Origin: Neoscytalidium dimidiatum
Taxonomy: Eukaryota; Ascomycota; Dothideomycetes; Botryosphaeriales; Botryosphaeriaceae
DNA: 64,000 nt
Assembly: GCA_037367355.1 (NCBI GenBank)
Contig: CM074703.1
Span: 1,116,001 to 1,180,000, forward strand
Direction of reading: 5' to 3'
Below the pieces are notes generated by a model that ran no database searches, had not been told where the DNA came from, and saw only the letters and a program-made list of their open reading frames with translations. Below are positions 1 to 64,000 of this stretch, in pieces. The position numbers and the translations under genes are program-made. Each line of letters starts with the position of its first letter. The first letter of the stretch is position 1.

Positions 1-901
1 GGCAGCCGCACATCATCCCAGAGACACACTACCGAAGTTCCTATTCGAGAGGATATATACGTACAAGCAGACTGCCGACAATCTCGGGAAGTGCGACCCT
101 CAGCTGACGACGAGCTGCGTTCCAGCAAAGCGCAGCGCATAACCAACAGGCCGCGAGAGCATAGATTTACAAGCTCATGACCCGCCGATCCTGCCTCACC
201 GCAAGCATGAACGCCGAAGGGCACCGAAACCGACATAGCCACCGTGATGTCCGCCGCCGTCCCCTCACGGTTCTTTCCGGATCGGCACAGATCCACCGCG
301 GAGCACAGGAACCGTTGACACGGTAATCATTTACCGCGCCAGCCCATGGTCACATCCGATATCGCAGATGGTGCCTTCCCAAACGGTTTGCTGCCTCCGG
401 AGACAGAGTCACCCATGCAAGGGCGTGTCGGCGAATATGGGCGGAAGACGAGTTCGGAAAAGGCCGTTGAAAATTAAAAAGCCGGTGAAGGGGTAATAGA
501 GCCGTTTGGAGTATTGCAGGCATCGGGTGAAAGGATTGGAGATGGGATTGCTGCCGATGACGGGCCACTGACAACGTGCGAGCAGTTGAAGGGTTGAACC
601 GGACGTAAGTGGGTACTTGATGCTTCGTTTGAGCAGATACTTTAGCCTGCTCTGCATTGGCTACATGCAAGATGGGCGCGGCTGGTCCGTAGGAAAGCGA
701 GGAGGGCCTGAGCTCTACCTAGACGTGATTTACAACTCCATCAAGCACATTCGGAAAAAACCATTCTTTTTTGTCTCTACCAGCCTCTAACCAAGCAGCC
801 AGCCAACCGAAGGACGCGGTATCATTCGAACAGCTTTTTTGACCTTCTCAACCAGTACACGAAAGACATCACAGATCCTGAAAAGCTACGACGACCTTCT
901 C
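1..901. other. No gene recognised (left edge)
   Basis: I see no coding signal I can support here. The short open frames have no recognisable composition or motif. The right part lies just beyond the stop codon of the homoserine kinase/AIR synthetase gene and probably includes its 3' untranslated region. Confidence 0.5.
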
Positions 902-3225
902 TTAATTCCACACGCTCTCATTCCTGACTACACATCCCTCCTCTCCCTCCTTCCTCTCTCGTAACTCACCCACAACAAACACCTTCTCGCCAGCTTGCTC
1001 CAGCACGGCCTTCGCCTCCTCCACCTTCGCCTTCTCAACCACGCACACCATACCCAAGCCGGTATTGAAAGCGCGCGCGAACTCCCTATCCTCAACCCCA
1101 CCGGCCTTCTTCAGCCAGCGGAAGACGGGCGGGACGGGGTACGCCTCGGCGTCGACAACGGCCTGGAGGTGAGGCGGCAGCATGCGGGGGATGTTCTCCA
1201 GGAGGCCGCCGCCGGTGATATGGGCCATGCCCTTGAGGAGGGAGCGGCGGGCGGCGGCGAGGAGGGGGCGGACGTAGATGCGGGTGGGCGTGAGGAGGGA
1301 GACGCCGACGGTGGCGTCGCTGGCCCAGGGAGCGGGCGAGTGGAAGGAGAGGCCGGCGCGCTCGACGATCTTGCGGATCAGCGAGAAGCCGTTGGAGTGC
1401 GGCCCGCTGGACGCGAGGCCGATGAGGACGTCGCCGGACGCCATGGACGCCGTGTCGGGGAGGATGGGCTGGCCGCGCGCGAGGGCACCGATGGCGGCAC
1501 CGCCCGCGTCGTACTCGCCGGTTGAGTAGAGGCCTGGCATCTCGGCCGTTTCGCCGCCGACGAGCGTGCAGTTGGCCTGCTTGCAGCCCTCGGCGACGCC
1601 GTGGACGAATGCGGCCGCAGCGTCGACGTCGAGCTTGCTGCAGGCGTAGTAGTCGAGGAACATGAGCGGCTCGGCGCCCTGGACGACGAGATCGTTAACG
1701 TTCATGGCAACGAGGTCGATGCCGACGGTGTCGTGCTTGCCCATTTCGAAGGCAATCTTGACCTTGGTGCCGATGCCGTCGATGGCGCCGACGAGGATGG
1801 GCGCCTCCTTGTAACCTGCAGCGGCGAGGTCGAAGGTGCCACCGAACCCACCAATCTCAGCATCAGCGCCTGCCCGACGGGTGGACTTGACGGAAGCCTT
1901 GATGCGCTGGACGAGCTCGTTTCCAGCATCAATGCTGACGCCGGCAGAGGCATAGGTCATGGCTTCTTGCTGGGAAGGTGTGCCACGAGTGACAGTGGTA
2001 CCATCCTCGGCCGGCTCTAGGAGCTTCCAGTCACAGGTGATGTTCTCCTTCTTGAATTGCTCGATTAGGTGATTCGCAATGCCGTCAAAATTGTGAGTGG
2101 CCAGTGCGAGGATGGTGGGACCAGCACCAGATAGGCAAATACCAAGGAGACCAGGGTGTGACTTGGGTGTAACGGATTGAAGGATCTCAGTGAGACCGGG
2201 GATAAGGGTCTTACGGTAAGGCTGATGGACTTTATCTTGCATTCCCTCGTAGATCATGTCCGGGTCTGGGGGAGATTCGCCAAGAGCGGTAGTCAGGAGA
2301 GCTATTCTCTGCAGATTGAAAACCATGTCGGCACGGCTGTATTGGGCGGGAAGGACTCCTCTCGCCTTGGCAGTAGAGACTTCGAATTGGGGTATTATGG
2401 CTATGCACTTGATCTCCTTGGCCCATTTGAACTTCTTGTAGTGACCGATGTTGAGCGGCGGCTCCGGAGGTTGAAGACCGGTGTCAATACCACCGGCAGG
2501 CTCAGGCAACACTTCCGCCAGCGGGATCTCCTTGCGAGACATGTCTGCGGGATCCAGCTCATTCAAGTAGGTGCCTACAAAGCCACCATACAGAGCGGCG
2601 GCAACGTTATCAGGATGCCTCTCGATCATGAGACAGTAGTCCAGCATTCTGGCCTTGGACAGACCCAGGTTTCCCACCTCATTTCCGAGGTTTACACCGG
2701 CGACCTAGACAAGTATCAGCCGATACAATGTGTTTGTATGTCTCGCCGCAGCCAATGGCCAGCTGAGCTCTGGTGGGCACGGAGTTGATCATACGAGGCA
2801 GCTGGCTCTGCACATTCTGCTGCCACGAACGACCCTCCATGCGCGCCGTCGAAAGCTGGCCACCGCTCACAGCAAGGTCGCGCAACTCAGGCGAGGCCTA
2901 CCACTGCGGCACCACTGCTCCCCAACCCCCTGCCCAAGGGAATTGGGTTCTTGATATGAACGTGGGTGCCGGGGAATTTCCTCTGACCATGGCACTTGAG
3001 GACGTACAGGGCGACGCGGGTAACGAGGTTGACCTCCGGGTCGAGGCTGACTTCGTCCTCGCCCTGGCCTTCGTAGGTAATGCGGCAGTGGATCGGGTTG
3101 GCTTGCGCGGCGGAGGGATCGGGGGTGACGTGAAGCTCGAGATAGATGGAGAGGGCGAGGCCAATGACATCGAAGCCGGGGCCAATGTTGGCGGACGAAC
3201 AGGGCACCTTGATAACGCTGGCCAT
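902..3225 (-). CDS. THR1: Homoserine kinase fused to AIR synthetase (phosphoribosylformylglycinamidine cyclo-ligase)
   Basis: Two exons, complement(join(902..2704,2902..3225)), give 708 aa in one continuous frame. Residues 1 to about 347 are a full-length GHMP homoserine kinase (homoserine to O-phosphohomoserine, threonine pathway). It has the ATP loop [14 protein letters not shown] near 94-107, the block around [14 protein letters not shown], and [11 protein letters not shown] before the usual C-terminal WKLLEPA. After a linker of about 8 residues, residues 356 to the end are a complete PurM-type AIR synthetase (FGAM to AIR, purine pathway). It has [20 protein letters not shown] and [13 protein letters not shown]. 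The 197-nt intron falls at the GAAV/VAG junction inside the kinase. In yeast and most fungi AIR synthetase is instead the C-terminal half of Ade5,7, so this partner swap is unusual. Divergent from the GAR synthetase gene, 234 bp away. Identity of both domains is very sure; that one polypeptide is made is inferred from the open frame. Confidence 0.93.
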
Positions 3226-3459
3226 GGCTGTGGGTGGCTCAACGCGCGCTAGGTCCTCTGAATTTGGGCGATTGACTCTCGAGATTTGTGGGCGAGGACT
3301 GCAGTGGTTCGAGTCACCGGAGAGCGTTCAGCCCTACCAGAAAAGTTCCCAGCTCGTGCCCCGCAATCGGCCCTGCTCCACCAAAATTTCAAGCCCCAAG
3401 CTCTGCGCCGCGGGGCACCCTTCCAAAAACCAACCAACACCGCAATCCAAGACTCCACA
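3226..3459. promoter_or_regulatory. Shared divergent promoter with two Gcn4/CpcA-type sites
   Basis: The 234 bp between the two start codons must hold both promoters. It contains TGACTC at 3273-3278 and its reverse complement GAGTCA at 3311-3316, within GAGTCAC. TGACTC is the core of the Gcn4/CpcA amino-acid starvation element. Threonine genes are classical targets of that regulator, and yeast purine genes also respond to it. Two cores in so short a region suggest joint induction of both genes, but a 6-bp core also occurs by chance. Confidence 0.55.
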
Positions 3460-4846
3460 ATGGCCGACGTCCGTGTCCTCCTCGTTGGCAATGGCGGCAG
3501 AGAGCACGCCATTGCTTGGAAGCTCTCGCAGTCCCCCCGCATCGACCAGATTTTCGTCGTGCCTGGCAACGGCGGCACCGGAGCTCTCACCAAGACGCAG
3601 AACGTCGAGTCTATCAAGGCCGACGACTTCCCGGCTCTCTCTAAGTTCGCGCTCGAGAACAACGTAAACCTCCTCATCCCTGGCCCCGAAGCGCCTCTCG
3701 TAGATGGCATTGTCGACCACTTCAACAAGCATGCCCCGCAGATCAAGTGCTTCGGTCCCTCTGGCAATGCCGCTCGCATGGAGGGCAGCAAGACCTTCTC
3801 CAAGGACTTTATGAACCGTCACAACATCCCCACCGCCGCCTACCAAAACTTCACCTCATACGATTCTGCCAAAGCATACCTCGAAACCGTTACGCATTCC
3901 GTCGTTATCAAGGCTTCCGGCCTGGCAGCCGGCAAGGGCGTCATAATTCCCACCACGAAGGAGGAGGCACACCAGGCGCTGAAGGATATCATGCTGGACC
4001 GTGAGTTTGGCGCCGCTGGTGATGAGGTCGTCATTGAGGAGTACCTTGAGGGCGACGAGCTCAGCATCCTGACCTTTAGTGACGGCACTAGCATCAAGAG
4101 TTTGCCCCCGGCTCAAGACCACAAGCGTATTTTCGACGGTGACCAGGGCCCGAACACCGGTGGTATGGGTACTTATTCGCCTACGCGCATCGCTCCCAAG
4201 GAAATTGTGGACAAGGTCCACAAGGAGGTGCTGCAGCCTACCGTTGACGGCATGAAGGCCGAGGGTATGTTTGCGCTCTGGATGCTCGAGCTCGCGGTCG
4301 GCTGATCACTACGCAGGCTACCCCATGGTCGGCTGCCTGTTCACTGGCCTCATGATGACTAAGAACGGCCCAAAGGTTTTGGAGTACAACGTCCGTTTCG
4401 GTGACCCCGAGACTCAGTCACTCCTGCCGCTGATGGACAGCGACCTCGCGGAACTGATGCTCGCCTGCACCGACAGCAAGCTGGGAAGCTTTGACTTGAA
4501 GGTAGGGGAGAAGAGTGCTGCGACTGTGGTCGTTGCTGCCGGCGGCTACCCTGGGTCGTACAAGAAGGGCGTCGAGATGAAGCTGGACCCCGTGCCGAAC
4601 GGTAGGTGCTTCCCGCGGACCTGCTACACACTCATCTAACCCACTACAGACACCGTGCACTTCCACGCTGGTACTACCTTTAAGGATGGCGTCCTGCGTA
4701 CTTCAGGTGGCCGTGTCATCGCATCCACGGCATGGGCACCAACTCTGGAAGAGGCTGTCCAGAAGGCATACAAGGGCGTCGAGGCTATCCACTTTGAGGG
4801 CATGCAGTACCGCAAGGACATTGCAGGCCGCGCGTTGAAGAAGTAG
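3460..4846 (+). CDS. ADE5: Stand-alone phosphoribosylamine-glycine ligase (GAR synthetase)
   Basis: Three exons, join(3460..4264,4317..4601,4650..4846), give 428 aa, the length of a monofunctional GAR synthetase. The enzyme joins glycine to phosphoribosylamine with ATP in purine synthesis. The N-terminus reads VRVLLVGNGGREHAIAWKLS. The ATP-grasp core follows: the block around FGPSGNAARMEGSKTFSKDF, then KASGLAAGKGVI, then the GPNTGGMGTYSPT and LEYNVRFGDPETQ metal and ATP segments. The protein stops at KDIAGRALKK, just where the linker to AIR synthetase would begin in the usual bifunctional Ade5,7. The AIR synthetase domain is instead fused to homoserine kinase on the other side of the shared promoter. 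Introns are 52 and 48 nt with GTATGT and GTAGGT donors. The start codon is the first ATG in frame with the family N-terminus. Confidence 0.94.
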
Positions 4847-5640
4847 ATTGTGTCAAAGGTGAGTGGGATGCGCATTTTGGTAATGTGGATATGATCGTAA
4901 ATATCAAAAATCAGGAGTCCAAAAAGGTATGTGGATCGGTTATGAATCAGGATATCCAAAAATAGAAAATATGGTATGGTAGGAGGTCCTGCGAAACAGC
5001 GCAAAGGGGCCCAAAGGGTTGGAATCGCCAAATAGTCGACATCTTGATGGGAACACGTTGAGACCGAGAACAAGATAACGCCATTGTTGGGCGAGACATC
5101 AAGGACAATGTCGTGGTTTTGTTAGCTAGTGTTGCATAGACTTGAGGAGTGCTGTTTGGCGACCATCTCATTGAACGGACAAGAAGATGAACACAAAATT
5201 TCCAAAGTGAGGTCATGACATTGCGCCATAATGTGATCAGCGATACTTCCCGGCGGTCAGCTGGCACGCTGGTCACTTATCGCGGCGGCATCCGGGCGGA
5301 ACATCGTCACCACCGAGACAAGCAGAGAAGCTCGAAGGATTGCGTCGCGGCCAGCCGCGCCCGCCGCCAAGCAAGCAAGCCGCCTCATCACCCCAACCTC
5401 AACCTCAGCACACATCCTGTCACACAATCGCACACTGCCGCGTCACATCCCCGACAACTACGTTTCCTCCTTCCAGAACGCACGCCCTGCGAACCTCGCC
5501 GTCCTAGCATCGTCGCCGCCGCCGCCGCCGCCGTTGTCACTCAGCCAGCTCCTCCGTAGCGACCGCAAGCAAAGCTTCGCCCGCAACCTCGCCGCCGCAT
5601 TTCCCCCATCAGCCAACACACACACTCGCCGCCGTTCATC
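4847..5640. other. Intergenic, with a (GCC)n tract
   Basis: No supported gene. It contains the 3' flank of the GAR synthetase gene and the promoter and leader of the V-ATPase subunit f gene. A short GCC trinucleotide run lies near 5514-5533 and CT/CA-rich leader sequence precedes the ATG at 5641. Confidence 0.5.
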
Positions 5641-6493
5641 ATGAAGCCCGTCGTCTCCGCCCTCAACGCATGGACATGGTACGCCCTCTTCTTTCCTCTA
5701 TTCCGCTCCAGCCTACCAATCACAGCATCCCATCGGTGGGAAGAGCGGAGATCGGACATAAGCGCGGAAAACCGTGGATATTGAATTGATCGTTTCGCTA
5801 ACTCTGGTGTTCTGTCGATAGCATTGTCGTGTCCGTCTTTGCCATCGTCATTTTGTCCGTTATCGGCTCGTTGTTTAAGGTGCGTTGAAGCTAGTTGTTG
5901 GTTGCGCGTCCTGTGCGGATTCCCGAGCGTGGCTGTACGAATACTTCGATTTGGGTGGTGCGAGCGTGGATGCAAGCTCCGCCCGTACGTTCGGAGAAGT
6001 GGGGAGGGGAGCTTCCCTGGTTTGGTTTATGTAGACTGGGAAACAGCGTCAAGCGGGTTGTGAAGGAGCTGGCAGGCTCCCTCCAATCTGCTACGCTGCG
6101 CCGCATGCCTCAGCCGCACCACCACCTTTACATATTCCATCTTCCCAACTTTCCTCTGCTGTCCTCCCGTTCTCGATGCCCACTGTAGCAGACGCAGGAT
6201 CAAAAGCTAACATAATCTTCTACAGTCGAACAACCACATCATGATGGGCTCGACTGAGGACCCGGAAGACGGCAAGGCCGTTGCGGGAGCCGTGTTCGGA
6301 GCAGTCGCCGTTTACGGTGTACGTAATATCCATAACTCTCTTTTCAGGCAATCGCATTCCTCCTGTACATGTAAACAATCAGGGAAGACGAGTTGCTAAT
6401 AAGCCCACGATATAGGTCTTCTTAGTATTCTGTGCCGGCCAGGCCTTCCTGCACATCCGCGAGAGCAGGCGTGGGGCTATCGCACTGTCGTAA
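5641..6493 (+). CDS. V-ATPase V0 subunit f (Ypr170w-b / RNase-kappa homologue)
   Basis: Four small exons, join(5641..5678,5822..5879,6226..6318,6416..6493), give 88 aa. The protein matches the yeast V-ATPase subunit f and animal RNase kappa family. It starts MKPVVSALNAWTCIVV, has a first membrane helix (about 12-31), a lumenal loop with the conserved SxxDPEDGKAVA segment, a second helix (about 59-79), and ends FLHIRESRRGAIALS. Subunit f is a membrane component of the proton-pumping V0 sector. Introns are 143, 346 and 97 nt. Donors are GTACGC, GTGCGT and GTACGT, all acceptors end in AG, and a GCTAAT branch site is visible in the last intron. All splice phases agree. No single exon exceeds 31 codons, so ORF-length methods miss this gene. 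Confidence 0.9.
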
Positions 6494-8056
6494 TAATGCG
6501 GGTACGCTGTATCGCTGTGACCACAATGGCCCATAGACGATCTGCGATTGGGGGTTGGTATTCCCCTCTTAAAGGGGAAGATTGATGGGTACTGGGGAAG
6601 CTACGGGGAGGAATATATGGGTGGTTTTGGGGAGGTTTTCATGAATATTTGCATCCTTGCCAGTAGGCCGGACGGGGATGGTCAGGTTTACCGGGAAGGG
6701 GAACGGAAATGAGCACGTAAACAACACATACTTATCGCTCTTGACATCACTTTCAAGCGGGGAGAGACATGTATCTGGAATACTCTGGCGTTTCTTCCTT
6801 CATCAACGTTGTTTGTTGGGTTAGGTTGAGATTGTTTGGCGTAAAGGAATTTTTTTCTCCTTCCCTTTTCTCTTATTCGCAGTTGGCGATGGGCGACAGA
6901 TGGAAGAGCGTAATGTTGGGTTTCTTCTAGAAAAGGAATCTCTCTGGGAGGGTATTACTTCCACACTGGTTGTGAGCGGTTTGCTGAAATGTCGCTAGTC
7001 TGTATAGGTCGGCGAATAAGAGGGACAGAAGCTTCGATTAAGAAGGGTACTACTGTTCCAAGTGTCTTTGCCTCTGTCTACACGTGAGACGGAAGAATGA
7101 GGGATGCTCTAGCGGGTGCGCTATCGACCCAGTTCCGACGTCAGTCGAATTTCGCAAGATGCGGCTCTGCGGTTTCGCCACCCTCAGTTCTGCGCCCTGT
7201 TCTTAAGAGCCACAGAAAATTGAGACGATAGATTGCTGACTAACCATGTCAGCCTTATATCACTCAGTACTCCGTTTCTTATAGAAATCTGCGCCCCATC
7301 TTTTGAGGCTGCAAAAAATGGACGCCATACCTCTACTGCATTCATAAAGATAGCAGGAGTGACTCAGAGTCACGATTACGTCATAATGGAGAGACTTGGT
7401 GTCCCCCACTGCGCTCTATCCTTTAGAGTGGCAGAAGATGGAGACTTCACGTCTCTGCCTCCCGGCTAGAAGCTACGGTGCGACGTTGATTTTGAGTCTG
7501 CCTGATGCTAGTTGATTAGGTATAAGAAAAGGAAACTGTGCCCAATCTGCGCAAGTTGCATGACAAAGAGAAGACCTTCCATCCACTCGATTGATTTTGA
7601 TCTCCTGAGATCAACAACGCCAAGCTTATAGAAGTTAATGAAGCCTCTTCTCCGTATCCATTTTTTCCAAGCCTTGGGTAGAAATTGATAATTTTGTATT
7701 TCCTCTTCTAGTTCCTCATGAAAACGGCATATTATTTCCACACTAACTTCCGGATATCATCGCTCATTCTCTCCAACAGAGCGCGCGCAAGAGAAGTAAA
7801 AAAGAGCTTGGGAAAAGAACAAATAGTAGAAACCGGAAACACCAACCCAATGCAAGCCTGGGGGTCTGTGATATCATTCCGACCATGCACACACGCACAC
7901 GCACAATATCGCTTTACGCTCGCCTTAAACGCCAGATCCAGCCCAGCACCAAAAGAGGTAGAACCCAGCAATAACATCCCCATCTGTACAGGAAAGCTCC
8001 CCGAACCCGTCATATACAACCGGGACATTTCCGTCTCTTTTAGCTTCGTGTCTTCC
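6494..8056. other. Intergenic, no gene recognised
   Basis: About 1.56 kb between the convergent V-ATPase subunit f and AP-2 mu genes. The open frames here are short and low in similarity to anything I know. It should contain both 3' untranslated regions. Confidence 0.5.
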
Positions 8057-9581
8057 TTAGAATCTGATCTCGTAATTGCCGGCGCGCGTCATGTACCGCA
8101 CCCACTTGACGCTGCTGTAATTGCTCTTCTCGAACACCTTCAAATACCGGACCAGCAACCCGCTGCTCGTGAACATGAGCAGCGAGAAGCTCAGGCTCAG
8201 CGGCGGCCGGCTCCACGCCTTCTGATTCGTCATGCTCGTCAGGGTCGCCTCGGCGCTCAACACGTACTCGCTCTGGCCGGTAAAGCGGGGGATCTTCCAG
8301 ACGATGTTGTTATGCTCGGGCTCGTACTTGGCCTTGCCCTGGCTGGTGCGGGAGCTGATGTTGGCGGTGTTGAGCGGGGTGGGGATGCGGACGACGACGT
8401 TGGTGGCGAAGAGCTTGGAGCCGTAGTTGGCGCGGATGGCGATGCTGTACTCGACCTTGGTCTTGCCGATCTCGTTGACGATGGCGTGCACCTTGAACGG
8501 CAGGTTCACGTTCTCCGTCGCGCGGTACCGCATCAGCTCGAACTCGCCGTCCGGCGGCACGAAGCTGATGATGCGGTCCGTGTCGAACTTGCCCAGCTTC
8601 ACGCACTGGTGGAACTGGCAGTCCTCCAGCGTGACCGACCCCGCCGCCGCCCGCGTGGCCTTCGTCCCCGCGCGGTTGCCCGACGGCGTCGAGAGGCTGT
8701 CTTCGCCGAGCGTTAGGCGGTCGTTTAGGCCGAACTTGCATTCGGGCGTGCCGGACAGGTAGGCGCGCATGATGATCTGCCCGTTGACGTCGGCGCGCAG
8801 GACGGTGCCCGTTGCGGACATGAGGAGGTTCACGTCTTCGATGACGTCGACGAAGGCTTCGTTCTTGCGGTACTTGATATCCGACCGTCGCCAGGAGAGC
8901 GCACCAGTGGCTTGCATCGTGATCTTGGACGAGTCCTCCTGCGAGTGTTTGTTAGCCTCCTCCCCCACAAGATTAGTATATTTGTACCGCGTACCATTGC
9001 ACGTTCCGACTTGACGCCCTCGGTCGTGATGTACATCTTCAGCGTCTCCGTCTCCGTGTTCTGCGGGTATCCGAAATCGAGAATCTCTGTGGTCCGCACG
9101 TCAGTGGTGCGTTGTCCCCGGCTGCCTCCTTTACACCAACAATATAAGCGGAGAGCGCATACCATCCAGCAGCTCGTAGACTAGCACGAAGTTGTTCTTG
9201 ACGGCCTCCTCATCGAACTTGCCGAAGTAGGCCTTGCCCAGGCCGACCAGGCGGTACAGGAACTCGAAAACCAGCGCGGCGTTGGCATTGCTCTTGGTGA
9301 CGGCGACCAGGTAGATGTTCTCGTGCTTGACGTGGCTGAAGGTCGTCGAGCCCAGCGTCAGGATGGGCGAGCGCACCTGCGCGTTGCTGATCACCTGGAT
9401 GCGGAAGACATCGGCCAGCCGCGGGCGGCAGTCGTTGCGAAAGGCGCGGAAGATCAGGTTCTCGCCCTTTTGGTTGAAGATGAGGATGCCGGAGAGCCTG
9501 TGCAAGCGGGTTATCCGAATTAGTGGTTGGCTCCGAGCGGGCGCGATTGCATATTATCGCGGCGGACGGGGCGACGCACAT
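8057..9581 (-). CDS. apm4: AP-2 clathrin adaptor complex mu subunit
   Basis: Four exons, complement(join(8057..8938,8995..9086,9163..9497,9580..9581)), give 436 aa. The product is the cargo-binding medium chain of the endocytic AP-2 adaptor at the plasma membrane. The longin-type N-terminus begins MLSGILIFNQKGENLIFRAF. The mu-homology domain starts around ALSWRRSDIKYRKNEAFVDV and ends with KWVRYMTRAGNYEIRF, typical of AP-2 mu. The start codon appears split by an intron: only A and T lie in exon 1 (9581-9580), followed by a GTGCGT donor, and the G is the first base of exon 2. This restores the conserved MLSG start, and a CACTAAT branch site lies before the acceptor. The alternative is an in-frame ATG inside the unspliced sequence giving MHRLSG, which fits the family less well. 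Confidence 0.92.
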
Positions 9582-10030
9582 TGTCACTGGCGGCGGCGCG
9601 AGCGGAGGAGGAGGGCGGGAAGGATGGGTTGGGTTTGGAGGGAGAGAATCGAGGGGTGATGGTTGATTACAATAATCCGGGGCGGAGCGGAGCAGGGATC
9701 ACCGCGGATTCAACCCACCAGCAGCCCGCCCGCCCGCCCGCATGCCAGCCTCGTCCGGTAACACATGCAGCACGAGCACATCTTGAACTTTATCTCAGCC
9801 CAATTCTTATTTTGCTCTTCCGCGGGTATTCGGGGGATAAACTGTGCCAGAACCGCCATGTTGCCGCCAATCTAAAATAACTGTACAACGGCGAGCAAAA
9901 CATCCGCCGCCGGAGATAAACGCAGGTACAACCGCCGGAAAAATCCCAAGCTTTGCTCCGGCATTAAACTACTTCAACTCGTGCCTCCAACCCGTCTCGC
10001 CCGACCTTTCCCGTCCCGTCCGTAATGGGT
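9582..10030. other. Intergenic between two minus-strand genes
   Basis: About 450 bp holding the leader and promoter of the AP-2 mu gene and the 3' flank of the succinyl-CoA ligase gene. No gene recognised. Confidence 0.5.
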
Positions 10031-11234
<1,204 letters not shown>

Positions 11235-11502
11235 GGCGAGGGATGTGTAAAGAGAAAGAGGGGAGATGGAAAGGGACGGGGGTATGCGGTAGGGTTGCTT
11301 GATGCAAGCAGCTGGGACGCGGAGGTGTTGTAAGCGCAGGGACCGATTGGAGGTTTTCATCGGCACCTGCGCTGCCCAGGCCCCGATGACCATCTGCTGC
11401 ATGTGCTTCTGCCCGCCATGTCATGAGCTCCACCTCCACGCACACTTTCCAAGCCCACCTAGGATTGCAAGGATCTGAGTCGCCCGACGGCCTCTGCCCA
11501 CC

Positions 11503-13311
11503 ATGGCGACCGCCACCATGACCGAGACGATCCCCAAGGGCCGTCGGCTGCCCAAGAATGTTAAGCTGCCGCCGGAAAACGAGCGCTACATGCGCGCCTG
11601 TGCAGACATTGCCAGCGCACTTATCCAGGACTACGAAGCCTCGCTGGATGGCTCCAAGCCCAAGAAGGATATCAATCTTAATGCGCTTCGCGGCCAAATG
11701 GCGAAGAAGCACTATCTGAGCACCCAGCCGCCACTTACCGCCATTATCGCCGCCGTACCAGAGCACTACAAGAAATATATTTTGCCAAAGCTCATAGCAA
11801 AGCCTATCCGTACGTGACAGAAATCTTTCGCTCTCGGAATTCTCTAGAGCATGTGCTGAAGTTTAACAGGAACTTCCTCGGGAATCGCGGTGGTGGCGGT
11901 TATGTGCAAGCCCCACCGCTGCCCTCATATTTCCTACACCGGCAACATCTGCGTATACTGCCCCGGTGGTCCCGATTCCGACTTTGAGTACTCGACCCAG
12001 TCGTACACTGGCTATGAGCCGACCTCCATGCGCGCCATCCGCGCGCGGTACGATCCCTACGAGCAGGCGCGGGGCAGAGTCGACCAGATCAAGGCGCTCG
12101 GGCACAGCGTAGACAAAGTCGAATACATCATCATGGGCGGCACCTTCATGTCGCTACCAGAAAGCTACAGGGACGAGTTCATCTCGCAGCTGCACAATGC
12201 CCTAAGCGGGTACCAGACCACGAACGTGGACGAGGCCGTGATGGCAGGCGAGATGAGCAACATCAAGTGCGTGGGAATCACTATCGAGACCAGGCCGGAC
12301 TACTGCCTCGACCAGCATCTGAGCGCGATGCTGCGGTACGGCTGCACGCGCCTCGAGATTGGCGTGCAGAGCCTGTACGAGGACGTTGCGCGCGACACCA
12401 ACCGCGGACACACGGTCGCCGCCGTGGCAGAGACCTTCAAGCTGGCCAAGGATGCGGGATTCAAGGTCGTCTCGCACATGATGCCGGACCTGCCCAACGT
12501 AGGCATGGAGCGCGACCTCGACCAGTTCCGCGAGTACTTCGAGAACCCAGCCTTCCGCACCGACGGCCTCAAGATCTACCCGACCCTCGTCATTCGCGGC
12601 ACAGGCCTGTACGAGCTGTGGCGGACGGGGCGCTACAAGAACTACACGCCGAACGCCCTGATCGACCTCGTCGCGCGCATCCTCGCCCTCGTGCCGCCGT
12701 GGACCCGCATCTACCGCGTGCAGCGCGACATCCCCATGCCGCTCGTCACGGCCGGCGTCGAGAACGGCAACCTGCGCGAGCTGGCCCTCGCGCGCATGAA
12801 GGACTTCGGTACCACCTGCCGCGACGTGCGCACCCGCGAGGTCGGCATCAATGAGGTCAAGAACAAGATCCGCCCCAGCCAGGTCGAGCTCGTGCGCCGC
12901 GATTACGTCGCCAACGGCGGCTGGGAGACCTTCCTCGCCTACGAGGACCCCAAGCAGGATATCCTCATCGGCTTGCTGCGTCTGCGCAAGCTGAGCAAGA
13001 CGCACACGTTCAGGCCCGAGTTGACCGGCCAGCCCACGAGCATGGTGCGCGAGCTACACGTTTATGGTACCGCGGTGCCCATGCATGGCAGGGACCCGAA
13101 GAAGTTCCAGCATCAGGGCTACGGAACGCTGTTGATGGAAGAGGCGGAGAGGATTGCGAGGGAAGAACATCGGAGTAAGAAGATTAGTGTTATCTCCGGT
13201 GTTGGTGTGAGGGATTATTACCGCAAGTTGGGATACTGGCTCGACAACGGCATTTACATGTCGAAATGGCTTGAGCAGGATGATCAGGATGACAGTGATG
13301 ATGAGGAGTGA
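11503..13311 (+). CDS. ELP3: Elongator catalytic subunit ELP3 (tRNA U34 carboxymethyl-forming radical SAM/KAT enzyme)
   Basis: Two exons, join(11503..11809,11870..13311), give 582 aa. ELP3 is the catalytic subunit of Elongator, which modifies wobble uridine in tRNA. The radical-SAM region holds the cysteine cluster [20 protein letters not shown] and then [12 protein letters not shown] and ETRPDYC. The C-terminal acetyl-CoA-binding (GNAT/KAT) part has [18 protein letters not shown] and ends [14 protein letters not shown] plus an acidic tail. The 60-nt intron (GTACGT donor, AACAG acceptor) sits just before [14 protein letters not shown] second ATG five codons downstream is a possible alternative start. 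The gene is divergent from LSC1, with 268 bp between start codons. Confidence 0.95.
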
Positions 13312-14675
13312 GAAACATTGTCTACTAGTTGTAGCATGGATGCATTTTTGGGCGTTTTGGGCAGCACGGCTGAATACCTGCTGAGTAAAGTGGGACTACA
13401 AAAAGGACACGGGACATAGACAAACGCTGGAAGCAAATAAGGAATCACGTACTATGAAGCAAAGAAGATATTTTCTTCTAGCAACAGTTGTAATTGAAAT
13501 GGGTGAGGACTTGTGAGTGCTTAGGGCGTGCAGGTTGAGGTATTTATATAGTGGGAATTACAGCCGATGAGAAGGCCGACTGTCGTTTCCGCATGCACAG
13601 GGAGAGTAAGAACTGTTCTTAAAAACAATTCTAGTTTATGGAGAGCGATAAGAGAAAATTAGCTTTCAAAGGTAACGATGGAGAGAGTCAGCGCAATGTT
13701 TAGATGTAACTTTGACCGGTATTTGACGTCTGGGTGACTCTAACACCTAACTGTACTACGCTGGAGCTTTGCTATCGTAACAATTTTACGTCTCGAGGTG
13801 ATTTGCTTTGTTAATTACTAGAAATATTTGTAGCCTTGTTAACTTTGGGAGGTTTGCACTACTAGAATAATCATGGCCATGCGCTCTACCTAAGTCTTGC
13901 AACACCAATCTCCAAATACTTATGGATATCAATTTAGGACATATCTCACCAACCAATCTCCTCGAAGTAGCATTCGTCACGTGGTGATTAATTCTGCAGA
14001 TATCCCCGCGATTGCGCTGACTGCAGCCTTATGATAACCCCGCCCTCTTAACTCTTGCTTATCCTGCGCCTACGCCTACCAAAAATCTGTGACAGTCCTC
14101 TGGAATCATCAGATCCAAGCAAGATAGTGACCGCTCATGCCAACATCTCCGCCCGTGTGCTAATACCCACCTGAGTTGATCACGCAATCGAGGTTCTTGA
14201 AGGAGGTCATTTCTCAATCTAACCATAGCAGCCTGGGGCCATATATTCTTTTGGAAATAACCAAAGATGACTTGACAGGCGGTATCGGCATAAAGGCTTC
14301 ATGGAATTCCCGGTAAATACGACAGGGATGATGTTCGACACCTCGCCGGCCGACTCCTGGGTGTCGATTAGAGGAAGGTACGCGTGCGCTCTCTCGCATA
14401 TAATCCGTTCAAGAAAGGGAAAAAATTGGTACAATATCTTTGCTCGAGGAACCCATTTCCCTGGATACGCAGCAAAAGACCGGCCAACGATGCTTGAGGA
14501 ATCTGATGAGGCCCAGGGAGGAATGGCAACCCTATTTTGTCTAGATACACATGTCCGAGGGTTAACGCCACTGCACAACTCGGAAGATCACCAGTGCGAT
14601 ACTGAGTAAGAAAACATGTTGAGGCACTACAGCTCTTATTTTGTGTTCGAAGTGCTGTCCCGAATGCCGTCCCGC
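13312..14675. other. Intergenic, no gene recognised
   Basis: About 1.36 kb of mixed composition downstream of ELP3. The short open frames near 14.2-14.6 kb on both strands show no motif I recognise. Any 5' exon of the decayed NLR to the right could have lain here, but nothing readable remains. Confidence 0.45.
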
Positions 14676-17600
14676 CTTATCGCCCTGTCGGGCCTCAACG
14701 GCCATGCTTTCGGCTCGTTCAAAGCAAAAGGGCTGGACTTCATGTGAATCAGAGATGCGTTAGCAAGGGATTTACTGAGATGCAGATTGTTCATTTACGG
14801 ATACGATACTGCATTGATACAGAGCGCATCTCTGCAGTCAATCCTTGATCTTGGGTCACAGTTCACGGCGGATCCGAGAGGTTTGACCACGGCGACGCTT
14901 AAACGCGGTTTATCTGAAATGCCCTTATTATTCTCGGCCACAGTCTTAGTAGTCTCGTGCTTGAGCAGGTGAGAGCCCTTCAGACTGCTCACGATGCGGA
15001 TACCCCTGAAGAAAATCATGACCTAACATACTGACTTTGTCCTTCAGGCCCTTGTCGACCTATTGAAATTATCTACATCATCATCACCAAATATCCGCCC
15101 AAGCAGCGCACGTGCACTCCACCGAACTAATAGCATCCCGCTTTTCGGTGTTCCCCACCAGGATATGTCAACTGAAGCACTGATTACTACCGTGGTTCGC
15201 GAACAGCCGAATCGAGATCTCGTTGCCAGCCTGAGTGTCGACTCTGCCTTTCTGCAACTTCAGCACAACAGTTTCAAGGAAGCTCTCACAAAATTGAAGA
15301 GTACCGATATCGTTACGTTCTTTGAGACTGAAGAGTCTTCGACGATCACGATGGTATGTTTGTTACTCTATTGACTTCATTATGAATTAATCGGCTGCCC
15401 TAGGTTTCTGGAGAGTGGAAAATGGCTGGTTCGCCAACACTTCTCGTTTCGAAAAGATCGGCCACATCTATTGGCGATAATTCTTTGCCAATCAACCGCA
15501 ATCATTCCGAAATGATCAAGTTTCGCCCTTATGATTCAGATTATGACCGCGTGCTTCCCGAGATTCGGTCCATTAGAGAAGCCAGCTCGATGCAGGATGA
15601 TGATGATGATGATGAGTCCCGGAAACTAAGTAACAAAGAATCAAGCGCTCTCCGCTCTTTAGGCTCTTCTGAACAGAATTGGCGCCGAGATGAAATTGAG
15701 CCGGGCGACAACACATGTGCTTGGCTCATCAACGACATGACTTTCAAAAAATGGTTGTCTAATCCAGAAGATTCTTCATCCAGACGGCTTTGGATCCAAG
15801 GCCATCCAGGGATGGGGAAATCAAGTCTCATGAAAAATTCGTTTGACTTCCTAAGTTCTCATCATGATCCCCGAAATCTCATCGATTTGTCGTTCTTCTT
15901 GCAGAGTTCACTCAGATGCATCAGGAAAGGGGTAAATCTGAACCCGAACCAGACATAAGATGGTCTGAGGGAGATTTACAGCATGTCCTCAACAAAGCTT
16001 TTCCTCTGATGGAAAAGCAAGTTTGCATATTAGTAGATGCTCCCGATGAATCCGATCAAGCACCAGCTGGAGACTTGATTGGCCGGTTCCGGACATGGAC
16101 ATCATTCCGGAACATTCGCGTCTTATTCTCCTGTCGTTATTACCCGATCCTGGAAAATATTTGCCAACTTGCCCTTTCGGTGGAGAAGTAGAACCGGAAA
16201 GATATTGAGTAGGTAATAGGAGCTCACCTTCGTAGCGAGTTCAGTGAGGAAAGTGCACAGTTACTAGAGCGTAAATTGCTGAAAATCCCAACGGCATGTT
16301 CCAGTGGGCTACACTTGTAGCCGATTCAGTGGTGGAGATGCGACGTGGATTAGGGCAGTCCGTCCAAGTCCTCCTGGAAACAGTTGGACGACTACTGGCA
16401 CCGGATCTCTCGAAATTGTATGGATCGCTCTTGGACTCTCTTGCACAGGAAGAAAAGGATCAGTCCATCAAGCTGATTCGCTGGGTTCTATTTGCCTTCA
16501 AGCCACTTGATGTCCGTGCTCTTCAGCACGCACTCGCTATTGATGCGAAAACGAGCATTCGGTCAATGACTGAGTTCCTCAAAAGTCCTAATTTTGTGGA
16601 GGTAGAAAGAGCTGTCAAGACTCTTTCGCGAGGCCTTGTAGAGATCAAAATGCATAAAAAACGGTCGTTTGCCCAATTCATTCACCAGTCAGTCCGTGAC
16701 TATCCTATCCAAGGTGGAGGCCTTCAAGCCCTCAACGGATCAAACGGACAGCTGGAAATGATTGGAAGAGCACATTTTCATCTATCGCGATCATGCATAC
16801 GATGTCTTCTACTGGAAGATCTCAAACGAATGATGACAGAGCTGAGTAGAAGTGAAAAGATCAATTCGAGATTGGAAATAAAAGGAAAACTTGCGGCAGC
16901 ATTTCCACTATGGAAATACTCCCACTACCACTAGCTCGCGCACACCGTACGTGTTGAATCAGTCAGAATCGGCCAGGAAGACCTTTTACAGCTTCTGCCA
17001 TGGGTGTATGCCAAACACATACCAACTGCATTCCTGGATTCGGCGAGATCCTTCGACTCTGATTCTCTTCTTGGCATACGACTGTGGGATGTTTTGAAGG
17101 ACACGTTAGACACCAGTACAAGATTCATGGAATTCGTTAGAAGAAGCGGCTTGATATTTGGACGCGGAGGAAGCACCTAATTTATCCATAACCTATACGA
17201 CTCTGTGCGGGCCGTTGCAGGCAGCAGAATACTAGGAGACCCTTTCGGCCTCTTTGCACTGGCTGGAATCCGCAGTGTATTGAAACGTCTGCTGAATGCA
17301 AGAGAGGTCTCAGACCGCATGCCTTTGGACAGCCAACCGGAGAAGATCCTTTCACTTCGCAAACCTCTTTCCGGCCCAGGGCTGAGATCTGGAGTCAACC
17401 TTGAGGCTGCTCAGACCTCTACTTCCGATGTGAGATCTGGTCGTTTCTGTTCTCCTCTCCTCACCCTCCTGCTTGGCAACCCGGATATCGAAATATCGGA
17501 GATTCCGCCAACGTCGATTGCAACGTATATAAACGATAGGATTATGTCACGCCACTGTTTCTGGCCGTCGCTTTCGAGCGTGGAGACCTCGTGCGCGCAT

Positions 17601-18401
17601 TCATCGAAGCCGGTGCTCAGGAACTGGACGTGCGATGTTACAGTTTACGGACCGATATTTCAATTTTTGAGCTTGCCATACTGACGTACAAGGAGGGTAC
17701 TTGATGCAATGCGGCTTGCTCTGAAAGTTGGAGCAGACCTAAATAAAGGTCCGCCATATTAGGCAACTCCTTTCATGATTGCGGTATCAACCTACACCAC
17801 TGAGCTGGTAGATGTTTTACTACAGAACAACCAAACAGACCCTGAACTAATCGACACACGTAGGCCCACAGCCCTTATGCCACAGATTTTCCAAGGTCAT
17901 ATCTCATATCGTCTAGGCGCGCCCGAGGTGACGAACGTGATGCAGCATTGCATAGGGTTAAGAAGATTCAATCTAAAAATCAGGGATCCGTCTGGGGTGA
18001 CTCCTCTATCAATGGTGGTAGTCCGAGGCCTTTGCAGCAGGGTCGACATCTTGCTATCAGTTGGAAAAGTTGATCCCAAAATCGAGGACAACCTCGGCTT
18101 TACACCACTGGTGAAACTTTCAATTAGCGGCTCGTTGACCACTACGAAATTGCTGTTATCATACAACAAAACAGACATCGAACCCTAAGATCGCACAGGA
18201 TTCAACGCGCTTTGTTATGTGATCCGAGAGGGAAATATAGCCTGTGCTAATCTCATTTTGGCACATCCACAGACGAACATACATTTGTCGACGATCAAAC
18301 TGGATTTAGGATTGCTTGCAGCGGTTGAGAAGGGAGATTTTAAAGTTCTGAGGCACATTCTAGATAGGCATCCGTCCAGATGTTGCAAGTTTTCTGGTTA
18401 A
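14676..18401 (+). pseudogene. Decayed NLR: SERAC1-like hydrolase, NACHT ATPase, probable repeat tail
   Basis: Pieces of one STAND/NLR-type protein lie in order but in shifting frames. Near 14680-14820 there is SGLNGHAFGSF, an in-frame TGA where the family has Trp, then FIYGYDTALIQS. A lipase-like GHSLSSLVLEQAL follows near 14930-14970, where the family has GHSLGG. GVPHQDM lies near 15150. A plausible intron lies at about 15354-15403. The NACHT P-loop GHPGMGKSSL is at about 15800-15829. The Walker-B-like ILVDAPDESD near 16021-16056 lies in another frame, and some sequence seems lost between the two. In-frame TAG codons follow near 16188-16212. The GMFQWATLV winged-helix region is near 16296 and the LLPWVYAKHIPTAF region near 16980-17040, again shifted. 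The ankyrin-like segments at 17.8-18.4 kb are weak. Such proteins act in fungal self/non-self recognition; this copy cannot make one. Confidence 0.8.
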
Positions 18402-18742
18402 TGAGATGTATTCGCAAGCACAACGCCAGGGGAATCATCTCGTTATCAGAAAATTGGAATCAACGAAACTGCAGATCCAACAAAATGACATCATGAAAGG
18501 CGCAATCTGAAGCCAAAATCTGGTTTGAGGCCTCATGGATCGCCCAAAGGCTCTTTTTTTCCCTCTTACATATATAAGGCACTGGTGTAGATTAATAGAG
18601 CAAATTGCTAATCCTGGGCAGGGGCCGAGTACAGCGAAGTGGACAACTTTCCCTCTAATTTTATGAGTATGGTCTGCGTTACTTCGTTTTTAAGTCTTAT
18701 CGACATAATACAAGGCCTTATTCGTACGTATCGATCGATCGT
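18402..18742. other. Intergenic
   Basis: Spacer between the decayed NLR and the 3' end of the convergent amidase gene. No gene recognised. Confidence 0.45.
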
Positions 18743-20722
18743 CTATCCGTAAATTCTCGGCCCAGTGACTACGGGCCTCACAATACCGGCAACCTCCAAA
18801 CTCTTCACCAAATTTGCCAACATCAGATCACAACCTCGCGCCACCTGGAGGCTCACCGTTACCGGTAAATATTCTGTCGTCTCCGAGACAGTGCTATTGT
18901 ACGGCACCTCGCCGATCGGCACGACAACCTCCGGTGCGCCAGCATAACCAGCAATCGCCCAATCGGAAAACCCAAGCGGCGGCTGCGTAGGAGCGTCAAA
19001 ATATTCGTTCCGGTAGCTCGGGGAGCCCGACGACCACATGTACACGTACACACCCTCAGAGCACGATTCCGAATCGTTGCGACCGTACCCATCTCGTTCC
19101 CACCAAGTTCGGAAGGTCGTCATGTTCTGCAGCGCGACTTCATAGGTAGCGTTACCGCCGTGCGCCTGTCCCCACCTCCATCGCGCCAGCGGGCCAGGAT
19201 TGATGAACGGGCGGCGCCCCTCATGCTCGGCCGCGTAATCCTCGAAGAGCGGGCGGCCCAGGAGGTTGAACTGGTCGACCGACGTTAGGACGCCATACGT
19301 GAGGTACAGCATCTCATCCACGCTCTCCGGCGCGGCGGCATCGCGCGTGTCGCTCCAGCGCTGCGTCACATTGACGGCGGTGCCGTTCGCGCCCAGGAAC
19401 GCCTCGAGCCGGCCGACGAACCCGTCGTACAGCGCCCGCGCCGCCTCGCTCCCGTCCGCGCCGTCCGACCACCCGGACGAGCTGCTGGACAGGTAGACGC
19501 TCTTCGGATACGCCGCGAAGCCGTCCTCGAACCCCTCGTACCACGCGCTCGTCACATCCGCCCACAGCGCGCCGCTCCGCGCGAACACGCCCGCGGTGTC
19601 CAGCGCCGGGCTCAGCGGGATGACGTGCTCCATCGGCACCGCGCCCGTCGACGGCCTGTTGCCGAACAAGCCCTGGGACCCGGCCGGCCCGCGCATCGAC
19701 CCGCCCGTGTCGCTGCCGACGGCGACGTCCAGCCAGGCATACGCGGCGACCGCGGCGCCCGACCCGGTCGACGAGCCGGACGGGTCCTGGTAGCCGTCGG
19801 CGCGCGGGTTGAACGGCGCGTGCAGGTCGACCCAGTCGGCGGTGGGGCGGTCGCCGTTGGCGAACTGCACGGTGCCGGTTTTGCCGACGAGGACGGCGCC
19901 CGCGGCGAGCAGGCGCTGGACGGAGGGTGCGGTGGTGGGCTGCGGTGGGTAGAGCGAGTAGTAGGCGCGGTTGCCGCCGCTGGTGCGCACGCCGGCGATG
20001 TGGTAGATGTCTTTGACGGCGAAGCGGAGGCCGGCGAGGGGCTGGGATGCGGTGCGTGGGGTGTAGAGGCGGGAGGGGACGGCGATGCTCTTGGCCATGA
20101 GGGTGGAGGTGGCTGCGGGAAGGGACAGGAAGCCTCCGTTTTCGTCGCTTATGATGGCTTGCGTGAAGGCGAGGAAGTCATCGGCGTAGAGGCGGTGGGC
20201 TTTGAAAATGTGGCCGGTGTGGGCAGAGAAGAAGTAAGGGCCTTGGGGAAGAGTGGTAGTGAGGCTGGCGGATGCAGTGATGTTTGTTGTGGACTTGTGG
20301 GTGAGGAGGAGTTGAGTGTTGTAGCGCTGTTGGAGGAGAGATAGGCAGGATTGAGTGTCGACTGAAGTTGATGAGTTCCCGAGATTGTTCAGGTAGACGG
20401 CTTGGAGAAAGCCGTCCTGGAACACATCGTCTTGACTCTTGAAGTCGGTGATGGTGGAATTCAGCTCGTCCGCGGTAAAAGACGGGGTTTGCGTATTGAT
20501 GATGGTAAGAGGAACTATGTCCAGGCTGAAAGCGTTGCCAACTGATCCGGAACCGAAGTTCGTCAGGGTTGAGACTGCAATGCCTCCAACATAGTACGGA
20601 ATGCCGTCTAGGGTTGTGACCCTGCCATCGTCAACAAGGACTGGTGATGCGGAGATGGGAGATGCCAAAGAGGAAATGAGGACTATCGCAAGGCAAGGGC
20701 TGGGCCACTGTTGTCGACCCAT
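18743..20722 (-). CDS. Secreted amidase-signature family protein
   Basis: Single exon, 659 aa from the ATG at 20722. An in-frame ATG at 20764 would add 14 residues before the signal peptide, so the inner start is preferred. The N-terminus is a typical secretion signal (LAIVLISSLASPISASP). Residues of about 30-200 form the extra N-terminal region seen in fungal Arp1-like amidases. The amidase signature core follows, with the Ser-cisSer-Lys triad readable as Lys about 237 (RFAVKDIYH), Ser about 318 (DPSGSSTGSGAA) and Ser about 342 (VGSDTGGSMRGPAG). Family members hydrolyse carboxamides, nitrile-derived amides or aryl-acyl amides; the substrate cannot be told here. Several Asn-X-Ser/Thr sites fit an extracellular enzyme. 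It is divergent from the propeller gene to its right. Confidence 0.85.
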   Translation of the reverse strand: MGRQQWPSPCLAIVLISSLASPISASPVLVDDGRVTTLDGIPYYVGGIAVSTLTNFGSGSVGNAFSLDIVPLTIINTQTPSFTADELNSTITDFKSQDDVFQDGFLQAVYLNNLGNSSTSVDTQSCLSLLQQRYNTQLLLTHKSTTNITASASLTTTLPQGPYFFSAHTGHIFKAHRLYADDFLAFTQAIISDENGGFLSLPAATSTLMAKSIAVPSRLYTPRTASQPLAGLRFAVKDIYHIAGVRTSGGNRAYYSLYPPQPTTAPSVQRLLAAGAVLVGKTGTVQFANGDRPTADWVDLHAPFNPRADGYQDPSGSSTGSGAAVAAYAWLDVAVGSDTGGSMRGPAGSQGLFGNRPSTGAVPMEHVIPLSPALDTAGVFARSGALWADVTSAWYEGFEDGFAAYPKSVYLSSSSSGWSDGADGSEAARALYDGFVGRLEAFLGANGTAVNVTQRWSDTRDAAAPESVDEMLYLTYGVLTSVDQFNLLGRPLFEDYAAEHEGRRPFINPGPLARWRWGQAHGGNATYEVALQNMTTFRTWWERDGYGRNDSESCSEGVYVYMWSSGSPSYRNEYFDAPTQPPLGFSDWAIAGYAGAPEVVVPIGEVPYNSTVSETTEYLPVTVSLQVARGCDLMLANLVKSLEVAGIVRPVVTGPRIYG

Positions 20723-21471
20723 GATTGTTTCCGCTCTGGATAGGGCTGTGATCCTCAGAGTCATGTGGCGAATCTCTCCATTTCTTTATAGAAACCAGAA
20801 CCGGGAGAGGCATTGTCTGTACCTATCGCAGATGGCAGCCCTGCGTGGGGTTTCCTAATCGGCGAGCCATGTCCCTGCCGATCAGTCACAAGTAACGTAA
20901 TGGTAAGGGAGGAACATGTGCTTATCTTTAGCGGTCAGTACTGTTTAGTCGTTATCCATACCTCCTTCGCTTCATCTTTGCCCCCCACCCATGTCTTGGC
21001 ATTGGTCGACACAACCGTACCAAGATCCTAGGTCTTCCGGTTAAGCGGAGGTTGGGGCTGTGCGAACTGGTGAGTAGACTAGCGTAAATGTTCTGCTGCT
21101 GTTAATATCGGAACGACGCTCCCCGCGGGGTTCCAAAAAGGCGATTTTGAAGCCTCTTTCCTTTTATGGAAAGAATGAGTGAACGCCCGTCGGGCCCTCG
21201 CCCGAGGCTAATCCTCGGCCCCGCCTGCTCGACCGCTGGAGGCAAGGAATTTCTCGTACGTAGCGACTGAGAGAAACTTGCTTGCCGGATGCTGTCTCAA
21301 CATCTCGGCCACCAAGGATTTCCATATTGGAAATGACGCAATGCGGCCTGGGTCGTACGAGTAAAAAAGCTGCTGGCCATCTGACAGACCGCGACTGAGC
21401 AACAACGACAGTATAAAGCTGTACTGGTGATCAATCATCAAGCCCACCTGGCGGTCCATGAGATAGTGGCC
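20723..21471. promoter_or_regulatory. Divergent intergenic region between amidase and propeller genes
   Basis: About 750 bp holding both promoters. Short inverted repeats such as CCCCGCGGGG near 21121 are visible but not diagnostic. An open frame on the minus strand at 21208-21480 has no motif I can name. Confidence 0.4.
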
Positions 21472-22530
21472 ATGCAGCAAGACCAGAACAAGAGGAGAGC
21501 GGCCGCAACTGCGCCACGACCGTCACCACCAGCTTCGAGGACGGATCAGAAATCCCAGACCAACTTTCTCAAGCTTGCAATTCTACCAATTGTTGCTGCT
21601 ATTATCGCATCCCTCCTTTCCCAGCCTCACACTACCAACCTCACCTCCACCGATGCACAATCGAGCCGGATCCGCACGGTTTACCAATTCTCAGACACCA
21701 GCACATGGATCGAAAACATCGCCGTCCGTAGCAATGGGAACCTCCTAGTGACCCTCGTCCGGCCCGCGCCCGACCTCTGGGAGATCGACCCGGCCACCTC
21801 GCGCGCCACGCTCGTCCACCGCTTCGACGGCATGCCGCTGCTGACCGGCATCACCGAGCTCGAGCCGGACGTGTTCGCCGTCGGCTCGCCGCAGACGCTG
21901 TGGCGCGTCGACTTCAACCGCGACTCGGCCGTCTCCGAGATCGTCACCATTCCCGAGGCCGGGTCCCTCAACGGCATGGCGACGCTGGACGCGGCGCGCG
22001 GAACCATCCTTGTTGCCGACCACTTGCGCGGGGCTGTTTGGAAGGTCGACGTGCGGACGGGCGAGCGCGAGGTCGTGCTGCAGGACGAGACGATGGCGCC
22101 GGATGACGGGGTGGGGCCGCTGGTGGGGATCGATGGGCTGAGGCTCCTGGGCGATGTGGTGTACTACAACAACTGTCCGCGTCGCTTGTACTGCCGCGTC
22201 CGTATCGATCGAGAGACCGGTGCGGCGGTTGGTCCGTATGAAGTCGTTGCCGAGGACGTCATGGCGGATGACTTCGCGCTGGGACCGGATGCTGTGGGAT
22301 ATCTTGCCGGCCTCATCGATAATGTCGTAACGCGCGTGTTTCCGAATGGCACGTACGAGGTCGTGGCTGGTGCTGTTGACGAGACAGTCTTTGCTGGGGC
22401 AACGTCGGCTGCGTTTGGCCGCGCGCCAGGTGATGAGAAGGTCTTGTATGTGACGACCGGCGGCGTGTGGGGGATCCCTGTCACGGATACGGACTTTGAA
22501 GGTGGAAAGGTGGTGGCGGTCAGGATATGA
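21472..22530 (+). CDS. Membrane-anchored SMP-30/gluconolactonase-like six-bladed propeller protein
   Basis: Single exon. From the ATG at 21472 the product is 352 aa; an upstream in-frame ATG at 21427 would add 15 residues. A short basic, proline-rich N-terminus precedes one hydrophobic segment (LAILPIVAAIIASLLS, about residues 33-48), which is either a signal anchor or an uncleaved signal. The rest shows the blade pattern of the SMP-30/gluconolactonase/LRE-like family: WIENIAVRSNGNLLVT, LWEIDPATSRA, ILVADHLRGAVWKVDV and a final VLYVTTGGVWG. Members include lactonases and, in some fungal pathways, hetero-Diels-Alder cyclases. The sequence alone does not choose between these roles. Confidence 0.8.
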   Translation: MQQDQNKRRAAATAPRPSPPASRTDQKSQTNFLKLAILPIVAAIIASLLSQPHTTNLTSTDAQSSRIRTVYQFSDTSTWIENIAVRSNGNLLVTLVRPAPDLWEIDPATSRATLVHRFDGMPLLTGITELEPDVFAVGSPQTLWRVDFNRDSAVSEIVTIPEAGSLNGMATLDAARGTILVADHLRGAVWKVDVRTGEREVVLQDETMAPDDGVGPLVGIDGLRLLGDVVYYNNCPRRLYCRVRIDRETGAAVGPYEVVAEDVMADDFALGPDAVGYLAGLIDNVVTRVFPNGTYEVVAGAVDETVFAGATSAAFGRAPGDEKVLYVTTGGVWGIPVTDTDFEGGKVVAVRI

Positions 22531-23097
22531 TTTGACGAGTAGAGAAGGTATTTCCGGCAATTGAAAGAAAGAGACTAGCTCCAATTTTTTGGTGGAGGCT
22601 TTTTTTGCTGTATAAGATTTCCTGAGGTGATGGGCAATCGAAGCGGGAAGTACTCAGCTGGCCGTGGAAACGGCGAGTATCACATGGTGGCCATTGTGCG
22701 GCAATTCTCTCCGACGGGACGTCGCACCGGAGCTCATTCTGGCATTACCTTTCATCTATATATCTTTCGGGATGTCTGCGTTGACGTCAAAAGCTCTCTA
22801 CCTACCCGGTTAGGCATCGTACATATCCGTGTTCGTGTCAGTATCCGTTTCCACGTATCCGTATGCAAGCGCGGGAACTAATGCACGGTGCAGATCACAG
22901 CAATTTCAGCCGCATTAGGCAAGTATAGATGGCATATGTTTCCATATTTTGGTGTACCCCGGATTGCTAAATCTTGCCTGTGCGGGGCATCCTTACGTCA
23001 AATAGGCTCCGGTGTGAGCCGTTCTGAGGTATAAAGCTCGAGGACAGTCCTGTTTGGGAACTGCATCTCCAACACAAGCCGGGACTACCCAGCCACA
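22531..23097. other. Intergenic
   Basis: About 570 bp containing the 3' flank of the propeller gene and the promoter of the secreted protein gene starting at 23098. A GAGGTATAAAGCTC stretch near 23027-23040 looks like a TATA element about 60 bp before the start codon. Confidence 0.5.
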
Positions 23098-24990
23098 ATG
23101 CGCCTCCCTATCACCGCATGCGCCACAGCCGTATGCTTGGCTGCACATGCTCTCCAACAGACCTTCGCAGTTGCTGATTCAGTCCCGCCTCCCCCTGAAC
23201 CCGAGCCGATCTCTGTCATTGAGCTTCCATTGCCGCCCGTTACTCCCAGCACAGACGAAGGTTCGTGCACTGTTGACATTAACCCAAATCGAACGGGCTG
23301 TATTGGGAAATCCACAGGTCTTCAGTCTGGGAGCTTTCTGCCCGACGGGAATCATGTGTCAGCCAAAGTGACCTTCGCCGGTGCGCCTGCTGCTCCCGAC
23401 CCCGCCAGCATATATTCCGGAGACCACATCATCATTGTCAAAGCTGATGGATCCACCTTCTCCAACGGCGACCCGTGGAAGTGCATCACCTGTGGCGTGC
23501 CGGAAGAGAATGCCGTGGGAAGGAGCACTGCCTTGGACTACCCGCAAACCTTTGTGGACGGTCAACGGCTCCTGGCCGGCACGAACATCATCGACTGCGG
23601 CGATCATTACCTAAACAGCACCTCCTGCACGCCGTCAGACATCCACATCTACCCTATCCGCTGGAACACTGCCCCCGACGGATCAGGTGAAGGCGGCGCT
23701 ATCCGCGAACTGCGCCTGCACCCAGACAACGTGCACCTGGGCTTCAACTCCTTCGACCTCACATCCGGCAAACTCAGCCAACTGACCCTCTTCGCACGCC
23801 TCCACTTCAACTCCTCTCCGACAACCGGCCTGCCCCTCTCCCCCCGCTACGACCTCCTCAACGTCACCCTCCTCTCCTCACCCTCCCAACGGCCCCTCAC
23901 AACCACCGGCACGCACCTCCACATCAACCACTCCGCCATCACCGTCGGCGAGCTCCGCGGTTTCAGCGGCTCCGGCAACGAAGTGACCTACATCGGCTAC
24001 CCCAGCGAATCCTGCAACATCGACGCCTACGCGGCCGACCTCTCCACCGGCGCCATCCGCCGCCTAACGCGCGACCCGGAATACACGGACCCGATCGACA
24101 TCTCGCCCGACGACGCGTGGACGGTGGCCATGGACACGCGCGGCTCGGGCCGGCAGCTGTTCCTGGCGGCGATGCGCGGCGTGCCGCCCGTGGTCGACCT
24201 GGTCGTCACGACGGCCGCGGCGTCCGTCCGCAACAACGGCGCCCGCCGCTTCTTCCAGCCGTACCTGATCGACGCGCACGGCGACCGCGGCGCCTACGCC
24301 GGGCAGCGCGTCAACGCGGCGGGCGACGGCCGCCCCGGCGCCGTGAACGACGCCAACTGGAACGGCATGGCCGATCCGCGCTGGGCGCCCGACGCCACGA
24401 GGATCGCGTACTGGCAGGCGCTGGCCGTGCCGCCCGCGTGCGGCGGCGCGAACCCGCTGCCTTGCGAGAACTCGACGGCGGAGGGGGGCCGCACGGAGAG
24501 GCTGATGCTGGCGACGCTGACGAGCAGGGCGCCGAAGGTGAGGGAGCGCGTGGAGGTGAGGGAGGATGCGGTGCCGTGGGGGACGCCGTACGTGCCGGGT
24601 GCTGAGACGCCCGGGCTCGAGTATCCGGGCCAGGGGAATTATACGCTGCGGGGCAGGGCAGCCGGGTATGCGGAGGTGGCCATCACGGCGAGGGGGGATG
24701 GGAGCGTTATCAGTGGTGTCTCGGTGAGGTACCATGGGTTCTCGGATGATGGGGAGACGTTTTTGGACGGGTGGGAGAGCGTGGCCGAAACGAATCCGGA
24801 GCCGACGCTGACTGAGGTGGATTGGTACTCCGATCTCGTACAGACGGGAGGGGCGAATGTGACAAAGAAGACGAGTCCGGATGGGTTTCATTTGAGGATC
24901 GATGCGTTGACGAATATTTTCGAGGCCAACGGAACATTGACTACGACAGTTGATGGGGTTGAATGGAAGCAACCGGCTAACGGGACTTGA
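23098..24990 (+). CDS. Secreted beta-propeller protein, saponin-hydrolase-like
   Basis: Single exon, 630 aa. A signal peptide (MRLPITACATAVCLAAHALQ...) is followed by a proline-rich stretch and a Cys-containing segment (GSCTVDINPNRTGCIG). A long propeller-like region contains WKCITCGVPEENAVGR, YIGYPSESCNIDAYAADLSTG, WTVAMDTRGSGRQ and WAPDATRIAYW, which resembles TolB/WD40-like blades. The layout resembles fungal secreted proteins annotated as saponin hydrolase, which release sugar from plant triterpenoid saponins. I make that link from recall of the N-terminal pattern, so activity and substrate are uncertain. Many Asn-X-Ser/Thr sites fit an extracellular glycoprotein. The amidase and anchored propeller genes lie just upstream, so three secreted or anchored proteins are adjacent. 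Confidence 0.7.
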   Translation: MRLPITACATAVCLAAHALQQTFAVADSVPPPPEPEPISVIELPLPPVTPSTDEGSCTVDINPNRTGCIGKSTGLQSGSFLPDGNHVSAKVTFAGAPAAPDPASIYSGDHIIIVKADGSTFSNGDPWKCITCGVPEENAVGRSTALDYPQTFVDGQRLLAGTNIIDCGDHYLNSTSCTPSDIHIYPIRWNTAPDGSGEGGAIRELRLHPDNVHLGFNSFDLTSGKLSQLTLFARLHFNSSPTTGLPLSPRYDLLNVTLLSSPSQRPLTTTGTHLHINHSAITVGELRGFSGSGNEVTYIGYPSESCNIDAYAADLSTGAIRRLTRDPEYTDPIDISPDDAWTVAMDTRGSGRQLFLAAMRGVPPVVDLVVTTAAASVRNNGARRFFQPYLIDAHGDRGAYAGQRVNAAGDGRPGAVNDANWNGMADPRWAPDATRIAYWQALAVPPACGGANPLPCENSTAEGGRTERLMLATLTSRAPKVRERVEVREDAVPWGTPYVPGAETPGLEYPGQGNYTLRGRAAGYAEVAITARGDGSVISGVSVRYHGFSDDGETFLDGWESVAETNPEPTLTEVDWYSDLVQTGGANVTKKTSPDGFHLRIDALTNIFEANGTLTTTVDGVEWKQPANGT

Positions 24991-25475
24991 AGTTATATTG
25001 TTCTTCATCTGGATGGGAATCGGAGAGTTGCAAACGGTCTTATGGAAACGCAAATATTACAGTGTTCAATTTGTGCCAACACAACTCAGGTGAAGCTCGA
25101 CGTATGATACGATGCCTGCACATCTATAGCGTCGCGAGCAAGGTGATTGGTATCTGAATTGGAGAACCGAGGCTTAGGAGCTCAAATTCTCAACGCATCA
25201 TTACATCTCGTACACCCCAGGCCTCTATACAATTAAAAAGAAAGATGCTATCGTAGGGTGTTGCAGCTATTTACAGGGTCTTAGAGGAATGGACAGACGC
25301 GGAACACTTTACGCCCAGCATCTGCCTGGCTTAGATAGCACGTGAAAAAGATGTACAGCGGTAATAGCTGCAAGAGCTGCAGGTACGCCGATAACTGGCC
25401 CGAGGACATTTTTGAATCGGGAAACGTCACTGGGTTTTCGTCAGCGCTGTATCTACACTCGATATGTAGAGTGAC
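24991..25475. other. Intergenic between convergent genes
   Basis: About 485 bp between the 3' ends of the secreted propeller gene and the trypsin-like gene. No gene recognised. Confidence 0.5.
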
Positions 25476-27782
25476 TTACCCCTGTTGAGCGACAACTAAA
25501 AGAGCGATAATCAGCGATGTAATCGCAAAACCTATGAAAATGAAGACAAAGGCTACTAAAGCTTTAATCTTGTTTTCCTTTCCTGTGGCAGGCGTGTAAC
25601 CATTGCAGCCCGAATGCCTTCGCCCGAATGATTTTTCAAGATCGTATTGGGGAACTTTTGGTAAAGGTGGTAGAGATTCCGAAGAATAGCCACCCTTTTC
25701 ATCAAACCGTTTCCTTGGGACTCCGACGGGTAAGTTCTGGACATTAATATTTCGAGTGAGGATGAAAGAGTTAGGCATAACCGGTTCAATCACAAGATCG
25801 TTATCCACGGGCTCCACAACTCCCCTTCCAGGCAATGTCGCAACCTGAACATCGACGTTTTTGACGGGACTATACGCATCTCGGATGTCCGAGAACATCT
25901 TCTCCGCAGTGATCATATGGGCGTAGTGGTCGTCTTCGTAGACAGCAATGATAACTCCGAGAAGGAGGTTCCCAGAAACGACCCATGATCCAGACATTCC
26001 TCGCTCTTTTCAGTATGTCAGCAGTTCTCTTCTTCTTATGTGTCATAGAAATATTACTATACCTAGTGGTTTGTTAAGCTGGAGCTTTCGTGTGCAGTAA
26101 ACTGCATCAGCAGTGAAGAATGCTGATGGCATTGGCAACAGATACGCTTGAATGGGACGATTGTCGGGGGTTATAATCCACGTTGGGCCCTCTGGAAACT
26201 CATCTTCTTGCGCTGCACGTTTAATCAAAACTGATTTACCGGTCTCTGGGTTGGTGTATGTATTGTGCAAGGGCACGTATCGTGCACTAGGATAATCAAG
26301 AAGCACGAAATCCGCATCAACCAATGGGACCTCGGTCGTCAGGTTGTGTGCAGGAAAAAGCTCGCGCCCGGCATAGCACACGTTCTGGAAGATTTGGATT
26401 TCCTGCCAGTCTTCATCATTACCTTGCGAGTTATCGATGACATAGGCAGGGGCTGCTCTGAGATCCTGCTCGTTCAACGTAGGCTCAATCATTGCGTGCC
26501 CAGTCGATAAACCGTACACTGTCCCATCTACTGACACGAGTCCGCCGAGAACTGATGTACAGTGCTGTGTGATGCAACCATCTTTGACGAAGGTCAGTCT
26601 TAGCAGCAGTCCGCAGGCAGAAGTAGAGTTTGCTCGTCTTTTGACATGTATTCGGAGGCTCGTGCCATCATGAGTCGCAAAAAAACCATCAGGAAGCGCA
26701 GATTCTAAAGACTCTGTGGAGCCCACCACTCCAATGGCGAGCACTGGAGGCCGGCAGTGCACCTCGATGTTATCCTGAATAAAGTCCCGTAGGTATTGCA
26801 GATCCTTGATAGCGTGTTCTATCTCGGATTTCAGTTTCTTGTCACTGCACTGCAGCCATATCGCGGGCCTGAGTTCGACTGTTTTGGCGTTCTTCGGAGC
26901 ACGGCCTGACATACACAGGATGGGTTCCAGAAGCGGCCCTCTCGATCTGCTTGGTTGCGATGCTACAAACGCTTGCAGAATCGGAGTGATATCTGCATTG
27001 AGTCGGCGAAATATTTCTGCTTTCCACTTGTCGCATATGGTTTTCTCCGGGCGCAGGTCGCGCAACTTGCCAACATAAAGCCTTTCTCCGAAAGCTGTCT
27101 TCTCGAAAAGGTTGATCTGAATGGAGTTACATGGAACTTCAACCTGCGGTAAAGGGGAACGGTCTGTGGATCTGCTGGGGTCTGGAACTAGTGAAAGAAT
27201 CGTTCCTTCCAGTTCGGCTGGGGTTGAATCTTGTAGAGGAGGCTGTGATCTCAAAGGGAGGGTCGACGGTAGCTCAGTTACAACTTTGTTGGAACCATGC
27301 GCAGAAATAGGTAGTGCGTCTCCATCATCATGGACTCTTTGTTTAGCCTTACGGTCTGAATGTTGTTTTTGCTTCTTGGCGGATTGATCTGGATGTTCGG
27401 AATCTGTTTGGAGCTGTGGTCCCGCGGAATCGCCTTGGGCTATGACCGTGTCTTGATTAGGCAGTGTTGCCAAGTTTCTTCCATTACTGCTTCCTCGTAT
27501 GCTTTGTTCTTGGGGAATCTCGATGGCTCCATCAACAGAGCTATTTCTTTCGCTTTGCAAAGGAACAGAGGTGCGTGAGTTGATAGATTGCGGTCTTGGG
27601 TCATGTGTTGGCGGATGTAAAGCGTGTAGTTGCTTTATCTGGGCTGAAGCCGGTGATATCTTGGTGTGTTTGGCACGCTTGGAGCCGAAGCGACGGAATA
27701 CTTCTCTAATGTTGCTGATACCTTCCCTTTTGGATCGGCTCGAGATGCTTGTGGTTGTGCGTACATACTGCACCTCAGCCAT
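25476..27782 (-). CDS. Trypsin-like serine protease-fold protein with C-terminal membrane anchor
   Basis: Two exons, complement(join(25476..26005,26063..27782)), give 749 aa. Residues 1 to about 215 are low-complexity, basic and Ser/Pro/Gln-rich. From about 385 the sequence reads as a chymotrypsin-like fold with the triad in order: His429 (GLSTGHAMIEP), Asp491 (LVDADFVLLDY) and Ser578 (ERGMSGSWVV). The middle of the usual GDSG motif is Met here, so activity is plausible but not certain. The Ser block is completed only after splicing the 57-nt intron (GTATAG donor, AAG acceptor). A single hydrophobic helix (about 722-745) follows a basic patch (KENKIK) and ends near the C-terminus, suggesting tail anchoring. 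Divergent from the membrane-protein gene, 345 bp away. I know this only as a hypothetical fungal protein type; the protease assignment is from motifs. Confidence 0.75.
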
Positions 27783-28127
27783 TTGCCGCGTCGAAATGAG
27801 TTTTGAGTCGTAGCGAAGAAGAATTTTGAGAGCTGGATAGCGGTGCGTTGCGCTGAAATGCGGGTGGCAGGAAGGACCCTCTACCGTGCATAAGCGCTCC
27901 TCAGCCTCGCCTCAGCCTCGCCCCCAACAGCTGAACCCCGCTTCTTTGCAGGCAAAACCAACGGAAGCGGCAACTTCTCCGATGGCGTTAGTACTTCTTC
28001 AGTCTAAAATCGCTGCGTCCTCCGTCCATCTTCCTCAACTTATCCTGCTATCGAGACGGTAGCCTTGTTGTGAGATCTAGCCTACATCTCTCTCGCCAAG
28101 CGTGCACATCAGAAGTTTGATCCATCC
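27783..28127. promoter_or_regulatory. Divergent promoter of the trypsin-like/membrane protein pair
   Basis: 345 bp between two start codons facing away from each other. It contains a near-tandem GCCTCAGCCTCGCC repeat near 27901-27922. No known regulator site was identified. Confidence 0.5.
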
Positions 28128-29174
28128 ATGGATCCAAATCGCAACCAGGAAATCATCAAGAAAATCTGGCCAGAACTACAAGACTTCAATGAGCATCAAT
28201 ACGAGAATTTTCTCGCTTACTTGAACGAGGAGATCTGCGCACTCAACAGGGCGAATCCCTACTCACCGGACCTGGTACTGTCGGATGCTGTCGAAATCAT
28301 TGAGACGATCAGAACTAATCTTGGCGAAACTCGGGCCAAGCTCGTTGAAAATACGGCAAGACAGCTTCAGATAAGTGAAGAAGCGAGGGTTGGGCGATTA
28401 TTGGACCTCAACGCTCGCGCACTGTTAACACTGAATATTTGGTCCTACGAGTCTACCGGCGCCCTGCAGCCCTACCGCACCTCGATACCATGGCCTGACG
28501 AGCAATCGCCACGAGAGCTTGTTGGGTCTCAATTTTCCAAGCAAAAGCTGGAGTTTCCCGAGTCAGAGAAAGCCATAGATCCCGCATTCACAGCTGCGTA
28601 TCTGGAGGGAATATGTGGCATGAAAATCCACTGGACAGACAACTTGGCAGACCATTTGCGTTACGATCAGAAAGAAAACCTGGTTATTGTGTACCAGCAT
28701 AAGATATGTCTCCTCAACCATGTGACGTTGAGTACTGAGTCCATCATCCCCGAAGCCGTGCTATGGGAAGCCATCGATACTCTGAACCTCCTATTTCCAT
28801 TCGGTGACGCGTCAACAAGAGAGCTACTGGTCAATCACAAGAAGCAATTTTATGGATTAGGCTTCTGCGGACGACAGCGGGTTTTGGACCTCGGACACTA
28901 TTCGCACTGGGGCGGCAGGTTGCAGGAGATCATTCGGGCTTACAACAGACCGCCACAAGGCTTAAGGCAGCTTATCTACGACAGAAGAAATTTGAATGAG
29001 TGGGCCACGTTCTGGATTGGGGTTTGCGTTGCTGTGCTCACAGTGCTGAGCGCCATTCTCGGAGTGTCTTCCGTGATCAGCACGGTATACTCCATCAAGC
29101 AATACAATCTGGCCGTGGCGCAGGCATGCGCACAATCAGGGACCGATATTCTACTAGCTCCGTATTGTCGCTGA
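28128..29174 (+). CDS. Fungal membrane protein of unknown function
   Basis: Single exon, 348 aa. No catalytic motif is recognised. Residues 1-100 are acidic and helical in pattern. Residues of about 160-280 contain the blocks AAYLEGICGMKIHWTDNLADHL and LVIVYQHKICLLNH, a pattern I recall from uncharacterised proteins that are common in Pezizomycotina. Near the C-terminus a hydrophobic segment (WIGVCVAVLTVLSAILGVSS, about 299-318) is followed by VISTVYSIKQYNLAVAQ. The last ~30 residues contain two Cys. There is no signal peptide, so the bulk should face the cytosol if the segment spans the membrane. The neighbour across a shared promoter is the membrane-anchored trypsin-like protein. A functional pairing is inferred from position only. 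Confidence 0.7.
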   Translation: MDPNRNQEIIKKIWPELQDFNEHQYENFLAYLNEEICALNRANPYSPDLVLSDAVEIIETIRTNLGETRAKLVENTARQLQISEEARVGRLLDLNARALLTLNIWSYESTGALQPYRTSIPWPDEQSPRELVGSQFSKQKLEFPESEKAIDPAFTAAYLEGICGMKIHWTDNLADHLRYDQKENLVIVYQHKICLLNHVTLSTESIIPEAVLWEAIDTLNLLFPFGDASTRELLVNHKKQFYGLGFCGRQRVLDLGHYSHWGGRLQEIIRAYNRPPQGLRQLIYDRRNLNEWATFWIGVCVAVLTVLSAILGVSSVISTVYSIKQYNLAVAQACAQSGTDILLAPYCR

Positions 29175-29500
29175 GCTGTACCCGTTATCTCTGAGTTTTC
29201 GTTTTGCCTCTCAAGGGCTTTGCAATCTACAGAGCATGAAGCTTCATGGCGTTCAGTGGCTACGATGGAATGCGTATCTGAAATTACTCCGTATCGCAAA
29301 GTCCGTTTCGTCACTTCGAATAGTCAAAATTTCAAGTGGATACTTATGTCGCCGGAATAAACTATGTACACTTAATAGTAAGACTGCTTTTCACAGACCT
29401 CTCCAAAGCCTCTTTTTCTGAGATGCAGCAATCTTTTGTACTTGACAGTAATAAACTTTTGAGAAGACCCGCTCCGCACACACGCACTGCGCCATCCTTC
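29175..29500. other. Intergenic between convergent genes
   Basis: About 325 bp between the 3' ends of the membrane protein gene and the expansin-like gene. Nothing recognised. Confidence 0.5.
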
Positions 29501-30196
29501 TCAGAAATTCGACGACGTGTCCGTCGTAGCCCCGCTGCTGACCTTCACATTCTTCGTCACGATCTCCTTCCCGCCCGAGCTCGTCACCTTGACGGCCACC
29601 GTGTCGGTACCGAACCCGGACGAGTTCTCAAAGTAGTTGTACTCGGTCCGCTGCGCATCCTTCCACGTGCTGCCGCCGTCGGTCGACACGGCCAGCGACT
29701 TGACCGGCTCGTTGATGTTCCGGGCCTGCATGCTGAACCAGTACGCCGACGTGCCCTCCTTGTTCTTCAGCGTGATGGGCGACGAGATGCCGCAATCGAC
29801 GATCTGCCACGACACGTCGATCACGCCCTCGGAGATGTCGGCCAGCTCGGCGAAGGCGTCCTGGAACAGGTCGAGGTGGTTGTCGCCGCACCCGGGGCAC
29901 TGGTCCACGATCATCGCGTTGATGCTGTTGCCGTTCGGGCCGGTCACCTTGACGCACGCGCCGCAGTTGGCCGCCGTGTCCCAGTTGGAGTCGGACAGCG
30001 CGGTGCCGTAGAGCCCCGAGGGTAGCGTGTAGCCGCTGAAGGAGCACATGCCGCCGTTGAGGTTGCCGCCGTAGAAGGTGGCTTGGCCGGAGTTGGCGCG
30101 CTTTGTGTGAGGGGATGGGACGGGTGTGGCGGTGGTGGTGCTGGTGCTGAGGAGCAGGGCCGCGAGGGCGCCGGCGCCGGCGAGGTTGAAGTGCAT
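29501..30196 (-). CDS. Secreted expansin-like protein (double-psi beta-barrel plus CBM63-like domain)
   Basis: Single exon, 231 aa. A signal peptide (LAGAGALAALLLSTSTTTATP) is followed by a probable KR processing site at 32-33. A double-psi beta-barrel (about 37-130) follows, with ATFYGGNLNGGMCSFSGY, the Cys-rich NCGACVKVTGP and IVDQCPGCGDNHLDLF, where the conserved Asp of the barrel sits. The remaining ~90 residues, with AYWFSMQARNINEPVKSL and GSTWKDAQRTEYNYFE, match the C-terminal beta-sandwich (CBM63) of expansins. Such proteins loosen cellulose and hemicellulose contacts without hydrolysis and are used by fungi on plant cell walls. The length fits a minimal two-domain microbial expansin rather than swollenin, which carries extra CBM1 and linker parts. 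Confidence 0.88.
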   Translation of the reverse strand: MHFNLAGAGALAALLLSTSTTTATPVPSPHTKRANSGQATFYGGNLNGGMCSFSGYTLPSGLYGTALSDSNWDTAANCGACVKVTGPNGNSINAMIVDQCPGCGDNHLDLFQDAFAELADISEGVIDVSWQIVDCGISSPITLKNKEGTSAYWFSMQARNINEPVKSLAVSTDGGSTWKDAQRTEYNYFENSSGFGTDTVAVKVTSSGGKEIVTKNVKVSSGATTDTSSNF

Positions 30197-32149
30197 GGTG
30201 TTGAGGTGGTGGTAAGGACTGCGTGAGTACCAGCACGAAGTGAACGGATGCCAGCCGGCTGGCGGTTGGAGAGAAGGGATTGGTGAGGGGCGAGGGTGAG
30301 GGATGAGATTACCGGGTAGTGAGGCAGGTGTGCGAGAGACATCTCTTTTTGTACTACTGACGAGTGATGAAGTGACATGGCAGGCGGCTCGGCGAGCCGG
30401 CGGTCCAGAAGACGGCGTTGGAATTGCGGGTCAGACGGCGGATCGGCGGACGGTCTGGACCGGTGTTGCGTGGTGGTCTCGAGACCGTTGTGGCGCCGTG
30501 GCGCGCCGCGTTTTGATTGTCAGTGGATCAGCGTGCATCGTTCGAAACGTCATCACTGCGGGGATAGCTGCGGGACAGGGGTGGCTTGGTGTTGAGTCGC
30601 GGCGGGAGGATTGCCGGGTACGTCTTAGGCGACTTCCCGTCTGGAGAGCATGCCTGTTGACCATGCGCGATGGCGCAAACAACGGCCGGACGACGGTACC
30701 TGTTTCACGGTTGGTGGTACGGCCTTGAATCGATGATGTGGTGAGCTGATTGGCTTGATGGTGGGGAGACGTAACGATGACCCCGGCGGGCTGCGCGGCG
30801 AGCCGAGAGAGCGAAACAAGCTTGCGCAGGTCCCGGACTGCCGGCGTTACAAGACATGGCGTACATGACATGGCCACGTCCCTCGTCTGCTTCTCCTCTT
30901 TGCTTCTCCGAAGTCATGTTTCGCCACCTGCCGACTCGACGAGCATTGCCATTTGTTGCTGGGCTCCTTGGCACCGACTAAAAAGTTATCTCCGCTCAGA
31001 TGAACGTTCCTGAAACTGTCATTTGATTATCGACACTTCCTCTTGCAGTGTCTTCATAACGGATAAAAAGAAAACCGCCGGGGGAAAATGGGAAAAGCAT
31101 ACAAGCTTTCTTAATGGCTCTAAGCATGCTTATTAGATGTCTCATTCACCATCTGGTAACAAGGCCACGAAGAAGAGCTTGGGCAGATAGCAGTCGACTC
31201 TTCGAGCGGCTGCCGCGCCAAGTGGCACAGTTCGCAGAAGGAGCTTGTCGCGTGTAAGCATTGCAATGCACGCCGTGAATCAAGATCCCCTTATCGACAA
31301 TAATAATTTCTATCTTGCCGAAGCGCCCGCCATAATGTGCTGACGGTGCAGATGCAGACGTGAACATGGTGCGCGGACATCGCGGAAATCACTTGTGGAT
31401 GCGAACGCACTCTTATCCTCGTGTTGCACGATGTGCGCCTGCGTTTCAAGCATTTCGCGCGGTCTTGATGCACGAATGGTTTAACGTCGTACGAGGTGGT
31501 CAAGACGTGCGAGCTGAAGCGAGATACCATGTGATGTTTCTCGGCTGCGCATTTCGCCCGCCTACAAAGGTAATAATAGATGGGACTATCTTTTTCCCAA
31601 AGGAGTATGGGAATAGCCTCTCCAAAATTTCCACCCGTGTTTGCTGACAGTGCACGCTCGCAATTGTCGAATTTCATTTGCCCAAGCCAGCCACTCCCAA
31701 AAAGCAGTAACTATCGTCTGATTTCACCATGTCGAATCTTGTTTTTCATTCGCCGCAATTTCGGGCTACGCTCTGATATCTGCGAGTGTGACGGGTTTTG
31801 GCTTGTTGGATTTCATACAATGCTACTACCAGATCAAAGTGGCGTCGCGCTCGAGAAAACGCTAGATGGATCGCTTCGCGCTCCATGCGGACGTGTGAAT
31901 TTAGATGAGGCTGTTTCACTCCAGGCTCGGCACCATATCCGAGCTCAACGGGCGGAAGATGTGCCTTTTGCTTGCTGTATGCCACTCTGATCTTATAAGT
32001 CCAACTGCGGTCTACGGAAACTCCCAAAGACTAAATCAAATAATGCTTCCAAAGGTCCTCCATCGTGCATCGCAATCACTCAGTGTGGAATTGCAACGGG
32101 AGCTATTCTGCGCTTTAATAATAATATCATGATTTCAAATGCCCTGCTT
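30197..32149. other. Long intergenic region
   Basis: About 1.95 kb. The left part (30.2-30.9 kb) is GC-rich with long but unconvincing overlapping frames on both strands, which is expected from composition. The right part is AT-richer. No motif, repeat or RNA gene could be supported. Confidence 0.45.
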
Positions 32150-34420
32150 CCACCTCGGGCAGTTTTTGTTTCTGAACGCTTGACTACAGGTGCTTCATAG
32201 GATGCTTCTGCCTCATCTCGCTCGTCTTCTGGATAGATCATAGCCGGCTTCTCACCGTGTCGCCGCCACAAGAAATACCTCTGTAAACAGTAGCTCATCT
32301 GGTGGACTCCGTGTGCCATGTGCTCTGTTGTGCGCAAACTGAAAACTTTGTCAAGCTGCCCCAGAGTGAGGTCTTTAGTCGCCGGCGCAGATCTGCAACA
32401 CGTGAGATTTCTGTATCCATGTTGTAGTGACTGGCAGTAACATACAATAGAATCATGACTCAACCAACGACACACCAACCGGCGTACCAGGCAAAAGTTC
32501 CTGGAGGGGTCAAGCTTCTCATGAACTGTGGATATGTGATGGCTTTGGTAGAATTCAGTACATGGGTACAGCCGAAATCGGAAGACTTTCGGTGCACTAC
32601 CTACCAAGAATGCCGTTGAAAAGCCAGAGCACTGAAGTAAGAATACCCATTCCTGGTTCTGTGGTTAGCAACATATCTTTCACTCTTGGCTACTGGCTCA
32701 CCTAAGTCTCGGTTATGGAGGGGCATGCTCTCCACCGAATAGACCTGTGAAAACAGTCAGAGCCTAATTTGATCAAGTTCTTCGGAAGGTCACTAACGAA
32801 TGGGACTGGTCCTTCCCCGGAACTATATTCTACTGCAAATAGATACATCCCAACGAGCGATAGTGGTTTGGCCGAGTCTGCAGCTAATGCTATAACTATG
32901 AAGGCTTGGAATATGGCCATAAATGGGAACGTCGTCAAAAGCAGGTTGCGGGGGCCAAATGTGTCGATGATGAAGACCGCAGGAAGTTCAAATACGAAGT
33001 TTATGATACCGAACCCCATTCCAGCCCACCACATATGAGTGATGAGAGATAGCACTACTTAGAGGTACGCACCACCAGTGCTTGAGTAGCGCTGAAATTT
33101 TCTAGTTCGTAAAAGACGGATACAGAGTAGTAAACGTGGACTGAGTTGATGCTTATTAAATCATGTACATGTTTTGCATGTAGCTCAGACGCACCGTTGA
33201 CACCACAGAATCGAGAAGCAGATTAGCGTGTTGGTGTCCGGCAACTCATAACCGGTAAGCGTACCTGTCGAAAGAACATCACAATTATACTCGAGCCAAG
33301 CGCCCTTGCACGTCCAGCATCAGTGAATAGTTCTTTCAGTCGCCCCTGATTTCCCACAACCTTTTTCTCATTTATAAAAAGATGGTGGATAAGGAACAGA
33401 TCATGAGCTGCCTGAACCCTTGTACGTCTGAGCTCACAGAGAGAGGTCCATGCTTGTCTATAATACTTCTTTTCCTTGCCCTTTGATGCACTATGGGCCT
33501 CTTTAAATTGCTAGCGAGTACTCTCGGGGTCTGCATAGATATAAGCCATTACAACGAGTGGCAATATCATCTCACAAGCAGCCAGCGGCTACGTGGACTG
33601 CATGCTACAGAAGCAAACTTACTGGAGCCGCAAGCATCATTTGCTAATTCAAGCTCTATCCCCATGGATTTAGCCGAAATCTGAAACACATTTATAGGTC
33701 CCTAAACAGGGAGAGTTATAGCATACACAGTGAGTAGCTAGTAGCTCTGCTAAATTCGTGACGTATTTGACTTGAATGTTGTTGGATTGGTCATATTATC
33801 CTGGAGCGGTGGAAAAGGGCCTGAATCAACAGTTTTTGTCGGCCTGTTGACGCCAATTGGATATGCTTAGCGTGCCAATTAGTACTAGGCACCGGGCAGA
33901 AGGGCTGTAGGAGACTGAGTGCAGAGCGACACCGGCAATGTAGCCGAACATGACTCCCAGCCATGTCAGTCGACTACTACTTGCGACAATGGAGATAATG
34001 TAATTCGCCTGCTGCTGCCCACATCTGCCACATCATGGCAAGCGCTCTTCTGATATTCGAAATTGGTGCGCACTGATTCATCTGCGAAAATGGGAATGGT
34101 AGCACTGAGGTCTTGTTTCAATGATTTTCTAAAGAGGGGCCCTTCCTGATGTACCTTTTTGGGTCAATCCCAAAGCCGAGAAGTAGCGAAGAGCTGCTGT
34201 CAAGTTTGTGCGAATCCTTGGCCAATGCAGGTGATGTAGGAAATGACGCCAATGAGGAGAATCGTTCCTGTCAAAAGTTGTAATTTCCTCTTTATCTTTC
34301 CCATATATTCCATCTCCTGTGGGGTTCGGTTTGCAACCGTCCTTCCGCCTAGCGTAGGACCCACCTGCACGTCTGTTCTCTACAGGAGAGTTTCTCTCAG
34401 AAAATGATTGTAACGCTGCG
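32150..34420 (-). pseudogene. Broken MFS sugar/proton transporter
   Basis: Reading leftward, fragments of one sugar-porter family protein appear in order. An N-terminal piece near 34200-34290 reads TGTILLIGVISYITCIGQGFAQT. A small remnant near 34129-34200 reads LTAALRYFSALGL. A central piece near 33380-33480 resembles the cytoplasmic loop (AHDLFLIHHLF), followed by MFFRQ. A clear block at 32790-33055 is WWAGMGFGIINFVFELPAVFIIDTFGPRNLLL followed by the family GMYLFAVEYSSGEGPVPF. A C-terminal piece near 32250-32350 reads LTLGQLDKVFSLRTTEHM. The pieces lie in different frames with stops and losses between them, so no working transporter can be made. A few breaks could be introns, but not all. 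Confidence 0.7.
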
Positions 34421-34904
34421 ATCATGGAAGAGCAACGGTTCCGCCAGGCACTCCTAACTCTAGTACCACGCATTGATGCATTGGACAATATTCCCGCAGA
34501 TTCAGCGATGCACATGACAGGGAGGTTGAAATTGAGTTACCATGCGCCACCGAATGACAAGCTGATCTCAGTCACCACGAACATGCGCCCTACTCTTCAT
34601 GATCCGCCGAGGGCAAGGCATGGAGACTCTTTCTTCCTTAATTTCAACGACGATCTCCTTCCCTACCCAGGTAGCGCTGCAGACCTTCGCCATATACCCG
34701 AACTCTCAGGTCAAAATATCGAAGGAATTATAGCGTATGAGAACTGATTCATATCCTCGTCCGATAGCATAGCAGCGGCAAACTTTGACGAGAAGAAAGT
34801 TACCAGCCGCCGGCGCATTCAAAATGAAACCGCGCATTTCGAGATCAAAAAAAGCCTTTGAGACTCCAACTCAGCATACATTTGTCGTATGACTCACAGA
34901 GATT
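34421..34904. other. Intergenic, short unassigned open frame
   Basis: A 107-codon open frame on the plus strand (34424-34747) lies here. It resembles no family I know and has no context. I do not call it a gene. Confidence 0.35.
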
Positions 34905-36475
34905 CAGGCACCCACTACGCCGGCGAATTGTGTTTGCGTGACAAATCTAAGAAGCTAGATGGATACGAGATCTTCACTAGAAGGAACGAAACAATTTGAA
35001 GAAATCAAAACACCAACATCTGATCGCTCTTGTCGGCACTTGTACCGACAAGACCCACTTCGCCCTGATACTTTCGCCTCTTGCACAATACGAATTAAAG
35101 ACTCTCCTTGTGATGGATAGCTTGGAGGGCTTTAGAGCTCGTTGCGAGGTCGTTCTGCGACGTTTGTTCGGCTGCCTCGTCTCTGGTGTTGACTATCTAC
35201 TACACAAAAACCAAATACGCCATAAGGACATCAAACCTGGGAATATTTTGATTGATAAAGGCGCAATAGTCATCTGTAATCTCGGAATCGCCTATGATTG
35301 GTTCGAAAGCACCGGTCCCACTAACGATGGAATAGCCAAGCAGCAAACGTGTAGATATTCCGCGCCCGAGGTCTCCCGAGAAGAGAATCAAAATGAAGAA
35401 GTGGACATATGTTCTCTAGGATAACTTTCTTGGAGATCACTACCGTTATGAAATGCCACACTGTCGACGATATCAATGGATTCTTTCGCTTTCCGATTGA
35501 AGCGGGCGCTTACAACGATGACTCGAAAGCATCCCAGGCTGGCTTGTAAATTTTGGAAGAGCGAAGTGCACATAACACTCCTCTTCAATGGATCAAATTA
35601 ATGGTACGTTTCTTACAGAGGCTCATCTATCGTAACGTCAATGTTAATGAATGCATCTGACAGCTTGAATTTGACCCCAAGAAAAGGCCAACAGCAGAAC
35701 CTCTCCTGCATGCCACCCAGGATGGCACTATCTTATGCAGAGAACATGAGACGTATGTAGAAAAATGCTACTCTGAATCCATACCGCGTTCAAATCCTGA
35801 GTCGCCGCACGTATTTGTGACAAAGCCACCCGAAATGCCACAAGTTTCCGTTCCTGTACCCAACACATCAGCCGCCAGTGCATTTTCGACGACTGTAAAC
35901 AAGAGTAAGGAGGAGCTTCCGAAGTCAATGCACAACATAGAATATCGCCATCGAAATGTAAGTAGGTTAGGTAGATATAACGCTCTTCCAAATCACGGTC
36001 CTGGTGGACTATTCTGATGTTCGCGGTGTGCTTTACCATTGCGAGACCGAAGGGAGGTTTCAAAGAGTAACTCCCCAGGACGCAAAGCTAAAGTTGAAGT
36101 TTGTTTTAGGGGAAGCCGGCATCACTGCGCCGACTAGTGGTGAGTCTCAAAGGCCAGGCCTTTATTAAAGTCTTTGAATACTGTATTAGACATGAATGAG
36201 TTCTTCTACGGCATGATCGGTTGGGACATGTTTTTCATTGAACGGATAAGAGCCAAGAAAGTATCAAGAATTCTCTTTAACAGCAAGTCCAGCGAAATGG
36301 CATTCCTTATGCTGTTCAGGACTACGGGGATGACAGAGCGACCCAAAATTGAGGCAAAAGTTGTCATCTTGTTCCAAACTGTCGTGCAGGAGATCAGAGA
36401 TGGGCCATTGGAGAGCGTAAGGCCTCTGAGATTCTCATCGATCTTTAAGTTCAAAAGTGACAGTACGGTATAGCA
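34905..36475 (+). pseudogene. Broken protein kinase gene
   Basis: The 34996-35424 stretch reads as the middle of a Ser/Thr protein kinase. It contains HLIALVGTCTD, then IRHKDIKPGNILI, a variant of the HRDxKPxN catalytic loop with Lys in place of Arg. NLGIAYDW replaces the DFG region, and SAPEVSREE stands for the APE motif. The DICSLG block is cut by a TAA at 35422-35424. Kinase-like sequence continues in another frame (LEITTVMKCHTVDDINGFF). No complete glycine loop remains upstream. Further open pieces to about 36475 may belong to the C-terminal region. Loss of DFG and the frame breaks mark it as inactive. Confidence 0.68.
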
Positions 36476-37210
36476 ACATCAAAAAGGGACTCCTGGAAAT
36501 TACATGGAATGGTTGAAGGCGAGATTACGGTTCACCAAGTTCGACGTACTTCAAATTTCGGCATGCTACTACCTATGATCTCAGCCAACCTGACAAAAGG
36601 AGCTCTACATATAAACTTCAGTTTGAAGCATTTGATAACAAGTTTCTTCAGTAGATTGTTTGAAGGTAGTTGACTGATGCACCCCTGTCTAGATTTGCAG
36701 TCATTCAACAAGCAGATATATCCATTCCCGAAGGCGCAGACTCACCTTCATGGCCAGGGTCAGGGAAGTAAAGATGGAAAGGTTGACAGTGTAGCAAAAC
36801 AGTCTCTCCTGTCAATAGGAGTTAGCGAGTCTACCACGTCCGTGAGGACATCGCTAGCCGGACTTAAGAACTCCCCCTTTGTCGAACCATCCCAATCAGC
36901 CTACGTAAATAAAGTATAAAACTGTGATGCTGCCAATCGACTGATATCTCTCCATTTACCGGCCGGAATGAGATACTCATATAGTGCGCAATTTGAACGG
37001 AGCTCCAGTATCATTCCGTCTTCTCGACCAGCATCCATTAAAAGTCTCTAATGATTGACAGCGCCTGATAGTGTGTAATAAATCGTATAGTACAAACTTT
37101 TGCCACTTCAGTAACTTGCTAGATCTAAAGTACAGTGACTATGTGTACTTTGCCTTGCACACTCCCTGGAGGTGATCTTGTTAATCTAGTGAATCTGATT
37201 ACTTCGCCTA
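36476..37210. other. Intergenic, AT-rich
   Basis: About 735 bp between the kinase remnant and the 3' end of the terpene synthase gene. One 80-codon frame (36677-36919) has no recognisable feature. Confidence 0.45.
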
Positions 37211-38717
37211 TTAAGCAATCCTTGCCGCTTCTCCTCCATATCTCGATGTCACTACCGAATAAAATACATTGCCCGCTAACATCCTCAAAGAAGCTTCTAA
37301 GAATCGCCATTCCTCCCCGTCTAAGCAATCGTACATCATCAGCCTCTCTAACTCCCTTTGCATCTCGGTCTCTACCTCGAGTTGGTAGGCGTAAGTAAAG
37401 GCCTTCGCAGAGGACCACGACGATAAGCCGAACAGTTTCCGCACTACATCTACAGCATTGATTAGGTAGTGCACCTTGCCTTCTTCATACGCACGAAGCT
37501 CTTTGTCGAAAGAAGCAAGATCGTTGACGAGTGACAAATGATCACTTGTGAGTCGCATGATCCTCGCCAACTTGGGATCTTCGATGGATACGCTTGAGCC
37601 AATGGAGAATTTTGTACAGGCCAAAGTAAATCTGTAATGAGCGTTAAATGCTGTACGCTATAGGTACAAGCACTTGTTGCACTTACGGTACAGCGGCATC
37701 GACATTGCGATACTCGAGATAGTCGTCCAGCGTCTGAAACTCCGCCGATGGCGGAGAATGCTTGCAGAAATCAGCGAGACGGTCGATGACCTCCTGGCCG
37801 CCATTGCCGACGATAGTGTCGTGGTGCCTGAAGCCGGCCACAACATCATCAATGAAGGCCTGCAGTTCGGTCTTGTCTTCTCCGCTCTCCTCACCGCCGC
37901 GCTCCAGGCGCATGATGAAGTCATCGCGCACCGAACCGAGCTTCGAGTCCCAGCGTCAGCTCCGCAATTCTATTCGCACATCTCACCGTAACTGCGGGGT
38001 AACATACCTTACTTTCCTCATGCATCTCCCAGGAATCTGTAAAGAGGGGTTAGCACAGACCATCCTCGAATCCACGGGAGTATAACAACATCAAACCCAC
38101 CGTCGAAAACAATGATAAATACAATTGCCGCGCTCACAAGCCTCATACGCCGCTCATCCGCACCCGGAAACAAATATGTCGCGAACTTTGTGAAGCGGTC
38201 TTCCTCCGGGCGCCGCAGCTCCGCCGCCGCCACGCCCGCCAGCGACTTGCCGCCCTTACCGCGCACAGCCTGGGTCATCTCCGCGCTGTGGGCGAACAGC
38301 TCCAGTGCGCGGGACGACGTCTCGAGACCGGCGCGCCAGTGACGGGATTGCCGGGCGTGCGGGAAACCGGTAGGGAAGGGGAGACCAGCGGTGCGGGGGA
38401 AGACATCGAAGCCCTGAGCATCGTCGTCGGTGCGGTGCGAGGTCCTGTGGGAGGGCGAGTATGGCTGGTCCTCAGATGGTGGGGAGGGAGGGAAGGTATG
38501 GCGCGGGATGGAGAGTTGGAGGGGCGGCGCAGTGACGGTCAGGTAGGGGGCGGAGACATCTTGCAGCCAGTTGTAGGCGTAGGTGACGCGGGAGAGGCCC
38601 GGGAGGTTTGCCGGGTCGGCGAGGCTCTCTGTGGGGGAAGGTTAGTGTGCTAGTGGTGGGAGAAAAGGGGGTAGGCGAACTGTTGACGCTTTCTTGGGAG
38701 AGCGATATGGCAGACAT
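37211..38717 (-). CDS. Class I sesquiterpene synthase (acorenol/koraiol-synthase-like)
   Basis: Five exons, complement(join(37211..37631,37687..37940,38008..38036,38101..38628,38681..38717)), give 422 aa. All phases agree. The Asp-rich metal motif is created by splicing: VFD (Asp188) joins DSWE across the 64-nt intron to give DDSWE (188-192). The NSE motif is intact as NDLASFDKE (Asn319, Ser323, Glu327), and an Arg-Tyr pair (413-414) lies near the C-terminus, as expected of a class I terpene cyclase. Such enzymes ionise farnesyl diphosphate and cyclise it; the NDLASFDKE form recalls fungal acorenol/koraiol-type synthases. One exon is only 29 nt. The first intron uses a weak GTTCGC donor. The product skeleton cannot be predicted here. 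The reductase, membrane protein and P450 genes to the right make up a likely pathway. Confidence 0.88.
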
Positions 38718-39253
38718 TTTTTCGGATATCTCTTTTACGGATCGGAGTTCACGTCTCCATCAGAGTATTATATACAATTGACAACGTTCTAAATCCGCTC
38801 TAGTACTCAGACAGTTGTCATTTTCTCAAAAAAGAACGCATAGAAGATACACCCTGAATGGTCTCCGACATATTGAAGCTTGAGTCGTATGAAGCACGGA
38901 ATTAAAACGGAGCTGTCGTGCTTCAGGCCTTCGATGTCTTGATTTTCCAACGGCACCATCTCAGTGCCCGTGCTTCTTAGCGGGATCTTCGACTCCGATT
39001 CACGGGCTTCTGATTTCGCCGGCCCGTGCTTTAAGCCAGGTGTATACAAAGCCCTGATATTCACCGAGGCTGAGTCATGTCGTGAACTACGAGAACGCCG
39101 AGCGCTTGCGTGCGGCTATTGGAGCACTGTCACCATGTTGTCTCGTGAAGAGCGGCTCGGAAGCGATAATAAGATTTGCGACAATGTAGAATGCCGGGGC
39201 TAATGTACCCACTGATAATGCGCAGAACAACCACATGATGGCCCGTCTCGCCC
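38718..39253. other. Intergenic (terpene synthase promoter)
   Basis: About 535 bp containing the terpene synthase promoter and the 3' flank of the reductase gene. A TATATACAA-like stretch near 38769-38777 lies about 55 bp before the start codon. Confidence 0.45.
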
Positions 39254-40701
39254 TCACCCCAGGTACGCCCTGCCCGCACGGGCATACCTCTCAGCGGCTG
39301 TCTTCCACGACTGCCTAAGCGACACCTCCTCGGCGAAGCCAACGGCGCGCGCCTTATCCAGCTTCAGGTGATGATCGAAATCGAAGAGGTTCATCCACAT
39401 CTCCAGGCCTTCGTCGAGCGTCACCTGCTGCAGGCGCACGCCCTTTTCCTGCGCGAGCGCTTCCACCTCTGCCGCATGCTCCCTGAGGAACCCCACCGGC
39501 GTCGCTTTCTTCGTCTGCGCATCCCCCTCTTCCTCAGGCCCCACCCCTTCCAAGCCGAAGCACTCGCAGATCGCTGGCCAGCGATCGACAAAGCTGCGTG
39601 GCGTCGCTTCGTCGGCGATGTTGTACAACTCGCCGTTGCCGGCGCGATCGCCAGCACAGACGCACAGGTGGATGCTGAAGCGCGCGAACGTGTCCTGCCC
39701 GCCGTCGTTGCTGAGTGCATGATATGAGTGGGGCGGGAAGGGGAAGGGCACACGGCGCGACTGCGCGGCTGGGTGGCCGCGGTCGTGAAGGTACTTGTAG
39801 AGGGAGAGGAAGTTGGTGAAAAGGGCAACAATGTTGTACGGGTTGGAGTTAGGGACGAAGCCAATCTGGAGGCGGTCAGCCTCGCACACTGAAGCGACTA
39901 GTAGTGAAGGAGTGATCTTCGGGTAGTGGAAAAGCCGCTGCCGAGCTGCGAAGCGGAGCAATCTTGCAGCGGCGGGGAGTCGTACGTACCACCATGTCGC
40001 ATCGGACTTCTGCCCACTTCCACGGCTTGCCGCATTGGAGGCGAGTCAGTTCGTCACGTAGTCCATAGTAGAAGAGGATGTCGCGCGCGGGTTTGGGAAG
40101 TTCGCCCATGCTCTCCGAGAACGGTGCCTGAAAGGGGCGCTGCGGAAGGTGGATCCCATATCCCTGACAGGTACGTTAGGTTGACTATTCCGATGTAGTT
40201 CGACTTGGCTCCGTACCTTTGTGCCGGTCGGCAGAATCACATAAGAAAGCTTCGGCGTCAGTGCCTCGATTGCGCCGAAGCCCCGCTTGAATATCTCGAC
40301 GTTTATCTGATACTCAGTGGGGAAGTCTGGATGGAATTGATAGGCTGCATCATGTGAGGCTTCATTAGCAGATCGCGTTCTTGCTCCGTTTGAGCCTCAA
40401 TTGAGAAGAAAAACCTACCAAAGTAGTAGATGTGGTCCACTGTGGCAATGTCAGGAATCTTCTCGGCGAACGTCGCTTTCCATTCCTCAGCCGCCCCCTG
40501 ACCGAGGTCAATGCCAGAGATGAGGTTGAGCTCAGGGGTGTCAGGGCCAGTCTCGGGCCAATAGCTTTGTGGCAAAGGACGATTCGTCAAAGCCGTGACT
40601 TTGGAGTAGGTCCCTTTCGCGGGGTAGTTATTGAGAATCTCATTGACAACCGCCCATCCCAGAATTCCAGAAGCGCCGAAAACGAGTGCGTGATGGCCCA
40701 T
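39254..40701 (-). CDS. PRISE-like NAD(P)H enone reductase (SDR superfamily)
   Basis: Four exons, complement(join(39254..39865,39990..40163,40217..40344,40419..40701)), give 398 aa. The N-terminal Rossmann motif reads HALVFGASGILGWAVVNEIL. The PRISE-type core is present: DHIYYFGAYQF, then SYVILPTGTKGYGIHL (assembled over an intron), then ILFYYGLRDEL with the expected active-site Tyr, then GFVPNSNPYN. The C-terminal block ELYNIADEA and the WPAICECFGLEGVGP region match the family. PRISE enzymes (progesterone 5-beta-reductase/iridoid synthase-like) reduce activated C=C bonds. An upstream ATG at 40731 would add 10 residues; the inner start matches the usual MGxHALVFGASG. It lies head-to-tail with the terpene synthase, so a role in tailoring a terpenoid enone is likely. 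Confidence 0.88.
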
Positions 40702-41679
40702 ATTGGTACAAGTCTCGGTTAGTCCAAACAATGATGCTTTGAATCTGAACGATGTTGTGAACGGATTTGTAGGTCTTAAAACAGGTGATCAGGGTCCTGA
40801 CTTGATGGTTCCTCCGATGATCTCGGAGGAGACAATTTACTTTCAGAAAGAGCGGGGAAGAGCTCCTCTGACCCGCTTCTGACTCGCTCGTAGGGGAGGC
40901 ATAAATCAGTCAAGCTTTCGACGTGAATCACTTAAAACAAGGACGATTCGTGGTGCGCATGGGCGGTGTCTGACCCACTGCGCGATGAGTAGCAGAGCAC
41001 GCCTTGCCGACTGATAACGGTTCGGGAAAGTGGCGGGTATAAACGAGTCAGTGATGCTACGATATAGCTCGGATGAACTGTTCTTGCGCCTCGTCAAAGC
41101 TGGCCCGTTCTGAAATAAGGGAATAGCAAAGGATGTCTTAAGAGAATCCAATGAAGCGGGTCGAATACTCTATTGCCGACGTAAGGCTATAGATACACAT
41201 GGTTATGGCGCTGGTATGCAGGGGGTCGAGGGCGTGGTGTTCACATGCCGCGAAATCGCGTTCACGACGTTGGATGCACCTGTGGGGCGGTGCGCGGACC
41301 ACAGCTACTACCTATTAAGCAGTGGATTGCGATCAGGCCCCAGCCCTGGAGACATTCCCATTGGCTGTCTTCTACATTCGTTTCGCATTCGGCCCGTGCC
41401 CAGCATGTTGAAGGCCTTACCTTCCCTTCCGGACAGGACATGTCTATGAACAGTAAGTCGCGGGCGAAAGATGTGCATGAGGTGCCCGAGCGCATTGAAC
41501 TGGATGTTTCAAAGAGTGAATAGCCGCCAAGTTCTAGCCGATGCTGTCTTAAATTTATGTTGCGTGTTTGAGCGTATGTCCGAAATCTCCCCGTGCCCTG
41601 TGGCTTCTAGGTTCCCGCTCCGCCCTTCTCTTCAGCGCCGTGTATCCAAGCGTGGTAACCGGAAGATCAAGGCTCCAAC
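40702..41679. promoter_or_regulatory. Divergent intergenic region inside the terpenoid cluster
   Basis: About 980 bp between the reductase start and the membrane-protein start. No gene is supported. It must contain both promoters and would be the natural place for a cluster regulator to bind, but I cannot name a site. Confidence 0.45.
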
Positions 41680-43111
41680 ATGGCCCCAGTACCCCCAATC
41701 CTGATCGAATCGCGCTGCGAGTACGCTTTCGGTTCCATCATATTCATTCTGCGCTGGTTCTGCAGATGGAAAACGGTTGGCTTTAGGAAATGGTCATGGG
41801 ATGATTACTTCTCCATCAGCGCTTGGGTGTGGTTCACCGTTCTGGTGGCTATGGTGGAATACTTGGGTAAGTGGCAGTGTTTGGTGTACTGGGAAACGGA
41901 AAATATGGCTCAGAGTCTAACAGAGAGAAATAGCAACAGTTGGCGCCGCTGCCGGCATGACCACTGCCCAGAGAGCGATGCTTCCACCAGCCATGGTCCA
42001 GAGCTTCACCAAAGGTGGAAAGGCCATGTATGCTTCATTCTACTGCTTCATTGCATTTGTCTGGAGTCTGAAAGGATGTTTGCTTGGATTCTACTACCGG
42101 CTGACGTAGGGGATATTTTCCTTTCCGTCTTCGAACTGAGCACACGCACTGACGCATAGGGCAGCCAAGGTCTCAAGTACCACAAGTACATTCTGGTCGT
42201 AGCAGTCTTGGCAGCGGCTTCTTTCATAGGTGCTGTCTTGACACAAGTCCTCCACTGTCTGCCAACTCATAGAAATTGGCAAGTTATTCCGAACCCTGGA
42301 AGTAAGTCTTGTCAAATCCAAAGACCAGCATTTCCATTTCACTGCAGTATCTTACTGATATCCCATCAGTCGAATGCTCCGCTGCCATCAACACCAATAT
42401 TGCCATCGCAACGGGTAACGTTACGTAAGTCCTGTTCGCCTTCTATCGAATCACATACCGTGCTGACGCAGTTCGTGATGATCAGTACTGACGCCATGTT
42501 GATCGTCATGCCATTCTTCCTGCTAAAAGACACAAAGATATCCCTGTGGAGGTAAGCTGTTTTGACATTCACCTGTTCACAAAAAGCCATTGTTTGACAA
42601 ATTATCCAGGAAATTCAAGATTGGCTTTCTCCTTTCCCTTGGCATCTTTGTGATCGCAATGAGTCTTGTCCGCTGCATTCTCACAGTTGATAATCCCCAA
42701 ACGGTTAATGCAAGTTCCATTTGGGCAATGCGCGAAGGTGTAAGTTTCCTATCGTCCCCAAACGGCCCTCAATTCAATGTCTGATCATCTCGACTTTCCG
42801 CGTAGCTTGTCGCCATATTCGCAGTCAATGCGCCCATTCTGAACGCCCTCTTCAAGCCTGAAACCTGGAACAGGCGCCCTGCCACCAACACATACGGCTA
42901 TGGCTCCACCTACGGTTCTCGCAGCCACGGCAAAGGTAGTATGATGCTATCATCTGGGGCGGATCTCGAGAACCAGGTGGGGCAGGGAACCGCGAGCAAG
43001 GCCGGAATATACAAGATGACCGAGATCGAGACGAGCAGTAAGGAGAGTACCAAGGAATTAGTGAACGAGACAATCGTGCCTCAGAATTGGAATTCGACTC
43101 GAAGGGTGTAG
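41680..43111 (+). CDS. Seven-helix rhodopsin/PTH11-like integral membrane protein
   Basis: Seven exons, join(41680..41866,41934..42105,42165..42301,42370..42424,42486..42551,42610..42739,42806..43111), give 350 aa with every phase consistent. About seven hydrophobic helices are seen, e.g. GSIIFILRWF, ISAWVWFTVLVAMVEYL, YASFYCFIAFVWSL, YILVVAVLAAASFIGAVL, AMLIVMPFFLL and IGFLLSLGIFVIAMSLVRC. The WSWDDYF motif between helices 1 and 2 is the hallmark of the fungal rhodopsin-domain/PTH11-like group. A hydrophilic tail of about 80 residues rich in Gly, Ser, Thr and Glu follows. Members are often called receptor-like but rarely have known ligands. It lies between the reductase and the P450 of the terpenoid cluster. 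Two acceptors were chosen because only they keep the frame, so small boundary errors are possible. Confidence 0.85.
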
Positions 43112-43412
43112 TTGGATCATTCGAATGCGACAAGGATGGTAGGACAAAATGGATTGGTACATGCATAAATCGTGGGATGGGATTGCTTACAAGGAGTATG
43201 ATGTAAATTAAATAATGGAAACATTCAAATACTTTGTGGGGAACATTTTCCAGAGGACTACAGAAACATAAAACTCAAACCGCAATAAGAGGGTATCAAT
43301 GTCAGTGGAGGGAAGCAAGTAGTGTGTATACATGTCTGGAGTTCAACAATGCCTTTAATCTGCTATTGATAAGTCTGAAATCTTCCCTTTTAGTGATCTA
43401 TGAGGATACAGT

Positions 43413-45216
43413 TCATCCCAGCACCCTGGTCACTTTAGCCTTAACAGCAACATGTCCCTCCTTTGGAAATCCAACGCCTCGGGCATGGTATACTTCGATA
43501 TTTTCCAGCTTCGTGTCGAAAAGATCCATGTCAAATTTGCTCACAATCCTCGCAATAACGTGGTAGAGCATGGCGTATGCCAGACTGATTAGTTGGATGT
43601 TAGTCGATATAATGACATTGCAATTCGGAAAGGGTTGAAGGAGCGCGGCAAGTAATACAGGAAATTCTACTTACTTGTAACCAAGGCAGATCCTACTCCC
43701 CTTTGAGAAGCTGACAAGATATTTCTCGAGGTTTACGCCGTCTCGGGCTGCTTTGATCCAGCGCTCAGGTTCGAAAGCATGAGGGTTTGGGAATAGCGAA
43801 GGATCATTGTGAATGAGATAGGTTGATTGGCTGACAGGAGTCTGTAGAGAGTGTGTTTAGTAAAAAAAAAAATGCCACGAAAAGTCCCAGAATCACTTAC
43901 ACCAGGCGGAATGGTATATTCGTTGTACTGCAGAGCCTCCTTCGTTGCGACCCTTGGAATGCGTACAACCAAGCCGTGAGAAAGCCGAAGCGCTTCTTGA
44001 ACAACCCCTCTCTATATTGGAAATTAGCATATACTGTCATATTTTTGCAACAGGAGTTATGGATCATTACTAAGTATGGAAGAGATTCGAGATCAGCTGT
44101 AGTCCACGACTGGTCGGCATGTCCCGACAGAGTGTTGAACTCTTCACACATTCTTTCAAGATGCCGTTTGTCACTCAACAGATGGAAGAATGCTACACTC
44201 AGGCTTCGTGCTGTGGTGTCTATTCCGGCAAAGATTATGGTTTCACCTTCATCCAGCATTCGATCCATTGTCTTCTCCTCAGCCGGGATGTTAGGATCAG
44301 CCAACGCGCTGACAATGACTGATTTAGACTTGGATTTTGTCTCGCCATCGCTCCGAAGAGATTTTTCAATGCAGTCGCGGTTGCTGTTACGCACATCCAT
44401 GACAACGTGAAGATTCTCATTGATCAAGCGCAGTATTGGGAGTGGTAGATTCTTGAGCGTGGTTGAGGGCACTGGGAGAAATCGGGTGAGGTGGTAGAAG
44501 TCGAACAAGGCGGTGAGGGCAACCTTCAACGCGAAGTGAAAGTTCTTGGTTCCCAAGTAGTCCTGATGCGACCCGTAGAAATGGTAGGTAACGACGTCGG
44601 CCGTGAATGCCGAGAATGCTGAGGTCAAGTCGATCCCAGTGCCTCGGGCCATCGATTCACGGAGACGTAGGCATAAAACGTCCAGCCGCTCCTTGATGAT
44701 TGGTTCAAGGCCAACGACTGCTCGTTTTGAAAAGTAAGGGCTAAGGATAGCGCGACGCTTGCGATGAAGATCGTGGTCAACGGTAGCGATAGTAGCGCCG
44801 GGAAAAGTGTAGCCTCTGACGGCGGAGGGTTCTTTGTTGATACGACGACTTCCTCCAGCATAGACTGAAGGGAAAAATTGAGGATCATGAATGTGAAGTG
44901 ACCGAGAGTTTATACGAACGATGGGACCTTACAAACACACGTCAGTCCTTATTTGAAGGACGAGAGCAACACATCTGCCAGACTGCTTACCGTACTCTCG
45001 ATGCATTTTCTCGATTTCCCAAATGTAAGTCCCATCTTTGATAACATCATAGTAGAATTCATAGAATGATCCTACAGCTGCTTTTCTTGGGCCAGGGAAC
45101 TTCCGCAGTGGATGGAGAAAAAGGTCGTAAACTGTTCGAGCAATGACATATACTACAAAGGAGGCGATGGCAAGGCCAAAAGAGGTGGCCGACGTAGACA
45201 AGATTCTCTCCAGCAT
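43413..45216 (-). CDS. Cytochrome P450 monooxygenase (trichodiene-oxygenase-like)
   Basis: Five exons, complement(join(43413..43584,43675..43841,43901..44011,44071..44927,44991..45216)), give 510 aa. An N-terminal membrane anchor ([19 protein letters not shown]) is followed by the HPLRKFPGP hinge. The I-helix reads AGIDTT (309-314). The K-helix ExxR is Glu367-Arg370 (QEALRLS), completed across an intron. The PERW segment (FEPERW) and the heme loop [12 protein letters not shown] with ligand Cys450 are intact. Two upstream Met codons at 45261 and 45258 could extend the N-terminus; 45216 was chosen because the anchor follows directly. The style matches fungal P450s that oxidise sesquiterpenes, such as trichodiene oxygenase. 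It is convergent with the membrane-protein gene and at the edge of the terpenoid cluster. Confidence 0.9.
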
Positions 45217-47999
45217 GTGGCTGATATTATAGTAAAAACGAAGGCCCTCTGGTCGCATCACAGAGTGTCAAGGGATGTTGAAGTCTGCCCTTTAAACCGC
45301 CCAAATACATCAGTGTTTCAAAGCCAGCGCACTCCCTTGTCAAGGCGAATATTTCCACTTGTGAACCATTATTCAATTGGTATTTCACTCCGTACCGATA
45401 GATCGGCACTGATGGCGTGTTGCTGAGTTCGTGCGCGTGTCATGCCAGTCTTCGCTTAAAACGCACGCTACGATCAAACCTATTACTGGGTTTCGGTCCG
45501 AATGATCCACGACACGCAATGACCAAGGTGAAACGGGCCCCAGCATTTATTCGAGTAACTAAAGCCGTTATTGGCGAAAGTCATGTCTTGCCGCCCTTCT
45601 GAACGAGGCAAAGGTGGAGGTTCCGGACCACCCGGAACGGCGCCATTTCCGGCCAATCACGAATTCCCCAGGCCTGACACAAGATCTTTGCATAAAACCG
45701 ACGGAGCTGGAGGCCTTGTAAGCGTGCAAAGGTGAATGAAGATTACTGCTGAAGCACACTTTTCGAAAGAAGAGGCTGTCTTGCAGCCGGCAAGGGTGAA
45801 GAAGACGGACGTAAGACGTGTCTTTTATCCTAATAAACTAGGTGCTACTTTCTCAGTAGAAGAGAATTGTGGTTAGTTGCACAAAAAGAAGATCTAAGCT
45901 GAGAACTTCATTACCTGCATATCATGCAAAATCATGGACTTGTTCACGTGAAGGCGAGGTTGTGATCTGCACTTGCGAAACCGTACGCATAAAGCGGAAT
46001 AAATGCTGAAAATATGGAATAAACTCAGTCCTTTATACGACAAGAGCTATTAATAAAAGTACACGAAGATGATGAAGAAGAAGAAATGGTATCGGTTATG
46101 TCACGTATCTCAAAGCACTCCAGACGGGTGAATTCTAAGAGGAGTTGGAGAAAGTGTAGGGAAACTGAGAACCGCGGACCTAGAAATGCGACAGATTGAA
46201 GCATTATAGAACATTCGTTAATGCACCAATGCCTATAGCATGATTGATTATGCCACATACATTGGCGTGAGAAGTGTTATTTCCCGGTATGTAAAGAGTG
46301 TGGCCTAAAACGCATTCTAAGATGGTGAGTACAAATACTGCCCTTTATCGCAGCTGCACAAGAGCTTATATGGACCTTCGTGTTCAGTCTCGAAAGCCTG
46401 ATGGCCTTCTAGATTATATAATAAGTTCGTAGAGTACAGTTACTTGAAACGATTAGCGTGGGCCAGGTTTAAGAGTTTCTTATCGGGACGAGCCGCGAGA
46501 ATATCATCACCTTATTAACGCCATTCATATTCCCCACAATGCATCCGAAAAGCCCGGCTCACAATTGATACCGAAGCGGATTAGCTCAAAAGTACATGAA
46601 ATAGTGGTAGCTATCACAAACTATTCCAGTTTAGCGCTTTCCTCCAACGTTGACAACTACGAAATCCTCTTTCACTATAACTTTTCCAGCTTATGCTCAT
46701 TATCCATGAAATACTATGGTCATATATCCTTCTGACACGTCTCACTCTCCGGTCCGTATGTCTCATCTCAAAGCCATGATAATGGCGGGATGGATTCTAC
46801 TTCCTATCTGGATTGCCATAGATTATCTGGGGTCGGCTTCTTTCCGATAGCTCTTTCGAGCGAAGTAAGCCCAACACAAGCCCTCTTCCTGCATTACTGC
46901 CCAATACGAGCCTTATCCCAAAAACGCCGTTGGGAAAGAGTCAAGGTGTGCTGTTGTTGCACCTCATTCTGAGGGTAGACTACAAACCAGACAGACATTC
47001 ACGGAAAAACACTACGAGGATGCGCTGGTCTGACGAATAAATCAGATGTGTCTGACTTCAATATCAAGTGATTCACGGTTCCGATATAGTGAGTTGTGAG
47101 TTCATGTACTGCTTGTGCGTGAGATCGCAGAATGTTGATACCAACTCAGTGGTTGACTCGGGTTCGCATACCTGATATTCTCTAGGCACATTTCCTGTTG
47201 TGTAGCACTACAGACTATCTACAGCTTCTCCAGTCGACGAATTCCGAATTCCGAAATGCGGACTTGCGTAGTGTTCGCGCAATGCCTTTCGTTATCTGGC
47301 AGATCAAAGCGAAAATCACATATACGTCATTGGCGTCAATTCGACTGTGTGCATGATAAAGGTTCTGATGCGTATGGAAACGTTATCTCTTTCTGGAATG
47401 CAACAATATCGTAACCTAGTGGTATTGTTGCAATCGGCGCATGCTAGCAACTGGTATCTCTGCAGGGATCGGGAGCCTCGGGGGGCAGCCCTCGAGCCCG
47501 AAGATCCAATCAGCGGTCTACCATAGGTTCTTCCATTGACGCCGCATCACTAAGAAAATCAACAGGCAATAAATCTCTAGTAGTTTTTGGTTTGTTCACA
47601 GGCCGCGTGGACAATGGCTAGCGCGCACGAGGGTCCACTTAGTCACTTCTCCATCTTTCTGCCGCGTCCCTCCAATCAGCTGCTATCCCTAATCAGACTA
47701 AATGGAAAACGGAGTCCTGCCTCGTGGCATGCCAAATCCCATGATGTTTGAGATCGGGAGCAAGAGCATACCAGAAATGGTATTCGATTCCATCGATTCA
47801 CTGAACCTGCTACTCCAGACTCCGTAGTAGAAATCCGAGAGTAGGGCACCGTCGGTTGGATAAGTCGAGCGAAGTCTAGACGATATAAAACTTCTCACCA
47901 GAATGTGAGAAGAATTCGTTCAGAATTGTAGCAATCATTTTACTTTAAAAACACCAACAACGCCTTCTTGTTCCAAAGCTTTCAACTCCACTGCGCAGC
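45217..47999. other. Long intergenic region, no gene recognised
   Basis: About 2.8 kb. All open frames are short. An AAGATGATGAAGAAGAAGAA purine-rich run lies near 46066-46085. No transposon ends, tRNA or long repeat could be supported by eye. It separates the terpenoid cluster from the 2OG-oxygenase-like gene and may mark the cluster boundary. Confidence 0.5.
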
Positions 48000-49162
48000 A
48001 TGCCCGGCGCCATCATCGAGATCGAGCTCCCCGCTTTCACTCCTCCTAAGGTCATAGGACCGACGACTAAGCGAGCCACACGCCCTACTAAGAAGCTGCC
48101 TCTGTCTCTGAATGATGGGGCTCGTCTTGAGAAGCGGGAGTCATTTGACCCAAAGAAGCACGTTGCATTCCAGCCTCCAGAGAAGATCCACACAATGAAG
48201 GATATCGGTTTCGAAGGACATGGCATTTCTCCTAACGCGGTGTCAGACCCCTTTCCCCTTTTCACCCAGGAGGCCATCAGACAAATGCGTGCGGAAGTCT
48301 TCAGCGAGGAGGCCATGGCACACTGCCAATATAGCTCGACGTTCGCCAAGAATATGATTCGCGGCCTCGGTTCTGTGTAAGTATACAACTGATCTCCTTC
48401 ACTTAACACCACCCATTGCTAACGGCAGAACAGCCGCGCGCCTTTCATTTACGACGCCTGGAAATCTCCTGAAGTCCTCTCCAAGATTTCTCAAGTTGCC
48501 GGCATCGACCTCATTCCCGCCTTCGATTGGGAAATCGCCAACGTCAACATCTCCATCGACGATCAAACTAGCGACATCGCAGCTGTTAAAAAGCCTGACA
48601 ACGATGACATCTCCGCATTTGCATGGCACTTTGACAGCTTCCCCTTTGTCTGCGTCATCATGCTGTCTGATTGCACTGGCATGGTAGGTGGCGAGACCGC
48701 ACTTCGAACGGCCAACGGAGACATCATGAAAGTGCGCGGGCCGAGCATGGTAAGTGCCCCAATTGACAAACCGGGGCTCGAAATTAACTCACGTACTTGC
48801 AGGGCACGGCCGTCGTAATGCAAGGCCGCTACATCGAACATCAGGCACTGAAGGCGTTTGGTGGTCGCGAGCGCATATCAATGGTCACGGCCTACCGCCC
48901 AAAATCACCTTTTGTCAGAGATGAAATCGTCCTGACGGGTAGTCGTCCCATTAGCCAGTTGTCAGAGATGTATGGCGAGTACACTGAGTACAGGCTGGAA
49001 GTGCTGGAAGAGCGGATTCGCGCGCAGCTCAAGGTCGAGCGAGAGCGCCAGCTGGGGAAGCGTGGAATCGATCTGAAGAGTACGAGGGCATTCCTGACGC
49101 AACAGAAAGAGTACATTGAGATTATGTTGGAGGAGCTGTACGAGGTTGGAGAGGATGACTGA
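48000..49162 (+). CDS. Fungal Fe(II)/2-oxoglutarate oxygenase-like protein
   Basis: Three exons, join(48000..48376,48434..48749,48803..49162), give 350 aa. The jelly-roll metal signature is readable: HFDSFPF supplies His and Asp (HxD), YIEHQAL a distal His, and GGRERISMV an Arg suited to bind 2-oxoglutarate. The SDCTGMVGGETALRT and RGPSMGTAVVMQG blocks are typical of an uncharacterised Pezizomycotina family. The C-terminal ~90 residues (RLEVLEERIRAQLKVERERQ...) look like a charged helical tail. No N-terminal signal or membrane helix is present, so it is probably cytosolic. Substrate unknown. It could serve the neighbouring terpenoid pathway, but 2.8 kb of empty sequence separates them. Confidence 0.78.
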
Positions 49163-49597
49163 GAGAACGGCGGAAGACGGCGGTGGTTCGGACCTTTGCC
49201 TCTCGGCATTCATTGTCGGGGCTTTGACAGCCTTGAAATCTCTTTAGCAAATTGATGATGATTACGACAGTTCCATGTCTCCTTCTGAATCACCGGCGCC
49301 GAAGTGGCGAAACAAGTAGATTCTGCGTTGTTCGCAACACAGAAGTCTCCATGAAAGACTCAGCGTTTCCGTCATTGGAACTCCATGCTCGCCTGACGCA
49401 GGCGTTTTAGGAGGTGAACGCGGAAGTCTTTACTTGCAGTGGAGGGCTATTCGTTGTTCTACATAGATAGCTAATCATAGGGGCCTTAGCGTCTTGAGTA
49501 CTCGATCTTTTCTAGAATCGTGGTCTGAAACTTATGTGCAAGTCGTCGTTTCAAACATCTCCCGATATTAGAAGAAATTTTGTGATTATGTGACACG
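49163..49597. other. Intergenic
   Basis: About 435 bp. Nothing recognised. The missing remainder of the truncated aldehyde dehydrogenase would be expected here but is absent. Confidence 0.5.
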
Positions 49598-49990
49598 TAC
49601 TGAAGCCATCGCGAGCGGGAAGTTCCAGGGCGTGATCAGCCCGCACACGCCGACGGGCTGCTTGACGATGCGGGTCCGCGCGGTCGGGCTGCTGTGCGGC
49701 ACGTCGTCGCCGTACTAGATGCGCGGCGCCTCCTCCGCGAACCACTCGAAGAAGGAGGCCGTGAAGAGGGCCTCGCCCTCCGCGTCGCCCCGCGCCTTGC
49801 CGTTCTCGGCCGTGATGGCGGACTGCAGGTCAGCGGTCGTGGATTCGGGGCATGTGCCGAGGCGCGCGGAGGTGGCGAGGTTGTGGATGGGGAAGGTGGC
49901 GCCGGATTGGGAGGGCGTCCATTGGCCGTTGATGTAGGAAGCTTCGACGAAGGGGTTGGGGCCTTTGAGTGTGCTTGCAAAGGAAGTCAT
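49598..49990 (-). pseudogene. Truncated succinate-semialdehyde/aldehyde dehydrogenase, N-terminal fragment
   Basis: The ATG at 49990 opens a clear aldehyde dehydrogenase N-terminus (SYINGQWTPSQSGATFPIHN). The sequence then jumps from DLQSAI directly to TAENGKARGDAEGEA, so about 45 residues normally present are missing. EWFAEEAPRI is followed by an in-frame TAG (49715-49717) and then the family continues as YGDDVPHSS and QPVGVCGLITPWNFPLAMAS. Beyond 49598 nothing matches; a GTACGT donor-like sequence lies there, but no further exon can be found. The NAD-binding rest and the catalytic Cys are gone. The blocks best fit the succinate-semialdehyde dehydrogenase type. It sits beside the permease and amine oxidase genes, where an aldehyde dehydrogenase would make metabolic sense. 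Confidence 0.85.
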
Positions 49991-50774
49991 TTTTGTGGTT
50001 GGTAGTAGAAAATAGCGGGTGAGGACAGTGTGCTGGATGGCCGAGAGGATGTATTGAATGTGATGAAATGAGGTGAATATTATCGATGAGCAGCGTCTTT
50101 TTCCAGTATCACGGGTAGCTAAGCATTAATGTTGAGGCCGAGATGCTGTATATTTTCGCCGTATTGAGAAAATATGTATATAGTTATTCAGGACGGCTGG
50201 ACGAGGCTTGATGTCCCCACCCTCGGAGCGGGATCCGAGAGCCAGCGTACTAGGCTCAAAGATGGATTGTAATACAGCAGCCGAGAGTGTCGATAAGATA
50301 GGGAGACAACTGGAACGATTAGATAGCATGATAGGTACAATGTTACGCGCACCGTGGCGACGTCACGTCATACAAAGGGACACCAACATTCTCTTAATCA
50401 TTACTGAAATCGAGCACCCTCCGTACTGCCCGATGAGGGAAATCGAGGACAGCAGTGTCATAAGATCCACTTTATCTGTCAAGCAGACAGTGCGGGGTAT
50501 TCGGCAACCTTACCATCCAGCAGTCTGACTGCTTACTTCCTCCTGAGTCGCAACGATTCACTGTGGAATAAATGACATCGAACAGCACTTTCGTGTAGAT
50601 GGGAAGCCTGCACGTAGGATACCAGATGGAACATGAGCAGCTTACCTTGCCCAGGACAGAAGTTGACGAAGCATTCTGCATTGAATTGGGATATATCACC
50701 GAGGCGCAAATGCGAAACCTCGTCCATCAGCCTCCACAGCGTCGAGGAAACCGGATTTCTATAGTAAAACCAGC
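49991..50774. other. Intergenic
   Basis: About 785 bp between the aldehyde dehydrogenase fragment and the 3' end of the permease gene. Short frames only; nothing supported. Confidence 0.45.
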
Positions 50775-52643
50775 TCAGGCTTTCGACTCAGCCGAATTTC
50801 CAACTTTTCGGCGCCGCAGGAGACACATCACAGACTCCTTTATCCCTACTTCTTCAACCTCCGCAAATAGGGCCTCGTGCTGGTCAATCAGCGGTCGCGC
50901 CCAGACCAGGTCCGCCTCACGTGGATTGACGGGCCTAGTGCGCTTGATGATCTTCCAGCCGGTAAAGGTGCAGACGGCCAAGAAGGCCATAGTGTAGCTG
51001 CTAAAGAAGGATCCAATATCCCACATGCCGTCCAGGAAGACAGAGTAGCCGTAGAGGATCTCAATGAGCACCATCCAGATCAGCGCGATCCAGGCAGCGT
51101 AGGGCTGGAACCAGCCTTTGTAGGGAAGGCTGTCGCGGTCGAAATTTTGGGCTTTCAGAGCGCGGTAGAAGAAGATGTAGTTGACGCACGCGACAATATA
51201 TGTAATCATTGTCCCACCGGTGATGAGGTTCGTTAACCTGGTGGCATGGATTAATGGGTAGGGAAGTGCTGGGTAAGGTCGCAGTGACTCACCAAGTCAA
51301 CACCTTCATTGAGCCGCTGTTCAGCCTCAAATAGGACAGGCATGCGAAGGCGAGGACGACGAGCAGAGCATAGTAGGGTACACCTTTCTTCGTTGTCTTG
51401 AGGAATATTTTCGGGGCCTGGCCGTTGGCAGCAAGACTGTGCAGGCTGCGACATGTGGTGTATACGTAGCAGTTACCCGCCGAGTAGATGCTCGTCATCA
51501 GTAGCGCATTGACGATGTGAGGCAGCACGGCAATCTCCATGTTCCTCATCGCCATGACAAAGGGAGATGATCCGCCGGTGCTTGTTTCTCCGGCGTTGAA
51601 GGTCTCCACGAGAGTCGGATCGTTGGCGGGGAGGATAATTCCAACGCAGAGGGCCCCGCCAATGAAGAAGATGCCGAATCGCCAGTACACTTGTTTGAAA
51701 GCGGACCGGAGCGTCTTGCGCGGCTGCTGAGACTCTCCGGCACAGGTGGAGATGTACTCGGGACCGACAATCATGAAAGCAGCCTGCCAGAGTGCAGCGA
51801 GGAACCCCTGGAACCGTCCCAGGCCACCCGTCGAGAGATACTCTACGAAAGGTTCCTACGAGGGCAAAGGCTTTAGTGACACTAAATCATGCGGAAGAGC
51901 TATGAGATTGGTTCATACCGGCTTTGACCAGTTCGAGAAACCGTAAGCGTGGTTCTGGGGATTGCCACCACACATGGTGACTATTGTGAAGCTGAATAGT
52001 AGCATTATGAGGAAGAATTTACCAATAGATAACCAAAACTCAGCCTCTCCAAAGTAGCGGACGGCCATGATGTTAGTGATACTGGATGTTTCACTTAGCG
52101 GCGGTTTCGAGCACGTCTGTAGAGAAGAACGCACCCATATAAAACAATACAACCAGTGATAATCGCAGCAGAAGGAATGTTGTCACTCCAGAACGTTAGG
52201 ACCATGTCGAAGGCTGTGATTTCGAATGGAATAAGCATCGCCCCGAATATGAAAAAGTTCCAGCCAGCCATGAATCCCCAGGCCTGGTCAACCCAGACAT
52301 GGGCGTGCTGGATGAATGCAGCGATGACAGGCATAAACGTGACCATTTCGGCGAGACTACTGTTCACCATGCCCATGATGCAGGACTGGATGATGAATGC
52401 AACCAAGAGACTACCAGCTCCTCCGCGCATCAAACCATAGCCTATGGTGACAAAGAGAGCCGTTCCGATAGAGCCACCGATGGCGAAGAACTGCACCTGA
52501 CGGGGACTCAAATGGCGTTTCAATACCTCTGCATGGTGAGTAGTTTCTCCGATAGCAAAATCGCTCCGCTCGGAACCGGTCTCGTTATTCACCTGCGTCG
52601 CCGGTTTTTTGGACGATATCAAATCCTCAGCGTCCATCGTCAC
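50775..52643 (-). CDS. Amino-acid permease (APC superfamily, fungal YAT type)
   Basis: Four exons, complement(join(50775..51237,51293..51855,51919..52081,52135..52643)), give 565 aa. A hydrophilic N-terminal tail is followed by the conserved start of the transporter core (LKRHLSPRQVQFFAIGGSIG) and about 12 membrane helices. Landmarks are FGEAEFWLSIGKFFLIM, GGNPQNHAYGF, MIVGPEYISTCAGESQQPRK and SAGNCYVYTTCRSLHSLA, all typical of yeast-type amino-acid permeases. The C-terminal tail has WARPLIDQHEALFAE. The product would import amino acids or related amines at the plasma membrane with protons. A second ATG two codons downstream (52637) is an equally good start. The flavin amine oxidase gene follows on the same strand. 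Confidence 0.9.
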
Positions 52644-53770
52644 TATTGAGCTTGTGAGTATCTCAGAATGAAAGACATCTGAGTCTCATGCATAACTTAC
52701 ATACAGAGCCCCAGCAGGAGCGGATGGGAGATGGCTGAAACGGAAATATTGGTGGAGAGCCTGAATTCTGAGGAGCACCGGAGGGCCCAAGACTCATGTC
52801 GCAAGTAGTAGAGGCGATGTACGTAGATTTATCTAGTTACAAGTTGTTTGGTCGCTCCATATCAATCCGGCACAGATAAAAGCCCGGCGATAACAGGATC
52901 TGATAGGCTCAACTGGGGACTTCCGACCTCGCCACGCAGATTTACCTGTTTTGTAACTAGCCCTATGTGAACAGGGTCCTATCCCGATGAAGCTCAGGCA
53001 GCATCTTCATGATGTATGGCTGAGAAGCCGCCCCACTTACTCGCTTATTTCCCGAACAGTGTATTGGATTTGGGGAACTTGCGTAAATTTCATGCGGCGT
53101 GGTGTACCACTCCGCGGCAGAGGCTAAAACGTACCATTCCTTCCCAACAGAGAGAACAGCCACAGCCCCTCAAACCTCACTATCATTATGCCATGCAGCT
53201 TGAGCGAATTAGGTTTGTAAGCCATAAGTGGTTCTGTGCATTTGTGGAGCCTGAACTTCACCATGTCCCGATATTTCGCCTCATTATCTTTGACGAGGTG
53301 CTGGGTCGGAACGCTGCAGGGGTCGGCCGGGCCACCCGAATCAGCCAGGCTAGCATGGGGGTTTTGTGGCAACAAATGACGTATCATGCGACGCCTGACA
53401 TAGAACAAGGCATATTGCTGGAGTCAAGACTGAGACAAAACAAGGGAGACGTAATTATCAGATTCCGAGGAGTTGTAGACTCTCTAATACAGAATGCAGA
53501 GATAGCGTACCAGTCTAGTCTCTGCCGAGACTCAATCTTGGCAGTCGAACAAAATATCGACAACAGAATATTGCGAATAACGCAGGGTCATCGATAAGGA
53601 AGTGTATGGTATTGAGCGGACCTTGGCTGGAGCACTGTGATCATGGATATTCGGCATGGATTGAAACTGAATCCACAAATGCTCTCCCTTTGCCTGCATG
53701 GCCTGAAACCATGACGACGGAGAGGACAATACTGTAAAGAGAGGGAAGAAAATATCTGCTGCCCTTGATT
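52644..53770. other. Intergenic
   Basis: About 1.1 kb upstream of the permease and downstream of the amine oxidase. A 193-codon open frame on the plus strand (53016-53597) shows no motif or plausible composition and is not called. Confidence 0.45.
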
Positions 53771-55279
53771 TCATAGTCTGGATCTTGGCTGTTGGTGTTG
53801 GAGAACATTGACAACCTCCTTAGCACCCTGCTCTCCGGACCAAAGAGCTCCTTCCATATAACCCTTCCACTCGCGAGAGTACTCCGTACCTACGAAGTGC
53901 ACATTGCCCACAGGCTTGCCGTACACCGTGTCGAATTTAGTATAATGGCCAAGAGCTGTCACTGGCGCAAGAGCACCCTTGCTGTAGGGCTCGTGCTTCC
54001 AGATCTGGTCGAAGAACTCGATTGGACGGTAGACTTCGGAGTCGAGTCCAACGTCGAAAAGCGCAGCGAGTTGATCAAGGACAGCTCTCCGACGCTCATG
54101 AGGATAGAGCTTTCCCCACTTGTTACCTTCGTTACCGTTGACAAAACAGGTGAGGCTGTAGAAGCGATTCTCATCGACACTAGTGTCGCGAGCAACGATC
54201 ACGGGACCCTTGTAGCTCATGAGAAATCCATTGTAACCCAGGTCTCTCCACCATGGCCTGTCATAGAGAGCGATTGCCTTGTTGTAATGACCCAACAAAG
54301 TCGAGTTGGCGACCTCTTGCAGAGGACCTGGTAGAGGGGGTGAAATGTTCAGGTCCTTGTACAGAGTGCTGGGAACAGAGATGATGCACTTCTTTCCGAC
54401 AAACTTCTTGCCTGTAGTAGTACTAACAGTGACATGGTCCCTGCGGTTCTCGAGGGATGACACTGGGGAGGACAGGTGGATGTTGCTGCTTCCGATCAAG
54501 TCAGCAATGCCCTTGGCAATTTGCCATGTGCCTGTGGGAGAATGTCAGTCTTGCTTCACGATACGTAAATATTAAGCTTCCGGTTGGCGAAATTACCTGT
54601 CGTGGTCCGCAAGTAGTTACCTCCCGTGTGATCATCTGCACGGATGGCCAGAAGTCCTTTGTTGCGGCGGCAGTAGTCAATGAACCATGCAGCAGACTGC
54701 TGAGTGGACTCGAGGCCATGCATCACGCGAGACCAGACATTGACCATCTGCACAGTCTTGGGGCCGGCACCAAGGTTGCGCACATACTGGTCGAGAGTAA
54801 TACTATCATCTTCAGGGCGGGGGGCTTCCTGCCGAAGAGAGACAGCTTGTATGTGGTCGCGGATGTATTCGAGATTCTCCTTCTCCTCCGGAGTGAACTG
54901 ATCGGCAAGCCATAAGTGAGACAACTGGACGACATGGATTTTGGGTAGCCACAAGGCCTACCTCGGGAGTAATTCCAAACGGGAAAACGATTCTTTGGCC
55001 ATCCTCCAATTGCATGATGGCATTACCCTCCAGTCTTTGTTTGACTACCTTCAAACCAAACTGCTGGACGTAGGACCAGATTCGTTTCTGCAACGTATCA
55101 TTGATCCACGCAGCACCCAAGTCGGCAGTGCCGCGTTTGGATGCCACAGGAACGCTCCACACCTTCCCACCAACACGATCACGGGCTTCGATGACCACGA
55201 CAGAGAGTCCTGCTTGCTGGGCAGAGTAGGCAGCCTGTAGGCCGCTTAGGCCAGCGCCGACGACCACAACATCAAACAT
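53771..55279 (-). CDS. FAD-dependent amine oxidase (monoamine-oxidase-like)
   Basis: Three exons, complement(join(53771..54531,54597..54897,54962..55279)), give 459 aa. The FAD-binding N-terminus reads VVVVGAGLSGLQAAYSAQQ with the GxGxxG loop, then VVVIEARDRVGGKVW. The substrate and flavin domains follow (TGGNYLRTTTGTWQIAKGIA joined over an intron, KKCIISVPSTLY). The C-terminal block HFVGTEYSREWKGYMEGALWSG is typical of the family. Such enzymes oxidise amines to imines, giving aldehyde, ammonia and hydrogen peroxide. The ATG at 55279 directly precedes the nucleotide-binding loop; an upstream frame opening at 55366 would add an unlikely 29 residues. The divergent neighbour is a Zn2Cys6 regulator, and the permease lies downstream on the same strand. 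Confidence 0.92.
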
Positions 55280-56148
55280 TGTCAAGAGATGGTGTGGATA
55301 GGGGATTGTCAGTATTGAGAGAATTGTAGGTTGAAAAGATAGCTGTGAGCAGAGCAAATCGTTCAAAGACTACTTCTGCCTCAGAAGCCAGCTTTCTACT
55401 CAGCCAATCGCATTTCCTGCCCGAAAGTAGAAATATTGCGCTGTATGCATATCTCCACTACTCCATGATCGGAATGCATGAGGAGGTGTTTGCCTCCCAG
55501 CATATTGGTCTCCAATCCGTTTTGGGAATCTCGGTCCATTCAGATAACTAAAAATGATGGATAGCAGATGGCTGTGCGTCGGATGCTTTCCGAGCAGCAT
55601 TGTGCGGGGTTGACGATCAAGTTGATCCTAGCAACCGATGCCTGTTTGACAGGTACGTCCGAGCCGAAAATGCATGCATGGATCGGGACCGACCCCTGGA
55701 AAGCCGTCGGGTGCGCACACCGGATGCCGCCGGAGATAAAGGCCGACTGGTACCAGCAGCTGCACAGGTGTTTCTGTCGTGATTAATACGCCATGTGCGT
55801 CCCCTTATATCTACTCTGAATACCGCGTCCGTTGAATTCTTGACACATGAAATCTTAACAAGCTACGTTGCTTACCCTCATAGCAATACCTTGGAGCTGG
55901 TCGGCCGGCATCAATAATTAAGCAGATAAGGCTCCTCGTGATAAGCAGGACGCCGAGTTCGGTTAGTACCCCGCATTTTCAGATAACAAGCGGGGGAGCA
56001 CGGGTTTCTATAGGTCTTGTACAAACATATCTCAATCCGTCTTCCATCATTGTCTGTGAAGCCCTGCCATATCCTGCCCGTCTTGTGAAAAGAACATCGA
56101 AGCTCGATTTGTGGCAGTAATCTTTGCATCGCCTTGTGGGACTTCCTA
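55280..56148. promoter_or_regulatory. Divergent intergenic region between amine oxidase and regulator genes
   Basis: About 870 bp holding both promoters. Inverted CGG/CCG triplets, the usual half-sites of Zn2Cys6 proteins, occur (e.g. CGG at 55720 and CCG at 55727-55732), but such triplets are common by chance. Confidence 0.4.
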
Positions 56149-58800
56149 ATGAGCACGGTCACAAGAACACCATCTCGTAAATCACGAAGGATTGCAAACG
56201 CGTACGACTTCCCATTTTCTTCCATTCGGTATATGAATGCTGTTGGCCATCGAAATTGACATCAGCCTCCGCGCAGTTGCGTTGCGTGCCGCCAGAGTAA
56301 AATAAAATGCTCGGGCGAAGAACCATGCTACAACTGCCACCGGCGTCTCATCAGGTGCAGGTTCGCAGACACTGGCAACAAGGTCATGGTCTCAGAGAGG
56401 TAAATTGTGTGCAGCTATTCCATCTCGGTGTGCATTGACGGGGTGGATTAGCTATCTCCGAGAACTACAAAGACTCTCCCAGGCTCAACAGCAGCCGTCA
56501 CCACAGCAGTCTTCACCTGAAGCTCAGAGTCAATATTCCAGAAAGCAATCAAGTGAGACTGGGTTTGCACCTGATGCAAATGCAGGCCTGGATGGTCAGT
56601 ATGCATTTTTCAGCCCTAAGTCACCCCATCACTCTATCCTCTCATGAATATCCTCTTCCCCCTTCGCTACCCCTATCTCATCTTTCTCATGTGGAGTAAT
56701 TGGACTAAGGTTACTACGTCAGTCGTGGGCTCCATACCCACCATTGATGAATTGCTGCCATACCAACCTGCCGACAGCCCTCTCAGTGTCTGGACAAATC
56801 CATTCACGTCGCCGTCAGCGACAATAAAAAATACACACAAGAACAGGCGTAAATGGAGTCAGTTTCGTCCCTCTTGCGGTGTTGACAGTACTCTGACTCG
56901 GATCGAACAGTCTGGCTGCCTCCCTGGTCCCTTTGGTCCTTTAACGCTCGCCTCACGCTCATGATGACGGAAAAGCTTCATCCCGATGCCCCGAATAGAT
57001 CTCCTGGCTACCCAGACGAAGATACGTACCAATTGCGATGGAAGGCCTGCCCGGACAATGTTGAGCCAGACATCACCGGCCTTCCATCGATGGACCACGC
57101 CCTCTACTTGTTCAACACTGTCAAATTTCACTTGAGTTACCGATTCTTTGACGATGACGAGTTTATCAGGAACGCGCAGGAGTTCTATTACGGGAACGCT
57201 CAAGAGAAAGCGTCGGAGAATCGCCTGTGGTTTATCCAGTTCCTCATGATTCTCGCTTATGGAAACGCCTTCCTCACCGAATCGAGAAATCCTGAGCAAC
57301 CTCCCGGCGCAAGGTTCTTTTTGCGAGCCATGTCACTGATGCCAGACCACACTTCCATGTGGAAGGATAGCTTATTGGCAATTGAAGTCCTGATTTTGGC
57401 CGGGCTGTATTTATATACGGTTGGCCAAAGGGAATCGGCGCATTTCTATGTATGTCCCCTTGCAGCGATCGAGGAATTTCCGGCTCACGCTTCTTGACCT
57501 GCGCAGCTTGGCCAAGCGACACGCATAGCGCAGTTAGAGGGATTGCATACTCAGCTCCCAGAAGAAGAGCTGGGCTCCGAAATGGTGATCAGATGCCGTA
57601 GGCTGTGGTGGACTCTATATATCATGGATCGGCACTTCTCATCATCCTTAGGACTCCCGATGCTCACCGCGGACAGCGACATCACAGCCCTTGTAAGTCC
57701 TTCCAGCATGAATTCGCACGAAGATACTACTATCGGCCTCCAGGTCAAGCTATCTCAGTTGTTGTCCGTGATCTTGACAAGTAAGCTCAGGCCGAGATCT
57801 CTGTCTGCACTGGCGTGTGTAACTAACACGCACTCGTAGCCATTTACAAGACAGAGAAGACTCAACTCAGTGTTTTTCTGGAAAGGACAAGATCCATCTT
57901 GCACAGCATGGCGGGGCACGCCCAGGAGATTGAGAAAGTATTCCACGACAAGTTTCGAAACTCCGTAGAGGCGATGTCGCCGGTCGTATGCCACATAATG
58001 CTATTATATCACCAGGTCAGTGAAATGAACAGCGATATCCCGACACTCATAGCCTTCGGTTTCGCTTACATTTAACGAAGCACAGTGTGTTATTGTGGCT
58101 ACGAGACCACTCCTCCTGTCTGTTCTCAAGGAGCGCTTGGAGAGGCTAGATCATGGCAAGGAGGACTGGCAAAACTTCCTGACTCACACAACGAGCCTAA
58201 TCTCCACCGGTATCAAGTCCGCGGTGAAGACAGTCCAGATCATGTCTGATGAGAATCGCATTCTTGGTAATTAAGACATAAGCCCGGCATTTGAAACAGT
58301 ACAGCCACTAAACAATCTTTGCAGAGTCATTCTTGCCATATGATCTGGAGTTCACGTATGGAGCAGCTCTGCATTTGATCATGGCCAACGCTCTCTTCCC
58401 AGGGGAAGCCGATGAACAGAGCTACCAAGATGCTCGCGGCTTCCTCGATGAAATGATCCGCAAAGGAAATAAAGTAGCAGAAGCCAGGAAAGCCGAACTG
58501 GAGGTTCTGGAAGAACTGTGCCAGGAACTTGCCACACAGTCAGAGCGGCGCGGTCTCCAAACCTTGACACTGGTAGCTCCGGAAGAAGAGCATGTTAGAT
58601 CTCATGGCGATGCTGCATGCAGAGCAGACGAGGCCATGATGGTACCCGAGTTTGGAACAGTTGCTGTCTCTATGGCTGGGGAAGCAGAACTTTCACCATC
58701 TTCAATGGATCCTCAAATGACCAGTAACTTCGAATTCCTCAATAATATTGGAATCTCGTCGAGCGAGTTCTTTTCGATCATTAATCAGATAGATGGATGA
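56149..58800 (+). CDS. Zn2Cys6 fungal transcription factor
   Basis: The best model has nine exons, join(56149..56228,56277..56399,56452..56594,56723..56848,56911..57449,57507..57780,57840..58015,58086..58266,58325..58800), giving 705 aa. The zinc cluster appears only after splicing: CVACRQSKIKC, then CYNC, then RRLIRC, matching Cys-X2-Cys-X6-Cys...Cys-X2-Cys-X6-Cys. A Gln/Ser-rich linker follows. The fungal-specific regulatory domain spans about residues 180-550, with GLPSMDHALYLFNTVKFHL, the block QATRIAQLEGLH, and RRLWWTLYIMDRHFSSSLGLP. The C-terminal region is acidic, fit for activation. Exons from 56911 on are well supported by frame and splice sites. The stretch 56595-56910 is uncertain, and the short exon 56723..56848 was chosen because it keeps phase. 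Divergent from the amine oxidase, it is the likely local regulator. Confidence 0.8.
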
Positions 58801-58873
58801 ATGAAGGTAGGCATTAGTAGCCACGGAATGAGCCATGAAAACTGAGCAACGACGACAGTAATTGCCATCGGCC

Positions 58874-60563
58874 TCAGGACACGACTCGGTACACTTGATA
58901 TTCATCGCCTACGCCCACTGGCAAGATGTTAAATGTCGCGTACGAATCGATGCCCTCCGGCTCCAGTGTGACGAAGGCATGCGCCGCATTCTTCTGCCTC
59001 GTGCTGACCCAATATGCACCCGCTGGCAGGCTGATCTCTTTTCTCACCGTCTGCGTCTCGACTGTCGTCCTCGCGATGCCCTCATACTTGCTCGTCGCCA
59101 GCACCGCGCTTGTGACATTCAGCGCCTCCACCTCACCTTGGAACCCCGTATCCAACTCCTCCACAGCCACGCCCGCGACCCCCAGCCTCTCCGCCACATC
59201 CGCCCACGCCCTCGAAAAAACGTAGGCCTCCGGGCGCGCCCGCGTAAGATTCGCATTCAACGGCGTCGTGTTCAAGAACGTAACCGGCACCTCCACCAGC
59301 TCTCCCGTGTCCCTCTCGACATACGTCCAAGAAACATTCGTCGGCGTCGCATAATCCGTGATCACAACCTCCCCGCGCCCGTCGATAAAGTCCCTCCTCG
59401 CCGCCTCCACGATCTCCACCACCTCCGCGGCCCTGGCCACCGCCTCCCCGACCAACGCCTCCACCATGGTCACGCCCGCCGCCACGCGCCTCTGCCAGTG
59501 CTGGCCACCCAACCCGATGCCCCTCGTCTCGAACAGGAACACGACCGCCTGCGTCAGCGCGACGCTCGTGTCCCCGATCTTCGCGTCCGCCGTCGTCTCC
59601 TCCAGCACGACCGCATCATCCGCGGCCCCCGCCGCCGCCGTCGTCACGTACGGGCTCCAGCGCAAGCCCGCCTCCTCCATCCTCGCCGCGATGGCGTTCG
59701 CGAACGCCGCCTCGGCCAGGCCGCGGATGGCCGCGTGCACGTTCAGGTTCTTCATCGCGGAGAACTGGCCGTCCTGGGCGGGCAGCCACCGCCGCGCGGC
59801 GCCGACGGCGCGGCCGGCCGTGTACTCGTGGCAGTCGGCGCCGACGTGCGGCGCGAAGGCGGCCATCAGGCGCTTGACGGCGCGGGTCTGCGCGCGCGCG
59901 AGCTTGGTGTGGTCGCGGTTGGGGTCGAAGCCGGTGGCCAGGTAGCGCTGGAAGTAGGCCGCGCCGTCCGGGTTGTAGCGCGGCAGGACGAGCATGTCGG
60001 AGGAGGCGAGGACGGTGCTCGCGTAGGTGGCGTTGGCGGCGAGGTGGCCGAGGAAGGAGAGGAGGGCTTGGTCGCCGGCTGGCTCGTTGCCGTGGACGCC
60101 GCCTTGCAGCCAGATGCGGAGTTTGGTGGTGGTGTTGGCGGGCGGCGGTGCGGTGTGGGTCGTGGAGAGGTAGACGTAAGGGATCGGGCGACCTTCTTCT
60201 GAAATGAGTGCCGAAGGGTAATAGTTGAACCAGGTGTGGCTGGCGGCGAGAGTGCGGAGGAAGGTGTCTGCGGCAATGTTAGAGAAGAAGGTTGCCGCAT
60301 TAATTGGGGAATCGGCGGGAAGGTTGCTTGCCTAGTGTTGTGTCGTCTGTAGGGCCGCTGGTTCCATTGGCGAACCCGCTTGGCACCGTCTCTGGGCTTG
60401 CGAACGCGGGCGAGTAGAGCTCGATGCCGGGGACATCTGGGAAGTTGGCGGCCACTTGGGGTTCGTCTCGCGTCAACGGCACCTGGTTATCTGCGTATGC
60501 GAACTGTGCCGCGGCAGCACCGGCGTTGAGTACGCCTAATGTAAGTGCTTGCCCCCAAAACAT
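58874..60563 (-). CDS. Secreted zinc carboxypeptidase, M14 family
   Basis: Two exons, complement(join(58874..60267,60332..60563)), give 541 aa. A signal peptide (FWGQALTLGVLNAGAAAAQF) precedes the M14 domain. Zinc ligands read as His and Glu in GGVHGNEPAGD and a later His in ADCHEYTAG. Substrate contacts are NPDG and NRDH, and the catalytic Glu is in VFLFETRGIG. The enzyme would trim C-terminal residues from extracellular peptides. The only exon join that keeps the frame uses a GC donor (AG|GCAAGC) with a CCGCAG acceptor, a 64-nt GC-AG intron. The C-terminal ~150 residues after the catalytic Glu form a beta-rich extension. It is convergent with the Zn2Cys6 regulator gene. An extracellular peptidase beside a permease and amine oxidase fits nitrogen scavenging. 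Confidence 0.88.
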
Positions 60564-62448
60564 GATGGTCGGGGCCAGAGCCAGGCTGGGCGGGTCTTGG
60601 CTCTTCTGAAAATCAAGTCTGGTACTTGCGAGCAACGTGGAGGAGAGCTGCAATCGCACAGCATTTAAATATCCAATTACTTCCACTCATGCAGGTACCG
60701 TTGATCATTTCAATGAGGTAAGTGGCATGCACCATCGTACCGGTATCGCGGGACCACCTTCTGGAAACATGGCGGCCAAGCATTGGCAGTCTTGGGTCCG
60801 TCGGCTCTATCTGTGGATGCCGTTCCGTGGCTCAGAGTACGGAAAGGAAGCCTACATACAAAGTCTGATGTAGAGATGATCTTGTATGGTAGTGAATAAA
60901 GCCGATTATTGAGTGGATCGTGCAAGTGGGAGTGTTTGCAGCAGGTGCAATCACAAAGATTCGCTGGGAAAGTCCGGGGTACATTGCGGAAAAATCATGG
61001 TAAGGTCATGACATAGGCAGCCAAACCACTCGTCCGGAAAAATGGTTTAACTTCGTCAACAAGCTCTACAGACTACCAATTACAGGAAGTTTCCTTCTAA
61101 TACCCTCTGTACCAGCCACCAGTGTGAGAAATGACACCAGCCGGAAAGGGCAAACATACAATACCTAGAATCATCGCAGATACTGATTCAAGGACAGGAG
61201 GAAAATAACATCCATGAAAGCAAATCAAATTTGGGATAGACTGGGTGCAGTAGGAACTTGACTCGGATTGCTGTAAATCGACGTGGGCCATCAAAATCAT
61301 AGATTGCATAGGTGAGCAAACTTGAGTATGCGCTCTAGAAAAACTCTTCTCCTAGAATTCGGCGGCTGCTGCGTGCTTTCAGCAGCGTAGTCTTTTACCC
61401 TCGATCACGCCTTCACCTTGTAGAATCCAAGGATATTCATATCACTTTCCAAAACACTACGGCCCGATCATAAACTTACCGCCAGGCTCCTCACAAATGC
61501 TTTGAGAGGGACAATGCTGGAACCTATGGACGTCTTGACGAGTGCGAAGCTTACTAAGGGGTTGCTTGATAGACGAGTCTGCGTTTCTGGATGAATGTCT
61601 GTCCACTGCCTCCAATACATTGGGTGCGACAGCTTGAACAGAACTTCGGTCTCAAAGAGGTAGAGAGAGCAAAAGAAATAAAAAAAAACTTAGAATAGAC
61701 GCTGGAGTACATGGAGTAGAACACTGGAGAAGTAATTTTAGACAATGTACAAGCTATCAGACCCTTTTGCAAGTATATATGGTGAAAAGGCCTTGAAATG
61801 ATAATTGGAGCAAGCAACCGAAGAAGACATCCTCTTACGGCCGCAAGTTCTGAGCAGTGCTCAAGCATAAATAAAAACAATCCTTGATCAGCATTCAATC
61901 GCCTTAGAGCAAGAGCAGCCTACTCTATTTGCCAAGAGGAATGAGCGGAGGAGATTCCGTATTTCTTTATCGCCGGATCAAGGAAAAGTCAGCAACAACA
62001 TGCGATTTTAGGCCTCCCACTAATTATCGGTAGCCGCTCTGGTGTTACAAGCAACTCCCATTGCTTTTGGCAGTAACCTTGGAATCAAAAGCCTGTTTTA
62101 TACCTTTTCAACAGTCACATCGGAATCAGGGCCCAGATAACGGCGGACGAAAGGCAGTTCGACACAAGCATATGTGCGCCATGATGAAATGCTTCGTATC
62201 GGGGATTCCATTTGGAAGAGAAAAATAAGACCTTGCCCATATTGGTAAGACATATTTTTGCATTTCTTTTTCCACGACTCGTACTCCACTCTTTCCAAGG
62301 TACTCAGTCCAATGGAATGTGTAGAGATTTAATGGAGGAACGGCAGTCAATTCAGAAAACGACCAGATCTCTCAGAAATATTGTTTGGAATTTCCGATGC
62401 AGGGACACGGTCTATCAGTCACAACGGAATTAGAGGCTTCAGAATGCA
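60564..62448. other. Intergenic region, no gene recognised
   Basis: About 1.9 kb, AT-richer to the right. No motif-bearing frame. The last ~150 bp (from about 62300) contain a fragment reading MEERQSIQKTTRSLRNIVWN that could be an upstream piece of the CorA-like remnant. Confidence 0.45.
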
Positions 62449-62967
62449 ATGCAGGAAGAGGCAAAATTGTGGGCATTCCTACAAGAGAAGCTTCAGTATA
62501 TGGAAGCAACTATTGGAGACCACAGGGAGATGTACTCCCAGCGCGCAGCCATGGAAGAATCTTTCGCAGCCAAGGTGCAGGCCGCTGTGGCCAATCAGCA
62601 AACAGCTGCAGTTAACAGGATAGCCCTGAGTTCTGGTCAGCTCACCAAGATTGCCACGATAATAGTGCCCTGCACTATCGTAGCCTCCTTATTTTTTATG
62701 GGTGGAGACTTTGCAGCTGGAGAGAGCTTCTTCTTCGTCTACTGGGCCATCTCTATACCAACAACCCTTGCTCTGCTCGTTTGGGTTGTGTTCGGAACGC
62801 ATGTTTCAGAGACCATAGAGAACCTGAGGAAGCAAATGGTCAGAAAGATAAACCTAAGCGAGAAAAGAACACTCATGAAGGATAAATTCTCTAAGATCGG
62901 GTGGCGTAGATACTTCTTCAATTTCAGTCGAGGTCGTCCAGCTCGCGATGAAGAAAAAGGAAAGTGA
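62449..62967 (+). pseudogene. C-terminal fragment of a CorA-like Mg2+ transporter-domain protein
   Basis: An open frame of 172 codons begins with a charged helical stretch (EEAKLWAFLQEKLQYMEATI...). It then shows two close hydrophobic helices, IATIIVPCTIVASLFFMGGDF and FFFVYWAISIPTTLALLVWVVFG. This helix-loop-helix end resembles the CorA-like domain of many fungal membrane proteins, though the GMN-type loop reads FFMGG. The large N-terminal cytosolic domain is missing. A piece in another frame just upstream (62330-62433) fits the same coiled region. It may be a decayed gene, or the 3' exon of a gene whose 5' exons I cannot see. Confidence 0.5.
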
Positions 62968-64000
62968 GTCACAGCCAGACAACAGCTCATCTCTAAATGT
63001 ATTACGGAGGGAAGTTCTTCTAGTCAGCAGGATATCTTAAGGAGTGTAACAGAAATTCTTTAGGTTTTATTACGCAAATATTGCTTTATACGCGGTTTTA
63101 AATACAGTCTGATTCCAAAAGCATGGGTTGTGGGAAATAACAGTGCACTACCAATCCCCCCTCCCACCTTTACACATACCCGACAGTCCAGTCCGGCACA
63201 TATGATAGCACCACAATCAACATGCCAACCACCAGCGCCATTGCAAGCTCCAAAGCTGGGAGATTCCTATACGCCTGGGGAGATACATTCTGACTCTACC
63301 AACCCCCCCTCTCCTGCGCATTCTCTGGCTTGCTCAATAACGGCAGCGTATCCGGATCCAAGATAACCGTACATAAATAGCACTATTCTACCATACAGCG
63401 CCATTATCGAGATATTAGGCTTACATTCGAGGTTCTCGTGGCACTGCACATCATCCAGCGGCCCTTGGAAGCCATCTTGTTTCCTCGAAGCGGAGTATCA
63501 AGCCAGTGGGAAAGAGGTTTGCCTTCAGGTGTTCGATGGTAAGGGAGCGGATACGATGGCGACGATCCAGCAGAAAATGTGCTTATGCTCCAAATCGTCC
63601 CAGAGCGCTTCACCGGTTTGCTGTGGGTTAAGCCTGCCGGCGAGCGGTGCGCAGCAGGAGAATGGGAGGAGGATCGTGTTGCAGTATTGTTTTTGGACGG
63701 TGCAGACGAGTGGGGATGTGGTTTCGCCGGCAATAATGGCTGGGACGATGGAGCTGCCGCCGCCGCCGGTAGAATCGTGCAGCTCTGCGCTACGGTTGTG
63801 GGCGGAGTACGAGGAGTGGCGACGATGCCTAGTTGGCACAGAGAAACACGAGGTATACATCGGCATCTATCACCATGAGGGCGGGGATGAGCATTCAGTA
63901 GCTCCATACGGCATTGATTTGGGCTCTTTTAGTATAAAATCACATGAGCGGTGATGAATGAAGGCTTGAAATGGACGAGTAACCGTTTCTGGTTTCCATT
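62968..64000. other. Right edge, nothing firmly supported
   Basis: About 1 kb. The GC-rich stretch at 63404-63950 is open in several frames on both strands. The minus-strand frame with ALWDDLEHKHIFCWIV looks the most protein-like but has no motif I can name and could continue beyond the window. Confidence 0.35.

Follow-up and report, generated by a model that had tools for sequence, protein, structure and literature searches.

A probable homoserine kinase-AIR synthetase fusion gene beside a stand-alone GAR synthetase gene in Neoscytalidium dimidiatum

The fungus Neoscytalidium dimidiatum appears to carry a gene in which homoserine kinase (HSK) and AIR synthetase (AIRS) are joined in a single protein; judging from the sequence, we put the probability that this is a real fusion gene at about 0.9. 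The gene was found in a 64,000-nucleotide stretch of genomic DNA, hereafter 'the window', where it lies on the minus strand at 3225..902. When its one intron is removed, translation gives a product of 708 aa without internal stop. Exon 1 (2902..3225, minus strand) encodes aa 1-108, the N-terminal part of HSK. It is followed by an intron of 197 nt with GT..AG borders (2705..2901, minus strand), located within the HSK half, and then by exon 2 (902..2704, minus strand), which encodes aa 109-708, that is, the remaining part of HSK, a linker and the entire AIRS, down to a stop codon at 904-902. Pfam domains occur along the product in the order GHMP_kinases_N, GHMP_kinases_C, AIRS, AIRS_C. The original prediction spanned 902-4846; this interval contains both genes described here, the fusion and its GAR synthetase (GARS) neighbor, but the fusion proper occupies only 3225..902.

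Homoserine kinase converts homoserine to O-phosphohomoserine in the threonine pathway, and AIR synthetase converts FGAM to AIR, which is step 5 of purine synthesis. Each half of the product was compared with the corresponding NCBIfam model, and both matches were nearly full-length and above the curated cut-off. The thrB model TIGR00191 matches aa 5-347 (model positions 3-302 of 304; 351.5 bits, cut-off 168.25), which places this half in the homoserine kinase family of GHMP kinases. The purM model TIGR00878 matches aa 357-691 (model positions 1-331 of 332; 411.2 bits, cut-off 236.35), as for a PurM-type AIR synthetase. Solved homoserine kinases align with the HSK half in two stretches, which include [38 protein letters not shown] and LSGAGPT, presumably functional motifs of the enzyme.

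Conservation of the AIRS half was assessed against prokaryotic PurM proteins, 58 loci of which were found; one partial sequence was dropped, leaving 57. Among these, 41 columns are invariant, and the AIRS half retains 39 of them, so that agreement is large though not complete; the two columns that differ are at aa 419 (V to I) and aa 650 (M to F). Of the columns conserved at 95% or more, 71 out of 75 are retained, and two further differences, at aa 509 (A to G) and aa 511 (F to A), fall in columns conserved in 56 of the 57 proteins. Considering both domains, it is quite likely, as far as sequence can tell, that the fusion is real and that both of its halves are functional. A prokaryotic neighborhood of HSK and PurM was also looked for and rejected: no HSK match (E up to 1) was found beside any of the 58 prokaryotic PurM loci, within at most 4 kb on each side and less at contig ends. 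The viral contigs searched yielded no relative.

The thrB and purM matches are separated by a linker of only nine residues (RGTPSQQEA, aa 348-356; 1961..1987, minus strand), and exon 2 is open across this junction, from 2704 to 902. To look for an intron there, the region encoding aa 300-400 was scanned for a GTRNGN donor combined with a branch-like motif and an acceptor at 45 to 300 nt. One donor was encountered, and no complete set. Neither a stop nor an intron with a consensus donor is thus supported at the HSK/AIRS junction. The original prediction, in which a full HSK and a full PurM-type AIRS share one frame with no need for a stop or a splice at about 1965-1987, is borne out by these results: the linker, at 1987..1961, lies close to the proposed position, and splicing between the two domains, put forward at the time as a possible refutation, receives no support from the consensus scan of aa 300-400.

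The neighboring gene, on the plus strand at 3460..4846, encodes GARS, the enzyme of purine step 2. It has three exons (3460-4264, 4317-4601 and 4650-4846) separated by introns of 52 nt (4265-4316) and 48 nt (4602-4649), and its product is 428 aa long. The purD model TIGR00877 matches it over positions 2-424 of 425, and the Pfam domains found are GARS_N, GARS_A and GARS_C, together with weak matches to ATP-grasp relatives; the product has no AIRS domain. The claim that GARS stands alone, with its own stop after KDIAGRALKK, is therefore correct. GARS and AIRS are not part of one polypeptide, as they are in enzymes of the Ade5,7 type, and are encoded by separate genes on opposite strands. In domain content and length it resembles instead the single-function GARS of the Mycosphaerellaceae, which consists of GARS domains only and is about 428 aa long.

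We then searched the whole assembly (43,759,583 bases in 40 contigs, possibly incomplete), in which the window corresponds to G000:C9:1116001-1180000. By protein search, one locus was found for AIRS, one for HSK (in two stretches) and one for GARS (in two stretches), and the thrB and purM family models concurred with one locus each. A second AIRS, HSK or GARS gene was not detected by protein search of these 43.8 Mb, nor a second HSK or AIRS by the family models, and the existence of further copies elsewhere was rejected within the limits of an assembly that may be incomplete. This includes the second intact GARS-AIRS gene that had been named as a way of refuting the fusion. Since AIRS and HSK each have a single locus, neither activity has another visible source. 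Threonine synthase (thrC), which acts one step after homoserine kinase, was matched in three collinear stretches at G000:C8:899093-900471 (minus strand), unlinked to the fusion; these score 147.5, 82.9 and 50.6 bits, and none alone exceeds the cut-off of 167.1, the matches being obtained exon by exon. As a separate observation on the assembly, the sizes of 18 of the 20 contigs C21 to C40 are exactly divisible by 20,000 (20,000 to 80,000). In many of the C21 to C40 contigs the first 10 kb are AT-rich (GC 0.26 to 0.45), and in C40 (307,956 bases) these 10 kb have a GC of 0.307; assembly residue, AT-rich repeats and organelle DNA are candidate explanations. The rRNA words tried were absent from 24 pieces of small contigs, and an Rfam scan of 13 of these pieces yielded no match.

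Within the 64-kb window, no remnant of AIRS or HSK was found elsewhere beyond chance-level matches. Other genes of the window include an adaptor-complex medium subunit (8057-9100, minus strand) and a radical SAM and acetyltransferase protein (11860-13311, plus strand), which we take to be Elp3-like. Three long open frames of 381, 651 and 622 codons (21385-22530, plus; 23035-24990, plus; 26043-27911, minus) matched no Pfam family at an E-value of 0.001 or below.

GARS and AIRS are described as usually fused in fungi (PMC7552465, PMC9502316). The original prediction, whose interpretation is partly supported, took this as its context, which is incomplete: the stand-alone GARS is not new, since it has been published for Z. 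tritici (PMC5568738). According to this 2017 paper, the Z. tritici 'Ade5,7' homolog (Myco4, 428 aa) is devoid of AIRS domains, closely related Mycosphaerellaceae likewise have GARS domains only, and AIRS is encoded by a separate Z. tritici gene, JGI 74864. Deletion mutants require adenine or hypoxanthine (PMC5568738). The word 'homoserine' is absent from the main text of the paper. As for the fusion itself, no HSK-AIRS protein was described in the titles and abstract openings among the open-access matches listed. As far as checked, HSK-AIRS is a new domain architecture in the open-access literature; it could sit unremarked in sequence databases.

How might the fusion have arisen? The present order is AIRS-HSK reading left, a gap of 234 bp, and GARS reading right. 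In the ancestor, HSK would have stood head to head with a fused GARS-AIRS gene. A single inversion of the block formed by HSK, the promoter and GARS, with breakpoints at the 3' end of HSK and in the GARS-AIRS linker, would have detached AIRS from GARS and joined it to the end of HSK with no loss of a catalytic domain, and both purine genes would afterwards read out of the same 234-bp region. A single inversion predicts the arrangement observed, in which the genes stand head to head and AIRS lies at the far end. We regard this as the simplest explanation and give it about an even chance of being right. An inverted-repeat scar was looked for at the presumed breakpoints, and none was found: no reverse-complement word of at least 7 is common to segment 1930-2030 and segment 4800-4950. 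This says little either way, because 262 of 500 random pairs also lack such a word.

AIRS could also have left GARS by another route. A duplication or transposition of AIRS onto the 3' end of HSK, followed by its loss at GARS, for example, would likewise yield HSK joined to AIRS and a GARS without partner. Such a route is a possible one, to which we give somewhat less credit: it needs more steps, no remnant of AIRS was found 3' of GARS or in the rest of the window, and it leaves unexplained why GARS should be the head-to-head neighbor of the fusion.

The two halves of the fusion probably work as ordinary enzymes. They would act independently of each other on a short tether, and AIRS should tolerate an N-terminal partner, as it already follows GARS in the usual fungal enzyme. 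In our view the fusion has been kept because it does no harm, and not because it couples the two pathways, neutrality being likelier than selection.

The 234 bp that separate the divergent start codons (3226..3459) presumably act as a shared promoter. They contain two TGACTC motifs in opposite orientation (3273-3278, plus strand; 3311-3316, minus strand), which we take to be Gcn4/Bas1 cores. A selected fusion would couple the supply of threonine, and hence of glycine, which threonine can provide, to purine synthesis; and at least two TGACTC are found in 1.5% of the 234-bp segments of the 64 kb. The motif was, however, chosen after looking at the region, and it is not enriched over the window as a whole (33 found, 35.0 expected). 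Furthermore, HSK and AIRS have no intermediate in common. Selection for coupling is thus unlikely in our view. A scan of 3200-3480 for bacterial-type promoters and terminators, which is ill-suited to a fungus, found nothing. The original prediction held that the fusion breaks the physical link between GARS and AIRS. This is so at the level of the protein, but common regulation may persist, given that GARS and HSK-AIRS are both read outward from one region of 234 bp.

The fusion would matter little if the cell also, or mainly, produced an unfused AIRS, either by transcription from within the gene or by initiation at Met357. The purM match does begin exactly at this methionine. A methionine at aa 357 would nevertheless be internal in the fused ancestor too, and neither a stop nor a consensus intron separates the two halves, so that we hold such a product to be slightly more improbable still than the coupling. 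Finally, an assembly error, in which a local inversion created a false junction out of a true GARS-AIRS gene, would give the identical geometry but is very improbable: the junction is in frame with both domains whole, it sits in a contig of 3,447,747 bases, no long inverted repeat was found in 1-6500 (at most 25 nt, and 72 to 76% complementary at this length, among the 25 of 28 pairs listed), and the 428-aa single-function GARS reported for Z. tritici indicates that such a split exists independently of this assembly (PMC5568738).

The possible significance of the fusion is twofold. Enzyme fusions are commonly taken as signs of functional linkage, as when they join steps of one pathway. The HSK-AIRS fusion connects two different pathways, perhaps only as a side effect of a small inversion, and it would therefore offer a clean test of whether fused enzymes need to be functionally linked. 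Second, a swap of partners may have become fixed in a fungal lineage. The inversion would then have produced a lasting bifunctional HSK-AIRS, which would explain the GARS of Z. tritici and the Mycosphaerellaceae, with the sole enzyme of purine step 5 tied to threonine synthesis. We propose this tentatively, with rather less than even odds, and the link to the Mycosphaerellaceae would be drawn from the length and architecture of GARS only. If the proposal is true, loss of one gene would give a strain that needs both threonine and a purine. The fusion may then answer why the GARS of Z. tritici and the other Mycosphaerellaceae is single-function, the reason being given as "currently unknown" in the Z. 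tritici paper (PMC5568738).

Compared with known systems, each half of the fusion resembles a stand-alone enzyme. Like stand-alone homoserine kinases (ThrB/Thr1), the HSK half matches TIGR00191 nearly end to end; unlike them, it has no stop after the kinase and runs on into AIRS. The AIRS half shares about 42 to 60% identity with the stand-alone PurM of the 58 prokaryotic loci. Ade5,7 of S. cerevisiae, Ade8 of C. cinerea and MoAde5,7 of M. oryzae contain the same two purine units, with AIRS C-terminal to its partner (PMC7552465, PMC9502316); in N. dimidiatum, AIRS follows homoserine kinase in place of GARS, which forms a separate, divergent gene. The GARS of N. dimidiatum is like Myco4 of Z. 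tritici and the GARS of related Mycosphaerellaceae in its length (428 aa), its lack of AIRS domains and the location of AIRS elsewhere (PMC5568738). That paper names AIRS as JGI 74864 and mentions neither a partner nor a position for it.
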